Origin: Lysobacterales bacterium PRO7
GTDB taxonomy: Bacteria > Pseudomonadota > Gammaproteobacteria > Xanthomonadales > Rhodanobacteraceae
Assembly (NCBI GenBank): GCA_021404785.1
Contig: QWHH01000006.1
Span: 96,202-160,201, forward strand
Direction: 5' to 3'
DNA: 64,000 bases
Shown: positions 1 to 64,000 of the stretch, in pieces
How the letters are laid out: each line of letters starts with the position of its first letter
How positions within the stretch are numbered: the stretch's first letter is position 1
Notes under the pieces: model-generated
Seen by the model: only the letters and a program-made list of their open reading frames with translations
Told to the model about the DNA's origin: nothing
Database searches by the model: none
Position numbers and translations under genes: made by a program

Positions 1-199
1 CCCGAAGCAACTGGAAAAGCATCCGCTGCGCGTGGGCCTGTCGACCGAGGTGACCGTGGATACCCACGATCGCAACGGCAGCGTGCTGGCGCAACAGCCG
101 GCATCGAAGGCGGTGGCGCAGACCTCGGTCTACAGCGCCGACTTCGCCGCGGCGGACAAGGCCGCCGACGCCATCGTCAAGGCCAACCTCGCGCGCTGA
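1..199 (+). CDS. emrA: EmrA-type membrane fusion protein, C-terminal end (partial)
   Basis: Only the last 65 codons are in the window; the 5' part lies upstream. The visible residues include the stretch HPLRVGLSTEVTVDT, which matches the C-terminal beta-barrel segment of EmrA/HlyD-family periplasmic adaptors of tripartite drug efflux pumps. In that family the adaptor links an inner-membrane MFS pump to an outer-membrane channel. The stop is followed after one base by the start of an EmrB-type transporter, the usual emrA-emrB operon order, which supports the call. Substrates cannot be told from this fragment. Confidence 0.85.
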   Translation, partial: PKQLEKHPLRVGLSTEVTVDTHDRNGSVLAQQPASKAVAQTSVYSADFAAADKAADAIVKANLAR

Positions 200-200
200 A

Positions 201-1751
201 ATGAGCGACTCCGCGCAAAACGGCCGCGCCCCGCCGCTGAGCGGCGCGCCACTGGCGATACTCACCGTGGCAGTGGCGATCAGCACCTTCATGGAGGTGC
301 TGGACCTGACCATTGTCAATGTCTCGGTTCCGCACATCGCCGGCAGTCTCGGGGTGAGCGCGCAGGAAGGCACGTGGGCGATAAGCTCGTATTCACTGGC
401 GAGCGCGGTGATGCAGCCGCTGACCGGCTGGATTGCGAAGCAGTTCGGCGAGGCGCGCACGTTCTGCATCTCGGTGCTGCTGTTCGTGGCGATGTCGATG
501 CTTTGCGGCCTTGCCACCAGCATGCCGATGCTCGTCGTCGCGCGCCTGCTGCAGGGCGCCGGTTCCGGCCCGATGGTGGCGTTGTCGATGGCGCTGCTGC
601 TCAACAACTATCCGGACGCAAAAAAAGGCATCGCGCTGGCGGTGTGGGCAATGACCGTCGTGATCGCGCCGATCTTCGGGCCGATCCTGGGCGGCTGGAT
701 CACCGACAACTATTCCTGGCCGTGGATCTTCTACATCAACGTGCCGGTCGGCCTGCTCGCCGCCGTCGTCACCTGGAGCCTGCTGCGCAATCGCGAATCC
801 AAAATCGTGCGCACGCCGATCGACATGGTCGGCCTTGTCCTGCTGGTGCTCGGCGTCGGCTGCCTGCAGTTCATGCTCGACAACGGCAACGACAAGGACT
901 GGTTCGCCTCGCCGATGATCCTCGTGCTCGGCATCACCGCCCTCGTCGCGCTGGTGTTCTTCGTCGCCTGGGAGCTGACCGACAAGCACCCGATCGTGGA
1001 ATTGCACCTGTTCGCCAAGCGTAACTTTACAATTGGCGTCACCGCGTTGTCGCTCGGCATGGTCGCGTTCTTCGGCATCAACGTGGTGTTTCCACTGTGG
1101 TTGCAAATCGACCTCGGCTACACCGCGACCTGGGCGGGACTCGCCACCGCGCCGGTCGGCATCCTCGCCTTCCTGATCTCGCCGATCATCGGCAAGAACA
1201 TCCAGAAACTCGAACTGCGCGCCGTGACCACGTTCGCTTTCATCGTGTTCGGCTGGACCTCGATCTGGTTCGCGAGCTTCCCGAGTGATGCCACTTTCGG
1301 CCAGCTGATCGTACCGCGCTTCCTCATGGGCATCGGCATCGCCTGCTTCTTCGTGCCGCTGAACCAGGTGATCGTATCGGGACTCAAACCAGAGGAAATC
1401 GCGTCCGCGTCGGGCCTGGCGAACTTCTTCCGCACCATTGCCGCGAGTTTTTCCACCGCCGTGACGGTGACGATCTGGCAGCACCGTGGCGACTACCATC
1501 ACGCCGTGCTCGCCGAACACCTCAACGCCACCAGCCCGGCCACGCAATCCTACGTCGGTCACTTGCAGGCGATGGGCGTGAGCGCGGCGAAAGCCTGGTC
1601 CGTGATCGAAGGCGTGGTCACGCGCGAAGCGCTTACGCTCGCCGTCAACGACGTGTTCCTGCTGTGCGCCATGCTGTTCTTCGCGATGATTCCGATCATC
1701 TGGCTCGCCAAGCCGCCGTTCGGGAATGCGGGTGCGGCGGCGGTGCACTAG
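201..1751 (+). CDS. emrB: EmrB-type multidrug efflux MFS transporter (DHA2 family)
   Basis: 516 residues, about the usual length for EmrB/QacA-type proton-coupled drug exporters with 14 membrane helices. The first helix carries [15 protein letters not shown], typical of DHA2 transporters. The antiporter motif C region reads [25 protein letters not shown] in two adjoining blocks, and a motif A-like GWIAKQFGE follows the second helix. The ATG lies one base after the emrA stop, so the two are co-translated. The product should sit in the inner membrane and pass lipophilic drugs or uncouplers to EmrA; the substrate range is unknown. Its stop codon shares two bases with the stop of the opposing ppsR gene in the palindrome CTAG. 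Confidence 0.93.
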
Positions 1752-2563
1752 AACATATGCTTCTCGATCCCGAGCTGCGCCAGGATCTTGCTCGCAATTT
1801 CCTCGATCGAGGTGTGCGTGGTGTTCTGCACGGGAATGTTCTCGCGGCGGAATAACTTGTCGGCCAGTTCCAGTTCGCGCCTGCACTGTTCGATCTTCGC
1901 GTAGCGGCTGCCGGGTTTGCGCGCCTCGCGCACCTGGGCGAGGCGCTGCGCGTCGATGGTCAACCCGTACAGACGCGGCCGGAACGGCACCAGGCGCTTG
2001 GGCAATTCGAGCTTGTCGAGGTCGTCTTCGGTCAGCGGATAGTTTGCGGCCTTCACGCCATAGTGCAGCGCCATGTACAGGCAGGTCGGCGTCTTGCCCA
2101 CGCGCGACACGCCGACGAGGATGACGTCGGCGTCGGCGTAGTTCACGTCGATGCCATCATCATGCGTCAGCGCATAGTTGGTCGCATTGATGCGCGATTC
2201 GTACTCGGCGAAATCGGCCATGCCGTGCGCCTTGCCCACGCGCGGCGAGCGTTTGGTGCCGAGTTCGGATTCGAGCGGCCCGATGAACGGCGCGAACACG
2301 TCCAGCATGAGTGCGCCGCTGGTGGCGAGGATCTCGGACAGTTCCGGATCGACCACGGTGTTGACCACTACCGGCCGTACGCCACTCGTTGCGTAAACAT
2401 TGCGGATGCGCGCGGCCGCGCCGTGCGCCTTCTCCTCGTCGTCGACGAACGGGATGCGCACGGTGTCGTATTCGATGCCTTCGAACTGGGTCAATACCGA
2501 ATGGCCGATGGTCTCGGCGGTGATGCCGGTGCCGTCGGAGACGAAGAAGATGGGGCGGTGCAT
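1748..2563 (-). CDS. ppsR: PEP synthase regulatory protein (bifunctional kinase/pyrophosphorylase)
   Basis: 271 residues, matching the DUF299 family (E. coli PpsR/YdiA). These proteins phosphorylate PEP synthase on a threonine next to its catalytic histidine, using ADP, and reverse this with phosphate. The N-terminus [13 protein letters not shown] is the family's start, so this ATG is chosen although the frame stays open upstream. The P-loop-like [15 protein letters not shown] lies in the C-terminal half. The gene is divergent from ppsA, its known target, with 97 bp between the starts. That pairing makes the assignment firm. Confidence 0.95.
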
Positions 2564-2660
2564 GGGGCAAGTGTAAGCGATTGCGCTTGTTTCGCCGCCC
2601 GCAAAGCCCGAAAATTGGCACTTTGCAGGAGCTTCTACCTGCATTTTCCCGGAGACACCC

Positions 2661-5033
2661 TTGAGCGAACTTATCCTTTGGCTCGACGAACTGCGCCTGT
2701 CCGACCTCGGCAAGGTCGGCGGCAAGAACTCATCGCTCGGCGAGATGATCGGCAATCTGGCCAAACTCGGCGTGTCGGTGCCGGGCGGGTTCGCGACCAC
2801 GGCCGACGCCTTCAAGCAGTTCATCGCTCAAAGCGGCTTGGCCAGGCGCATCCAGGATCGACTCGGCGCGTTGAATGTCGATGACGTTGATGCGTTGACA
2901 AAGGCCGGCAGGGAAATCCGCCAGTGGGTGATCGACACACCGTTGATTCCGGCTTTCGATACAGCCGTGCGCGATTCTTACGCGAAGTTGTGCCAGAAAG
3001 CAGGCGCCAACGATATCGCCGTGGCAGTGCGCTCTTCCGCGACCGCGGAAGACTTGCCCGACGCTTCCTTCGCCGGCCAGCAGGAAACATTCCTGAACGT
3101 CAGCGGCGCGGACGACGTGATCCACAAGGTCAAGGAAGTTTTCGCTTCGCTCTACAACGATCGCGCCATCGCTTATCGCGTGCACCACGGCTTCAAGCAT
3201 GAGGACGTGTTCCTGTCCGCCGGCGTGCAGCTCATGGTGCGCTCGGACATCGGCGCTTCGGGCGTGCTGTTCACGCTCGACACCGAATCCGGTTTCCGCG
3301 ACGCGGTGTTCGTGACCGCGAGTTATGGCCTCGGCGAGATGGTCGTGCAAGGCGCGGTCAATCCGGACGAGTTCTATGTCTACAAGCCGACGCTGAAACT
3401 CGGCAAACCGGCGATCCTGCGCCGCCAGGCCGGCGCCAAGCAGCAGCGCATGGTGTATTCGAGCAAACCCGGCGAGCGCGTGCGCATCGAGGAAGTGCCT
3501 GCCGCGGATCGGGCGAAGTTCTGCATCAGCGATGCCGACGTACACGAGCTGGCCAAGCAGGCGCTGGTGATCGAACAGCATTACGGCCGACCGATGGACA
3601 TCGAATGGGGCAAGGATGGCAACACCGGCAAGATTTACATCCTGCAGGCGCGACCGGAGACCGTGAAGTCGCGCACGCGCGCGACGCAGGTCGAACGCTT
3701 CCACCTCAAGCAAAGGGGCAACGTGCTTTGCGAAGGCCGCGCGATCGGCCAGAAGATCGGTGCCGGCACCGCGCGCGTGATCCGCAGCATCAAGGACATG
3801 AATCGCGTGCAGGCCGGCGACGTACTCATCGCCGACATGACCGACCCGGATTGGGAACCGGTGATGAAGCGCGCCGCGGCCATCGTCACCAATCGCGGCG
3901 GCCGCACCTGCCACGCCGCGATCATCGCGCGCGAATTGGGCGTGCCCGCCGTGGTCGGCACCGGCAACGCGCTGGAGTCGATTCCCGACGGCGCGCAGAT
4001 CACTGTTTGCTGCGCCGAGGGCGACACCGGTTTCATCTACGACGGCAAGCTCGAATTCGAGAAAATCACGGCAGACCTCGGCAAGATGCCACCGGCGCCA
4101 CTCAAGATCATGATGAACGTGGCGAATCCCGAGCGCGCGTTCGACTTCGCCATGCTGCCGAACGCGGGCGTCGGTCTGGCGCGGCTGGAAATGATCATCG
4201 CCAGCCATATCGGCCTGCATCCGAAGGCCTTGCTCGAATTCGACAAGCAGGATGACGAGACGAAACACAAGATAAGGGAGCGTATTGGCGACGAGAATCC
4301 GGTCGAGTTTTACGTCAACCGCCTCGCCGAGGGCATCGCCACAATTACCGCCGCGTTCGCGCCGAATCCGGTGATCGTGCGCCTGTCGGATTTCAAGACC
4401 AATGAATACGCGAACCTGATCGGCGGCGCCAGATACGAGCCGCATGAGGAAAACCCGATGCTTGGCTTCCGTGGCGCGTCACGGTATGTCGATCCGAGTT
4501 TCAAGGACGCGTTCGAGCTCGAATGCCGGGCAATGAAGAAAGTGCGCGAGGAAATGGGCCTTGCGAACGCCTGGGTGATGATTCCGTTCGTGCGCACGCT
4601 CGACGAAGGCCGTCGCGTTATCCACACGCTCGCGCAGTTCGGGCTCAAGCAGGGCGAGCATGGCCTGAAGATCATCATGATGTGCGAGGTGCCGTCGAAT
4701 GCGTTGCTGGCCGACGAATTCCTCGACATCTTCGACGGTTTCTCGATCGGCTCGAACGACCTGACCCAGCTCACGCTAGGCCTTGACCGCGATTCCGGTA
4801 TCGTCGCCGGCCTGTTCGACGAACGCAATCCGGCAGTGAAGAAACTGCTGGCCATGGCGATCCAGACCGCGAAGAAGAAGGGCAAATACGTCGGCATCTG
4901 CGGACAGGGCCCGAGCGATCATCCGGATCTGGCGCAATGGCTGATGGAGCAAGGCATCGAATCGGTATCGCTCAATCCGGATACCGTGGTCGATACCTGG
5001 CTGATGCTGGCGAAGAAAAAGGCAAACGCATGA
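2661..5033 (+). CDS. ppsA: Phosphoenolpyruvate synthase
   Basis: 790 residues, the normal PpsA length. It converts pyruvate, ATP and water to PEP, AMP and phosphate, the first step of gluconeogenesis from pyruvate. Domains in order: N-terminal ATP-grasp ([10 protein letters not shown] at the start), the phosphohistidine swivel domain with [15 protein letters not shown] (the His is the phosphocarrier), and the C-terminal PEP-binding barrel with [13 protein letters not shown] and [11 protein letters not shown]. The start is TTG, preceded by GGAGA at a spacing of about 5; it matches the expected N-terminus [11 protein letters not shown]. The stop overlaps the ATG of the next gene (ATGA). Activity is likely set by the divergent ppsR product. 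Confidence 0.96.
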
Positions 5034-7039
5034 AACCGGCAATCATGTTCGTCTGTGCCGCGCTGATGTGGATTGGCTCCAGCGCAAATGCCGCACCGTT
5101 TTCGTTCGACGATGTGGCCAAACTCGTATCCTTGAGCGACCCGCAGATCTCGCCCGACGGCAAGAACATCGTCGTGGTGCGTGCAACGCCGGACTGGAAG
5201 ACCGACAAGACCAAACACGAACTCGATCTCGTCGATGTGAAAACCGGCGCTTTGCGCGCGCTCACGTTTGAACGCGATGGCGTATCAATGCCGCGCTGGT
5301 CGCCGGATGGATCGCGCATCGCGTTCATCGCAAAAGCCGCCTTGCCAAAAGGCGATTCATCCAAGGACGAAGACGCCAGGGAACACGACGGCGACAAGCC
5401 GCAAATTTTCGTAATGCCGATGAACGGCGGCGATGCCATGCGCATAACTACTGCGAAGCAGGGTGTGGACGAATTCACCTGGAGCCCGGACGGCACGCGC
5501 ATCGCCTACTTGAGCGAAGATCCGCCAGTCAACGAAAAGGCAATCAAGGAACACAGCAAGTCGTTCCAGGTCACCGATGGTCACTTTCTACTGCGCGAAG
5601 CGCTGGCATCCACGCACGCATGGATCGTGTCGGCCAAGGGCGGCGATGCGAAGCAACTCACCAAGGGCACTTTCAGTCTCAAGAACGATCAGGATGACCC
5701 ATCCGCGCTCGTGTTCAGCCGCGATGGCAAGCGTATTGTCTTCACAAAATATCCGTCACCTTATTGGGGTCCGTCGTTCCGCAGCGTGATCGCCTCGGTG
5801 AGTGTCGATGGCGGCAGCCCGCAAACGCTGGTCGATGCGCAAGGCGCAACCGCTTTCTCCTACGCACCGGACAGCGACCGGTATGCCTTCCAACGTCCGC
5901 GCAACGGCGATCAGAACAACGGCAACGCGATCTACGTGAACGCGGATGGAAAGACCAATGACGTCACCGCCGCATTGGCGCGCAACTTCAACGGCTACGC
6001 ATGGATGAAGGGCGGCAAGGCCTTGCTCACGATCGGCGAACTCGGCACGAACTCCGTGATCTGGGAACAACCCGTCGATGGCAAGGCGAAACTGCTCGAA
6101 CTCGGCGACGTGCAGGTTTCATCCGCGTTGAGTGTTTCGACGCACGGCGCCATCGCCTTTGTTGGCGCGACCTCCATGCAGCCGGCCGAGTTGTACGTGA
6201 TGGATTCGACGCGCGCCAAGCCGCGGCGACTGACCGATGTGAACGCGTTCGCGGCCAAGCTCGATCTCGGCCGCAGTGAGTCGATCACCTGGCAGACCGA
6301 TGGTGGTTTCACCGCCGACGGCGTACTCACCTTTCCACCTGGTTTCGACAAGTCCAAAAAATATCCGCTCGTATTGCAAATTCACGGCGGCCCGGAAGCG
6401 GGATCGACCGTGCGTTTCTCGCCACTGACGCAACTGCTGGCCGCACCAGGTTTCGTCGTGTTCCAGCCGAACTATCGCGGCAGCACGAACCTTGGCGATG
6501 CCTACCAGCACGCGATCTTCCGCGATACCGGCGAAGGCCCGGGCAAGGACGTGATGGCGGGCGTGGAAGCGGTCAAGAAGCTCGGCTTCGTCGATGCGAA
6601 CCGCATTGGCGTTTCCGGCTGGTCCTACGGCGGCTACATGACGACCTGGCTCACCAGCCATTACGACATCTGGAAGGCGGCCGTTTCAGGCGCCGCGCTC
6701 ACCGACTGGGTGATGGACTACACGATCTCGTACTACCAGATCGGCGACGTGTATTTCTTTGGCGGTTCGCCATGGACGGAAAGATACCGCGAGATCTGGC
6801 GTGATCAATCGCCGATTAAATATGCTGCGAACGTGAAGACGCCGACCCTGATCATGGGCGACGTGGGCGACAACAACGTGCCGCTGGTCAACAGCTATGA
6901 GTGGTACCACGCCCTGCGCGACAACGGCGTAGACGTGCAGTTTTACGCCTACCCCGCCGATTCGCATTTTCCGAGTGACATCGTGCAGACGGTGGATGTG
7001 TACCGGCGCTGGGTGGGGTGGATGCAGAAATACCTCTGA
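5030..7039 (+). CDS. Exported S9 family (prolyl oligopeptidase-type) peptidase
   Basis: 669 residues. An N-terminal signal peptide ([21 protein letters not shown]) points to the periplasm or beyond. Residues to about 380 carry WD40/TolB-like propeller blades, including repeats of the form [11 protein letters not shown]. The C-terminal alpha/beta hydrolase domain has the nucleophile elbow GWSYGG (Ser near residue 532), the Asp loop GDVGDNNVP and the His in DSHFPS. This is the architecture of acylaminoacyl-peptidase/dipeptidyl-peptidase-like enzymes; the exact cleavage specificity is not shown. The ATG overlaps the ppsA stop, so it is translationally coupled to it, although no functional link is evident. 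Confidence 0.9.
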
Positions 7040-7055
7040 TTGACCTGCTGCGCTC

Positions 7056-7142
7056 GATAATTTGCGTACCGGCAGTGCTCGGAATCCTCATTTACACACA
7101 GGTAAACTCCGGTTCCTGCGCTCCGGCGGCCCGCAAATTCTC
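7056..7142. repeat. Imperfect long inverted repeat between convergent genes
   Basis: Left arm from 7056 (GATAATTTGCG...) and right arm ending at 7142 (...GCAAATTCTC) pair imperfectly over about 40 bases. The apex is TTTAC-acacag-GTAAA at 7091-7106. It lies between the S9 peptidase and the convergent DUF1993 gene, where a shared terminator or a dispersed palindromic element would fit. No T-run follows either arm, so intrinsic termination is doubtful. Confidence 0.55.
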
Positions 7143-7196
7143 ATCGCTCGCGACGGCCCTCAGAGGTATTTCAAGAGTGACGCGCCATTTATTTGA

Positions 7197-7703
7197 TCAG
7201 GCTCCGATGAAATCGGCCTTGCCCAACTCCACGCCATTGTGACGCAGGATGTTGTACGTCGTGGTGACGTGGAAGTAGAAGTTCGGCATCGCGTAATAGC
7301 GCAGGTAATCCAGCCCCTTGTCGAAATGCTTGTCGCCATGACGCATCTTCAAGGTGATGGCCTTGCTCTCGCTGCCGGCGAAGTTCGCTACCGGAATGCC
7401 ATTGATGAAATCGCGCACCTTGGCCACGCGCGCCTTCAGTTCCGCAAACGTGGTCTCGTTGTCCTCGTGCGACGGCACATCCACGCCGCCCAGGCGCGCG
7501 GCAGCGCCCTTGATCATGTCGCAGGCGATCTGCACCTGGCGCGTGAGCGCAAACATGTCCGGCGCCAGCCGCGCTCCGGTCAACACGGTCTGGTCGATCT
7601 TCTTTGCCTCGGCAAACGCCGCGCCCTTGTCGAGAATATTCGACAGGTTCGTGAGCATGCGGCTGGCAACCGGGACGAGGGTTTCGTATATCGAGACTTG
7701 CAT
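7197..7703 (-). CDS. DUF1993 family protein
   Basis: 168 residues. The sequence, starting MQVSIYETLVPVASRMLTNL and ending near NFYFHVTTTYNILRHNGV, matches the DUF1993 family, which is predicted to form a DinB-like four-helix bundle. No biochemical function is established for the family. The ATG at 7703 is chosen because AAGGA lies about 6 bases upstream; the open frame runs further but crosses the tRNA-Arg gene. Mostly helical, no membrane segment, probably cytoplasmic and monocistronic. Confidence 0.82.
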   Translation of the reverse strand: MQVSIYETLVPVASRMLTNLSNILDKGAAFAEAKKIDQTVLTGARLAPDMFALTRQVQIACDMIKGAAARLGGVDVPSHEDNETTFAELKARVAKVRDFINGIPVANFAGSESKAITLKMRHGDKHFDKGLDYLRYYAMPNFYFHVTTTYNILRHNGVELGKADFIGA

Positions 7704-7790
7704 GGATAATCCTTGTTGTGGGAATGCGATTGCGCGCTCGCGCAAGGCGCACACCTTAGGCCGATCCATGCGAAAATCAAGGGACGCAGT

Positions 7791-7867
7791 GACCCCGTAG
7801 CTCAGCTGGATAGAGCGCGCCCCTCCTAAGGGCGAGGTCGCCCGTTCGAATCGGGCCGGGGTCGCCA
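7791..7867 (+). tRNA. tRNA-Arg (anticodon CCT)
   Basis: A 77-nt cloverleaf. The acceptor stem is GACCCCG/CGGGGTC, the D stem GCTC/GAGC, and the anticodon stem CGCCC/GGGCG closes a 7-nt loop with CCT at 7825-7827. The T arm is GCCCG-TTCGAAT-CGGGC and CCA is encoded. It reads AGG. No attachment-site duplication or integrase is seen beside it. The convergent esterase gene ends only 2 bases past the CCA. Confidence 0.97.
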
Positions 7868-7869
7868 CC

Positions 7870-8787
7870 TCAATGCAAGCGCGCTCCCAATGACGGAGCG
7901 AGGCTTGCCAGGAACGCATCCACCGCAGCCGTGTAGTCGCCCGGCTCGCCCAGCGCCTTGTTGATCACGCCGTGGCGCAGGTCCTGCGGCAATACGTCGA
8001 CGCGGCTGCCGTAGGTTTTCGCCTTGTCTGCAAACGCCCGTGCCTGCGCGCACGAATCCGCGCGCCGCGACGAACACACCGCGAGAAACGGCGCGATCTG
8101 GGAATGCAATTGCGCTATCGGCGAAGCTGCAGACCACGCTGCCGGATCGCTGCCGAACGCATTGTCGTACAGGCCCAGATGGCGCGACTGCATGATCGGC
8201 GTGACGTTGAATGCCGCGCTGTCCAGCGCCACCGTGCCTAGCCACGGCAAGGCTCCCTGCGAGGTCGCCAGCCTAGGTTCGGCTGAAATCAACGATACCA
8301 GGTGCGCGCCAGCCGAATGTCCCATCAATACGAACGCATGCGGATCGCCGCCCCAGCTGGGTGCTTCGCGCTGCGCCACGGCCAATGCCTTGCCGACAAA
8401 AGTGGCTTGCTGCAGCGGCGTGGCGTCCGGCAGCATCGGATAATCGACCGACACGAAAACGAATCCTTTCGGCAACCAGTGCGAGACCTTGTTTTCGACG
8501 ACGCCGCGTGCGGCCTTGTCGCCGCGCTTCCAGCCACCACCGTGCACCATGAAGATCACTGGCGCAGCGTGCGCACCGGGAGGTGCGTAGACATCGAACG
8601 TCTGATCTTCACCTGCGGCATAATGCTGGTCAGGCAGCACCACGGTTCCCGGTGGCAATCGTGTTGCATCCACACTGCGCCTGGCCTGAGGACCGCTGGC
8701 GCCGCGCCAATGTCCCGGGGACTGCCCCACAGCGCCGGCGGCGAACGCAAGGCAGGCGAAAATCAGCACATTCCGGATCGTGTTCAT
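7870..8787 (-). CDS. Exported alpha/beta hydrolase (esterase-like)
   Basis: 305 residues. A signal peptide (MNTIRNVLIFACLAFAAGAVG) leads to a hydrolase fold with the oxyanion motif VHGGGW, the nucleophile elbow GHSAGAH and a late LRHGVI that can supply the catalytic His. The HGGGW plus GxSAG pairing is typical of the hormone-sensitive-lipase/arylformamidase-like group, so an esterase or carbohydrate-ester activity is likely; the substrate is unknown. The start is the ATG just before the signal peptide. The stop lies 2 bases beyond the 3' end of the opposing tRNA-Arg. Confidence 0.85.
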   Translation of the reverse strand: MNTIRNVLIFACLAFAAGAVGQSPGHWRGASGPQARRSVDATRLPPGTVVLPDQHYAAGEDQTFDVYAPPGAHAAPVIFMVHGGGWKRGDKAARGVVENKVSHWLPKGFVFVSVDYPMLPDATPLQQATFVGKALAVAQREAPSWGGDPHAFVLMGHSAGAHLVSLISAEPRLATSQGALPWLGTVALDSAAFNVTPIMQSRHLGLYDNAFGSDPAAWSAASPIAQLHSQIAPFLAVCSSRRADSCAQARAFADKAKTYGSRVDVLPQDLRHGVINKALGEPGDYTAAVDAFLASLAPSLGARLH

Positions 8788-8913
8788 GGCGTTTACAACG
8801 CGCCCTCGAAAGGATGGTTGACGCCAACGACCGGATTCGAGGCAGACGTGCCACCACTGGTACAATAGGCGGTCAATTCATTGCCTTCGGCGCAACGCCG
8901 ACCTGGAGCCGTC

Positions 8914-10449
8914 ATGACCCAATCCATCCTTTCCGCGCTCGGCCTGACCGAGACCGAATCCGGCACGTATCTCGGCAATGGCGAGTGGTCGAAAACCACG
9001 AACGCCGGCACGATCGACGTGGTCAACCCCAGCACGCATGCCGTCATTGGCCGTGTGCATGCCAGCTCCATCGCGGATTATGAAACCATCGTCACGCGCG
9101 CGCAGGAAGCGTTCAAGCACTGGCGTTCCGTGCCCGCGCCCAAGCGCGGCGAAGCCGTGCGCCTGTGCGGCGACGCACTGCGCAAACACAAGGATGCGCT
9201 TGGGAGCCTCGTCGCGCTGGAAATGGGCAAGATCAAGCCCGAAGGCGACGGCGAAGTGCAGGAGATGATCGACATCGCCGACTTCGCGCTCGGTCAGTCG
9301 CGCATGCTGTACGGCTCGACCATGCATTCGGAGCGTCCCGGCCATCGCATGTACGACCAGTATCATCCGCTTGGCCTCGTCGGCATCATCAGTGCGTTCA
9401 ATTTTCCGGTCGCGGTGTGGGCATGGAATGCATTTGTCGCGGCAGTATGCGGCGACATCTGCATCTGGAAGCCGTCCCCGAAAACGCCGCTATCGGCGAT
9501 CGCCGCGCTGAAAATCTGCAATGCCGCGCTCAAGGCCGGCGGATTCCCGGATCTGTTCTTCCTGTTCAACGACGCTGGCAACGAACTCGCGGCGAAGTTC
9601 GTGGACGATCACCGCGTCGCGCTGATCAGTTTCACCGGCTCGACTGCGGTCGGGCGCCATGTCGGCGAACGCGTGGCCAAGCGCATGGGCCGCAGCCTGC
9701 TGGAACTTGGCGGAAACAACGCGATCATCGTGGATGCCAGCGCGGATTTGAAGATGGCGATTCCCGCCATCGTGTTCGGCGCTGTCGGCACGGCGGGACA
9801 ACGCTGCACCACCACGCGCCGCCTGTTCGTGCACGAGTCGATCTACGACAACGTGGTGAACACCTTGATTGGTGCGTATCAGCAGGTCGAGAAGAAGATC
9901 GGCGATCCGACGCTGGCGACCACACTGATGGGCCCACTCAACAGCCCGGATGCGGTCAAACGCTACACCACGGCCATCGACAAGGCCAAGGCGTCCGGCG
10001 GCAAGGTACTCACCGGCGGCAAGGCGCTGACCGACCGCCCCGGCAATTTCGTATTGCCGACGATCATCGCCGGATTGAAAAACTCCGACGACGTCGTGCA
10101 GACCGAAACCTTCGCGCCGATCCTGTACGTGATGCCGTTCAAGAGCATCGATGAGGCGATCCACGCGCATAACGGCGTGCCACAGGGTTTGTCCTCCGCG
10201 ATCTTCACCCAGAACGTGAAGGCGGCCGAGGCATTTCTGTCCAGTGCCGGCTCGGATTGCGGCATCGCCAACGTCAACATCGGCACGTCCGGCGCGGAAA
10301 TCGGCGGCGCGTTCGGCGGCGAAAAGGAAACCGGCGGCGGACGCGAGTCCGGTTCCGACGCATGGAAGGCTTACATGCGCCGCCAGACCAACACGATCAA
10401 TTATTCCGACGCGCTGCCGCTGGCGCAGGGCATCAAATTCGAGTTCTGA
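8914..10449 (+). CDS. Aldehyde dehydrogenase, ALDH7 type (2-aminoadipate semialdehyde/piperideine-6-carboxylate dehydrogenase)
   Basis: 511 residues. The blocks [13 protein letters not shown] and [14 protein letters not shown] (with the catalytic Cys) are hallmarks of the ALDH7A1/AmaB subfamily. That subfamily oxidises 2-aminoadipate 6-semialdehyde, formed from piperideine-6-carboxylate, to 2-aminoadipate in lysine breakdown using NAD(P)+. The ATG follows TGGAG at a workable distance. It stands alone between divergent or separate units; no lysine pathway gene adjoins it, although glutaryl-CoA dehydrogenase is 10 kb away. A broader aldehyde substrate range cannot be excluded. Confidence 0.87.
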
Positions 10450-10483
10450 AGCCGCGCGGCATTTACCGTGCAGACATGTGCAT

Positions 10484-10503
10484 GATATGATAATGCGCAT
10501 ATC
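10484..10503. promoter_or_regulatory. Possible operator upstream of the ribbon-helix-helix gene
   Basis: GATATG (10484-10489) and CATATC (10498-10503) form an inverted repeat with an 8-base spacer, directly before the GAGGA ribosome site (10504-10508) of the next gene. The A+T-rich spacing also contains promoter-like TATGAT. Autoregulation by the encoded DNA-binding protein is plausible but is inference only. Confidence 0.35.
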
Positions 10504-10515
10504 GAGGAGCGTGCG

Positions 10516-10836
10516 ATGAAAACCGAGCGCGTCACCCTGCTGATTTCGCCCGATGACAAACGTCAGCTGCAGAATCTGGCTGAGGGCCGCGGCGTAACCG
10601 CCAGCGAACTGGTGCGCCAGGCCGTGCAGGCCTATGGCACCGGCTCCATCGACGAGACCCGCGAGCTGGCCGCCTTGACCCGCGAGTTGCGCGAAGCGAT
10701 TCCCGGCATGCGCCGCAGCCTGCGCGACGCCAATGCCGCCGCCGAGCGCGCCATTGCCGCGATCTCGCCCAAGCCGCAGTTCAAGGTCGCTGAAACCACA
10801 ACGACTTATCGCGCAAGAAAGCGCAGGGTGCGCTGA
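10516..10836 (+). CDS. Small ribbon-helix-helix domain protein
   Basis: 106 residues. The N-terminal half (RVTLLISPDDKRQLQNLAEG and following TASELVRQAVQAY) has the strand-helix-helix pattern of CopG/Arc-type DNA-binding proteins. The C-terminal half is helical and ends in a basic tail (YRARKRRVR). GAGGA precedes the ATG by about 7 bases. Its TGA overlaps the ATG of the following small gene (TGATG), so the two are coupled. It could be an autoregulator acting on the inverted repeat just upstream; no toxin partner with a known fold follows. Confidence 0.7.
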   Translation: MKTERVTLLISPDDKRQLQNLAEGRGVTASELVRQAVQAYGTGSIDETRELAALTRELREAIPGMRRSLRDANAAAERAIAAISPKPQFKVAETTTTYRARKRRVR

Positions 10837-11033
10837 TGGGCGTTCTCGCAGACGCCATCTCCGCGCTCAAGGACGTGCTGCAAATGCGCGGCGACATGGA
10901 TCGTCTCGCGCGCAATGTCGAATCCATGTCGCAGCTCATGACCGACCTCGACCGCCGCCTGATTCGCATCGAGACGATGGTGGAAATCGCCAGCAAGCGC
11001 AGCGCGGCGGCGCCGCGGCTGTCGAAAAAATAG
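10836..11033 (+). CDS. Small coiled-coil protein of unknown function
   Basis: 65 residues, overlapping the preceding gene by one base and ending 6 bases before pyrD. The sequence MGVLADAISALKDVLQMRGDM and the later MTDLDRRLIRIETMVEIA is a single amphipathic helix with heptad character, with a basic C-terminus. I do not recognise a family. The tight coupling suggests it works with the ribbon-helix-helix protein, for example as an oligomerising partner. Confidence 0.65.
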   Translation: MGVLADAISALKDVLQMRGDMDRLARNVESMSQLMTDLDRRLIRIETMVEIASKRSAAAPRLSKK

Positions 11034-11039
11034 TCCGGC

Positions 11040-12065
11040 GTGTACGCCCTCGCAAAACCCTTCCTGTTCTGCCTCGACGCCGAGCGCGCGCACGATCTGG
11101 CATTGACTGCCATCGAGGTGGCGTATCGCACCGGATTGAATCCCCTGCTCGCCGCCAGGGCCGCGCCTTTGCCAATGCGGGTCTTCGGCATCGATTTCCC
11201 CAATCCGGTCGGCCTTGCGGCCGGGCTCGACAAGAACGGCACGCACATCGATGCGCTGGCCGCACTCGGTTTCGGCTTCATCGAAATCGGCACGACGACA
11301 CCGCGCCCACAGTCGGGTAACCCGAAGCCGCGCATGTTTCGGTTGCCGGAACATCAGGCCGTGATCAATCGCCTGGGATTCAACAACGCCGGCGTCGATG
11401 CGCTGGTGCGCAACGCCGAGCGCGCGCAGTTTACCGGGGTGCTCGGCATCAATATCGGCAAGAACAAGGACACGCCGAACGAACTTGCCATCGACGATTA
11501 CCTCTATTGCCTCGAACGCGTGTATGCGCGCGCAAGCTACATCACGGTGAACATCTCCTCGCCGAACACGCAAGGACTGCGCGACCTGCAGGAAGAGGAA
11601 ACGCTGAGGCGATTCGTGGGCACGCTGCGCGAGGCGCAGGAAAGGCTCGCAGCCAAGCACGGCACGCGCAAACCAATGCTGCTCAAGATCGCCCCCGATC
11701 TTGCCGAAGCCGAACTGGACGGGATCGCCCAGGTGTTGCTGGCGGCAAGAATCGACGGACTGATCTGCACGAACACGACCATCGATCGCAGCGCGATTGC
11801 CGGCGCACCTAACGCAGAAGAAACCGGAGGTTTATCCGGTAAACCGTTGTTTGACAAGGCAACATCCGTGCTACGCGGCATGGCGCAGCGACTCGGAGGG
11901 AAAATTCCCCTGATCGGTGTCGGCGGCATTCTTAGCGGCCGGGACGCTGTCGAAAAGATTGCCGCGGGCGCAAGCCTCGTGCAGTTTTACAGCGGCATGA
12001 TCTACCGTGGCCCGACGCTGATCGGCGAATCCGTCGAAGCCATCCGCAAACGGACGGCACGATGA
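11040..12065 (+). CDS. pyrD: Dihydroorotate dehydrogenase (quinone), class 2
   Basis: 341 residues, the normal length of membrane-associated class 2 PyrD. It oxidises dihydroorotate to orotate with quinone as acceptor in pyrimidine synthesis. The FMN barrel motif [11 protein letters not shown], the catalytic Ser in [17 protein letters not shown] and GVGGILSG are present. The N-terminal helices ([21 protein letters not shown]) form the quinone-tunnel region of the family. The start is GTG without a clear Shine-Dalgarno sequence; no better start exists downstream. Its stop overlaps the murB ATG. Confidence 0.95.
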
Positions 12066-13105
12066 CACCCGACACGCTCAAGGAATCTGGCTACCGTGTC
12101 ACCGAAGGCGCTGATCTTTCGCGTCGCAACAGCTTTCGCGTCCCCGCCCGCACCCAGTGGCTGATCGAGATCGACGATGCTAGCGCGCTGCTGGAGGTGT
12201 ACGGGTTGGGCACCGTCAAGCGATCGCCGCTGCTGATTCTCGGTGAAGGCAGCAATGTCCTTCTGACCCGCGACTGGCCCGGCGTCGTTCTATCGATTGT
12301 CGCGCGCGGTATCCACATCCTCGAAGATGGCGGCGACCACGCGCTGGTGCGGGTCGAAGCCGGCGAGAACTGGAACGAATTCGTGCACTGGTCGCTCGGT
12401 CGCGGTTTTGCCGGCCTGGAAAACCTGGTCCTGATTCCGGGCAGCGTGGGCGCCGCGCCGATCCAGAATATCGGTGCCTATGGCGTCGAGGCGCGCGAGT
12501 TCATCGCCACCGTCGAAGCGTTCGATCGCCATATCGGGCGCCTCGTGCGGCTTGACAACGCCGCTTGCGCCTTCGCCTACCGCGATTCGCTGTTCAAGCG
12601 CGAGCCGGATCGTTACGTCGTCTGCGCCGTCGAATTCCGGCTGCCGCGCAGGCGCGAATTACACATCGATTACGCTGGTGTGCGCGAGGAATTGGCGGCA
12701 ATGCGGATCGATACGCCGAGTCATGCGGCTGTAGCCGAGGCGGTAATGCGACTGCGCATGCGAAAGTTGCCGAATCCCGCCGAAATCGGCAATGCCGGCA
12801 GCTTTTTCAAGAATCCGATCGTTGCTGATGCCCATGCCGAGGTACTGCAACGCGCGAACCCGACCTTGCCCTGTTGGCCGGCAACCGATGGAAACCGCAA
12901 ATTGTCCGCCGCCTGGCTCGTCGATGCAGCCGGCTTCAAGGGTGTCCGTGAAGGCGATGCCGGTGTCTCGGAACGCCACGCGCTGGTGCTGGTCAATCAT
13001 GGCACCACAACCGGCGCGCACGTTTGGGTGCTGGCTGAAAAAATCATCGCCGCCGTGCAAGCGCGTTTTGGCGTACGGCTGGAACCAGAGCCGCGTATCG
13101 TCTGA
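12062..13105 (+). CDS. murB: UDP-N-acetylmuramate dehydrogenase
   Basis: 347 residues, type I MurB length. It reduces enolpyruvyl-UDP-GlcNAc to UDP-MurNAc with NADPH and FAD. FAD-binding motifs [17 protein letters not shown] and [16 protein letters not shown] are clear, as are FAYRDSLFK and [10 protein letters not shown], whose Ser is the proton donor. The ATG overlaps the pyrD stop (ATGA). A peptidoglycan gene coupled to a pyrimidine gene is probably an operon of convenience. Confidence 0.96.
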
Positions 13106-13158
13106 CAACAGACGATATGGATTTCATTGCAAGAAGCGCGAGTAACAGCATGTATTTC

Positions 13159-15846
13159 ATGAACAAGATCAAACCACTCGCTCTGGCGATTTTCCTCGGC
13201 TGCGGCATCGCGGCCGGCGCGCCGGCTCTCGCAGATGGGCCCGCGCCGCAGGCATCCAATGTCCTGCGCGCCACGCTCGACAACGGTCTGCGCGTGGTGA
13301 TCGTGCGCGATACGCTGGCGCCGATGGTGACCACGCAGATCACTTACATGGCGGGCAGCTACGAGACGCCAGCCGGTTACCCCGGGACCGCGCACGCACT
13401 CGAACACATGATGTTCCGCGACAGCAAGGGACTGAGCGGCTCGCAGTTGAACGAGATGACCGGAAAGATGGGCGCCGAAAACAACGCGTTCACGACCAAC
13501 GACGCCACCCAGTATTACTTCGTTGCGCCGGCGCAATACGTCGATCTGCTGCTCAAGATCGAAGCCACGCGCATGCGCGGCGCACAGTTGACCGACAAGG
13601 AATGGAATCTGGAAAAAGGCGCGATCGAACAGGAGGTTTCACGCGACATTTCCGACCCCGGGTATCTCGCCTTCATGGAGGCCGAACGCGCCCTGTATGC
13701 GGGCACCGGCTACGCAGAGGATGCGCTCGGCTCGCGCCCCACGTTCGACAAGACCACGGGCAAGATCCTGCAAGGTTTTTACAATTCCTGGTACGTGCCA
13801 AACAATGCGCTGCTGGTGATTGCCGGCGATGTGGATCCGGCACAGACCCTTTCCCGCGTCAAGGAACTGTTCGGCCCGATCCCACGCCATGACACACCGA
13901 CGCGCATGCCGGTCAAGCTGTCCGTGCTCAAGCCAATCACCATCACCAAGACCACGCCGGACGCCACCGGCTCGGTGCAGTTCACCTACCGCATGCCGGG
14001 CCTGCAGTCCAAGGACTACGCCGCGAGTCAGGTGCTGATGGACGTACTCGACAACGCGCGCAGCAATCTTTCGGAACTGGCCGCACAAGGCAAGGTGCTT
14101 TCTGCCGGCGCCGGCGTACAGCCATTCAGTCACGGCGGCATCGGCGTGGTCGAGGTCGGCTTTCCCAAAGGCGGCGACTCGGCGCAGGCGCGAAAACATC
14201 TGGACAGCGTCATTGCCGATTTGCTCAAGAACGGCGCTGCCGCCGATCTCGTCGAAGCGGCCAAGCGCTCGGAACTCGCGCAGGCCGAGTTCAAGAAAAA
14301 CAGCGCCGTGCAACTGGCCAGTTCCTGGTCATGGGCATTGGCCTGGCAGGGACTGGATTCGCCGGATGCGGCCGAGCAGCGCATCCGCGCGGTGACGGTG
14401 GACGACGTGAACCGCGTCGCGCGCGAATACTTGAAGCCTGATGCGCGCGTGACCGTGGTGCTCACGCCGGATCCGAACGGCAAGCGCCCGCCCAACAGCC
14501 AGGGCTTTGGCGGCAACGAAAAATTCGGCAGCGACGACAAGCTCGATGTGCCGCTGCCGGACTGGGCAAGTTCGGCGTTGGCCAAGCTGGAAACGCCGCA
14601 TTGGACGCTCGATCCGGTGTCGATGAAGCTCGACAACGGCATCACCCTGATCGTGCAACCCGAATCGGTAAGCAAGACCGTCACCGTCGCGGGCCACATC
14701 GATCACGATGCCAAGTTGCAGGAACCTTCCGGCAAGGATGGCGTCGGCCGCCTGCTGGCTTCGCTGTTCGACTACGGCACGACCACGCTCGACCGCACCG
14801 CCTTCCACAAGGCGCTTGACGAAATCGCAGCAACCGAATCGGCTGGCGACGATTTCAATCTCGCGGTACCAACGGACGGACTGGACCGCGGCATGCAATT
14901 GCTTGCTGACAACGAACTGCACCCGGCGCTGCCGCAAGCCGCTTTCGCGGTGCAGCAAAAGACGCTGTCGCGCACCCTTGCCGGCGAGCTGCAATCGCCG
15001 CAATACAAGATGTTCCGCGCGCTGAAGAATGGTCTGCTGCCGGCCGGCGATCCGGGCCTGCGCGAAGCCACTCCCGCCACGGTGGACAAGCTCACACTGG
15101 CCGACGTAAAGGCGTATTTCGCGCAGACCTACCGGCCGGACCTGACCACCATCGTGGTCGTCGGCGATGTCACGCCGGAGCAGGCGAAGGCCACGGTGGC
15201 CAAGTATTTCGGTGCGTGGAAAGCCAGCGGAGCCAAACCTGAGGTGATTCCGAAACCGGTGCCGCTGAATCCCGCCAACTACACCGTCGTGCCCAACGCC
15301 TATGCCTCGCAGGATCAGGTGTTGATGGGACAGATGCTGGATCTGAACCTGCACGATCCGGATCGCTATGCCTTGCAACTCGGCAACGACGTACTCGGCG
15401 GCAACGGCTTCTCGTCACGCCTGATGGTCGACATCCGCGTCAAGCATGGCTTCGCCTACACCGCGAGTTCGGGCATGAACATCGACCGCTCACGCTCGGT
15501 GTTCTACGTCTACTACGGCAGCGATCCGGACAAGGTCGCGCCGGCCGACGCGCTGGTCGTGTCCAATATCGAGGATTTGCGCAAGACGCCGATCAAGGCC
15601 ACCGAGCTGGACAACGCGCGCCAGTTCGAGATCCGCTCGATTCCGCTGGGCGTATCCAGCGTCAACGGCATCGCGCGTTCGCTGCTGTCATGGAGCTGGC
15701 ACGGCGAACCGCTGGATCAGCCGATGGTGGCAGCGACGCACTACCTCAAACTGACTGCCGAACAGGTGCAGGCGGCGTGTGCGAAGTACCTCAAGCCGCA
15801 AAATCTGGTGCAGGTGGTGCAGGGGCCGGCGCCGAAAAAGCACTAA
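13159..15846 (+). CDS. Exported M16 family zinc metallopeptidase (two-domain)
   Basis: About 895 residues with a signal peptide (MNKIKPLALAIFLGCGIAAG). The N-terminal half has the inverted zinc motif HALEH (HxxEH) and the downstream Glu in EQEVSRD, so it is the catalytic M16 domain. The second half lacks HxxEH and is the usual inactive partner domain. This is the pitrilysin/PqqL-like architecture of periplasmic peptide-degrading enzymes. Other in-frame ATGs lie at 13117 and 13150; 13159 is preferred because it gives a clean signal peptide, but none has a strong ribosome site. It lies 53 bp after murB. Confidence 0.87.
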   Translation: MNKIKPLALAIFLGCGIAAGAPALADGPAPQASNVLRATLDNGLRVVIVRDTLAPMVTTQITYMAGSYETPAGYPGTAHALEHMMFRDSKGLSGSQLNEMTGKMGAENNAFTTNDATQYYFVAPAQYVDLLLKIEATRMRGAQLTDKEWNLEKGAIEQEVSRDISDPGYLAFMEAERALYAGTGYAEDALGSRPTFDKTTGKILQGFYNSWYVPNNALLVIAGDVDPAQTLSRVKELFGPIPRHDTPTRMPVKLSVLKPITITKTTPDATGSVQFTYRMPGLQSKDYAASQVLMDVLDNARSNLSELAAQGKVLSAGAGVQPFSHGGIGVVEVGFPKGGDSAQARKHLDSVIADLLKNGAAADLVEAAKRSELAQAEFKKNSAVQLASSWSWALAWQGLDSPDAAEQRIRAVTVDDVNRVAREYLKPDARVTVVLTPDPNGKRPPNSQGFGGNEKFGSDDKLDVPLPDWASSALAKLETPHWTLDPVSMKLDNGITLIVQPESVSKTVTVAGHIDHDAKLQEPSGKDGVGRLLASLFDYGTTTLDRTAFHKALDEIAATESAGDDFNLAVPTDGLDRGMQLLADNELHPALPQAAFAVQQKTLSRTLAGELQSPQYKMFRALKNGLLPAGDPGLREATPATVDKLTLADVKAYFAQTYRPDLTTIVVVGDVTPEQAKATVAKYFGAWKASGAKPEVIPKPVPLNPANYTVVPNAYASQDQVLMGQMLDLNLHDPDRYALQLGNDVLGGNGFSSRLMVDIRVKHGFAYTASSGMNIDRSRSVFYVYYGSDPDKVAPADALVVSNIEDLRKTPIKATELDNARQFEIRSIPLGVSSVNGIARSLLSWSWHGEPLDQPMVAATHYLKLTAEQVQAACAKYLKPQNLVQVVQGPAPKKH

Positions 15847-15858
15847 CGCGCGCCGCGG

Positions 15859-15882
15859 CAGCCCGGTCACAAGGCCGGGCTG
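15859..15882. terminator. Hairpin between convergent genes
   Basis: CAGCCCGG (15859-15866) pairs with CCGGGCTG (15875-15882) across an 8-base loop, just after the M16 peptidase stop and before the stop of the convergent cyclase gene. No T-run follows, so a role as bidirectional terminator is only suggested by position. Confidence 0.4.
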
Positions 15883-15896
15883 TTGGAATCAAAGGG

Positions 15897-16796
15897 CTAT
15901 TCCCCGCACTGAAAATAGACGACGTGATCCGGATTCAACGCGATCGTCTGCCCGAGGCTGATCGCTCCGGTCTTGCGCAAGTGCACCTCGTCGCGGTGCA
16001 GGCGCAGTTCATCGTCGTCGCCGAGCTTGACCCATGTGCCGTTGGTCGAGCGGTCAGAAATCATGAAGTAGCCGCGCTTGTATTCGATCAACGCATGGTT
16101 GCGCGACACCCATTCGGCATCCACGCACAGGCTGCTGGCCGCATCACGACCCATGGTGAACGGCGGCGAGAGCGCATCAAGTTCCAGCACCTGCCCGCGA
16201 TAACGCACGGTGAGCTTGACGCCGGCGTTGCCGCCGGCATCCAGGCGGATCGCGCGCTGGACCATGGTCACGTTGGAGGTGTCTTCCTGCCACTGCACGT
16301 CCACGATGTCGATTGGGTGCTGCTTGCCGGACACGCGCGCCTGCCCGACCGCGCGCGTGTGCAGCATGCCGACATTGGTCAGCAGGTTGACCGTGCTCGC
16401 GGTGGTGATGATCTGTTCGCGCTTGGCCAGGGACGCCATGCGCGCGGCGGTGTTGACCGCGTCGCCATACACGTCATTTTCCTCGACCAGGGTCTCGCCG
16501 TGGTGCAGACCGATGCGGATGGCGAGCTTGTCGAGGGCGAAATTGACGTCGCGAGCGATGCGTTTTTGCATGTCCACGGCGCACAACAGGCCCTGCATCG
16601 GCCCGGGAAATGTGCACATGATCTCGTCGCCGATGGTCTTGATCACGCGGCCGCCATGCCGTGCGGTGACTTCCGACAACGCGCCAAGGATCGCAGCCAC
16701 GAGCCGCCGCGCCTCGAGGTCGCCGCGCGTCTCGAACAGCTTGGTGCTGCCGCTGACGTCAGCGAACAGTATGGTCAGTGGGATGGTCTGGCTCAT
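15897..16796 (-). CDS. Class III nucleotide cyclase domain fused to FHA domain
   Basis: 299 residues, no signal or membrane segment. Residues about 5-165 are a class III adenylate/guanylate cyclase catalytic domain: first metal Asp in ILFADVSGSTK, second in KTIGDEIM, and the transition-state pair in YGDAVNTAARM. The catalytic set therefore looks complete. Residues about 205-295 form an FHA phosphothreonine-binding domain (FTMGRD, VSRNHALIE, DRSTNGTWV). The enzyme is thus a soluble cyclase probably controlled by, or recruited through, a Ser/Thr-kinase substrate. No kinase gene is nearby. cAMP versus cGMP cannot be settled by eye. Confidence 0.88.
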   Translation of the reverse strand: MSQTIPLTILFADVSGSTKLFETRGDLEARRLVAAILGALSEVTARHGGRVIKTIGDEIMCTFPGPMQGLLCAVDMQKRIARDVNFALDKLAIRIGLHHGETLVEENDVYGDAVNTAARMASLAKREQIITTASTVNLLTNVGMLHTRAVGQARVSGKQHPIDIVDVQWQEDTSNVTMVQRAIRLDAGGNAGVKLTVRYRGQVLELDALSPPFTMGRDAASSLCVDAEWVSRNHALIEYKRGYFMISDRSTNGTWVKLGDDDELRLHRDEVHLRKTGAISLGQTIALNPDHVVYFQCGE

Positions 16797-16845
16797 CGCT
16801 GTCCAAGTTTAGGCTATTCCCCCGCCAAGCTCCAAACCGGATGCG

Positions 16846-19113
16846 TCAGGCCATTGCCTGCGCTGCTGCGACGATGTCGGCATCGCCCGGAAGCACCAGC
16901 AAGGCCGCGCCCGCCAGCGGGGTAAACGTATCCACTCCGACCACGCGTTTGAGCGGCTTGGCGCCGTGTCCGGCTTCGACGATGGCGGTGATTATGCCCT
17001 CGCCCACGCCAGCGGAACGACGGCCCTCGTCGACGACAAGGATGCGTCTGCATTCGCCCGCATGACGCGCGATCGCGGCTCCGTTGAGCGGCTGCAGCCA
17101 GCGCAAATCGACAACGCGCACTTTCCAGCCGCGCTTGGATTCGATTTCGCGCGCCGCGCGCAGGCTCATCGGCACGCCGTTGCCAAACGTGAAAATCACC
17201 AAGTCCTTCGCGTTTGGTTCATAGATGCGCTCCTCGCCCAGACTCATAGCCTGATCCGGCGTTGGATACGCGAACTGCCAGGCGCCATCGCCGGCGGCGT
17301 ACAGATCCTTGGTCATGTACAGGGCAATCGGCTCGAGGAACGCGCAGACTCGCCCATCCACCTTCGCCAGCGCCATCAAGGTGCGCAGCATCATTGCCGC
17401 GTCGTCGCCGCGCGATGGGCAGCCGACGATCAATCCCGGAATGTCACGTAGCGCGGTAATCGAATTGTCGTTGTGGAAATGCCCGCCAAAGCCCTTCTGG
17501 TAGCCCAGCGAGGCGATCCGCATCACCATCGGATTGCGGTACTGACCGTTGCTGAAGAACTGCAACGACGCCGCCTCGCCGCGAATCTGGTCGCAGGCGT
17601 TGTGGAAATAAGCCAGGTACTGAATTTCCGGCATGGGCAGCATGCCCACGTTGGCGAAACCCTGCGCGAGACCAAGGATGATGGTCTCGTCGAGCAGCGT
17701 GTTGAACACGCGCGTGCCCTTGAACGCCTTCTGCAGGCCCTTGGTGACCGTGTAGACGCCGCCCTTTTGCGCCACGTCCTCGCCGAACAGCAGGGCTTCG
17801 GGATATTTGCAGAAAATATCGTGCAGGGCCTGGTTGATCTGGATCGCCAGATGCCGCGGCGGCAATTTTTCCGGCAGCTTGTCTGCCCCGCCAAACACCG
17901 CCAGGCGCTTGTCGGCGAAATCGGCGCGGCGCGCTTCCACGTTCACCTGGTTCGGATGATACGGCGCCAATGGCGCGATGACTTCGGCCAGATCCGTGAG
18001 CTTGGGCCGTCGATCGGCTTCGTCCGCGGCGGCGAAACACTGCTTGCGGATTGCCTCGTAGCGACCGAGCAACTGCTGCTTGGTGTAAATGCCAGCGACC
18101 AATGCGATGGCGGCGCTGCGCAGCAACGGATCGGTGGCTTCGACCGCCATCAATTCCTCGACGCTGCGCCATTCGATCTCGAAATCCGTGCCAGCGTGGC
18201 CCATGATGCGCGTGGTGCGCAGGTGCAGGAACGTCGGCCGTCGCGTCGTGCGGCAATGATGGATCGCGCGCGCCACGCCTTCGTAGCCCGCGGCCAGGTC
18301 GAGGCCGTCGGCGTAGAAATAATCCAGGTCGCGGCGTCCACTGAAGTTCGCGCTGACCCAATCCGTCGGCGTTTTCACCGAAATGCCGATGCCGTTGTCC
18401 TCGCACACGAACAATACCGGCGCCGGCAGTTTTTGGTAGGCCGTCCACGCCGCCGCATTGAACGCAGTTTGCGCGGTGGCGTGATTCGATGACGCATCGC
18501 CAAAGGAACAAATCGCGATGGAATCGTCCGGAATCGGCAATTTGTGGCCGATACGCCGCGCCTGTTCGATCGCCACCGCCGTGCCGAACGCTTTCGGCAG
18601 ATGCGAAGCGATCGTCGAGGTCTGTGGCAATACCCACAACGGTTTGCTGCCCCACACCTTGTGACGCCCGCCCGAGGCCGGATCGTCCTTGCTCGCCGCA
18701 AAAGACAGGGCCGAATCCATGATCGGATCCATTCCGGGCAATTTGCGGAATCGCTCGGCCATGAATGCGCCGCTGCGATAGTGCAGGAAAGCCGGATCGG
18801 TATGGCGCGTAAGCCGTGCAACCATCGCATTGCCTTCGTGGCCGCTCGATCCGATCGTGTAGAACACCTTGTTCTTGACGCGCAGCACGCGCGCCATCAA
18901 ATCCAGGTGCCGCGAAATCAACTGCGAATCGAACAGTTCGATGAAATCGCGCACACTGCACAAACTGCCATTGAGCACCGGTTCGTTCTGCGCGACGGAT
19001 GGCACAGTCGACCCCTGCCAGTTCTGCACGAACTCGATGAAGTTCTGATCGCAGACTTCGGCGCGATTGAGGCTCTTGTGGCGAGCAGGGATGGGATTGA
19101 CGATGGCGTTCAT
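16846..19113 (-). CDS. 2-oxoacid dehydrogenase E1, alpha and beta subunits fused
   Basis: 755 residues. The first ~400 resemble the E1-alpha subunit with a thiamine diphosphate motif that begins GDASSNHATAQTAF and ends CEDNGIGIS. The rest resembles E1-beta (LLFGEDVAQKGGVYTVTKGL, MPEIQYLAYFHNACDQIRGE). The set is closest in style to branched-chain 2-oxoacid dehydrogenases, which decarboxylate 2-oxoisovalerate-type acids and pass the acyl group to E2. No E2 or E3 gene adjoins it, so the partners must be elsewhere. GGAG lies about 8 bases before the ATG. Substrate is not certain. Confidence 0.85.
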   Translation of the reverse strand: MNAIVNPIPARHKSLNRAEVCDQNFIEFVQNWQGSTVPSVAQNEPVLNGSLCSVRDFIELFDSQLISRHLDLMARVLRVKNKVFYTIGSSGHEGNAMVARLTRHTDPAFLHYRSGAFMAERFRKLPGMDPIMDSALSFAASKDDPASGGRHKVWGSKPLWVLPQTSTIASHLPKAFGTAVAIEQARRIGHKLPIPDDSIAICSFGDASSNHATAQTAFNAAAWTAYQKLPAPVLFVCEDNGIGISVKTPTDWVSANFSGRRDLDYFYADGLDLAAGYEGVARAIHHCRTTRRPTFLHLRTTRIMGHAGTDFEIEWRSVEELMAVEATDPLLRSAAIALVAGIYTKQQLLGRYEAIRKQCFAAADEADRRPKLTDLAEVIAPLAPYHPNQVNVEARRADFADKRLAVFGGADKLPEKLPPRHLAIQINQALHDIFCKYPEALLFGEDVAQKGGVYTVTKGLQKAFKGTRVFNTLLDETIILGLAQGFANVGMLPMPEIQYLAYFHNACDQIRGEAASLQFFSNGQYRNPMVMRIASLGYQKGFGGHFHNDNSITALRDIPGLIVGCPSRGDDAAMMLRTLMALAKVDGRVCAFLEPIALYMTKDLYAAGDGAWQFAYPTPDQAMSLGEERIYEPNAKDLVIFTFGNGVPMSLRAAREIESKRGWKVRVVDLRWLQPLNGAAIARHAGECRRILVVDEGRRSAGVGEGIITAIVEAGHGAKPLKRVVGVDTFTPLAGAALLVLPGDADIVAAAQAMA

Positions 19114-19126
19114 GTTATTTCTCCGT

Positions 19127-19163
19127 CTCTCCCGCTGGCGGGAGAGGGTCGGGGTGAGGGTGG
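19127..19163. repeat. Palindromic CTCTCCC-type intergenic repeat
   Basis: CTCTCCCGC (19127-19135) pairs with GCGGGAGAG (19138-19146), followed by the tail GGTCGGGGTGAGGGTGG. The same hairpin-plus-tail family occurs twice inside metH near 39.8-39.9 kb. It separates the E1 gene from the GNAT gene upstream of it on the minus strand. Confidence 0.8.
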
Positions 19164-19164
19164 A

Positions 19165-19716
19165 TCAGGCATTCTTGGCGCGCCGAGCAAACCATTCCTC
19201 GCGCGACTGGCCCCAGACATCGACGATATGGTCGGCATAGGGTTCAGGCAGCGGCGATTGGCGCAGCAGGCGCGACCCGAGACGGCGTGCCAATGCGGCC
19301 GACGGCGCATTTTCCGGGCTGATCGAATGGATCACGTCGGTCCAGGCCAGATTCGCGAACGCCCAGTCGATAGTCGCGACCGCGGATTCATGCGCAAATC
19401 CCTTGCCCCAGGCACGGCGCAGAAACGCCCAGCCGACTTCGGTGCCGGGCCAGCCTTCCGGAAACCACGGCCCGCATTGCCCGAGCCACGCCCCGCTGGC
19501 CTTGTCGACCACGCTGAACATGCCGAAGCCCTGCACAGCCCACGCGCCGGGCATCTGCAGGAACTTGCGCCAGGCCGCCGCGCGCGGCAAGGCTCCGCCG
19601 ATGTGGCGAGCGGCTTCCTCGTCGGCGTGCAGTTCGGCGTAACCGTCGAAATCCTCAATTCGCGGCAGGCGCAGAATCAGACGCTCGGTTTCGATCAGTG
19701 GCGAATCAGAAGGCAT
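19165..19716 (-). CDS. GNAT family N-acetyltransferase (RimJ/RimL-like)
   Basis: 183 residues. The start TERLILRLPRIEDFDGYAEL is typical of the RimJ/RimL branch, and ELHADEEAARHIGG, GWAFLRRAWGKGFAHE (acetyl-CoA-binding loop) and SISPENAPSAALARRLG follow in the expected order. It should transfer an acetyl group to an amine; the acceptor is unknown. Its start overlaps the end of gcdH by 11 bases, so the two are coupled. Confidence 0.88.
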   Translation of the reverse strand: MPSDSPLIETERLILRLPRIEDFDGYAELHADEEAARHIGGALPRAAAWRKFLQMPGAWAVQGFGMFSVVDKASGAWLGQCGPWFPEGWPGTEVGWAFLRRAWGKGFAHESAVATIDWAFANLAWTDVIHSISPENAPSAALARRLGSRLLRQSPLPEPYADHIVDVWGQSREEWFARRAKNA

Positions 19717-20878
19717 TGATGCCTGTCACCTCGCGCCCAACCACAAGCTGATGCACGGTTTCGGTGCCTTCGTAGGTGATGACGGATTCAAGGTTCAGCG
19801 CGTGCCGTATCGGACTGTGTTCGGTCGTAATGCCGGCGCCGCCGAGGATGTCGCGGCATTCGCGTGCGATGTCGATCGCCATGCGGCAGTTGTTCCACTT
19901 GGCCAGCGACACCTGGGTCGGCTGCATCTTGCCAGCATCCTTCAATCGACCCAGTTGCAATGACAGAAGCTGCGCCAGCGTGATTCGGCGCGCCATGTCG
20001 GCGAGCTTGAGCTGCACCGCTTGATTGGCGGCCAGTGGACGCTTGAACAGGATGCGGTTCTTGGCGTATTCGGTGGTCTCGGTAAAACAGGCGATTGCCG
20101 CGCCGATCGGGCCCCAGGTAATGCCGTAGCGCGCCTGGGTCAAGCAACCCAGCGGACCTTTCAGGCCCTTCACGTTCGGCAGGCGGTTCGCATCCGGCAC
20201 GCGCACGTTGTCGAAGAACAGCGCGCTGGTGACCGAAGCGCGCAGGCTCATCTTTTTGTGCACTTCCTGCGCGGCGAAACCCTTCGTGTCGGTCGGCACG
20301 ATGAAGCCCTGAATGCCGTCGTCGGTCTGCGCCCAGACGATCGCGATATGCGCGAGGTTGCCATTGGTGATCCACATCTTGGCGCCGTTGATGACCCAGT
20401 CGCCGCCGTCCTTCTTCGCATGCGTCTTCATGTTGGCCGGATCCGAACCGCCGTGCGGTTCGGTCAGGCCGAAGCAGCCGATGACCTTGCCGGCCGCCAT
20501 CTGCGGCAGCCAGTGCTTGCGCTGTTCCTCGCTGCCGTAGGCGTAGATCGGATACATGCACAGCGACGACTGCACCGAGGCGAAACTGCGGATGCCGGAG
20601 TCGCCGCGTTCAAGTTCCTGGCAGATCAGGCCGTAGCTGACGCCGTTCATGCCGGCGCAACCGTATTCGTGCGGCAGGGTCGCACCGAGCAGGCCGAGTT
20701 CGGCCATTTCCGGCACGAGCTCGATCGGGAAGCGGCCCTTGTCGAAGCAGTCGCCGATGATCGGCAGCACGCGTTCGTCGGTGAAGCGCGCCACCGTATC
20801 CTGCACCATGCGTTCTTCTTCGCTGAGCAGCGAGCGGACATCGTACAAATCGACGGGATTCAGCGGCGCGGCAGGCAT
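19706..20878 (-). CDS. gcdH: Glutaryl-CoA dehydrogenase
   Basis: 390 residues of acyl-CoA dehydrogenase fold. Blocks such as SFASVQSSLCMYPI, IGCFGLTEPHGGSDP, KMWITN, KMSLRAS and ITYEGTETVHQL (with the catalytic Glu) match GcdH better than other members. The enzyme converts glutaryl-CoA to crotonyl-CoA and CO2 with FAD, in lysine and tryptophan degradation. GGAG precedes the ATG by about 6 bases. The ALDH7-type gene at 8.9 kb could serve the same lysine route. Confidence 0.92.
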   Translation of the reverse strand: MPAAPLNPVDLYDVRSLLSEEERMVQDTVARFTDERVLPIIGDCFDKGRFPIELVPEMAELGLLGATLPHEYGCAGMNGVSYGLICQELERGDSGIRSFASVQSSLCMYPIYAYGSEEQRKHWLPQMAAGKVIGCFGLTEPHGGSDPANMKTHAKKDGGDWVINGAKMWITNGNLAHIAIVWAQTDDGIQGFIVPTDTKGFAAQEVHKKMSLRASVTSALFFDNVRVPDANRLPNVKGLKGPLGCLTQARYGITWGPIGAAIACFTETTEYAKNRILFKRPLAANQAVQLKLADMARRITLAQLLSLQLGRLKDAGKMQPTQVSLAKWNNCRMAIDIARECRDILGGAGITTEHSPIRHALNLESVITYEGTETVHQLVVGREVTGINAF

Positions 20879-20957
20879 GGAAAACTCCGGGTTTTGCGCA
20901 ATCGTGGCAAGGCCGCGTATTCTAGCCGTCCGATAGCCGAAAGTCCCGCAGAATCAA

Positions 20958-21788
20958 GTGCTACGCGTTCCCATTCTGACCTACCACGCCGTCAATATCG
21001 CCGGCAACGATTACGCGAACAACGACCACGTCGCGTTCGCCGCCGACCTGCGCCTGATCGACGACCTGGGCCTGCGCATCGTCCCGTTGCACTGGGTCGT
21101 GGATCAGCTTCTGGGCAGTGCCGACCGCGACCTGTCGCGCTGTGTGGCGCTGACCTGTGACGACGGTTCGGATTTCGACTGGTTCGACCTCGACCATCCG
21201 ACGTACGGCTCCCAGCGCAGCCTGTTCAACGCCATGATGGATTTCATCGCCGAACGCGGCGCGGTGGCGCAGCCGGATTTGCACCTGACCTGCTTCGTGA
21301 TCGCCTCGCGCGAGGCGCGCGATCATCTCGACCGCAACTGCCTGGCCGGTCGTGACTGGATGCGGGACGCGTGGTGGAAACCGGCGTTGGCATCCGGCCG
21401 CATCGCCATCGAGAACCACAGTTTCGACCACAACCACGCTGCGATTCCATCACCCGGCATTGACGGCATGCAGCGCGGCTCGTTCCATCCCGTCGACACT
21501 TACAAACGTGCGGATGCGGAAATCGCGCAGGCCACGCGCCTGATCGACGCCGCGATTGCACCTGCGCGCACGACGCTGTTCTGCTATCCCTACAGCCACG
21601 TCAACGACTACTTGCGCACGGATTACTTCCCACGCCATCAATCCGAGCACGGCATGCGCGCCGCATTCGGCGACGGCGCAACTCCAGTGACGCAAGCCAG
21701 CGACCGCTGGAACCTGCCGCGGTACATTTGCGGGCATCATTGGAAATCACCCGACGAATTGCGCGCGATTCTGGCGCAATCGGATTGA
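20958..21788 (+). CDS. Polysaccharide deacetylase-like protein (NodB fold)
   Basis: 276 residues. Motif 1 LTCDDG (Asp68-Asp69) and motif 2 NHSFDHNH provide the metal ligands of the carbohydrate esterase 4/NodB family. PYSHVNDY follows near the end. No signal peptide is visible, so it may act in the cytoplasm or on a precursor. The GTG start is the first codon of a good family N-terminus (VPILTYHAV). It is divergent from gcdH and convergent, one base apart, with the next gene. The substrate is unknown. Confidence 0.83.
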   Translation: MLRVPILTYHAVNIAGNDYANNDHVAFAADLRLIDDLGLRIVPLHWVVDQLLGSADRDLSRCVALTCDDGSDFDWFDLDHPTYGSQRSLFNAMMDFIAERGAVAQPDLHLTCFVIASREARDHLDRNCLAGRDWMRDAWWKPALASGRIAIENHSFDHNHAAIPSPGIDGMQRGSFHPVDTYKRADAEIAQATRLIDAAIAPARTTLFCYPYSHVNDYLRTDYFPRHQSEHGMRAAFGDGATPVTQASDRWNLPRYICGHHWKSPDELRAILAQSD

Positions 21789-21789
21789 A

Positions 21790-22293
21790 TCAGAACGGGC
21801 CGAGCGCCTGGGCCATCGCGACGAGTCCGCGCTTGAGTTGCGCATTGATCGGCTTGTGCCAGTGGACGAGCAGCTTGTCGTGGCCGGTAGGCTCAAAGCC
21901 GGCGGAGAGATCGACTTCCCATGCGCGTGCGTCGCCGCAATAGCCGAAATACGCGTCACAGGAATCCGCGAAATGGGTGAAACCGTAGCGTAATAGCTGC
22001 GCCATCACTCCGCCGCTCGCGGCCAACGCGGCTGTTTGCGCCTCATCCAGATGCGCGAATGCGCGTCCGTCGGTGCAACAGCCGCCGACCAGGATCACAC
22101 TGCCGAACGGCATGAACTTCGCGTACGACATCGGCACGAGAGTGCCGTCAGGCTTGCGCACGAATGCAACGACATCATGCTTCCATTGTGGAATCGGATG
22201 GCCGAACTTGCGCTGGAACAACTCGCCGGCAATCGGCTGCGGATCATCGATTTCGGTGATCAGCAGAAATTCCGGTTTGGCGGGAAGCGTCAT
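21790..22293 (-). CDS. Protein of unknown function, paralogue of the neighbouring gene
   Basis: 167 residues; no family recognised. It shares an evident pattern with the product of the adjacent upstream gene: FQRKFG near the start, a Gly-Gly-Cys pair (VGGCC), the exact block FGYCGDA and the ending GFEPTGHDKLLVHW. The tail resembles the last strand region of GNAT acetyltransferases, but no acetyl-CoA loop is clear. Probably soluble. It is the last gene of a minus-strand unit behind a 5'-nucleotidase. Confidence 0.7.
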   Translation of the reverse strand: MTLPAKPEFLLITEIDDPQPIAGELFQRKFGHPIPQWKHDVVAFVRKPDGTLVPMSYAKFMPFGSVILVGGCCTDGRAFAHLDEAQTAALAASGGVMAQLLRYGFTHFADSCDAYFGYCGDARAWEVDLSAGFEPTGHDKLLVHWHKPINAQLKRGLVAMAQALGPF

Positions 22294-22305
22294 CGCTGGT
22301 CCTTG

Positions 22306-22797
22306 TCAAAATGGCACGAACGCGTTGGCTTTTTCGATCATGTGCCCGCGTCGGCGTGCATCGGCATCGCGCGTCCAGTACACGAGCAGGCGTTCGTGCG
22401 CGGTCGGCTGGAAACCGACAGCACGATCCACGCGCTCAGCCAACGCGTCGCCACAATAGCCGAAGATTGCCGCGAAGCGCGGCGCAAAATGTCGTACCGA
22501 CCACGCCAATACATGATGATACAGGCCGCCCGTCGCGTGCACGGCGTCGCGTTCGTCCACGCCCATGTTTCGCAGCACGCGATTATCCACGCAGGCGCCG
22601 CCGCCAAGCAGGATGTCACCACAATCAGTGAAGTGCACGTAGCACACCGGAACTTCTGCGCCCGCGCTGCGATAGTATGCGGCCACATGGTGCGGGAATT
22701 GCGGCAGCGCGCGTGAATACTTGCGCTTGAACAGGGATTCCAAAGCAGCCGGCGCGTCTTCGCTTTCGCGCACTTCGATGAAATCCCCGATATTCAC
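22306..22797 (-). CDS. Protein of unknown function, paralogue of the neighbouring gene
   Basis: 163 residues. It begins with GTG overlapping the stop of the 5'-nucleotidase gene (GTGA), which fixes the start and implies translational coupling. FKRKYS, LGGGAC, FGYCGDA and GFQPTAHERLLVYW line up with the paralogue 12 bases downstream. I do not recognise the family. The conserved Cys and Gly residues and the coupling to a nucleotidase suggest a small enzyme or binding partner, but this is inference. Confidence 0.75.
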   Translation of the reverse strand: MNIGDFIEVRESEDAPAALESLFKRKYSRALPQFPHHVAAYYRSAGAEVPVCYVHFTDCGDILLGGGACVDNRVLRNMGVDERDAVHATGGLYHHVLAWSVRHFAPRFAAIFGYCGDALAERVDRAVGFQPTAHERLLVYWTRDADARRRGHMIEKANAFVPF

Positions 22798-23729
22798 GCG
22801 CCCGTCCCCTTGCGGTTGCGAACGCCATGCGGCACATGCCCTGTCGCCACGTGCTGGCGCGCGGATTCCACATTCGCATGCGAATCGTCGAAGAAGATGT
22901 CGGCGCCGAAGGTTTGCAGGAACGGCCCCTTGTCGCGGCCACCCAGGAACAAGGCCTCGTCCAGGCGCACGCCCCAACTGCGCAACGTGAGGATCACGCG
23001 CTTGTGCGCAGGCGCCGAGCGCGCCGTGACGAGCGCGGTGCGGATCGGCGAAGCGTCACCCGCGGGAAACGCCGCCTGCAGGCGATGCAGGGCAGCGAGG
23101 AACCCGCGGAACGGCCCGCCGGACAGCGGCGTGTCGGCATTTTCCACTTCGTTGCGATGGAACGCATCGATACCCTGCTCCTGCGAGACGCGTTCGGATT
23201 CGTCGCCGAAAATCACCGCGTCACCGTCGAAGGCGATACGCAATTGATCCGACGCAATTTGGGGTGCCTTGGAAGGCAGGATCGTCGCCGCCGCGATGCC
23301 GGACGCAAGCGCCGCGGCGACGCTTTCCGGGTTCGCCGACAGGAACAGTTGGGCGCCAAACGATGGCACATACGGCGAGGTTGGCGCGCCGCCGGTGAAC
23401 ACCGCGCGCGCGATTTGCAGTCCGTAATGCTCGATGGAATTGAAGATGCGCAACCCGGTGTCGGCGGAATTGCGCGACAGCAGCACCACTTCCACACGCG
23501 GTTCAGCGGCGTCTTCGTTCAGTCGCAACAATTTGCGCACCAGTGGAAATGCGATGCCCGGCGCAAGCAACTCGTTCTCGCGTGTCATCTGGAACCGACG
23601 ATATTCGTCGATGCCTTCGCGCTCGAACAGGTCGTGGCTCTCGCCGAGGTCGAACAGCGCGCGCGAGGAGATCGCGACGATGAGGCGATCATCACCTGGT
23701 TTCGTCGCTGCGGAATCGGTTGCCGGCAT
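22794..23729 (-). CDS. Cytosolic 5'-nucleotidase family protein
   Basis: 311 residues. LIVAISSRALFDLGESH at the start, LLSRNSADTGLRIFNSI and the HAD-like block IAFDGDAVIF match the family that includes vertebrate cytosolic 5'-nucleotidase I (PF06189). These enzymes dephosphorylate nucleoside monophosphates. The start at 23729 is chosen because the family N-terminus follows closely; an ATG at 23783 would overlap the subtilase gene. Coupled to the GTG start of the next gene. Confidence 0.82.
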   Translation of the reverse strand: MPATDSAATKPGDDRLIVAISSRALFDLGESHDLFEREGIDEYRRFQMTRENELLAPGIAFPLVRKLLRLNEDAAEPRVEVVLLSRNSADTGLRIFNSIEHYGLQIARAVFTGGAPTSPYVPSFGAQLFLSANPESVAAALASGIAAATILPSKAPQIASDQLRIAFDGDAVIFGDESERVSQEQGIDAFHRNEVENADTPLSGGPFRGFLAALHRLQAAFPAGDASPIRTALVTARSAPAHKRVILTLRSWGVRLDEALFLGGRDKGPFLQTFGADIFFDDSHANVESARQHVATGHVPHGVRNRKGTGA

Positions 23730-23769
23730 GGTCGTCAGTGTAACGCCAACGCCCGCGCCGAGCCGAGCG

Positions 23770-25251
23770 CTACTCGAATCCATTCTTGAAGATCGTGTCG
23801 GCCAGGATCACGGCCGCGTAGGCATCGATGCGCCCGTAACCTTGCACGGGGTTGGGAAACGTTGTTGCCGGGATGGCGCCGCAAACCTGCGTGCTGCTGA
23901 TCGGCACAGCGGTCTGGCGCAGGATGTCCATCACGCGCTGCGGATTGCCCTTCAACGCCGGATTCACCGCCATTACCAGCGCGGCGGCGCCAGTCACGTG
24001 CGGCGTGGCCATGCTGGTTCCGCTCATGACCGCGTAGGCGGTATCGCTGGAGTTGGTCACCGAACGCACGTTTGATCCGGGCGCAACCACATCGGGCTTG
24101 ACCCGATTCGCGCCAGTCACCGGACCACGGCTGGAGAAGCTCGACATGGTGTCACTGCTCGTCATCGAACCGATGGTGAATGCACTATCGAGCGTGGCGG
24201 GCTGGTCGGCAATCGTGTTGCAGAAAGATCCGCCGTTGCCGGCCGCGGCGACGAACAGGATGCCGCCGGCGACCAGATTGTCGATTGCCGTCTTGACCTC
24301 GTTGCCCGCCGTGCAGCCTTCGGAGGCCGGGCAACCCCAGGAATTGCTGACGATATCCGGCGCCTTGGCGGGGTCTGGATTGTTGCCGGCAAGATCGGTT
24401 GGCGCCAGCAACCACTGCGCGCATTCGTTGTAGCGGGCCGGAGTGCCGTTGCCCGCGTCCATGTTGCGACAGCCGATCCACCTCGCGCCGGGTGCCACGC
24501 CAATTTGATTGCCGGCGCCATCGTCCCCCACCATCGTCCCAACCGTGTGCGAACCATGGCCATTATCGTCGCAAGGCACAAGGGAATCGTTGCCGCAAGG
24601 ATTGCCGACCGAATCATGAATCGCATCGTGCCAGTTGTAGTTGTGATCGGCGACGCTGCCATTCCAGCCACGGTAATGCGGTTTGAGTGCAGTGTGCGTC
24701 CAGCGGATGCCAGTGTCCTGTCCGGCGACGGTCACGCCCTGGCCGGTGATGCCCAAGGCCCAGACCTGCGGCGCGTGAATCTTGCTCACGCCCCACTCCA
24801 CCGACTCCACGGACTCGGGTTGCATCGGCGTTGCCGGTGGTGTCGGCAGGTGCAGCATCTGCGCTCGATTGCCGTCAAGCCGTGTCACGTCACTGCGTGA
24901 AGCCAGTTCGCGAACCTGTTCCGGCGTCAATTGCGCCTGGATCATGTTGACGATCCAGAAACTGCGATACGCAATGCCGCGATCGTCCAGCCAACGCCGC
25001 AGCGATTCCTGCGAAACATCGGCGGTGGTGCGCAAGGTATCGACGAGATTGCGGCGGCGCGCGAGGTAGTCGCCATCCTGGCGCAACAGGTCGGTCGGAA
25101 CCGCGGCATCGAGCACGATCAACGTATCCACGCTACCATCACGCTGCGCCTGCATCAGCAGCGTCGGATCGATTTCTACTGCTGTTGCGGTAGCGCAAGC
25201 CAGGGCAATCGCAACGGCCAGCAATCCACGATGTCGAACAAAGGTTTGCAT
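23770..25251 (-). CDS. Secreted subtilisin-like serine peptidase (S8)
   Basis: 493 residues: a signal peptide to about residue 24, an inhibitor-like propeptide (~25-135), then the S8 catalytic domain with Asp179 (GQDTGI), His232 (NGHGSHTVGT) and Ser413 (SGTSMATP). The catalytic triad is complete. The protein ends IFKNGFE, a short conserved-looking tail with an aromatic and acidic end. An extracellular or outer-membrane-associated protease is expected. The start is the ATG before the signal peptide; Cys pairs in the catalytic domain suggest disulfides. Confidence 0.93.
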   Translation of the reverse strand: MQTFVRHRGLLAVAIALACATATAVEIDPTLLMQAQRDGSVDTLIVLDAAVPTDLLRQDGDYLARRRNLVDTLRTTADVSQESLRRWLDDRGIAYRSFWIVNMIQAQLTPEQVRELASRSDVTRLDGNRAQMLHLPTPPATPMQPESVESVEWGVSKIHAPQVWALGITGQGVTVAGQDTGIRWTHTALKPHYRGWNGSVADHNYNWHDAIHDSVGNPCGNDSLVPCDDNGHGSHTVGTMVGDDGAGNQIGVAPGARWIGCRNMDAGNGTPARYNECAQWLLAPTDLAGNNPDPAKAPDIVSNSWGCPASEGCTAGNEVKTAIDNLVAGGILFVAAAGNGGSFCNTIADQPATLDSAFTIGSMTSSDTMSSFSSRGPVTGANRVKPDVVAPGSNVRSVTNSSDTAYAVMSGTSMATPHVTGAAALVMAVNPALKGNPQRVMDILRQTAVPISSTQVCGAIPATTFPNPVQGYGRIDAYAAVILADTIFKNGFE

Positions 25252-25293
25252 CGCATAGTCCCCAAGGCGAAACGTGTGCCGAAAATCGTCTGC

Positions 25294-26064
25294 TCAATAC
25301 GCAAACTGTTCATTGAGGATGCGATCCTCGAGATTGTGTTCCGGATCGAACAGCAAGGTCACGGTCTTCTCGCGCGATTCGCGGATCGTCACCTCGACCA
25401 CGTCGCGTACCTCGTGCGAGTCGGCGGTGGCGCTGACCGGGCGCTTGTAGGGATCGAGGATCTCGAATTTCACCTCGGTGCCGGCGCGCAGGATCGCGCC
25501 ACGCCAGCGCCGCGGCCGGAACGGACTGATCGGCGTCATCGCCAGCACGTCGGCGCCAAGCGGCAGGATCGGCCCGTGCGCGGAAAGGTTGTAGGCGGTC
25601 GAACCCGCCGAGGTGCACAGCAGCACGCCGTCGCACATCAGCTCGTCGATCTTAACGACGCCATTGAGATAGACGCGGATATGCGCGGCCTGCTTGGTCT
25701 GGCGCAGCAGCGAGACTTCGTTGAACGCGAGCGCGGTGGTGGCGGCCCCGGATTCGCCGACGGCTTCCATCACCAACGGGTGCAAGGGCGTCGGCTGGGC
25801 ACGCGCCAGCCGCTCGCGCAAATCCTCGGCGCGGAACTGGTTCATAAGGAACCCGACCGTGCCGAGCTTCATGCCGAACACCGGTTTGTTCAGCGCGAGG
25901 TAGCGATGCAGCGTGCGCAGCATGAAGCCGTCGCCGCCGAGCGCCACGATCACGTCGGCTTGCTCGACCGGTGTCTCGCCATAGCGCGCGTGCAGGTCCG
26001 CCAGCGCGACTTGGGCTTCTTCGGTCTTGCTGGCGGCGAAGGCGATTTTTTGCGGCTGTGACAT
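25294..26064 (-). CDS. nadK: NAD kinase
   Basis: 256 residues, slightly shorter than E. coli NadK. It phosphorylates NAD+ to NADP+ with ATP. The GGDG motif ([13 protein letters not shown]) and the [16 protein letters not shown] block that binds NAD are present, as is the substrate loop [11 protein letters not shown]. Cytosolic. It stands as a single gene behind the subtilase on the same strand; the two appear unrelated. Confidence 0.95.
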
Positions 26065-26155
26065 GCTTTCTGATTCTATGCAAACGGGATCGCGATCACA
26101 CCCAACCCACGATAAAAATTACTGCTGCCGATACCGGTGAGCACGTCGCGCAAAT

Positions 26156-26536
26156 TCAACAATCCACATTCGTGGGCGTCACTCGAAAACAGTCGTGTTG
26201 GGTGCCACCCGGAGGACAATACACGTAATTGTCGCTTGACGTGATTTGTATCCACGTAGAACCGCTGTGCCGCGCCAGAACACCCTTACCAAGACATTGA
26301 AATCCAGGAGGGACTGGATGACGCGCCGATTTAGTAACGATTGTTGGTTGTGGAACACGCTGGGAAGCAGCCGACCGGCGCCAACCAAGCGGATCTGGAT
26401 TTTGTGCGATACGGCTTAACTCTTCGTTGAACTCCCGTATTGCCTGATTTGCCTGATACCGCCCTATCGCTTCCCAGAGAGATAAGGCAATCAGCACCCC
26501 CAATGCCACTTTCCACACTAAATATTTGTCGGTCAT
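26156..26536 (-). CDS. Hypothetical protein with one N-terminal membrane segment
   Basis: 126 residues. Residues about 7-24 (LVWKVALGVLIALSLWEA) form a membrane segment or uncleaved signal anchor, followed by a short helix and a Cys-containing C-terminal part (FQCLGKG, YVYCPPGG, HDCF, VDC). The four Cys residues could pair in the periplasm. The base composition is lower in G+C than both neighbours, suggesting a recent arrival. No family recognised. Confidence 0.6.
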   Translation of the reverse strand: MTDKYLVWKVALGVLIALSLWEAIGRYQANQAIREFNEELSRIAQNPDPLGWRRSAASQRVPQPTIVTKSARHPVPPGFQCLGKGVLARHSGSTWIQITSSDNYVYCPPGGTQHDCFRVTPTNVDC

Positions 26537-26557
26537 GAGCGTCCCCCCCAGATGTAT

Positions 26558-29500
26558 TTACCCGCCCGCCTGCACCAGTTGCGCGAGCCGGCGCACCGCG
26601 ACCGAGACGATCGGATAGTCGGCAACGAGCTGGCTGCGCATGTCCGCGAACATGCCCAGGGTGAACTTCAGCGCCGGGTCGTCGCGGTTGAGCCAGGCTT
26701 CGACCAGTTCCGCGCCGTTTCCGTTGCCGCCATGCTCGATGACCTGCACGGTCAGCGCGCGATGCTGGCTGTACAACTCGTCGCGCAGGCTGCCGCGCGC
26801 GTGCGCGTGCCAGCGCGACTCGACCGGCAGGCTCTCGATCCTGTCCATGAGCCAGGACAGGTGCAGCGCTTCACCGAGCGCGAAATACACTTCGGCGACA
26901 CGCTCGACCTGCAGCTTGTGCTCGGCGGCGACGTGGATGATGTCCAGGCCCGAGCCCGGCGTCGGCAGCACGGCCAGGTCGGCCGCAAGGCCGTCCGGGA
27001 AACCGGCATCCAGCCAGCGCTGCTTGTCGGCGTCGTAGCGCTGCCTTTCGCGCGGCGTGATCGCCTCGACCAGGTGTCCGCGCAGGTCGCGCATGCCCTG
27101 GTGGTAACGATCCACCGCGGCGGCGATGTCCAGCGTGGCGTCGGAATGGTTGAGCACCCAGCGCGTGGAGCCGCGCAGCGCGTTCCAGATGACCAGCAAC
27201 GCGTCGATCTGCGCGTTGCCGTTGACCTTGCCGTCGAGCGCCTCGATGCCGGCCCACAGCGCGCGCGCATCGAACACCTCACGCGCGATGTTGTAGGCGC
27301 GCGCCACCTGCGCCGGCGTCTTGCCGGTATCCTCGCCCATGCGCAGCACGAACGTGGCACCCATGCGGTTGACCATCGAATTCGTCACCGCGGTCGCGAT
27401 GATCTCGCGCTTGAGGCGATGGCGCTCCATGTGCGGCGCGTATTTTTCCTGCAGCGGAGTGGGGAAATAACGGCGCAACTCCTTGGACAAATACGCATCT
27501 TCCGGCACGTCGGATTCGAGCAGTTGCTGGAACAGCACGATCTTGGAATACGAGAGCAGGATCGCGAGTTCCGGCCGCGTCAGACCCAGGCCGCGCGCCT
27601 TGCGTTCGGCGAACTCGGCATCCGTCGGCAGGTATTCGATCTGGCGGTCGAGCAGACCCTGGTTTTCCAAGGTGCGGATGAAATGCTGCTTGGCGCCGAT
27701 GCGCGCCACCGACATGCGCTCCATCAGGCTGATCGCCTGGTTCTGGCGGTAATTGTCGAGCAGGACCAGGCGCGCGACCTCGTCAGTCATCGCCGCGATC
27801 TCGGCGTTGCGCGTGTCGTAGGTCAATTCGCCGCGTTGCACCGCGTCGCCGAGCAGGATCTTGATGTTGACCTCGTGATCGGAGGTGTCCACGCCCGCCG
27901 AGTTGTCGATGAAGTCGGTGTTGAGCAGCACGCCGTTGAGCGCCGCCTCGATGCGCCCGCGCTGGGTGCATCCGAGGTTGCCGCCCTCGCCCACCAGCTT
28001 GCAGCGCAAATCGCGTCCGTTGATGCGGATCGAATTGTTCGCGCGGTCGCCGACATCGGCGTTGGTTTCGGCTTCCGACTTGACGTACGTGCCGATGCCG
28101 CCGTTCCAGAGCAGGTCGACCGGCGCCTTGAGGATCGCGCGCTTGAGGTCGTTCGGCGACAGCGACTCTACCCCCGCATCGATGCCGAGCGCCTCGCGCA
28201 CCGGTGCCGATATCGGGATCGACTTCGCACTCAGCGGGTAGATGCCGCCGCCGGCGCTGATCAGCCGGGCATCGTAATCGGCCCAGGACGAACGCGGCAA
28301 CTTGAACATGCGCTCGCGTTCGACGAAGGACTTTTCCGCATCGGGATTCGGGTCGAGGAAGATGTGGCGGTGATCGAACGCGGCGACAAGGCGCGTGTGC
28401 CGCGACAGCAGCATGCCGTTGCCGAACACGTCGCCGGACATGTCGCCGATGCCGACACAAGTGAAGTCCTCGGACTGGCAATCCCGTCCGAGCGCGCGGA
28501 AATGGCGCTTGACCGATTCCCAGCCGCCGCGCGCGGTGATGCCCATGCCCTTGTGGTCGTAGCCGACCGAGCCGCCCGAGGCGAACGCGTCGCCGAGCCA
28601 GAAGCCGTGTTCGGCGGAAATTGCGTTCGCGATGTCGGAGAACGTCGCCGTGCCCTTGTCCGCGGCGACGACAAGATACGGATCGTCGCCGTCGTGGCGC
28701 ACGCAGTTGTGCGGATGCACGACCTTGCCGTCGACCAGGTTGTCGGTGATGTCGAGCATGCCGTTCATGAACAGGCGGTAGCAGGCGATGCCCTCGGCAA
28801 GAACCGCATCACGATCTCCGCTGGCTGGCGGGCGCTTGACGAAGAAGCCACCCTTGGAACCGACCGGCACGATGACCGTGTTCTTGACCATCTGCGCCTT
28901 GACCAGGCCCAGCACTTCGGTGCGGAAATCTTCGCGGCGATCGGACCAGCGCAGGCCGCCGCGCGCGACCGGACCGAAGCGCAGATGCACCGCTTCCACG
29001 CGCGGAGCGTAGACGAAAATCTCGCGGTAGGGCTTCGGCTTGGGCAAGTCCGGCACCTTGGACGAGTCGAACTTGAAGCTGATGTATTCGCGCGCCTTGC
29101 CACCGGGCGTCTGGAAATAACTGGTGCGCAGCATGGCACCGATGACGCCGAGGAAGCCGCGCAGGATGCGGTCCTCGTCCAGGCTCGCCACGCGATCGAG
29201 CAGGATGCGCAGTGCCGCCACGATCGCCTGCATCTGCGCATCGCGATCCTGCCCGCGTGCATTCACTAGATCGTCGACAAAGCCCGGGTGCGCCGCGGCG
29301 ACCTCGGCCGGCAGCAGGATTTCAAGTTCCTTGCGCAGGCGCTTGCGCGCGCCTTCGAGCACGGTCTTGCCCGGGTCCTCGCGCTGCGGGTCGAACTTGG
29401 CCTCGAACAACTCGACCAGCAATCCGGCGATCAGCGGATAGCGGTTGAGCGTCTCTTCCATGTAGCTTTGCGAGAACGTCGCATTGGTCTGCACGATGTA

Positions 29501-31501
29501 CTTGCAGATGCCGCGCAGCACGGCGACCTGACGCCAGCCCATGTTCGCGCCGAGGATCAGCTTGTTGAAGCCATCGCTTTCGGCCTGGCCGCGCCAGATG
29601 CGCTCGAAGCTGGACTGGAACGAATCGCGCACCTGTTCCAGGTCGAATCCCAGGCGCACCGCCGACTGCACTTCGAAATCCTGGATCACGGCGGGCGTGT
29701 CGCCCAGCTTCATTTCGTACGGATGCTCGGAAAGGATCTTCAGGCCCATGTTCTCGAGCAGAGGCAACGCGTCCGACAAGGAAATCGGCGCGCCGTAGCG
29801 GAACAGCTTGAAACGCAGGCTGTCGTCGTTGCCGGGCCGGTACAGCGACAGGCGCAGGTCGTCGGCATCCTTCAGGCTGGCGATGGATTCCACGTCCGTC
29901 GCCGCGACTTCGGCGCTGACCTCTTCGATGTAGCCCGCCGGCAACGCACGGCCGAAACGACTGGCGAGCTTGCTGCCCTTTTCCTCGCCGTGCTTGCGCA
30001 CCAGTTCGTCGCGCAGCGTGTCGCGCCAGTTGCGCACGATCTGGCCGATGCGATCTTCCAGTTGCACAGTATCGTATTGGGGTTTTTCGCCCGGCTTCGG
30101 GCGCACGATCAGGTGCAGGCGCGCGAGAGCGGATTCGCCGACGCTGATCGTGGAATCCAGGCGTTCGCCATGGAACGTGTCCTTGAGCAACGACTCGATG
30201 CGCTCGCGCACGTCGGCGGTGAAGCGGTCGCGCGGCATGAATGCCATGCACGAGAAGAAACGACCGTACTTGTCGCGGCGCACGAACAGGCGTGCGCGCG
30301 CACGGCCCTGCAGGCCGAGCACGCCGGTGGCGGTGGCGAACAATTCGTCTTCGCTTGCCTGGAACAGCTCGTCGCGCGGCAGGGTTTCGAGGATATGACG
30401 CAGGTTCTTGCCGGAATGCGAATCGCGGCGCAACCCTGACCGATTCATGACCGCCTCGAACTTGTGCCGCACCAGCGGAATCTCCCACGGTCTGCGCGCG
30501 TAGGCGCTCGATGTGAACAGGCCCAGGAAACGCCGCTCGGCCACCGGCACGCCGCGCGCATCGAATTCGATCACGCCGATGTAATCCATGTAGCCCGGGC
30601 GATGTACGCTGGAACGGGCATTCGTCTTGGTAAGGATGATCGCGTCGATCGCGCCGGATTGCGGCAGATCGCGCGCGGCCAACGATTTGAGCGAACGCGG
30701 CGCGACCGAACGCTCGCTGCCGCGCAGAATGCCGAGCCCGGAGCCGGCCACCGCCTGCAGGACTTCCTCGCCGCCGGATTGGCCGACCCGATACTCGCGG
30801 TAACCCAGGAACGTGAAATGATCCGCCGCCGCCCAGCGCAGGAACTCCTGCGCCTCGGCCACACCGGCCGCATCCACCGGCAACTTGCTCGAAGCGAGCG
30901 CGTCGGCGATGCCCAGCATCTTCTCGCGCATCGCCGGCCAGTCGCGGTAGCACTGGGCGACATCGTCCAGCGCCGAGCGCACGGACTGTTCCAGGCGCGC
31001 GCGGTCGGCCGGATCGGTGATACGGTCGATTTCGAAGTGCATCAGCGACTCGGTTTTGCCCTTGCCGCCTTCCGCCGCGAATGCGAGGACGTTGCCGCCG
31101 GCATCGCGTTCGACGCTGTAGACCGGATGCGCGACCAGGTGCAGGTTCAAGCCGGCCTGGGTCACGGCGATGCCGACCGAGTCGACCAGGAACGGCATGT
31201 CGTCGGTCATGATGTCGATGACCGTGTGTGCGGATTCATAGCCGTCGGCATCCTGCACCGGGTTGAACACGCGCAGATTCGGCGTGCCCGCCTTGCGCAC
31301 CCGCACGAAATCGAGCAGGCCACGCATCATTCCCGACCATGCGTCGGCAGCATGGGCGGATCTGTCCTCGCTGCCGATGCGGCTGAAGAAATGCTCGACG
31401 AAGGGTCTGGCCAGCGGTGTAGCGGCAGTGCCCAGGGCGGCAAGGATCGCTTGCGGAAGGGGGTCGTCGGCGCGCGCGACCGCGCTGGGCTTGGCATTCA
31501 T
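26558..31501 (-). CDS. gdhB: NAD-specific glutamate dehydrogenase, 180-kDa class
   Basis: 1647 residues, the size of the large NAD-dependent glutamate dehydrogenases of Pseudomonas, Xanthomonas and Streptomyces. It deaminates glutamate to 2-oxoglutarate. An ACT-like regulatory region fills the N-terminal part (for example [18 protein letters not shown]), and the catalytic core includes [21 protein letters not shown] and the lysine of [13 protein letters not shown]. The ATG at 31501 ([14 protein letters not shown]) is preferred over an upstream in-frame start. The gene is divergent from the diguanylate cyclase. It is the largest coding region in the window. Confidence 0.94.
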   Translation of the reverse strand: [1647 protein letters not shown]

Positions 31502-31666
31502 GGAAGTCCGTCCGGAACGGGATTTTCGGGACGTCAAGGATACCGCCTGGGGCTGGGCATTCGCCAGCATGCAACGCGCCAACGCAAGGAAAAATCCCAT
31601 GCCGCCACGGGTTTTTATGCGGTTATTGTAGAATTCCCCTCAGGCGGGCAGCAGGCAAGTCGAACC

Positions 31667-33391
31667 ATGGCGACCCTCAAGCCGGACAGCAACGCGCAGC
31701 CGCCATACAAGCCGGCGTTCTTCACGCGCCTGTCGGTTCTGTTTGCAATCACCGCTGCACTGCTGCTGACTCTGAGCGTTTTCATCTGGCACACGCTGGA
31801 CCGCCTCGTCGCCGAGAACGAATGGGTGACGCATACCTACGAGGTGATGGAGCGCACCGAGGCGGTGATTTCGCGCCTGCGTGCGATGCAGGCCGATGCC
31901 ATCGCCTATGCGGCGACCGGCGATGTCGCGCGCCGCGGCGAATTCGAGGACATGGCCCCCCTGCTCGACGCAGAACTGAATGCCCTCGCCGACCTCGTGC
32001 GCGACAACGCCGTGCAGGCCCGCCGCATGGCTGACTTCACGGCCTCCATTCGCCAGGAGCAGTCCGAGTCCCTGCAACTGGTGCAGGACCGGCGCAAATC
32101 GGGGTCACGACCCTCCGAGATGCCCGATATCGGCCTGGCCAAGATCCGCGGCTTGTCGGCGGGCATCCTCGCCGAGGAGAACCGTCTGCTCAACGAGCGC
32201 AATCTGGACAGCGCGCGCAGCGCCCTGATAACCCGCTCGATCGCCGCTGCCGCGCTATTGGTGAGCCTGCTGGCTCTCGCACTCGCCTACTGGCTGGTGT
32301 TGCGTTCGCATCGCGAGGAACTGAGGGCGCGCGCGGGATTGAACGAGGCCAACCTGCGCCTGAACCAATCCCTCGCCGACGCACGGGACATGAGCGAAAC
32401 CATGTCGAAGCTGGCGACGTTCGGCGAATTGCTGCACGGCTGCCAGACCCTCGACGAAGTCCGCGAAGGCATCGGCAAGTCGCTGGGCGGCCTGCTGCCG
32501 CAGCTTGGCGGGCGCATGGCCCTGATCAATCCTTCGCAGAATCTCGCCTCGATCGGCGCGCATTGGGGCCGGCACGGCTTGCTCGCCGAATCGGTGTTCG
32601 CGCCAGAAGACTGCTGGGCGCTGCGCCGAGGCCAGGCTTATCCGCTGGCGGGGACGACGCCGAGTTTTTCGTGCAAACACGTGCAATGGCCGAATCCGGA
32701 TTGCCCCGGCGCCGGCTACCTGTGCGTACCGCTGGCGGCGCACAACGAGATGATCGGTGTGCTCACGTTCGATGGCGAGCGCGCGCCGACCGCGGACGAG
32801 CGCCGCATAGCGCTTGCCGCCGCCGAGCAATTGTCGCTGGCGCTGGCGAATCTGCGCCTGAAGGAAACCCTGCGCACGCAATCCATCCGCGACCCGCTGA
32901 CCGGCCTGTTCAACCGGCGATATCTGGAAGTTTCGCTGGAACGCGAGCTGCAGCGCAGCGCGCGGCGTTCGCAGACGCTGGCCGTGCTCATGCTCGACAT
33001 CGATCACTTCAAGCGTTTCAACGACAGCCATGGCCACGAGGCCGGCGACGCCCTGCTCGCGCAGTTCGCCGAGGTGCTCCAGCGCGCGGCCCGATCCGAA
33101 GACATCGCCTGCCGCTATGGCGGCGAGGAGTTCACCGTGATCCTGCTCGAAGCCGACGCCGCGACCGCGCAACGCCGCGCCGAGACCATCCGCCAGGCCA
33201 CGGCCGACATGAGCGTGACCTATCGGCAGCAGCAGTTGCCGCACGTGACCGTCTCGATCGGATTGGCGGTATACCCGCGCGACGCGCAGACACCAGCGGA
33301 ACTGCTGCGCCGCGCGGATGCGGCGCTGTATCTGGCGAAGAAAGCCGGGCGCAATCGCGTTGCGACGGCCGAGGCCGAAGCAGACGCCTGA
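31667..33391 (+). CDS. Membrane-bound diguanylate cyclase with GAF domain
   Basis: 574 residues. Two membrane segments (about 22-42 and 195-215) bracket a helical periplasmic domain of the CHASE3 kind. A coiled linker leads to a GAF-like domain (~250-400) and a GGDEF domain with the active-site signature GGEEF. The inhibitory I-site RxxD (RSED) lies five residues before the signature, so product inhibition by c-di-GMP is expected. The enzyme makes c-di-GMP from two GTP. No EAL domain is present. The ATG at 31667 (MATLKPDSN) fits the membrane topology. Confidence 0.9.
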   Translation: MATLKPDSNAQPPYKPAFFTRLSVLFAITAALLLTLSVFIWHTLDRLVAENEWVTHTYEVMERTEAVISRLRAMQADAIAYAATGDVARRGEFEDMAPLLDAELNALADLVRDNAVQARRMADFTASIRQEQSESLQLVQDRRKSGSRPSEMPDIGLAKIRGLSAGILAEENRLLNERNLDSARSALITRSIAAAALLVSLLALALAYWLVLRSHREELRARAGLNEANLRLNQSLADARDMSETMSKLATFGELLHGCQTLDEVREGIGKSLGGLLPQLGGRMALINPSQNLASIGAHWGRHGLLAESVFAPEDCWALRRGQAYPLAGTTPSFSCKHVQWPNPDCPGAGYLCVPLAAHNEMIGVLTFDGERAPTADERRIALAAAEQLSLALANLRLKETLRTQSIRDPLTGLFNRRYLEVSLERELQRSARRSQTLAVLMLDIDHFKRFNDSHGHEAGDALLAQFAEVLQRAARSEDIACRYGGEEFTVILLEADAATAQRRAETIRQATADMSVTYRQQQLPHVTVSIGLAVYPRDAQTPAELLRRADAALYLAKKAGRNRVATAEAEADA

Positions 33392-33403
33392 CGGCGATCC
33401 GAT

Positions 33404-34552
33404 TCAGCGCAGGCCGGTTTCGTTGCGCGCGATGACCATGCGCTGGATTTCCGACGTGCCTTCGTAGATCTCGGTGATCTTGGCATCGCGGAAATAGCGC
33501 TCCAGAGGCATTTCCTTGCTGTAGCCCATGCCGCCGTGCACCTGCACGGCCTGATGCGTGATCCACATCGCAGCCTCGGACGCGGTGAGCTTGGCCACCG
33601 CCGCCTCGGTCGAGAAACGCCCGCCCTGCTGCTTGGCCCAGGCCGCACGCAGGGTCAGCCAATGTGCCGCATCGAGCCGGCATTTCATGTCCGCGATCTT
33701 CTGCTGGATCATCTGGAAGGAACCGATGGATTGGCCGAATGCCTTGCGGTCGCGCGCGTACGTGAGCGTGGCTTCGTAGGCGGCGCGGGCCAGGCCGACG
33801 GCCTGCGAGGCGATGCCGATGCGGCCGGCGTCGAGCACGCCCATGGCGATCTTGAAGCCGTGGCCTTCCTCGCCGATCACGTCCGATGCCGGCGCGTGAT
33901 AGTCGGTGAATTCGATTTCGCAGGTCGCCGAGGCGCGGATGCCGAGCTTGGGTTCGGTCTTGCCGCGATGGAATCCGGCGCGCTCGGTGTCGATCATGAA
34001 CGCTGTGATACCTCGCGCGTGTTTATCAGGATCGCTCATCGCAAAAAGCAGGATATATTTCGCCACCGGCCCCGACGTGATCCAGCTTTTCTTGCCGTTG
34101 ATGATGAAACTTCCGTCCGCCTGTTTCGTCGCACGGCAGCGCATGGCCGTCGCATCCGAGCCGGACTGCGGTTCGGTCAGCGCGAACGCGCCGATCGCCT
34201 GCCCGCTCGCAATCGGGGTAACGTACTTGTGCTTCTGTTCCTCGTTGCCGAATTTCAACAAGCCGTTGCAGTAAAGCGTGTTGTTCACCGACATGATCGT
34301 GGAATGCGCGCAGTCGGCTTCGGCGATTTCCATCATCGCCAGCACGTAGGCGATCGAATCCATCCCCGCGCCGCCGTATTCGGCCGGCACTTCGATGCCC
34401 ATCAGGCCGAGCTGGCCCATCTCGCGGATGTTCTCGAGCGGGAATTCGCCGGATTTGTCGAAATCCGCCGCGACCGGCGCGATGCGCTTCTGCGCGAAGT
34501 CGCGAGCGATGGCCTGGATCTGCAGTTGTTCTTCGCTGAAGCGGAAATCCAT
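33404..34552 (-). CDS. Acyl-CoA dehydrogenase (short/branched-chain type)
   Basis: 382 residues. MDFRFSEEQLQIQ at the start, the FAD block FALTEPQSGSDA, KSWITSG and the late YEGTSEIQRMVIAR (with the catalytic Glu) are typical of acyl-CoA dehydrogenases of the butyryl/short-branched-chain group. It oxidises acyl-CoA to enoyl-CoA and passes electrons to ETF. The exact chain length is not certain. It converges on the GGDEF gene with only 12 bases between the stops. Confidence 0.88.
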   Translation of the reverse strand: MDFRFSEEQLQIQAIARDFAQKRIAPVAADFDKSGEFPLENIREMGQLGLMGIEVPAEYGGAGMDSIAYVLAMMEIAEADCAHSTIMSVNNTLYCNGLLKFGNEEQKHKYVTPIASGQAIGAFALTEPQSGSDATAMRCRATKQADGSFIINGKKSWITSGPVAKYILLFAMSDPDKHARGITAFMIDTERAGFHRGKTEPKLGIRASATCEIEFTDYHAPASDVIGEEGHGFKIAMGVLDAGRIGIASQAVGLARAAYEATLTYARDRKAFGQSIGSFQMIQQKIADMKCRLDAAHWLTLRAAWAKQQGGRFSTEAAVAKLTASEAAMWITHQAVQVHGGMGYSKEMPLERYFRDAKITEIYEGTSEIQRMVIARNETGLR

Positions 34553-34575
34553 GGCGGCTCCCCTAAACGTAAAAT

Positions 34576-34680
34576 CCGTTCGTCCTGAGCGTAGGCCCAA
34601 TCTTTGAAAAAGATGGGCCGAAGTCGAAGGACGTGCGTTTCGACTCCGCTCGCTGCGCGAGCTACGCTCAACGCGAACGG
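34576..34680. repeat. Composite palindromic repeat, copy 1
   Basis: A 105-base inverted repeat with outer ends CCGTTCG and CGAACGG. Inside are GAGCGTAG/CTACGCTC and GAAGTCGAAGG/GTTTCGACTCC blocks, and one arm carries its own hairpin (GGCCCAATCTTT...AAAGATGGGCC). A second copy at 35542-35637 has the same ends but different inner hairpins. The two copies bracket the exported hydrolase gene. Confidence 0.85.
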
Positions 34681-34693
34681 AGAGATGTGAATT

Positions 34694-35509
34694 CTACCGT
34701 TTTCCGCCCTTCCACGTCAGCGCCCCGGGTGCGGGCAACACGTCGAAATCGCAAGGCGGATGGTCTAGGCGCTGATCGAGCAGCCACGGCAACAGCGCGG
34801 GCGTGGAGTAGGCGTGATGCCAGATCACGTGCATCTCGTTCGGATATTCGGTGTAACGCGGCGTCGCGCCCAGCGCGCGCAGTGCGCGTACGACCGCGCG
34901 CGAGCCGACCATGGCGCCGTCGTAGCCGGTTTCAACGTCCGTATCGTTGTCCTTGGCGCCGTGAAATGCCCATTCCGGCACATCGCGAATCGACGCGAGC
35001 CCCGCGATTTCGGTCATGCCGGACATCGGCACGCCGGCGGCAAAACATTCAGGCCAGACTTTTAGCGCATCCCATACACCGGTGCCGCCATCGGAGACGC
35101 CGGTCAGATAGATGCGCCGCGGATCGACGGGAAAGCGCTTGAGCGCATCGCGCACGACGGAAGCCACGCGCCGCGGCGGCCAGTAGCCGCCCGTCGTCTG
35201 CGGCGCGACATAGACCAGCGGGATGTCGCCGCGGATGGCCTGGTCCAGCCACAACATCGAGCCATTGCCATAGCCGGCGAGCTGCGATTCGTTGTCGGTG
35301 CCGTCCTGCCAGTCGCCGTGCAGGAACACGATCAGCGGCAGTTTCTCGCCGTCGATGCGGCCGGGGGTTTCGATGGCGCGATACGGAACGCGCTGCGCAT
35401 CCGGCGTCCAGAACTTGGCCAGTTCCGAATAGGCGACGTCGGCACGCGCGATGATTGATGGAACCGCCAGACTTACCGCGACCATCCAATGTAGAAACCA
35501 TTTCCTCAA
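34694..35509 (-). CDS. Exported alpha/beta hydrolase (feruloyl esterase/PHB depolymerase-like)
   Basis: 271 residues. A TTG start at 35509 gives a good signal peptide (MRKWFLHWMVAVSLAVPSII); an ATG at 35485 would lose the basic end. The fold shows LIVFLHGDW, a GVSDGG nucleophile elbow, and the His in NEMHVIWHHAY. This pattern fits polyhydroxybutyrate-depolymerase or phospholipase/carboxylesterase-like proteins. Substrate unknown. Composite palindromic repeats lie on each side of the gene. Confidence 0.78.
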   Translation of the reverse strand: MRKWFLHWMVAVSLAVPSIIARADVAYSELAKFWTPDAQRVPYRAIETPGRIDGEKLPLIVFLHGDWQDGTDNESQLAGYGNGSMLWLDQAIRGDIPLVYVAPQTTGGYWPPRRVASVVRDALKRFPVDPRRIYLTGVSDGGTGVWDALKVWPECFAAGVPMSGMTEIAGLASIRDVPEWAFHGAKDNDTDVETGYDGAMVGSRAVVRALRALGATPRYTEYPNEMHVIWHHAYSTPALLPWLLDQRLDHPPCDFDVLPAPGALTWKGGKR

Positions 35510-35541
35510 GACAGTGACCCCACGTTCCCGACTGCTGAAAA

Positions 35542-35637
35542 CCGTTCGCGCTGAGCGTAGCGAGCAATGCGAGCGAAGTCGAAACGCCCCCCAGCCCTTC
35601 GACTTCGGCGCTTCGCGCCTACGCTCAGGGCGAACGG
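35542..35637. repeat. Composite palindromic repeat, copy 2
   Basis: A 96-base inverted repeat bounded by CCGTTCG and CGAACGG, with inner GAGCGTAG/CTACGCTC and CGAAGTCGAAACG/CTTCGACTTCGG blocks. It belongs to the same family as 34576-34680 and lies between the hydrolase start and the ArsR-type gene, so it separates two divergent promoters. Confidence 0.85.
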
Positions 35638-35691
35638 TATCAGACATTCACTTTGACGCTATTGTTCCATCGCGCTACGATAGCCATCCAT

Positions 35692-35710
35692 CTTTCAATC
35701 AAGATGAAAG
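35692..35710. promoter_or_regulatory. Possible operator upstream of the metH operon
   Basis: CTTTCA (35692-35697) and TGAAAG (35705-35710) form an inverted repeat with a 7-base spacer. It overlaps the AAAGGA ribosome site of the ArsR-type gene, so bound protein would block both transcription and translation start. Autoregulation of the metH operon is an inference from position. Confidence 0.4.
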
Positions 35711-35717
35711 GATACAC

Positions 35718-36647
35718 TTGGATCTCGCTGCTACTTCCGGCCTGCTGCGCCTGCTCGCCGACCCCACGCGCCTGCGCCTGCTCGCCCTGATCGAGCGCGA
35801 GGAGCTGACCGTGGCCGAACTCGCCGGCGTGCTGCGACTGGCGCAGCCGCGCGTGTCCACGCACCTGGCCAAGCTCAAGGAGGCCGGACTCGTGCGCGAC
35901 CGCCGCGCCGGCGTGTCGGCGTATTACCGCTGGAACGCGGAAACCGATGGCAAGACCGCGCAACTCGTGCAGGCCCTGCGCGCCAGCCTCGACGACGCCC
36001 TGATCGCGGACGACCTGCGCCGCCTGCCGTCGATGCTGGCGCAGCGCGCGCGTGCTGCGGGCTGGGCGGATTCCGTGGCCGGCGACATGGAGCGGCATTA
36101 TTCGCCCGGCCGGACCTGGGAAGCGCTGGCGCGGGCCCTGACCAGCCTGATCGAGGTCGGCGACGTACTCGACGTCGCTTCGGGCGACGGCGTACTCGCG
36201 GAACTGCTCGCGCCGCACGCCAAGTCCATCCTCTGCATCGATGCCAGCGAGCGTGTGGTCGCCGCAGCGCGCACACGGCTCAAATCCTTCCGCAACGTGC
36301 AGGTGCGCCTGGGCGACATGCACGCGCTCGATCTCGGCGCGCGTCGCTTCGACCTGGTCACGCTGATGCACGCGCTGACCTACAGCGAGGACCCCGCGCT
36401 GGCGATTGCCGAGGCGGCACGCGCGCTCAAGCCCGGCGGACGCCTGTCCGCGATCACGCTCGGCCGCCACGCGCATCGTGCCGCGGTGGCGCCGTTCGAT
36501 CACCGCAATCTCGGCTTCCGCGCCGAAGACCTGCGCCGCTTCGCCCATGCCGCCGGATTGAAAGTCACCACCTGCGGAACGATCACGCGCGAGCGCCGCC
36601 CGCCCCACTTCGAAGTGTTGCACCTGGTTGCGAGAAAACCGACATGA
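35718..36647 (+). CDS. ArsR-type regulator fused to SAM-dependent methyltransferase
   Basis: 309 residues. The first ~90 form an ArsR-type winged helix ([33 protein letters not shown]) without the Cys metal site. The remainder is a class I methyltransferase with motif [14 protein letters not shown]. The TTG start has AAAGGA at about 6-8 bases. The stop overlaps the ATG of the first metH gene, so it is coupled to methionine synthase. In related bacteria ArsR-type proteins sense S-adenosylhomocysteine and control the methionine cycle; here the methyltransferase-like domain could be the SAM/SAH sensor. That link is inferred. Confidence 0.85.
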
Positions 36648-37725
36648 ATCCCCTGCCCTGGAAAAATCCCGCGCGCGTTGCCGCGCTTGAAGCCGCGCTG
36701 GCCCGACGCATCCTCGTCATCGACGGCGCGATGGGCACGATGCTGCAAAACTACAAGCTCGACGAGGACGGCTACCGCGGCGAGCGTTTCGCGCGCGGCC
36801 ACGCGGGCACGCACGCGCACGGACATGGACCGAGCTGCGAGCACGACGTCAAGGGCAACAACGACCTGCTCACGCTCACGCAGCCAGACATCATCAAGGC
36901 GGTGCACACGGCGTACCTCGACGCCGGCGCGGACCTGGTGGAAACGAACACCTTCAATTCCACCACGATCAGCCAGGCCGATTACCACCTCGAGCATCTT
37001 GTGCCGGAACTCAATCGCGAAGGCGCGCGCATTGCCCGCGAGTGTTGCGATGCTGCCGAGGCCAGGACGCCGGGCCAACCGCGCTTCGTCATCGGTGTAC
37101 TCGGACCCACCAGCCGCACCGCGTCGATCTCGCCGGATGTGAACAATCCGGGATTTCGTAACGTCAGTTTCGATGAATTGGCGACGGCATACACGCAAGC
37201 CACATTGGGGCTGGTCGAGGGCGGCGCAGATGTGGTCATGGTCGAAACCATCTTCGACACGCTCAACGCCAAGGCGGCGCTGTTCGCCATCGAAACAGCC
37301 TTCGACACGCTCGGCGCGCGCGTGCCGGTGATGATTTCCGGCACGATCACCGACCTGTCCGGGCGCACGCTCTCGGGCCAGACCGCCGAGGCGTTCTACT
37401 ATTCGTTGCGGCATGCGAAACCGCTTTCAATCGGACTCAATTGCGCACTTGGCGCGACCGAACTGCGCGCCTACGTCGATGCGCTGGCGCGCATCGCCGA
37501 ATGCAACGTCAGCACCCATCCCAACGCCGGACTGCCGAACGCGTTTGCCGAATACGACGAAACGCCCGAGCACATGGCCAGCATCATCGGCGAATTCGCG
37601 CGCAGCGGCTTGGTCAACCTGGTCGGCGGCTGCTGCGGCACAACGCCCGCGCATATCGCCGCGATTGCACAAGCCGTCCGCGGTGTTGCGCCGCGCAAGC
37701 TGCCAGGCATCGTCGAGGCCGCGGC

Positions 37726-37729
<4 letters not shown>
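36644..37729 (+). CDS. metH: Methionine synthase, homocysteine-binding part (split MetH)
   Basis: 361 residues covering only the N-terminal homocysteine S-methyltransferase module of MetH. The zinc ligands are in GLNCALG (Cys near 265) and GGCCGTTP (CysCys near 329). It binds and activates homocysteine. The stop overlaps the ATG of the gene for the rest of MetH (ATGA), so both halves are made together. Such a two-gene MetH is known in Xanthomonadales, so it is not a sequencing frameshift: the reading-frame change has a normal start and stop. Confidence 0.93.
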
Positions 37730-40533
<2,804 letters not shown>

Positions 40534-40534
40534 A

Positions 40535-40864
40535 TCACGATTCCTCGGCGCTGCCTGGTTCTATGACTTCAGGCTTGTGGTGATGCAGGTGGATGACAAC
40601 GTTGTAGAACGACACGAACATCGGAAATGCATTCTGCATGATACCGACCGAATCGTTCTTGCCCCAGATGAAATACGCCAGCGTCATTACGCTGCCGAGA
40701 ATCGATAAGTACCAGAATGCCATCGGCACCGTAACGCGCTTGAGTTTCTTAGTCGCATAAAGCTGCACGAACCAGCGCGCAGTGAACAGCAACGTACCGA
40801 CATAGCCGACCAGCTTCCACGGGGTGACGCCGATGTGGTGGATGTGAAACAGGATTTCGTTCAT
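40535..40864 (-). CDS. Small LAB_N-type membrane protein
   Basis: 109 residues with three membrane segments. WKLVGYVGTLLFTARWFVQL and WYLSILGSVMTLAYFIWG match the lipid-A-disaccharide-synthase N-terminal (LAB_N) family, small integral membrane proteins related to SMR/PQ-loop carriers, sometimes proposed to act on lipid-linked sugars. Function is not settled. The ATG at 40864 has no close partner gene; the stop is 1 base from the opposing metH stop. Confidence 0.75.
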   Translation of the reverse strand: MNEILFHIHHIGVTPWKLVGYVGTLLFTARWFVQLYATKKLKRVTVPMAFWYLSILGSVMTLAYFIWGKNDSVGIMQNAFPMFVSFYNVVIHLHHHKPEVIEPGSAEES

Positions 40865-40901
40865 GCGTTTCTCCGCACGTGTGGACGAATGCGGCTCGGA
40901 T

Positions 40902-41966
40902 TCAGGCTCTGGCTGCAAGCCACTCGTGGATCGCGCCGGGAACTTCGCGTTGCGCGCGACCGGACACGTAAATGCCGATGTGGCCGCCCTTGAACGCAAG
41001 CTCGGTGTAATCCTTCGTGCCCGCAAGCTGTTTCAACGGACGCGACGCTGACGGCGGCACCAGGTGATCCTGCTCGGCGAAGATGTTGAGCACGGGCATG
41101 GTGACGTTCTTCAGGCTCACGTCCTTGTCGCCGATCCGCAGCCCGCCGTTCACGAGCTTGTTGGCCTGGTAGAAATCCTTGATGAACTGGCGGAATGCCT
41201 CGCCGGCCTGGTCGGGACTGTCGAAAATCCATTTTTCCATGCGCAGGAAATTCTCGAGTTCGGCCTTGTTGTCGAGGATGTCGACCAAGCCGATGTACTT
41301 TTGTTGGTTCAGGCGCACGGGCTTGAGCGTCAGGTAGCACCAGTTCATCAGGTCGGCCGGCACGTTGCCGAGCGTATCGACGAACAGGTCCACGTCCATG
41401 CCGCGCGTCCAGTGCGAGAGCATGTTGTCCGGCGTGTGGAAATCCACGGGCGTGACCATGGTGATGAGGTTTTTGACCTTGTCGCGGTGCGTAGCCGCGT
41501 AGCACAGGCTGAACGCACCACCCTGGCAAATGCCGAGCAGGTTGATCTTGTCGACTTTGCAGCGCTTCGCCACGGCGTCGACGCAACGGTCGATGTAGCC
41601 GTTGATGTAGTCGTCGAGGGTGAGATACCGATCGGACTGATCAGGATATCCCCAGTCGATCAGGTACACGTCCTCGCCCATCGCGAGCAGGTTCTTGACC
41701 AGCGAGCGGTCGTCCTGAAGGTCGACCATATAGGGCCGGTTGACCAGCGCGTAGGCGATCAGCAGCGGAACCTTGGCCGTGGGTTTGTTCGCGCCCTTGA
41801 AACGGTACAGGACAAGCTTGTCCTCGCGGTAGATTTCTTCCTTGTCGGTCGCGCCGTAATGCACTTCGTCCAGCGCGCGCAGGGTGGTGAAACCGGCGGC
41901 AATGCGCTGGTTGAACTTCACGGCCTCGTCCATGGCCTTCTGCGGATCGATGCGGATCGGATTCAT
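40902..41966 (-). CDS. phaC: Class III polyhydroxyalkanoate synthase, catalytic subunit
   Basis: 354 residues, the class III PhaC length. The lipase-like box GICQGG places the nucleophile at Cys147; the Asp (LNIFAEQDHLVPP) and His (FKGGHIGIYV) of the triad follow. It polymerises hydroxyacyl-CoA to PHA on granules and needs PhaE. The ATG overlaps the phaE stop (ATGA), so the subunits are co-translated. No phasin or phaA/phaB gene is nearby. Confidence 0.95.
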   Translation of the reverse strand: MNPIRIDPQKAMDEAVKFNQRIAAGFTTLRALDEVHYGATDKEEIYREDKLVLYRFKGANKPTAKVPLLIAYALVNRPYMVDLQDDRSLVKNLLAMGEDVYLIDWGYPDQSDRYLTLDDYINGYIDRCVDAVAKRCKVDKINLLGICQGGAFSLCYAATHRDKVKNLITMVTPVDFHTPDNMLSHWTRGMDVDLFVDTLGNVPADLMNWCYLTLKPVRLNQQKYIGLVDILDNKAELENFLRMEKWIFDSPDQAGEAFRQFIKDFYQANKLVNGGLRIGDKDVSLKNVTMPVLNIFAEQDHLVPPSASRPLKQLAGTKDYTELAFKGGHIGIYVSGRAQREVPGAIHEWLAARA

Positions 41967-43120
41967 GCGCGACTCCCGGGCTTGGTCTTCATGGCCGCGA
42001 GCGCGTCACTGAAGCTGCCGGCGTCCTTGCGCGAGGCACTGCGCGGCTTGGCGACTGCGGCCACGCGCTTGCGCGCGGGGGCGGCGGCGGGTTTTGCCTT
42101 CGTGGCGATCGGTTTTGTCTTCGTGGCGGCGGCCGGTTTCGATGCTCGCGCATGCAGGGCATCGCGCAAGGCTTTCACCTCGTCGCGCAGCGCGGCGATT
42201 TGCGCATTAGCGCTCGCACCATCCGTCGTGCGCAATGCGCGGCGAAGGTCGTGCAAACGCTTGTGCACGCTGTTCAATTCGGTGCGCGTGGGCATGCCAA
42301 GGTCGCTATTGATGCGTTCGACTTCCGCCTGCACCTGAGCGCGCACGCGCATCTGCGCGTTGACGACATCGCCATACACGGCGCGGAATTCGTCCGACAG
42401 CGCGATTTCCGCATACGCCTCTTCCGCGGCATCGACCCACAGGTCGTACAAGGCGCGCGGCGTTTCGATCTGGCGCCCGGGTTCCTCGCGTTCGGCAAGT
42501 TTGTTCTGGAACACGTCGAAACTGCGCTGGCTCGCCTTAAGGATCAAGGCGTTGTATTTCTTGACCGCGTCCTGGAATTCGACGAACGCCGCAGCCGTCT
42601 TCTGCAAATGTTCCTGGTGTTCTCGCGCATAGCCGAAGGCCGGCGCGTTGAGCCAGGACATGCCCTCGGCTTTTGCCTGCTGCAAGAATGGCGCGAAATT
42701 CGCCGAAAGCTGGTCGAATCCCTGCGCACCGGGACCGCCGATGTCGCGCAGCATCTTCGCCAGCGGATTGCCCTGCAACAACGCATCCATTCCGGGAAGA
42801 TCGAAACCCTGGCGCAACGCATCCGTCCACAGTTTTGGACCTGCGCCAGACGGCTGCCCCGCGGCTGCGCCGATCATCGCTTGCATCAGCGCGGTGTAGC
42901 TCTTGGCGCCGTTGAGCATGCGTTCCAGCGTTTCGTTCTGTTTGCCGGCATCGGCGAACAGGCGCGACCATTGCGTCATGCCTTCGTGCCAGGGCGCCGC
43001 CGGATCCGGCGCCGTCGCGCCGGCAGCCTTGCGCGTCGCGTCCTGCCATGCGTTCCAGTATTGCTGCTGCAACGCCTGCCAGTCCTTCTGCCAATCCTGG
43101 GTGGGTTTGGTGTCGCTCAT
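41963..43120 (-). CDS. phaE: Class III polyhydroxyalkanoate synthase subunit PhaE
   Basis: 385 residues. The N-terminus (DWQKDWQALQQQYWNAWQD) and the helical body match PhaE, the non-catalytic partner that activates PhaC. The C-terminal ~70 residues are Ala/Lys-rich (AATKTKPIATKAKPAAAPARK) and lie beyond the usual conserved part; such tails may bind granules or DNA. GGAG precedes the ATG at 43120 by about 7 bases; an upstream TTG in frame is less likely. Confidence 0.92.
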   Translation of the reverse strand: MSDTKPTQDWQKDWQALQQQYWNAWQDATRKAAGATAPDPAAPWHEGMTQWSRLFADAGKQNETLERMLNGAKSYTALMQAMIGAAAGQPSGAGPKLWTDALRQGFDLPGMDALLQGNPLAKMLRDIGGPGAQGFDQLSANFAPFLQQAKAEGMSWLNAPAFGYAREHQEHLQKTAAAFVEFQDAVKKYNALILKASQRSFDVFQNKLAEREEPGRQIETPRALYDLWVDAAEEAYAEIALSDEFRAVYGDVVNAQMRVRAQVQAEVERINSDLGMPTRTELNSVHKRLHDLRRALRTTDGASANAQIAALRDEVKALRDALHARASKPAAATKTKPIATKAKPAAAPARKRVAAVAKPRSASRKDAGSFSDALAAMKTKPGSRA

Positions 43121-43237
43121 GCGCAATCTCCGCGGATACGTGGAATTTTAGCACGCCTTGCTGCATTGCAAAAAATGCTGCGGAATGCGCGTGGCAGAAG
43201 ATAAACTTCCACGCTCGCCACCATCGGTAGACAGCCC

Positions 43238-43528
43238 TTGCTCGAACAACTTCGTCTGGAGGACTTCCTGCCTTTTCTCGGACAGACCATCGATGTCGCC
43301 GCGCACGGTCGCCACGCCGGACTCGAACTCGCCACTGCGGAGTTGCTGCGGTCGCCCTCGCCGCGCGCAACGCCATCGTTCCACCTGATCTTGCGCTCGG
43401 CCGAAAACTGGCAAATACCCCAGGGGATGTTCACCTTGAACCTGCCCGGACGCGAACCGATCGAATTGTTCGCCGTGCCGATCGGGCCCGACGGCAAGGG
43501 GTTGTGCTACGAAATCGTCTTCAACTAG
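43238..43528 (+). CDS. DUF6916-like small protein
   Basis: 96 residues. MLEQLRLEDFLPFLGQTIDV at the start, WQIPQGMFTLNLPG in the middle and the ending GLCYEIVFN follow the pattern of the DUF6916 family, small beta-rich proteins often found beside phage-tail-collar proteins in Proteobacteria. The start is TTG with a weak ribosome site; no better start is in frame. It converges on, and overlaps by 8 bases, the GNAT gene. The three collar genes 1-3 kb away support the assignment. No function is established. Confidence 0.65.
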   Translation: MLEQLRLEDFLPFLGQTIDVAAHGRHAGLELATAELLRSPSPRATPSFHLILRSAENWQIPQGMFTLNLPGREPIELFAVPIGPDGKGLCYEIVFN

Positions 43529-44039
43529 ATGCGCCGACCGGGTCCCGGCCGAGGAAGTCATACACGCCGCGATGCTCGATCAACTGGAAACCCAGTCGGC
43601 GGTAGAGCCGTTGTGCCGGATTGTCCGACTCGACATGCAGTGTCACCGTGGAACCGGTGGCCCGCGCTTCGTCGAGGATCTCGTTGAGCAGTCTCGTACC
43701 GATGCCGCGATTGCGCCGATCCGGCATCAACGCGATGTCCATGATGCGGATTTCAGCCGGCGCACGGTACAGGTAAACGCGTCCGATCGGGTCAGCCCCG
43801 TCCTCGATGACAAGTAGGTCGGCACCCGGATAATTGGCCAGGTAGTGACGGTGTTGCAGGGCCGCCTGCTCGGCGAGGAACGTATCCTTCGCGTCCTGTG
43901 GCCATGGCACCGGCGCCAATTCGGCGGCGCGCACCTGCGCATAGAGTGCATACACGAACACCAGGTCCGCTTCCGCAACGCGGTGGAAGCGCAGCGCATC
44001 GTCCCGCGGCGCGCCAGCGAACGCGCGTACCGACGTCAC
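43521..44039 (-). CDS. GNAT family N-acetyltransferase
   Basis: 172 residues. IRIMDIALMPDRRNRGIGTRLLNEIL contains the acetyl-CoA-binding RxxGxG/A loop (in two adjoining blocks), and ESDNPAQRLYRRLGFQ is the usual alpha4-beta region. The acceptor is unknown. The ATG overlaps the stop of the exported protein gene upstream (ATGA), tying it to the collar-protein cassette; acetylation of a cassette product is a possible role. Confidence 0.86.
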   Translation of the reverse strand: MTSVRAFAGAPRDDALRFHRVAEADLVFVYALYAQVRAAELAPVPWPQDAKDTFLAEQAALQHRHYLANYPGADLLVIEDGADPIGRVYLYRAPAEIRIMDIALMPDRRNRGIGTRLLNEILDEARATGSTVTLHVESDNPAQRLYRRLGFQLIEHRGVYDFLGRDPVGASS

Positions 44040-44698
44040 GCCTTGACGCTGGTGCCGCCGAGCGGCCGCACCGAGAACAGCGCGTAGGGAAGGGCGACCG
44101 GCGCGGACGATCCGCGCTCGACGAGGCGCATGGCCACGCCATCGGTAAAGGAATCTTCAAGACCCAGAGAGCTCCAGGCCGGCATGCGCTGCGCCTGCGG
44201 CACCACGATCAGCGCGTAGATGCCGCTGCGCGCCGGAACCTGGCTCACTGCCGTGCCTGCGCCCAGTGCAACAGTCAACGGCAGCGGCTTGCCCGAATTG
44301 GCCGCCCAGCGGATTGCACTCGGGGGCGAGCATTGCAACTGGTTCTGCGTCATCCACGCCTGCCAGAAACAGTGCTCGGCATTGGCGCCGTAATGGGCGC
44401 CGATCGCGAGCGGCTGGTCGGTCGCCGCCCCGACCACGCGCAACACGTAATTGCCGCGGATCGGAGCCACGGACAGCGCGTCGCCGAGGCTTGCGTCGGT
44501 CAACGACCCGCTCGCCGGGATGTTGCAGTAACCCATGGCGATCGACGGCAACGGTGCCTTCCTCACCGAACTCCCGGCCGCAAGTGCCGGCAACCCCGGC
44601 AAAAACGCCAATCCCGCGCCTGCGGCCGCGGCCACGAGTAGCTTGCGCCGCGACAGCATGGCCGTCTCATCGGCGTCGCGTTCCGGCAATCGTTTCAT
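44036..44698 (-). CDS. Exported protein with Tat-like signal, unknown function
   Basis: 220 residues. The N-terminus has SRRKLLVAAAAGAGLAFLPG, a twin-arginine-like signal followed by a hydrophobic run and an Ala-Ala cleavage site. The mature part is beta-rich and matches no family I know. AGGGGG lies about 6 bases before the ATG, supporting this start. It sits between the GNAT (ATGA overlap) and the collar genes, and is probably part of the same unit. Confidence 0.72.
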   Translation of the reverse strand: MKRLPERDADETAMLSRRKLLVAAAAGAGLAFLPGLPALAAGSSVRKAPLPSIAMGYCNIPASGSLTDASLGDALSVAPIRGNYVLRVVGAATDQPLAIGAHYGANAEHCFWQAWMTQNQLQCSPPSAIRWAANSGKPLPLTVALGAGTAVSQVPARSGIYALIVVPQAQRMPAWSSLGLEDSFTDGVAMRLVERGSSAPVALPYALFSVRPLGGTSVKA

Positions 44699-44761
44699 AG
44701 GAGCCCCCTTGTTTGGGCGGAGATAGTAAGCAATTGGCGCGCCGTCCTCACAACGATCCGT

Positions 44762-45283
44762 TCAGGTGCGCGGCGGGTAGACGCCTTGCAGCGCGATGCA
44801 GAAGTTCAGCGTCAGGTACGGTTGCATGTTGTTGTGCGGCTGGTCGCCGCCAGCCGGAGCGATCGCATTGTCCGACATGGCAACCAGGCCGGCGTTACCC
44901 GGCTGATACAGATTCGTCCCGACAGACCTGGCAAATGCCTCGCCCACGGGTTGGGGATCCTCTCCTGGTTGACTCGATGCCATCAGCGCATGCGTGTGGC
45001 CGGGAATCTCCGATTCGAGCAACGTTACCGTTTCGCTTCCACCGGTTTCGCCGAGATCGTGCAGTGACAGGCCCGGACCTTGCCCTGGATGCATGGGCGT
45101 ATTGCCCTGCATGTTCGGCAGCGCGAAGTTCGATTTGCCATCGCCGCCATAGGTTGTGCCGAGCAGCGAAAACAAAGCCGTGTTCTGCGACAGCGGCAGT
45201 ATCTGCCCATTGCAGAACGCCCAACCCGTGGGAGCAAAATTGAACGGGAAGATACGAATTTCGGCGACAAATGGGTCGGCCAT
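44762..45283 (-). CDS. Phage tail collar domain protein (MdpB type), copy 1
   Basis: 173 residues. FNFAPTGWAFCNGQILPLS and LFSLLGTTYGGDGKSNFALPN are the signature of tail-collar (PF07484) proteins of the microcystin-dependent-protein type. Late features are GHTHAL and the ending NMQPYLTLNFCIALQG. These form trimeric beta-structures in phage fibres but also occur in chromosomal cassettes without other phage genes, as here. No signal peptide. GAGGT precedes the ATG. Confidence 0.88.
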   Translation of the reverse strand: MADPFVAEIRIFPFNFAPTGWAFCNGQILPLSQNTALFSLLGTTYGGDGKSNFALPNMQGNTPMHPGQGPGLSLHDLGETGGSETVTLLESEIPGHTHALMASSQPGEDPQPVGEAFARSVGTNLYQPGNAGLVAMSDNAIAPAGGDQPHNNMQPYLTLNFCIALQGVYPPRT

Positions 45284-45293
45284 GTCGGTTACC

Positions 45294-45797
45294 TCAGGTC
45301 TGGCTCGGGAATATCCCGAATAACGAAATGATGAAATCCACACACAGGTACGGCTGCATATTGTCGTGCGGTTGGCTGCCACCTACGCTCGAAACCGACT
45401 GCGCATTGAGCGCAGTGTTTGCAGGCGCCTGAATGTAGGGCGTGTAGTTCGGTGTCGTGGCCGCAACATTTCCCACCGCCTTCGTCGCCGTAGCATTGTT
45501 GTTGCTCGCCAGAAACGCATGGCTATGCGCGGGGATCTGCGACACCGCCAAAGTAACGGACTCGACACCGCCGATTTCCGCCAATACGAAGCTCGAACCC
45601 ATGTGCAACGGGATTCGCCCCCTCAGGTCCGGCAACCCGAATGTCGATTGACCATCGCCACCATAAGTAGTGCCGATGAGATTGAACAAGGTTTCGTTTT
45701 CCGAAATCGGCAACAACTGCCCCTCGCAAAACATCCACCCGGCAGGCGCAAAATTGCCCGCGAACATGCGAATTTCACCGACGTATGGTTGCGCCAT
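45294..45797 (-). CDS. Phage tail collar domain protein (MdpB type), copy 2
   Basis: 167 residues, paralogous to the genes on either side: FAPAGWMFCEGQLLPIS, LFNLIGTTYGGDGQSTFGLPD, AHSHAF and NMQPYLCVDFIISLFGIFP. The central part (residues ~95-140) is the most divergent and would form the variable tip. 10 bases separate it from copy 1 and 9 from copy 3, so all three are one transcript. Confidence 0.88.
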   Translation of the reverse strand: MAQPYVGEIRMFAGNFAPAGWMFCEGQLLPISENETLFNLIGTTYGGDGQSTFGLPDLRGRIPLHMGSSFVLAEIGGVESVTLAVSQIPAHSHAFLASNNNATATKAVGNVAATTPNYTPYIQAPANTALNAQSVSSVGGSQPHDNMQPYLCVDFIISLFGIFPSQT

Positions 45798-45806
45798 GGC
45801 CTTGCC

Positions 45807-46313
45807 TCAATTCTGCGACGGGAAAATGCCCTGCAGTGCAATGCAAAAGTTCAGGGTCAGAAACGGCTGCATGTTCAGATGCGCTTGACTCCCGCCGACA
45901 TTGCCGATGGTCGATGGAATCATCGCTCCCAACGCGGCTGCAGGCGTATAGGTCTGCGAGAGCGGGCTTGCGAGAAAATTGCCCGTCGGTATGGCTACGT
46001 TGCTGCTGTCCGATACCGGCGATGCGCTGGCCACGTGCACATGCGTCGGCAACTCGCTGATCGACAACGTATGTCCCTGCTCTCCACCCCGCTCGCCGAG
46101 AGAATGACCACTGCCCATATGGATCGGTGTGCGCCCCTGAAGATCGGGTAGCCCGAAATTCGTCTGACCATTGCCGCCATATGTGGTGCCGAGTAGCGAG
46201 AACAAAGCCTGGTTCTGATTGATCGGCAGCAACTGCCCGTTGCACAGCGCCCAACCTTTCGGCGGGAAGCCGAAGCTCATGATACGAATTTCCGAAAGGA
46301 ATGGATCAGCCAT
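45807..46313 (-). CDS. Phage tail collar domain protein (MdpB type), copy 3
   Basis: 168 residues with GFPPKGWALCNGQLLPIN, LFSLLGTTYGGNGQTNFGLPD, LPTHVHVA and MQPFLTLNFCIALQGIFP. It is the first of the three collar genes in transcription order, 72 bases after the stop of the giant surface protein gene on the same strand. The order suggests that the giant protein and the collar proteins are made together. Confidence 0.88.
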   Translation of the reverse strand: MADPFLSEIRIMSFGFPPKGWALCNGQLLPINQNQALFSLLGTTYGGNGQTNFGLPDLQGRTPIHMGSGHSLGERGGEQGHTLSISELPTHVHVASASPVSDSSNVAIPTGNFLASPLSQTYTPAAALGAMIPSTIGNVGGSQAHLNMQPFLTLNFCIALQGIFPSQN

Positions 46314-46385
46314 TTCGTCGCTCCCGAATCGGTCGGACTAACGTTGTTTGACTCTTGCTGACGAATCCGTCGTGCGCCATGGCCT

Positions 46386-49300
46386 TCACGGCGTAATCCC
46401 ACAGCTGGCATTCGCCACACCCGTGATGGTCCCTATCGTTGCACCCACTGTCGTCGCTCCGGGATTCTGCGAAATCACATAGTTGCGCACCGTTGGATCG
46501 ACCTGCGGGCCAACCGTCAATCCTTCCAGATTGAACACGCCTGTATTCGCCTGGCGCACCTGCATGCCGAAGAAACCCGGGCCGCCCGCGTCAGTCGTGT
46601 TGCCGCTTACTTGTGCGCAAATCGAACTGGTATTGCGCGCCTGCAGACGTATCGAGTCGAGCCCGGTGCCGCCGGCAGCCACATTGGCGGTATTGCCGGT
46701 TACAGCAATCTTGAGCGTGCCGCCGGTGCCGGTCGAACCCGAAGCCTCGCCGAGAATCGGATAGGCATTGTCCACCTTGCTGACGTTGTTACCGGCAACA
46801 TTGACGTTCATAGTGCCGAAACCGACGACCGAAGAACCCGAATTGAACAAGCGGATTCCATACTGGTTCCCACCGACGCCCGTGCCTATGACGGTGTTGT
46901 TTTTCACGTCGCCGGTAGCCGTTCCGGGACCACCGCTACTGAACACATTGATCAGCGTGCTGATCATTCCAGACACCGTGTTTCCCGTGATATTGAAGAC
47001 GAGCGTGGACGTTACTGCACGCGAAACCTCGATGCCCTGATTACCCTGATTCGGAGCGCCAGCGGTAATGGTGTTGTTGAGGAACGAGGCATTGACCGTT
47101 GACGCATCGCCGGAGTCCGCACGCAGCGCAATCGTCCGGTTGCCGTGGAAGATCGAATTTTGCACGGTGCCGGTCAGATTGCCCGTCGAGTTCGTCTGCA
47201 GGAACAACCCCTGGTTGCCGGCACCGACCGGATTGGAGTCGTTGTCGATGATCGTGCAGTTGCTGAAGGTGATGGTGCCGGTGGTGTTGGTGTTGTGGAT
47301 GCGGACGTTGTCTTCCTTCGAACCACTCACCTCCGCGCGCGTCACCTGTGCCGCACTGTCGGTCAAGTCGTTGATCAGGATGCCGGCCTGTTCGCCTGGG
47401 GCATTCGTGTTGTTCTGAATCAACAGATCGGACGCGCTGAAGCCGGCAACCGTCATTCCCTTGATGCCGCTGTTGGCGTTGTTCTTGATCCACATCAGCG
47501 CGAGAGTCGCTTTCGCGCTGGTGAGCGATACTCCGTCCGCCGTCGAATTCTGGATCGTACCGCCGCTGCACGTTGTGGTACCCGTCTTGCACGTATTGGT
47601 CGAAGCATCGCCTGTGACGATGAGTCGCCCGGCACCGGTGTTGTTCAGCACGATTCCGCTTCCGGCACCATTCGAACTGATGCTGCGGAATGTCAGATTG
47701 CTCGCACCGATGGTGGTATTGGCCACGTTCAATGCGGTGCCGGTCGTCGATGACAACGTGTTCGGGACGGAGCCCGCGGTCGCATTGACCGTGCCGCCGC
47801 CGGTGGCCGCGAACGCGCTGCCCGTTGTCGTCACCACGGTCAGGTTGCTGAAGTTCAGCGTGCCGAGGTTCGCCGTCAGGTTCACGCCATTGCCGGAGGT
47901 GTTGTTCACGGCGATGTCGTGGATGTTGCTGGTGCCCGATCCGGCGACATTGCCGAGGATCGCGGAACCCGCCGTGTTCGTGATGGCAAGGTATTCGACC
48001 AGATTGCCACCGCCCAGCGTGATCACGCTGGCGTTGTTCGTCAGCGATGGCGTGGTGCCGGGATTGATCGTCGCCAGCGCCACGCTTTCGGGCGCCAGCG
48101 TGATATTCGCATCGCCGATCGCGGTCGCCAGGCTCGAGGTCGGCCCGTTGCCGACGAGGATCTGATTCGCGTTGAGCGAAATTGTCGCGTTCGGATTGGT
48201 GTAATTGCCGCTCTGGACGAAGACGAGGTCCTTCCCAGTCGGCGCGGCCAGTCCGTCTGCGAACGACAGCGCACAGGGCGTCGGCGTCACCGGCTTGCAA
48301 TTGCCGCTCGCGCCACTGGCGACGACGATGATGCGATCGCTCACGGTCAACGTCACCGTTCCCGTCGAGGTCGTGCTCAAATCGTTGCCGATGACGTACT
48401 TGAACGTATCCGTGCCCGTGAAATTCGCCGGCGGATCGTAGTTGTAGGTGCCGGCGGCAATGAGCGTAACCAAGCCGCCCTGCGCAGTCCCGGTCGAACT
48501 GCCGAGCGTGGTTTGTTCGTTGCCATTCACGCCATAGCTCTTGATCGCGATACTGGTACCCGCGTCATTGCTCAAAACGCTGGTTCCCGCCGCAATTGCG
48601 ACGTTGCCCGTCACGTCATGGCTGTCATTCGTCGCGCTCGCCGGAATCTCGACCGTGGTGGACTGCTGTACCTGCGGCGCCGGGTTCCAGTTCGTGTCTC
48701 CGCCCTGATCGATCTTGATCGTACAAGCCCCCGCGCCCGGTCCGAATGTGACCAAAGTGCCCGCATTGGAACAGGCACCGGCAGTGGTGACGGTCACGGC
48801 AAGCCCGGAAGTCGCGGTCGCCACGACGGTATAGGTGTGCGGCGTACCCGACGCCGTCGCCGAGCCGAACGCCGGTGCCGTCGAGGTCGCGTTGATCGTC
48901 TGGTCGCCCTTGGCCACCGGGAAGCTCTGCTGCACCTGCGGCGCCGGGTTATAGGCCGCATTGCCCGCCTGGTCGGCGTCGATGGTGCACGTGCCGGCAC
49001 CGACAAACGTCACGACGTTCGTCGCCACCGTGCACACGCCCGGCGTCGCGCTGGAAAACGTCACGGTCAATCCGGAACTGGCTGTCGCGCTCACCGTGTA
49101 CGTCGCCCCGCCGTTTTTGGCGGTTGCAGGCGCGGGCGAGGTAAACGTGATCGTCTGGTCGTTCCGGCTGACGGTGAACGTCTGCTGCGCTTGCGGCGCG
49201 GCGTTGTAGTTCGCATTGCCGGCTTGATCGGCGTTGACGATGCAGGTGCCGGCGCCGACGAAGGTCACCGTCGACCCCGAAACGGTGCAAACGGCCGGCG

Positions 49301-51251
49301 CGCCGGCGCTGAACGTAACCGCCAAGCCGGAACTTGCCGTTGCGCTAACCGTGTAACCGCCGTTGACGAATGCCGGATTGGGCGGCGTGGAGGCAAAGGA
49401 GATCGTCTGATCGGCCTTCGCGACGGCAAACGTTTGCTGTGCCTGCGGCGCGGCATTGTAATTGGCGTTGCCAGCCTGGTTCGCGTCGATCACGCAGGTG
49501 CCGACGCCAATGAACGACACCGTCGAACCGGAGAGCGAACACACACCCGCCGAACTCGCGTCGATAGCGAGCGTCACCGTCAATCCCGAACTCGCCGTCG
49601 CAGTCACCGTATACGTCGGACCGCCCACCGCGGCGCCCGCCGGCGCGGTCGAACTGAACGTGATCGTCTGGTTGCCCTTGGCCACTGCGAACGACTGCTG
49701 CACTTGCGGCGCAGCGGTGTAATTGGCGTCGCCAGCCTGATTCGCGTCGATCACGCAGTTGCCGACGCCGATGAACGACACCGTCGAGCCCGTGAGCGAA
49801 CACACGCTTGCAGAACTGGCGTCGATCGTCAGCGCCACCGTCAAACCCGAACTCGCGGTCGCCGTGACCGTGTACGTAGCACCGCCCACCGTGGCGCCGG
49901 CCGGCGCCGTCGAGGTGAACGTGATGGTATGGCTGGCCTGGTTGACGACCTGGTTGACGATACCGCTCGTGCTCGGCCCGAAATTCACGTCGCCCGCATA
50001 CTGTGTCGTGATCGGATGCGTCGCGACCGAAAGCGTGCCAGTCGCGAATGTCGCCACGCCGCTGCCGTTCAGCGTGCCTGACCCGATATTCGTCGCGCCG
50101 TCAAGAAAGTTGACGGTTCCCGTCGGTGTACCGGACCCCGGCGGCGCGGGCGTCACCGTCGCCGTGAAGGTGACCGTCTGCGCGAACACCGACGGGTTGA
50201 TGTCCACGGCCAGACCCGTCTGGCTCGGTGCATTCGCCACTGTCAGCGTGAACGCCTGCGTCGCATCCGGTGGAATGCCGTTGGCCGCCGTCAGCGTGCA
50301 GGAATACGTGTTGGCGGTGCCCGGTCCGGGCGTGCCGGCCAGCGTGCCGGTGCCATTGCCGTTGTCCACGAAGTTCACGCCCGTCGGCAACGTGCACCCG
50401 CTCAACGTAAGTGCGGCCGAGGGCACGCCGATCGACGTTATCGCGAATGTACCGGCCTGGCCAACGATGAACGTCGCCGCATTCGCGCTGGTGATCTGTG
50501 GCGCCTGCGTTTGCAGGTCCGTTACGTCGATTCGAAAGTAAATCGTATTCGTATTGACCGCCACGAATCCTGCGCGCAGATCGATGTCCGACGAGCCGTT
50601 CGTCGGATCTCCCGCCGGATCGGTCGCGACCGGCGCTATTCCGGTCCAGTTGAATGCGGCCGCCAGCGCAACTCCGCACATTGCGACCATGCTCAAGGCC
50701 ACCATGTGCCGGTACCACCGCGTTCGACCGAACCGGTGTGCAACCCCGATGACCAGCAACGCCAGCAGCGCCAGCGCGCCGACTCCCAATGCGGGCGTTG
50801 GCACGGTGATGCCGAAAATGATCGGCCCACCGTTGGCCCTCGTGAACATCACGTCCGAGCCGGTCGGGCTTTCCGCGGTGAACCCAAACGCCAGCGTCTG
50901 CCCGCCGCCGGTAAGGATGCCGGTTCCCGGAATGGAAAACTCGACCGAGTCCGAGCCGGATACGCCAGAATTCAGATCCACCGAGCCGCCGCCGATGCTG
51001 GTCCCGGCGCCGAAGGTGCCGCCCGAGCACTGTGCCGCTGTCACGCCGGTTACTGTCGGCGCGGCACCCGGAGTCAGGGTCGCCTGGATGCGCAAATCCG
51101 CGCCGACAAGCGTTCCGCCCGGCAAGGAGATGGTGCAGCCGGTCGCCGCGTTGTTGTCGGAATTGACATAGGCAGAGTATGTGTTTTGCGCCGATGCAGA
51201 ACCGACAGCCAACAACACCAGCGCGCCAAGCGCAGCGACCAGAAATTTCAT
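46386..51251 (-). CDS. Giant repeat-containing surface protein with membrane hairpin
   Basis: 1621 residues. A signal peptide (1-21) and a small domain (22-150) lead to V150-PTP, a membrane segment (~154-171), a basic turn HRFGRTRWYRH (172-182) and a second membrane segment (~183-200). Then come a putative Ig-like domain (~250-340), a Big_3-type Ig-like domain (~345-438), five tandem MBG-like repeats of about 85-88 residues (~441-870), a cadherin-like domain (~871-965) and a right-handed beta-helix (~975-1600). The first membrane segment resembles PTL-type C-terminal sorting anchors but is internal. Likely a cell-surface or adhesin protein; ligand unknown. Confidence 0.8.
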   Translation of the reverse strand: MKFLVAALGALVLLAVGSASAQNTYSAYVNSDNNAATGCTISLPGGTLVGADLRIQATLTPGAAPTVTGVTAAQCSGGTFGAGTSIGGGSVDLNSGVSGSDSVEFSIPGTGILTGGGQTLAFGFTAESPTGSDVMFTRANGGPIIFGITVPTPALGVGALALLALLVIGVAHRFGRTRWYRHMVALSMVAMCGVALAAAFNWTGIAPVATDPAGDPTNGSSDIDLRAGFVAVNTNTIYFRIDVTDLQTQAPQITSANAATFIVGQAGTFAITSIGVPSAALTLSGCTLPTGVNFVDNGNGTGTLAGTPGPGTANTYSCTLTAANGIPPDATQAFTLTVANAPSQTGLAVDINPSVFAQTVTFTATVTPAPPGSGTPTGTVNFLDGATNIGSGTLNGSGVATFATGTLSVATHPITTQYAGDVNFGPSTSGIVNQVVNQASHTITFTSTAPAGATVGGATYTVTATASSGLTVALTIDASSASVCSLTGSTVSFIGVGNCVIDANQAGDANYTAAPQVQQSFAVAKGNQTITFSSTAPAGAAVGGPTYTVTATASSGLTVTLAIDASSAGVCSLSGSTVSFIGVGTCVIDANQAGNANYNAAPQAQQTFAVAKADQTISFASTPPNPAFVNGGYTVSATASSGLAVTFSAGAPAVCTVSGSTVTFVGAGTCIVNADQAGNANYNAAPQAQQTFTVSRNDQTITFTSPAPATAKNGGATYTVSATASSGLTVTFSSATPGVCTVATNVVTFVGAGTCTIDADQAGNAAYNPAPQVQQSFPVAKGDQTINATSTAPAFGSATASGTPHTYTVVATATSGLAVTVTTAGACSNAGTLVTFGPGAGACTIKIDQGGDTNWNPAPQVQQSTTVEIPASATNDSHDVTGNVAIAAGTSVLSNDAGTSIAIKSYGVNGNEQTTLGSSTGTAQGGLVTLIAAGTYNYDPPANFTGTDTFKYVIGNDLSTTSTGTVTLTVSDRIIVVASGASGNCKPVTPTPCALSFADGLAAPTGKDLVFVQSGNYTNPNATISLNANQILVGNGPTSSLATAIGDANITLAPESVALATINPGTTPSLTNNASVITLGGGNLVEYLAITNTAGSAILGNVAGSGTSNIHDIAVNNTSGNGVNLTANLGTLNFSNLTVVTTTGSAFAATGGGTVNATAGSVPNTLSSTTGTALNVANTTIGASNLTFRSISSNGAGSGIVLNNTGAGRLIVTGDASTNTCKTGTTTCSGGTIQNSTADGVSLTSAKATLALMWIKNNANSGIKGMTVAGFSASDLLIQNNTNAPGEQAGILINDLTDSAAQVTRAEVSGSKEDNVRIHNTNTTGTITFSNCTIIDNDSNPVGAGNQGLFLQTNSTGNLTGTVQNSIFHGNRTIALRADSGDASTVNASFLNNTITAGAPNQGNQGIEVSRAVTSTLVFNITGNTVSGMISTLINVFSSGGPGTATGDVKNNTVIGTGVGGNQYGIRLFNSGSSVVGFGTMNVNVAGNNVSKVDNAYPILGEASGSTGTGGTLKIAVTGNTANVAAGGTGLDSIRLQARNTSSICAQVSGNTTDAGGPGFFGMQVRQANTGVFNLEGLTVGPQVDPTVRNYVISQNPGATTVGATIGTITGVANASCGITP

Positions 51252-51367
51252 GACCCCACTCCCCAGACGGCATTACATCCGCGCCGCTAGCTTACACCTT
51301 TGTGCGCGAAAGTCTCCAGACTCCTGGCGCTTTTCGGCGCTCATCCCACGCAAATACACTCGGCAAC

Positions 51368-51392
51368 AAAAAAGCGCCCGGAGGCGCTTTTT
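51368..51392 (-). terminator. Intrinsic terminator downstream of pnp
   Basis: AAAAAGCGCC pairs with GGCGCTTTTT around the loop CGGA; on the minus strand the stem is followed by a T-run. It lies 27 bases past the pnp stop and ends the rpsO-pnp transcript. The symmetry would let it work in both directions. Confidence 0.85.
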
Positions 51393-51418
51393 CGTTCGCA
51401 CATGGATGGCGTTTACGA

Positions 51419-53521
51419 TTACGCCGCGGGCGCTTCCTCGGCCACCGCCTTTATCGACAGGCGGATGCGGCCTTGCTTGTCGACTTCGAGCACCTTGACC
51501 TTGACGATGTCGCCTTCCTTGAGTTTGTCGGAAACCTTCTCGACGCGCTCGTTGGAAATCTGCGAAACGTGCACGAGGCCATCCTTGCCCGGCATGATCG
51601 TGACGAACGCGCCGAAGTCCATCAGCTTGGCGACCTTGCCTTCGTAGATGCGGCCCGGCTCGACGTCGGAGACGATCTGCTCGATGCGCTTCTTTGCCGC
51701 GTCGCCCGCTTCACGATTGACCGATGCGATGACCACGGTGCCGTCGTCGCTGATGTCGATCGTGGCGCCGGTTTCTTCGGTAATCGAACGAATGGTGGTG
51801 CCGCCCTTGCCGATCACTTCGCGGATCTTGTCCGGATGGATCTTCATCGTGATCAGGCGCGGCGCGTACTCGCTCATCTCGGTGCGCGAGGTGGTGATGA
51901 CCTTGCCCATTTCGCCGAGGATGTGCAGACGGCCCTGCTTGGCCTGCGCCAGCGCGACCTTCATGATTTCTTCGGTGATGCCGTCGATCTTGATGTCCAT
52001 CTGCAACGCGCTGATGCCTTCTGCGCTACCTGCCACCTTGAAATCCATGTCGCCCAGATGATCTTCGTCGCCGAGGATGTCGGACAACACCACGAACTTG
52101 TCGCCTTCCTTGACCAGACCCATCGCGATGCCCGCGACCGGCGCCTTGAGCGGCACGCCCGCATCCATCATGGCGAGCGAAGAACCGCACACCGAGGCCA
52201 TCGACGAAGAACCATTGGATTCGGTGATTTCCGAAACCACACGCACGACGTAGGGGAAGGATTCCATCGACGGCTTGACCGCCTGCACGCCACGTTTGGC
52301 GAGGCGGCCGTGGCCGATCTCGCGACGTTTCGGCGCGCCGAAGCGGCCAGCTTCGCCGACCGAGAACGGCGGGAAGTTGTAATGGAACAGGAACGGATCC
52401 TTCGACTCGCCTTCCGGTGCGTCGATAATTTGCGCGTCGCGCGCGGTGCCGAGCGTGACCGTGACCAGCGCCTGGGTCTCGCCGCGCGTGAACAGCGCCG
52501 AGCCGTGCGTACGCGGCAACACGCCCACACGCACCGTGATCGGACGGATGCCGTCGAGCGCGCGGCCATCGATGCGCACTTTCGTGTCGAGCACCGAATC
52601 GCGCATCGTGCGGTATTCGAGTTCGCCAAATTCCTTGGCGAGATCGCCTGCGGCCCACTTCTGCGCTTCGGCCTGCGCGGCCAACGAAGCCAGTGTGTCG
52701 GCCTTGATCGCGGAAATGGCGTCGCGGCGTTGCAGCTTGTCGCGCACCTTGAACGCCTCGGCGAGCTTGTTGCCGACAGCACCCTTGATCGCGCCGATCA
52801 GCGCATCGTTCTTGGCCGGCGCAGTCCACGCCGACGGCTTGGTGCCGGCTTCGACCGTGAGCTCGTTGATCGCGTTGATGACGATCTGCAGGGACTTGTG
52901 GCCGAACGTGACCGCGCCGAGCATGACGTCTTCCGACAACAGCTTGGCTTCAGACTCGACCATCAGCACCGCGTTGGCGGTGCCGGCGACGACGAGATCG
53001 AGGTCGGAGGTCTGCAATTCGGTCTTGGTCGGGTTGAGGATGTACTTGCCGTTCGCATAACCCACGCGCGCGGCACCGATCGGCCCCTTGAACGGGATGC
53101 CGGCCAGCGACAGTGCGGCGGACGCGCCGATCATCGCCGGGATGTCGCCGTCAATTTCCGGATTCAAGGATACGACCTGCGCGATGACCTGCACTTCGTT
53201 CTTGAACTCTTCCGGGAACAGCGGACGCACCGGGCGGTCGATCAGGCGCGAGGTCAGTGTTTCCTTTTCGGTCGGACGGCCTTCGCGCTTGAAGAAGCCG
53301 CCGGGAATGCGGCCGGCTGAGTAGAACTTCTCGACGTAGTCAACCGTGAGCGGGAAGAAATCCTGGCCTTCCTTCGCCTTGGCCGCGGCGACCGCGGTGA
53401 CGAGGACGACGGTGCCATCGACCGACACCATCACGGCGCCGGATGCCTGGCGGGCGATTTCGCCGGTCTCAAGCGTGACCTGGTGATTTCCGTACTGGAA
53501 CGATTTGGTAATTTTGGCCAT
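51419..53521 (-). CDS. pnp: Polynucleotide phosphorylase
   Basis: 700 residues, full length. Two RNase PH domains, then KH ([19 protein letters not shown]) and S1 ([18 protein letters not shown]) domains. It degrades RNA 3' to 5' with phosphate and is a degradosome partner. The second RNase PH domain holds the phosphate-binding region ([19 protein letters not shown]). The order rpsO-pnp is conserved in gammaproteobacteria. The leader contains two repeat hairpins that could be processing sites, as known for pnp autocontrol by RNase III in E. coli. Confidence 0.97.
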
Positions 53522-53540
53522 TGTGTTTGCCTTTTTTTGC

Positions 53541-53568
53541 CGTCATTCCTGCGAAAGCAGGAATCCAG
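53541..53568. repeat. ATTCC-type palindromic repeat, copy 1
   Basis: ATTCCTGC (53545-53552) pairs with GCAGGAAT (53557-53564) around the GAAA tetraloop, within CGTCATTCC...GGAATCCAG. It resembles the ATTCC-N-GGAAT small repeats (dRS3-like) of many Proteobacteria. It lies 20 bases upstream of the pnp start. Confidence 0.8.
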
Positions 53569-53663
53569 CTGTTGTATGAGATTCGTCATTACTCGCCGCG
53601 TCCTGCAGCTCGCCCTACGGGCCATTCGCTACGCGAATGTTCGCTTCGGCATCCTGCCTTCGC

Positions 53664-53685
53664 AGTCCGGCCTAAGCCGGAATCC
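53664..53685. repeat. ATTCC-type palindromic repeat, copy 2
   Basis: TCCGGC (53666-53671) pairs with GCCGGA (53676-53681) around CTAA, followed by ATCCAATT. The end GGAATCCA is shared with copy 1, so both are likely members of one family flanking the pnp leader. Confidence 0.6.
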
Positions 53686-53724
53686 AATTTGATTTTGCTG
53701 TTTCGCACTACTTACAAAACGAAT

Positions 53725-53740
53725 CCCCGCCGAAGCGGGG
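53725..53740 (-). terminator. Hairpin downstream of rpsO
   Basis: CCCCGC (53725-53730) pairs with GCGGGG (53735-53740) around a 4-base loop, 17 bases after the rpsO stop. On the minus strand ATTCGTTTT follows. The T-run is short, so partial termination with read-through to pnp is likely. Confidence 0.6.
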
Positions 53741-53757
53741 ATCGTGGAATGGAACGA

Positions 53758-54027
53758 TTAGCGGCGCAGGCCCAGACGCTCGATCAGGGTCTGGTAGCGG
53801 CCGGCGTCCGACTTTTTCAGATAGGCCAGCAGGCTGCGGCGCTGGTTGACCATCTTGAGCAGGCCGCGGCGCGAGTGGTGATCCTTGTCGTGCTCGGCGA
53901 AATGCTTGGAGAGATGCTCGATGCGCGCGGAGAGCAGCGCGACCTGTACTTCCGGCGAGCCGGTATCGTTGGGCGCGCGGCGGTAGTCGGCAACGACTTT
54001 GCCGGTTTGTTCGGTGGAAAGCGACAT
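53758..54027 (-). CDS. rpsO: 30S ribosomal protein S15
   Basis: 89 residues, the standard S15 length, with the conserved [21 protein letters not shown] and [21 protein letters not shown]. It binds 16S rRNA in the platform and often represses its own mRNA. It precedes pnp as usual, but it is separated from truB by a gene on the opposite strand. Confidence 0.98.
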
Positions 54028-54145
54028 GATTGTTTACCTTTGCTGTTGCGTACGGCGCGAATCAGCCCGGTCCGACGGAGGAGCGCGGTTCGCGTCAAGG
54101 CCCTTCTTGCGAAGGGAGGGATTGGAAAGCCGCTTATTGTAACCC

Positions 54146-54169
54146 GAATTCCCCTCGCGAGGGGAATTC
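54146..54169. repeat. Perfect 24-base palindrome between rpsO and a divergent gene
   Basis: Starts GAATTCCCCTCG and ends CGAGGGGAATTC with no mismatch and no loop. On the minus strand it is followed after about 4 bases by TACAAT, which could serve as the -10 of an rpsO promoter; the palindrome would then overlap the -35 region. It could be an operator for a dimeric regulator or a hairpin in read-through RNA. Confidence 0.8.
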
Positions 54170-54229
54170 GTCCGAACGGTTGGTCTAGCACCTACAATGA
54201 ACCGGATACGCTGGCCGCAGGACAGAGGC

Positions 54230-55111
54230 ATGCCGGTAACACGTACAATCGCCTGGAACGAACCCAATCGGCGCAATACGCCGCCGCTGCACATTGCCTC
54301 GCGCGGAGAACGGTACTCGACATTGACCGGCGTTTGGTGGCTCGACGAGAACCGGTTCGTCGCCAACCACAGAAGCGGTTTGCGCATGGCGCTGTTCGAT
54401 TTACGTGAAGGCGACGCTCCCATCGTGATCGCTCCGGTTCCACACTTGTCGGATGACATCGCCGCCAGGGACCTCGGCGATGGGACGTGGGAAATTGCAG
54501 CCAGCGGATGCTGGGATTGCGCGTATTCGATCCATCGCCTCTCCACGCAGGGAACACCCGGGTTTCGGCCGGTCGAAGTCAAACCCTCTGCGAACAGGAC
54601 GTTTAGTCACGGCATCGCCTACGACACCTCCGGTAAATTGTGGTTGGCGTTCCATACCGGTGAGGACCCCCGCATCGAAACGCGGGGACGGGTCTGGCGC
54701 CTGCCGCCCCCGTGGGGCGCTCGCGACGTCTGTTTCGATGCGAATTCGGGCCACGCCTATGCAGTCGCTGTGTCCAAAAATCCGACCTTGACAGCCTACC
54801 AGCAGGTCGCGACCAGCATCTGGCACTACGATCCGGCACCCGACTCGTGGAACATGATCGACGTCATCGACAATGTACATTCCGATGCCTGCCAGATATA
54901 TGCCGGCAGGATCTGGCTACCGGACCAGGTCGGTGACCGGGTGCTCGGCGTCGATCTGTCCGGTCGTTCGCCGCCGGTCGTGATCCAGGACAAGTCTCTC
55001 GATTTTCCCCATGGCCTGGGAATTTCCGACAACGGATCGCTGGCCATCGCAAACTACGGAAACAGCAGCATCGCACTGTTCAACCTCAATCACCGTCCGA
55101 AGCAAGATTGA
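54230..55111 (+). CDS. Predicted beta-propeller protein, unknown function
   Basis: 293 residues from the ATG at 54230, which has AGGA about 8 bases upstream; an ATG at 54197 lacks one. Repeated blade-like segments such as GVWWLDENRFVANH, HGIAYDTSGKLWLAFHTG and HGLGISDNGSLAIANYG resemble NHL/SMP-30 propellers. No signal peptide. It lies between truB and rpsO but faces the other way and overlaps the 3' end of truB by 26 bases, so it was probably inserted there. Function unknown. Confidence 0.72.
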   Translation: MPVTRTIAWNEPNRRNTPPLHIASRGERYSTLTGVWWLDENRFVANHRSGLRMALFDLREGDAPIVIAPVPHLSDDIAARDLGDGTWEIAASGCWDCAYSIHRLSTQGTPGFRPVEVKPSANRTFSHGIAYDTSGKLWLAFHTGEDPRIETRGRVWRLPPPWGARDVCFDANSGHAYAVAVSKNPTLTAYQQVATSIWHYDPAPDSWNMIDVIDNVHSDACQIYAGRIWLPDQVGDRVLGVDLSGRSPPVVIQDKSLDFPHGLGISDNGSLAIANYGNSSIALFNLNHRPKQD

Positions 55112-56009
55112 AACCGCGCAATACGTGCACGGTTGCGTCCGCATCGACTTGCGCCAGTGCCAGCAAGCGGCCCTGTGCATCGAGCGCGCGGCACAACGGC
55201 TTGGGCGCATGTCCGGAAATCGAAAAACGCTGACCGTGGCGCAGGCGCCGCGTCTGTTCTGCGTCCAACAGCAGGCTTGGCAACGCACCGACACCCGCTT
55301 CCAGCGGCAACAGCAGACCATCCAGCACTCTGGTGTCGCCATTGGCGGCGATATGTTCGAGTTCATTCAGCGTGTGCATGTGCGGATCGCGGAACGCTTC
55401 TACCCATACGCGCCGCAACGCCGTCAGGTGCGCCCCGCAACCTAGGCGCTCGCCGAGCTCGCGCGCGAGACTGCGCACATAGGTACCCGAGCCGCACTCC
55501 ACGTGCAGGTCGAGAATGTCGCCGTCGCGGCGTTCAAGTTCAAGTCGGTGGACTTCGACCTCGCGCGATGGCACGACAACGTCTTCGCCGCGGCGCGCGC
55601 GTTTGTACAGCGGCACGCCGCCCTGCTTGATCGCCGAATACGCTGGTGGAACCTGCACGATGCGTCCGCGCAGCGGAGCAAGCGCCGCTTCGATGGCAGC
55701 ATCGTCCAACGATGGAACCGGTCGGATCTGGACTACCTCGCCTTCGGCATCGTCGGTCGTCGTCGTTACGCCCAGCCGACATTGCGCGGCATAAGCCTTG
55801 CGCGAGCCGAGCAGGTAACCGGCGATCTTGGTCGCTTCGCCGAAGCAGATCGGCAGCAGGCCCGTGGCCAGTGGATCAAGGCTGCCGGTATGCCCGGCCT
55901 TGTCGGCGTTGAACAGACGTTTTGCCAATTGCAACGCGCGGTTGGAGCTTATTCCTGCAGGCTTGTCGAGGAGCAGGATGCCGTGGACGGCACGCCGGAC
56001 GGGCTTCAT
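55086..56009 (-). CDS. truB: tRNA pseudouridine(55) synthase
   Basis: 307 residues. It makes the conserved pseudouridine 55 in the T loop of tRNAs. The catalytic Asp lies in GHTGSLDPLATGLLP, and the N-terminal GILLLDKPAGISSN is typical. The ATG overlaps the rbfA stop (ATGA). The last 26 bases overlap the opposed propeller gene. Confidence 0.96.
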   Translation of the reverse strand: MKPVRRAVHGILLLDKPAGISSNRALQLAKRLFNADKAGHTGSLDPLATGLLPICFGEATKIAGYLLGSRKAYAAQCRLGVTTTTDDAEGEVVQIRPVPSLDDAAIEAALAPLRGRIVQVPPAYSAIKQGGVPLYKRARRGEDVVVPSREVEVHRLELERRDGDILDLHVECGSGTYVRSLARELGERLGCGAHLTALRRVWVEAFRDPHMHTLNELEHIAANGDTRVLDGLLLPLEAGVGALPSLLLDAEQTRRLRHGQRFSISGHAPKPLCRALDAQGRLLALAQVDADATVHVLRGFNLASDGD

Positions 56010-56350
56010 TTTTCCCCGCGCAGCAGCGCCTCGATACGCTCGCCGCGATCCACCGAATCATCATACTTGAAGCGCAATTCCGGTACGCGGCGCACGCGCA
56101 TCATCTTCGACAACTGCATGCGCATTTCCTTGGCCATGGCGTTGAGCGCCTTCACCGCGTCCTTCGACGACTCCGGCAACAGCGCGGTGACCCAGACGGT
56201 GGCGACGTCGAAATCTTTGCTGCACTCGACGTCGGAAACGCTCATCGACGGCAATGCATGTTCGCGCACGGCATCGTGCACGAGTGTGCCGACGAGACGG
56301 CGTAGCTCGGCGGAAAGGCGATCAGAACGGGTGAAGGATCGCGAAGGCAT
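56006..56350 (-). CDS. rbfA: 30S ribosome-binding factor A
   Basis: 114 residues, KH-type fold. SDRLSAELRRLVGTLV at the start and MAKEMRMQLSKMMRVRRVPELRF are family blocks. It assists 16S rRNA 5'-end maturation and cold-shock growth. Its ATG shares one base with the infB stop (TAATG), so it is coupled. Confidence 0.95.
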   Translation of the reverse strand: MPSRSFTRSDRLSAELRRLVGTLVHDAVREHALPSMSVSDVECSKDFDVATVWVTALLPESSKDAVKALNAMAKEMRMQLSKMMRVRRVPELRFKYDDSVDRGERIEALLRGEK

Positions 56351-58965
56351 TACAAAGTTCTTGCAACCTCGATGCGTTCGAAACACTCGATCTGGTCGCC
56401 CGGCTTGACGTCGTTGTACTGCTTGACGCCGATGCCGCATTCGGTGCCGCTGCGCACTTCGTCGACGTTTTCCTTGAAGCGGCGCAGCGATTCGAGTTCG
56501 CCCTGGAAGATCACGGTGTTGTCGCGCAGCACGCGAATCGGTTTGTTGCGCTTGACCGTGCCCTCGATGACCATGCAGCCGGCGATCGCGCCGAACTTGG
56601 ACGAACGGAACACGTCGCGCACCTGGGCGACGCCGATGATTTCTTCGCGGATTTCCATGCCGAGCAGGCCGGTCGCGGCCTGTTTCACCTGATCGATCAC
56701 GTCATAGATGATCGAGAAGTAGCGCAGGTCGATGCCGTTGGTTTCCAGCACCTTGCGCGCGGTCGCATCGGCGCGCACGTTGAAACCGATGACGATCGCT
56801 TTCGAAGCAACGGCGAGCGTGGCGTCGGATTCGGTGATGCCACCGACGCCGGAGGCGATCACATTGACCTTGACCCTGTCGTTGCCGATCGCGGTCAACG
56901 CGTCGCGCAGCGCTTCGGCGGAGCCTTGCACGTCGGTCTTGACGACAAGGTTCAACACACTTTGTGCGTCGCCCTGGCCCATCTGCGAAATCACGTCTTC
57001 CAGGCGCACGCTCTGCTTCATCAGGCGTGATTCGCGCAGCTTGGCCGAACGCTCGGCGGCAACCTGCTTGGCGAGGCGCTCGTCCTCGACCACGACGAAA
57101 TCGTCGCCGGCGTTCGGCACGCCGGAAAGTCCGAGCAACTGCACCGGAATCGACGGACCGGCACTATCCACCGCCTGCCCGCTCTCATCGAACATGGCGC
57201 GCACGCGGCCGTATTCGACGCCGCAAACCAGGAAGTCGCCCTTCTTCAGCGTGCCTTGCTGCACCAATACGGTCGCGACCGGGCCGCGGCCCTTGTCGAG
57301 GCTGGATTCGACCACGACACCGGTGGCGATGCTGTCCTTGACCGCTTTCAGGTCCATCACTTCGGCCTGCAGCAGGATCGCGTCGAGCAGATTGTCGACG
57401 CCCTGGCCGGTCTTGGCCGACACCGGCACGAACTGCACGTCGCCGCCGAAATCCTCGGACACGACTTCGTGCTGGATCAGATCCTGCTTGACGCGATCGG
57501 CATTCGCATCGGGCTTGTCGATCTTGTTTACCGCCACGATCAGCGGCACATGCGCGGCCTTGGCGTGCTGCACGGCCTCGATCGTCTGCGGCATGACGCC
57601 ATCGTCCGCGGCCACGACCAGCACGACGATGTCGGTAAGCTTGGCGCCGCGTGCGCGCATCGCGGTGAAAGCGGCGTGACCGGGCGTGTCGAGGAAACTG
57701 ATCGTGCCCTTGTCCGTCTTCACGTGGTAAGCACCGATGTGCTGGGTAATGCCACCGGCTTCGCCCGATGCAACCTTGGTGCGGCGGATGTAATCGAGCA
57801 ACGAGGTCTTGCCGTGATCGACGTGGCCCATGATCGTGACCACCGGCGGGCGCGGCTGCCTGTCGCCCTGCACTTCAACCTTGGCGAGTGTGGTTTCGGC
57901 GGTGTTTTCCTGCGCCTGTACCGCAGTGTGGCCGAACTCCTCGACCACCAGCACCGCGGTATCGTGATCGATGACCTGGTTGATCGTGGCCATCACGCCC
58001 ATCTTGAACAGGGCCTTGACCACATCCGCGCCCTTGACCGCCATTTTCGCGGCGAGGTCGGAAACGAGGATCGACTCGCCCACCGGCACTTCGCGCACCA
58101 TCGGCGCAACCGGCTTGGAAAAGCCGTGTTGACCAGATGCCGCGCGCCCGGCTTCGACCACCACTTTGCGCGGCTTGCGCTTGACCGCACCTCGACGCGC
58201 GTGGCCCTCGTCGGACAAGTGCAGCTCGGCGCCGAAATAGCGGTTGCCGCCATCGCCATCGCCGATCTCGCTGGGCATGCGGTGGGAACCGTGTTTCGGC
58301 TTGTGCTTGTGCGCGGCGCTTTCGTTGTCGCCGCGGCCAGCGCGACGATCGTCAACGGGCTTTGGCGCATGCGCCTTGCGTGCCGGAGCGGCGCGCTCTT
58401 CTTTTGGCGCTGCTTCCGTGCGTGCGGCCGGTTCGTCGGGTTTGGCTTCCGCTGCGGCGCGCAAGCGCGCTTCCTCCACGCGCCGGGCTTCCTCGGCGGC
58501 ACGCAGCTTGGCTTCTTCTTCGTGACGGCGTTTGTCCTGCGCCAACAGCGCGGCCTGTTCGGCCTGATTGCGGGCCTGCGACGCCTGCAATTTCTTCAGC
58601 GCATCCTCGCGCTCTGGATCGACTTCCTGCGATTCGACCACCGTGCTGCGCTTTACGTAGGTGCGCTTCTGGCGCACTTCCACGGCCACGGTCTTGCCGC
58701 GCGCGGCGCCCTGGTTGACGGTGAGTTCGCTCACGGTCTTGCGCTTGAGCGTGATCTGGCGCGGTGCCGAATCCTCTTCGGCCGCTGCCTTTTCACCCTT
58801 GCCGTGGGTGCGCCGCAGGAAGCCGAGCAGCTTCACTTTCTGCGTGCTGGAAACGACCTGGTCGGGACCGGAGAATTTCATGCCGGCCTCGTCAAGCTGG
58901 ACGAGCAGCTTGTCCACGCTCATGCCGAGTACGCCGGCGAGTTGCTTGATGGTTACGTCCGACAT
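56350..58965 (-). CDS. infB: Translation initiation factor IF-2
   Basis: 871 residues. An N-terminal IF2_N domain ([22 protein letters not shown]) leads to a long charged Ala/Glu/Arg/Lys linker (~110-260) and the GTPase core: [14 protein letters not shown] (G1), DTPGHAAF (G3), NKID (G4) and SAKTG (G5), then the fMet-tRNA-binding C domain. It brings initiator tRNA to the 30S subunit. Its gene follows nusA by about 50 bases; the same operon carries the initiator tRNA itself. Confidence 0.97.
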
Positions 58966-59014
58966 GATGTTGTGTTCTCCGTGTGCGTGTCGCGCAATGC
59001 CGTGGCGATCCGGA

Positions 59015-60508
59015 TCAGGCCGCTTGTTCCACGCGTGCAGCCATGATCAGATCTCCGGCACGCGTCTCGTCCATGCCGTCGATCGCGAATTCCATGAGTT
59101 CGTCGGTGGCCAGGTCCGCAAGATTCTCGCGCGTGGTGACGCCGTGTTCGGCCAGTGCAAATGCGGTTTCCTCGTCCATACCCTCGACGCCGAGCAGGTC
59201 CTCGGCTGGCTTGTTGTCCTCGATGTCTTCCTCGACGGCAAGCGCGTCGGTGAGCAGCGCGTCGCGCGCGCGGGCACGCAGCTCCTCGACGATGTTCTCG
59301 TCGAAACCCTCGATCGCCATCAGCTCGCCAGTCGGCACGTAGGCGATTTCCTCGACCGTGGTGAAGCCTTCCTGCACGAGGATGCCGGCGATCTCCGCGT
59401 CGACTTCGAGCTTGTCCTGGAACAGCTTGCGCGCGGCTTCCTGCTCGGCCTCGGATTTCTGCGCGACCTGGTCCTGGGTCATCACGTTGAGCTGCCAGCC
59501 AGTGAGCTTGCTGGCCAAGCGCACGTTTTGGCCGCCACGACCAATTGCCTGCGAAAGCTTGTCCTCGGCGACGGCGATGTCCATCGAATGCTTGTCTTCG
59601 TCCATGATGATCGATTGCACCTCGGCCGGCGCCATCGCATTGATCACGAACTGCGCAGGATTGTCGTTCCACAGCACGATGTCGATACGCTCGCCATTCA
59701 ACTCGTTCGACACCGCCTGCACGCGCGAACCGCGCATGCCGATGCAGGCGCCGATCGGATCGGTGCGGTTGTCATGCGCGAGCACGGCGATCTTGGCGCG
59801 GTCGCCCGGATCGCGCGCGGCGCCCTTGATCTCGACCAGGCCCTGGCCGACTTCGGGTACTTCAAGCTTGAACAGCTCCATCATGAATTCCGGCGCGGTG
59901 CGCGAGACGAACAACTGCGGGCCGCGCGGTTCCGGCCGCACTTCGAATAGGTAACCGCGCACGCGATCACCGGCGCGCACCGCTTCGCGCGGAATCGCCT
60001 TGTCGCGCGGAATATACGCTTCGGCGTTGCCGCCCAGGTCGAGGAAAACGCTGCCACGTTCGACGCGCTTGACCACGCCGGTGAGCAACTCGCCAACGCG
60101 ATCCTTGTACGCATCCACGACCTGCGCGCGTTCGGCTTCGCGTACGCGCTGCACGATGACCTGCTTGGCTGCCTGCGCGGAAATGCGCCCGAAATCGGGG
60201 TTGTCGATGGGTTCTTCGATGAACTCGCCGACCTGGATGTCCGGATGCGTGTCGACCGCGTCCATCAGGCGCAACTGGCGGTCCGGCGATTCCATCACCA
60301 CGTCGTCGGCGACCACTTCCCAGCGGCGGAAGGTCTCGTAATCGCCGCTGTTCTTGTCGATCGCCACGCGCGTGGCGACATCCTCGTTGAGGTAGCGCTT
60401 CTTCGCCGCGGAAGCGAGCGCCGCTTCCATCGCGTCGAAAATCACGTTCTTGTCGACGCCCTTTTCGTTGGCGACGGCTTCCACGACCAGGAGAAGATCC
60501 TTGCTCAT
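59015..60508 (-). CDS. nusA: Transcription termination/antitermination factor NusA
   Basis: 497 residues. Order: RNA-polymerase-binding N-terminal domain, S1 domain, two KH domains ([35 protein letters not shown]) and two C-terminal helix-hairpin-helix acidic repeats. It modulates pausing and rho-dependent and intrinsic termination. In E. coli it helps control its own operon at an upstream terminator, and a terminator is visible here before rimP. Confidence 0.97.
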
Positions 60509-60518
60509 GTTCTTGCTC

Positions 60519-61022
60519 TCACTTCGATTTCTTCGTTGGTTTGTGCTTGCCGGGCTTGCCGGCAGGTTCGTCGAATTGCGGGACCAGTTTTGCCTTGTGG
60601 ATGTTTGCGTGCGCGATGCGCACCGGCGTTCCATCCTGTTCCAGAATCACATCCTCGCCTTCCACCGCCAGGATCGGCCCCTGGAACCGGCGCCGTCCGG
60701 CGATGGCGAGATTGACTTCCACTTTCGCCGACTGTCCCGTGCTGCGCGCGAACTGGCCGGGCGTGTACAACGGCCGGTCCAGTCCCGGTGACGACACTTC
60801 CAGCGTATAGCGGCCCGGGATCGGATCGTTTACATCCATCGTTGCCGAAACCTGCCGGCTGACTGCCTCGCAATCGTCCACCGTCACCGCGCGCTGCGGC
60901 GCGTCGATATACACGCGCACCAGGCCATTGCCCTGCGACGGGCTGTATTCGACGCCAAGGCATTCCAGGCCAAGATCGGCCACCACCGGCGTCAGCAAAT
61001 TGGTCAGTTCCGCATTGAACAT
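60519..61022 (-). CDS. rimP: Ribosome maturation factor RimP
   Basis: 167 residues. GLECLGVEYSPSQGNGLVRVYID and YTLEVSSPGLDRPLYT are family blocks. It assists 30S assembly. The ATG at 61022 (MFNAELTNLL) is the family start but lacks a Shine-Dalgarno sequence; 16 bases upstream is the T-run of an intrinsic terminator. The C-terminus is Lys-rich (KPGKHKPTKKSK). Confidence 0.94.
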   Translation of the reverse strand: MFNAELTNLLTPVVADLGLECLGVEYSPSQGNGLVRVYIDAPQRAVTVDDCEAVSRQVSATMDVNDPIPGRYTLEVSSPGLDRPLYTPGQFARSTGQSAKVEVNLAIAGRRRFQGPILAVEGEDVILEQDGTPVRIAHANIHKAKLVPQFDEPAGKPGKHKPTKKSK

Positions 61023-61037
61023 GGTTTTTTCGGGTAC

Positions 61038-61060
61038 AAAAAAAGGCCACGAGGGCCTTT
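61038..61060 (-). terminator. Intrinsic terminator/attenuator between tRNA-fMet and rimP
   Basis: On the minus strand AAAGGCC, a 5-base loop and GGCCTTT are followed by a T-run. It lies 60 bases after the tRNA and just before the rimP start. Read-through must occur for rimP-nusA-infB expression unless there is a second promoter, so it is a candidate attenuator. Confidence 0.85.
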
Positions 61061-61119
61061 CCTGGTCCGCCGTTGTCTTGCATCCAAACATCGGCTACGC
61101 GCGCATCCTGCGCAAAAGT

Positions 61120-61196
61120 TGGTAGCGGGGGCAGGATTTGAACCTGCGACCTTCGGGTTATGAGCCCGACGAGCTGCCAGACTGCTCCACCCCGCA
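61120..61196 (-). tRNA. Initiator tRNA-fMet (anticodon CAT)
   Basis: A 77-nt cloverleaf on the minus strand with CCA encoded and the anticodon at 61160-61162. Initiator marks: three consecutive G-C pairs in the anticodon stem (GGG/CCC) and no Watson-Crick pair at position 1-72 (here U1 and U72). It heads the rimP-nusA-infB operon, like metY in E. coli. Confidence 0.97.
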
Positions 61197-61259
61197 CCGG
61201 GGAACGCGCATTCTAGCCGAGTGCGGGAGTTTGGCGCAACCGCGAACGGCGCCGAAATG

Positions 61260-62720
61260 TCAGCCCGCAAGCCCGAATGCGCGATAGCACCAGCCGATCA
61301 GCGGACCCCACATCACGCCGAGCACGAGCAAGGCGACGCCGTTGATCGACAGCACCCAGCGCAGCGGCAAATCCTGCGGCAACGCGAGCGCGGACTTGTC
61401 CGCCGGCGCATCGAAGTACATCACCTTGACCACGCGCAGGTAGTAGAAACAGCCGACGATGGCCATGATGATGGCGATGATCGCCAGCCACAGGAAGCCG
61501 GCATCGATCGCGGACTTGAGCACGAGCAGCTTGGCGAAGAATCCCCACAGCGGCGGCACGCCGGCCAGCGAGAACATCGCCAGCAACATCATGAATGCGT
61601 ACCACGGGCTGCGCTGGTTCAAGCCCTTGAAGTCGTCGATCATCTCGGCCTCGAAACCGGCGCGCGCGAGCAACAGGATCACGCCGAACGCGGCGGTGGT
61701 CATGATCGCGTAGCAGATTGCGTAGAACATCGCCGCCGCGTAACCCGCCGGCGTCGCGTTGAGCAGGCCGAGCAGCAAAAAGCCCATGTGCGAGATCGTC
61801 GAATACGCGAGCATGCGCTTGATGTTGGTCTGCGCGATCGCGACCACGTTGCCGATGATAAGCGACAGCGCCGCCAGCGCGGCCAGCATCTGGCTCCAGT
61901 GCGGCGCGAGCGTGCCGAGACCGCTGTCGAGCAGGCGATAGGCCATGCCGAACGCGGCGAGCTTGGGCGCGGATCCGATGAAGATCGTCACGGCGGTCGG
62001 CGATCCCTCATAGACATCCGGCAGCCACATGTGGAATGGCGCGGCACCGAACTTGAACGCAATGCCGACAACCACGAACACGAGACCGAATGCGAACAGG
62101 GTCGGATGTTGTGCGATTCCGTTCACGCCCACGCCACCGACCTGGCGGATCTGCGCCAGATCCAGCGTGCCGGTGGCGCCGTAAATCATCGACAGTCCGT
62201 ACAACAACAGGCCCGACGCCAGCGCGCCGAGCACGAAGTACTTCATGGCAGCTTCGGAGGCCACGCCGGAATCACGGTGAATGGCGACCAGTGCATAGCT
62301 CGACAACGCGAACAGTTCCAGCCCGAGGTACACCATCACCAGATTGCCTGCCGACACCAACAGCATCATGCCGAGCGTGGAGAAGAGTGTGAGCGTGTAG
62401 AACTCACCGATGAACAGCTTGCGGTCCGCAAGATAGCGGCGCGAGAAAACGAAAACCACGGCGACGATGCCGAGGATGAAGATCTTGAGCACCACGGCGA
62501 TGGAGTCGTGGATGTATGCGCCATTGAACGCCGTTGCCGCCGGACCGTGATCGGCGAGGATCAGCGCCATGGCCCCAAGCAACGCGATGATGGACAGCCA
62601 GTGCGTGACCGCGCGCTGTGCCGGTTTCAGGAACAAGTCGATGAAAAGAATCGCGCAGGTCGCGCCGAGCAGAAAGTCTTCCGGCGCGAGCAAGGCGAGG
62701 TCGTGGAGGTTGAAGTTCAT
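61260..62720 (-). CDS. nuoN: NADH-quinone oxidoreductase subunit N
   Basis: 486 residues with about 14 membrane helices. It is one of three antiporter-like proton-pumping subunits of complex I. Typical blocks are FFAKLLVLKSAIDAG, LAYSTISHMGFLLLGL and KFGAAPFHMWLPDVYEGSP, which carries the key Lys. The start MNFNLHDLALLAPE is standard. NuoM should lie just upstream, but an A+T-rich RHS region is there instead. No nuoM remnant is visible in 62721-62827. Confidence 0.95.
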   Translation of the reverse strand: MNFNLHDLALLAPEDFLLGATCAILFIDLFLKPAQRAVTHWLSIIALLGAMALILADHGPAATAFNGAYIHDSIAVVLKIFILGIVAVVFVFSRRYLADRKLFIGEFYTLTLFSTLGMMLLVSAGNLVMVYLGLELFALSSYALVAIHRDSGVASEAAMKYFVLGALASGLLLYGLSMIYGATGTLDLAQIRQVGGVGVNGIAQHPTLFAFGLVFVVVGIAFKFGAAPFHMWLPDVYEGSPTAVTIFIGSAPKLAAFGMAYRLLDSGLGTLAPHWSQMLAALAALSLIIGNVVAIAQTNIKRMLAYSTISHMGFLLLGLLNATPAGYAAAMFYAICYAIMTTAAFGVILLLARAGFEAEMIDDFKGLNQRSPWYAFMMLLAMFSLAGVPPLWGFFAKLLVLKSAIDAGFLWLAIIAIIMAIVGCFYYLRVVKVMYFDAPADKSALALPQDLPLRWVLSINGVALLVLGVMWGPLIGWCYRAFGLAG

Positions 62721-62827
62721 AACATCAGATTCCAGAAGCGTTACGCATTGGCAGTAGCAACTTTTATCAAATATGCGCTTTTAAATGGATTACCATCAAC
62801 ACGCCTGTTCATCTAACAGGGCATTGA

Positions 62828-63313
62828 CTAAGGATTATGAAGCTTTACTTCATTTGCGCGCTTTAAAACTGCGGAAATTCTCTTCATAACAATCTCCTCA
62901 GGTTCTAATAAAAGCTTTCGTTTCCACAAATGATTTTCTCCACCGATCCACAACAACATTGAAGAACTATGTGCTCGGCCATAAAGAATCAATGGTTCCG
63001 CATTATCAAACGGCGTTAGGGAAAAATGAATACTCCCGTTATTTAACGAAATGGATTTAATGCAATATGCTTCGGCAGTCTCATTTGGTGAATACTCGAC
63101 CGTCAAAATTCCCTGACCATGCCCATCAATCTCCAAACGTACAAATTCCGTATTCGCCTCGGTCCCTCCCAACCACGCCCCAACCAAATCAGTTAGCTTG
63201 GGTTCGTCAATTACAGCCATACTCGATGCCAATCCATGAGTATTGCATAGCACGAATGACACCAAAATCAAAAGCAATGCCTTGATCACACTTATTGAGT
63301 GGTTGGCGCACAT
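62828..63313 (-). CDS. Small exported protein, candidate immunity protein of the RHS toxin
   Basis: 161 residues from the ATG at 63313, 8 bases after the RHS stop. A hydrophobic signal (VIKALLLILVSFVLC) is followed by a mature part rich in beta residues with two Trp-containing blocks (VGAWLGGTEAN, LLWIGGENHLWKRK). The gene is A+T-rich like the RHS tip and unlike nuoN. No family recognised. A gene right after an RHS tip usually encodes immunity; export to the periplasm would fit a toxin that acts there. No Shine-Dalgarno is clear, so coupling to the RHS gene is likely. Confidence 0.65.
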   Translation of the reverse strand: MCANHSISVIKALLLILVSFVLCNTHGLASSMAVIDEPKLTDLVGAWLGGTEANTEFVRLEIDGHGQGILTVEYSPNETAEAYCIKSISLNNGSIHFSLTPFDNAEPLILYGRAHSSSMLLWIGGENHLWKRKLLLEPEEIVMKRISAVLKRANEVKLHNP

Positions 63314-63321
63314 GTTAGTTT

Positions 63322-64000
63322 CTAATTTACCGGGCCGCAGAGATGAAATCTGCAAGCGCGCTCCATTCTATTGGGTTCATCGTTTGGGTCCTCGGGATTT
63401 CTTGGATCCTTATGAGGAATTCCCATCTGATGCAACAATTCATGATAGATGACGTCTGCTAGGCAATGGCAAATCGGATTGTTAAAAGCTGCGTTATCAA
63501 CTCTAGATGAATGAACCCATGGCGCTATAGTGTCACCGCACGTCGTGCTCGTTGGATGAAGCGAATGGATAGTTCCAACAAAATTAAAAGTTCCTGTCGC
63601 CAACACTGCATCGAGTCTTTTTTTGAAATTGTGCAGCTTAGAGCTCATGCAACATCCATTATCACGTTCCAATTCCTTACGAATACGGTCTTCGGCTTTT
63701 TCTACTTTTTTCCAGTTGTTATTACTGAATCCATATCCGCGCCGCAATAATCCGTATGGGTCATTATCGTTTGTTGGATTACCCTCTACATAAGCATACG
63801 TACTAATCCCACCTTGCAGTCCAACCGGATCACTCTCTATGTACTGCCCGCTATCTTTGTCATAGTCGCGAAAGCCGTTATGAATCAGCCCCGTCTCCGA
63901 ATCGTAGTATTGCCCCATGAAACGCAGATTAAACGTCAACGTGCCAGTCGGCGCGTTTTCACCAAAGGCGCTGTTGTTGGCGAAGTAATCCCACTTCCAG
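63322..64000 (-). CDS. RHS repeat-associated core protein with metzincin-like toxin tip (partial)
   Basis: The last 225 residues of an RHS protein; the 5' part is outside the window. The RHS core end is clear: NLRFMGQYYDSETGLIHNGFRDYD, ESDPVGLQGGISTYAYV (each in two parts) and the cleavage-site motif P-x4-DPYGL. After it comes a ~140-residue variable tip with HELLHQMGIPH (63412-63444), the full HExxHxxGxxH zinc motif of metzincin proteases, and later a Met in NRMERACRF that could be the Met-turn. Seven Cys residues suggest disulfides. A+T-rich tip. Probably a secreted polymorphic toxin; target unknown. Confidence 0.82.
   Translation of the reverse strand, partial: WKWDYFANNSAFGENAPTGTLTFNLRFMGQYYDSETGLIHNGFRDYDKDSGQYIESDPVGLQGGISTYAYVEGNPTNDNDPYGLLRRGYGFSNNNWKKVEKAEDRIRKELERDNGCCMSSKLHNFKKRLDAVLATGTFNFVGTIHSLHPTSTTCGDTIAPWVHSSRVDNAAFNNPICHCLADVIYHELLHQMGIPHKDPRNPEDPNDEPNRMERACRFHLCGPVN

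What the first reader, a model, noticed from the sequence alone, without database searches (positions are those of the whole stretch)
62828..63939. RHS toxin tip with a complete metzincin zinc motif and a linked exported protein
The RHS tip after the DPYGL processing site carries HELLHQMGIPH, matching HExxHxxGxxH, which defines metzincin zinc proteases, with a candidate Met-turn (NRMERAC). The next gene starts 8 bases later, is equally A+T-rich and encodes a small exported protein, the layout of a toxin-immunity pair. A metzincin-type RHS effector with a periplasmic immunity protein would be a notable polymorphic toxin. The motif and layout are seen directly; the toxic role is inferred.
Basis: partly seen in the sequence, partly recalled or inferred. 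Interest (0 to 1): 0.85.

Follow-up and report, generated by a model that had tools for sequence, protein, structure and literature searches.

The report
RHS toxin tip: zinc-protease type
A bacterial RHS protein ends in a small, cysteine-rich domain that looks like a zinc-dependent protease and is followed by a gene for an exported protein that probably protects the producer; this is a new, unnamed version of a known kind of bacterial weapon.

Summary
The sequence facts are right. The RHS tip (63322-63750, minus strand) carries HELLHQMGIPH, once in six frames of the window. An exported-looking 161-aa protein starts 8 bases after it. Both are about 43% GC against 62% for the window.

I found eight relatives of the tip; all nine sequences share CxC[LF]-x5-HExxH, and five directly follow an RHS core. 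No Pfam or NCBIfam model matches the window tip above cut-off.

The rest of the RHS gene probably lies at another contig end, after nuoM: signal-like start, DUF6531, RHS repeats. No TssC was found, so T6SS delivery is unlikely.

Best reading: an exported RHS toxin with a disulphide-stabilised zinc peptidase tip, neutralised in the periplasm by its neighbour. RHS metallopeptidase tips and periplasmic metallopeptidase-immunity pairs are published: a new variant of a known kind.

The parts
63322..63999 (-). 3' part of an RHS gene (225 codons, cut by the contig end)
63748..63972 (-). RHS-associated core domain (TIGR03696), ending DPYGL at 63748-63762
   Evidence: E 9.1e-22, residues 10-84
63322..63750 (-). 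C-terminal tip, 142 aa, putative zinc metallopeptidase toxin domain
63412..63444 (-). HELLHQMGIPH active-site motif (tip residues 103-113)
63463..63471 (-). CxC (tip C94, C96), invariant in the nine sequences aligned
   Evidence: C90 and C92 of its first row are the same columns
63337..63372 (-). NRMERACRFHLC: predicted C-terminal helix (residues 125-137) with C133, then C138; the proposed Met-turn lies in the helix
63379..63381 (-). D124, alternative third zinc ligand (9 residues before the Cys, like D in DYVY of L074)
   Evidence: reading by eye
62828..63313 (-). 161-aa exported-looking protein, putative immunity protein (P0002)
61260..62720 (-). nuoN, the next gene downstream; nuoM and an RHS 5' part lie at the end of another contig (C19)
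   Evidence: NCBIfam NuoN 680.2 bits, cut-off 523

Best explanation
This is an RHS polymorphic toxin whose tip is a small Cys-rich zinc metallopeptidase. The RHS protein is exported through its own N-terminal signal peptide, the tip is released after the DPYGL site, and it folds in an oxidising compartment where Cys pairs lock the active-site helix to the C-terminal helix. It cleaves envelope or periplasmic proteins of sibling or rival cells. The 161-aa neighbour is sent to the producer's periplasm and blocks the tip there. Shown here: RHS context, motif, family, exported-looking neighbour. Inferred: zinc binding, proteolysis, disulphides, toxicity, immunity, release at DPYGL, and that the two contig ends are one gene.
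For: Relatives as RHS tips: L074, L080 and L107 follow a TIGR03696 core above cut-off; L092 follows an RHS core found by tblastn (E 2.5e-5) with RHS repeats before it. C94, C96, H103, E104, H107 are invariant in all nine; C33, C133 and C138 also in all six rows. Two AF2 models put HExxH on a helix, and their best solved matches are zinc peptidases. The next gene is signal-peptide- or lipobox-like in 5 of 8 loci with a readable neighbour (window, L074 with two in tandem, L080, L089, L107), multi-TM in 1 (L087), without evident signal in 2 (L065, L090). The hydropathy rule flags 5 of 41 window ORFs, P0002 included. Probable 5' part of the same RHS gene: signal-like N-terminus, DUF6531, RHS repeats, directly after nuoM; only one RHS core in the assembly; no TssC. 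VgrG2b shows that a metallopeptidase toxin with periplasmic immunity works this way (PMC6899460, passages).
Against: No direct evidence of activity. Third zinc ligand unresolved. Window model only pLDDT 70.3, and 56-66 in the blocks from residue 111 to 140. Foldseek has no match at E 0.001 or better. The neighbours of the five loci are mutually unrelated by BLASTP, as expected for immunity genes but giving no positive link. The HR15 members follow no RHS core (RHS-repeat similarity lies some kb upstream) and their neighbours show no evident signal. In L092 the domain is not terminal: 246 residues follow it. L080's neighbour fails the no-later-TM cut-off I set (1.66 against 1.6); L089's neighbour needs an assumed GTG start. 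P0002 has relatives without an RHS gene nearby.
Confidence: 0.7

Rival explanations
1. True metzincin (astacin-like) toxin, with H113 as third ligand and a Met-turn.
For: HExxHxxG in 8 of 9; offset +6 is H/D/E in 7 of 9, the highest of the 19 offsets counted. Astacin is the best solved-structure hit of the nine-row profile, though weak (E 0.09; 0.11 with the seven-row profile, where an HNH nuclease, E 0.018, ranked first over another region). A three-sequence metzincin set beat M35 in profile comparison (95.5% against 43%) and against the tip HMM (16.7-28.2 bits against 2.4-9.5); but those three were picked by my own searches, so this control is biased.
Confidence: 0.3
2. Divergent M35 aspzincin: same scaffold, third ligand drifting between D, H and E.
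Confidence: 0.45
3. The peptidase is a housekeeping or processing protease, not a toxin, and the neighbour is not immunity.
For: Relatives of the neighbour occur without RHS nearby. The domain is internal in L092. No activity data.
Against: Tip position after DPYGL, strong base-composition break, and recurrent but different exported-looking neighbours fit toxin-immunity cassettes.
Confidence: 0.12
4. The RHS end is an assembly artefact joined to nuoN.
For: It lies at a contig end with a sharp GC change.
Against: Contig C19 ends with nuoM followed by an RHS 5' part running into the break, so both ends tell the same story.
Confidence: 0.06

Closest known systems
VgrG2b C-terminal metallopeptidase and PA0261 (Tpe-Tpi family), Pseudomonas aeruginosa (PMC6899460, passages seen)
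   Same: HExxH metallopeptidase domain at the end of a delivery protein, toxic in the periplasm, neutralised by a periplasmic immunity protein encoded next to it.
   Different: VgrG spike, T6SS-delivered, thermolysin-like structural neighbours. By sequence the window tip matched one PDB chain only, at E 1.5, a surface lipoprotein. Here RHS, probably signal-peptide-exported, no TssC found.
Tox-MPTase1-5, HopH1 and PVC-metallopeptidase toxins (PMC3482391, passages seen)
   Same: Zincin-like metallopeptidases as RHS or other polymorphic toxin tips, published in 2012.
   Different: The window tip matches no Pfam-A model above cut-off (that Pfam holds Tox-MPTase models is recalled). The invariant CxC is not in the motif lists of the passages I saw.
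PAAR-RHS protein with M91 domain, Salmonella Dublin (PMC8867033, passages seen)
   Same: RHS protein, C-terminal HExxH metallopeptidase, small membrane protein beside it as candidate immunity.
   Different: PAAR and T6SS; M91 domain.
M35 aspzincins: deuterolysin, GfMEP, AsaP1
   Same: Best fold match of both models.
   Different: No GTxDxxYG; no paper of the library held 'aspzincin' together with 'rhs'.

Membership tests
RHS polymorphic toxins | RHS core domain followed by DPxGL-type end and a variable tip | tested here: met
   GC drop in the tip
RHS polymorphic toxins | RHS/YD repeats upstream | tested here: inconclusive
   Found on another contig end; the pieces were not joined
RHS polymorphic toxins | Adjacent immunity gene that protects | not testable with these tools
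   Gene present 8 bases on; protection needs the bench
Metzincins | HExxHxxGxxH (or D) | tested here: met
   Window; across the family +6 is H 3, D 2, E 2, G 1, M 1 of 9
Metzincins | Conserved Met-turn | tested here: not met
   M129 lies in predicted helix 125-137 (block pLDDT only 56) and is not conserved
Metzincins | Metzincin fold | tested here: inconclusive
M35 aspzincins | HExxH | tested here: met
M35 aspzincins | GTxDxxYG with Asp ligand (motif from PMC7215534, passages) | tested here: not met
   Absent in the window; partial likeness in L080 and L074 only, by eye
M35 aspzincins | Aspzincin fold | tested here: inconclusive
M35 aspzincins | Pfam PF14521 above cut-off | tested here: not met
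   Window no hit; best relative 20.2 of 30 bits
Tox-MPTase / M91 toxin families | Profile match | tested here: not met
   No such Pfam or NCBIfam hit at E up to 1 for the window frame; presence of these models in the libraries is recalled
T6SS metallopeptidase effectors (VgrG2b type) | T6SS delivery | tested here: not met
   No TssC (PF05943) at E 0.001 in the genome, listed as 99.5% complete; other T6SS genes not searched
T6SS metallopeptidase effectors (VgrG2b type) | Periplasmic immunity protein | tested here: inconclusive
   Signal-peptide-like N-terminus; localisation and protection not tested

The most novel reading that the evidence does not exclude
A new family of Cys-locked RHS zincin toxins on an aspzincin-like scaffold, with a metzincin-like HExxHxxG helix and a third zinc ligand that drifts between His, Asp and Glu. 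It is exported by its own signal peptide rather than by T6SS, and is blocked in the periplasm by unrelated immunity proteins; here possibly a GxW beta-barrel that plugs the zinc cleft (GxW likeness seen by eye, fold not tested).
Probability: 0.35. Interest if true: 0.65.

Novelty: new variant of a known kind. Interest (0 to 1): 0.5.

Why it matters
It adds to the RHS tips a metallopeptidase family that the profile libraries searched do not name, with an exported-looking neighbour in most of the loci that could be read. It argues that some RHS toxins act in the periplasm in species without a T6SS. If the third ligand really changes between relatives, the family is a natural test of how a zinc site can be rewired while the toxin stays useful. 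The module also seems to sit inside the nuo operon, which would tie a toxin-immunity pair to respiratory complex I genes.

Tried and rejected
Single-sequence searches with the tip gave no relative: 234 genomes of the family (14 others at E 0.008-0.09, their loci read for HExxH, none carrying the tip), 399 of the order (3 others, read, judged chance), plasmids, genome contigs. The motif scan of genome contigs gave 35 loci, of which I judged 7 true by reading. Viral scans gave only chance hits; L080's tip had no match in plasmids or phages. Profile searches: 4 other genomes of 299, 1 true (G324); 4 others of 369, 1 true (G717, the same frame as L087). L087 holds a run of N before its motif and entered alignments only as its last 55 residues.

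M35 by sequence: it looked convincing to my eye (Cys, Gln and Ile-Ala spacing at the N-terminus), but an HMM of six M35 proteins did not lift the tips above motif-keeping shuffles, and profile comparison aligned only the motif. The metzincin control scored better (95.5%, 47 columns; 16.7-28.2 bits), but its three members came from my own motif or profile searches. An early idea that the Glu of xExxC is the third ligand was dropped: its spacing varies. A family missing from a fold list is not evidence against it.

My first test for RHS genes around L101 and L102 (a regular expression) also missed the known RHS gene of L107, so it was worthless; tblastn with RHS core and RHS repeats, which does find L107, L080, L074 and L092, finds none in the 19.9 kb around each.

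T6SS delivery is disfavoured on missing TssC. No paper held both 'aspzincin' and 'rhs' (0 papers); 'rhs' with 'metzincin' gave 4 papers, none on RHS toxins by title and start of abstract (listing only).

Full report
The observation. The RHS frame (63322-63999, minus strand) runs off the window end, which is the end of contig C18. It ends in an RHS-associated core (TIGR03696, E 9.1e-22), DPYGL, and a 142-residue tip. The tip holds HELLHQMGIPH at residues 103-113, the only HExxHxxGxxH in six frames of the window. The partner P0002 begins 8 bases after the tip's stop codon. Tip and partner are 0.44 and 0.42 GC against 0.62 for the window.

Profiles. Pfam and NCBIfam give no match above cut-off for the tip itself; astacin is at E 0.03-0.09, below cut-off. 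PHROGs gives none at E 0.1 for the window tip, L080, L074 or P0002. NCBIfam gives none at E 0.1 for five relatives' tips.

Relatives. A DNA pattern for CxC[LF]-x5-HExxHxxG over genome contigs (84,980 species by the tool's description) returned 35 loci. I judged seven to be true relatives: L065 and L090 (Bacterium HR15), L074 (Vandammella animalimorsus), L080 (Casimicrobiaceae), L087 (a gammaproteobacterium, partly masked), L089 (Methylovulum) and L092 (Nitrospinota). The window, L074, L080 and L107 follow a TIGR03696 core above cut-off, and L092 follows a core found by tblastn: five of nine. L087 has a 25-residue core fragment just before its masked stretch; L089 is a short orphan frame with no RHS similarity in its 8 kb; L065 and L090 have only RHS-repeat similarity some kb upstream. 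In L092 the domain is followed by 246 more residues. Pairwise BLASTP among the nine links them (a tiny search space, so E-values are flattering). In the nine-row alignment C94, C96, H103, E104 and H107 (window numbering) are invariant. Gly at +3 after the second His is kept in 8 of 9. The +6 residue is H in 3, D in 2, E in 2, G in 1 and M in 1.

Neighbours. The gene after the tip looks exported in the window, L074 (two in tandem), L080, L089 and L107; it is multi-spanning in L087; L065 and L090, whose neighbours are related to each other, show no clear signal; L092 has no room. That is 5 exported-looking and 1 membrane of 8 readable. The neighbours of the five loci are unrelated to each other by BLASTP at E 0.01 with the first 25 residues removed. 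P0002 has weak relatives in 2 of 249 other genomes (L101, L102; L103 and L104 I take as chance), with signal-like starts (L102 at 2.38 just misses my 2.4 cut-off), sharing LxGxWxG and RLExD. No RHS similarity was found in the 19.9 kb around either.

The rest of the gene. Contig C19 ends with nuoM, then 21 bases on an RHS frame of 1254 codons that runs into the contig end: signal-like start, DUF6531, nine RHS-repeat stretches. Window side: RHS end, P0002, 107 bases, nuoN. With one RHS core in the assembly, one RHS gene between nuoM and nuoN is the simplest reading. L107's complete RHS gene also starts with a signal-like stretch (by eye). TssC is absent. This gives a reason for exported immunity: an RHS protein that passes the producer's own periplasm.

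Prior art. Zincin tips on RHS proteins were catalogued in 2012 (PMC3482391, passages). A periplasmic metallopeptidase toxin with periplasmic immunity was shown in 2019 (PMC6899460, passages). A PAAR-RHS M91 candidate is in PMC8867033 (passages). Hence a new variant of a known kind, interest 0.5.

Noticed in passing
G000 contig C19 31-36 kb (L125) and window 61260-64000: An RHS toxin-immunity module appears to be inserted between nuoM and nuoN of the complex I operon, 21 bases after nuoM and 107 bases before nuoN.
   Followed up: partly
L105 (G157), about 8-19 kb: The partner's relative L101 lies in a run of small genes separated by repeated TTRSRRTA-like translations, resembling a chromosomal integron cassette array (likeness recalled).
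   Followed up: no
L065, L090 (Bacterium HR15): Two related tip proteins without an adjoining RHS core, each with a related 149-160 aa neighbour (BLASTP E 5e-17); L065 has a further similar leader frame beside it.
   Followed up: partly
L032 and L042: Other RHS tips with HExxH of a different family (LAHEVxHS, NPFEVDAR), seen.
   Followed up: no
L119 (G269): A 227-aa frame with an Aspzincin_M35 hit (E 4.6e-12) that lacks the usual GTxDxxYG.
   Followed up: no
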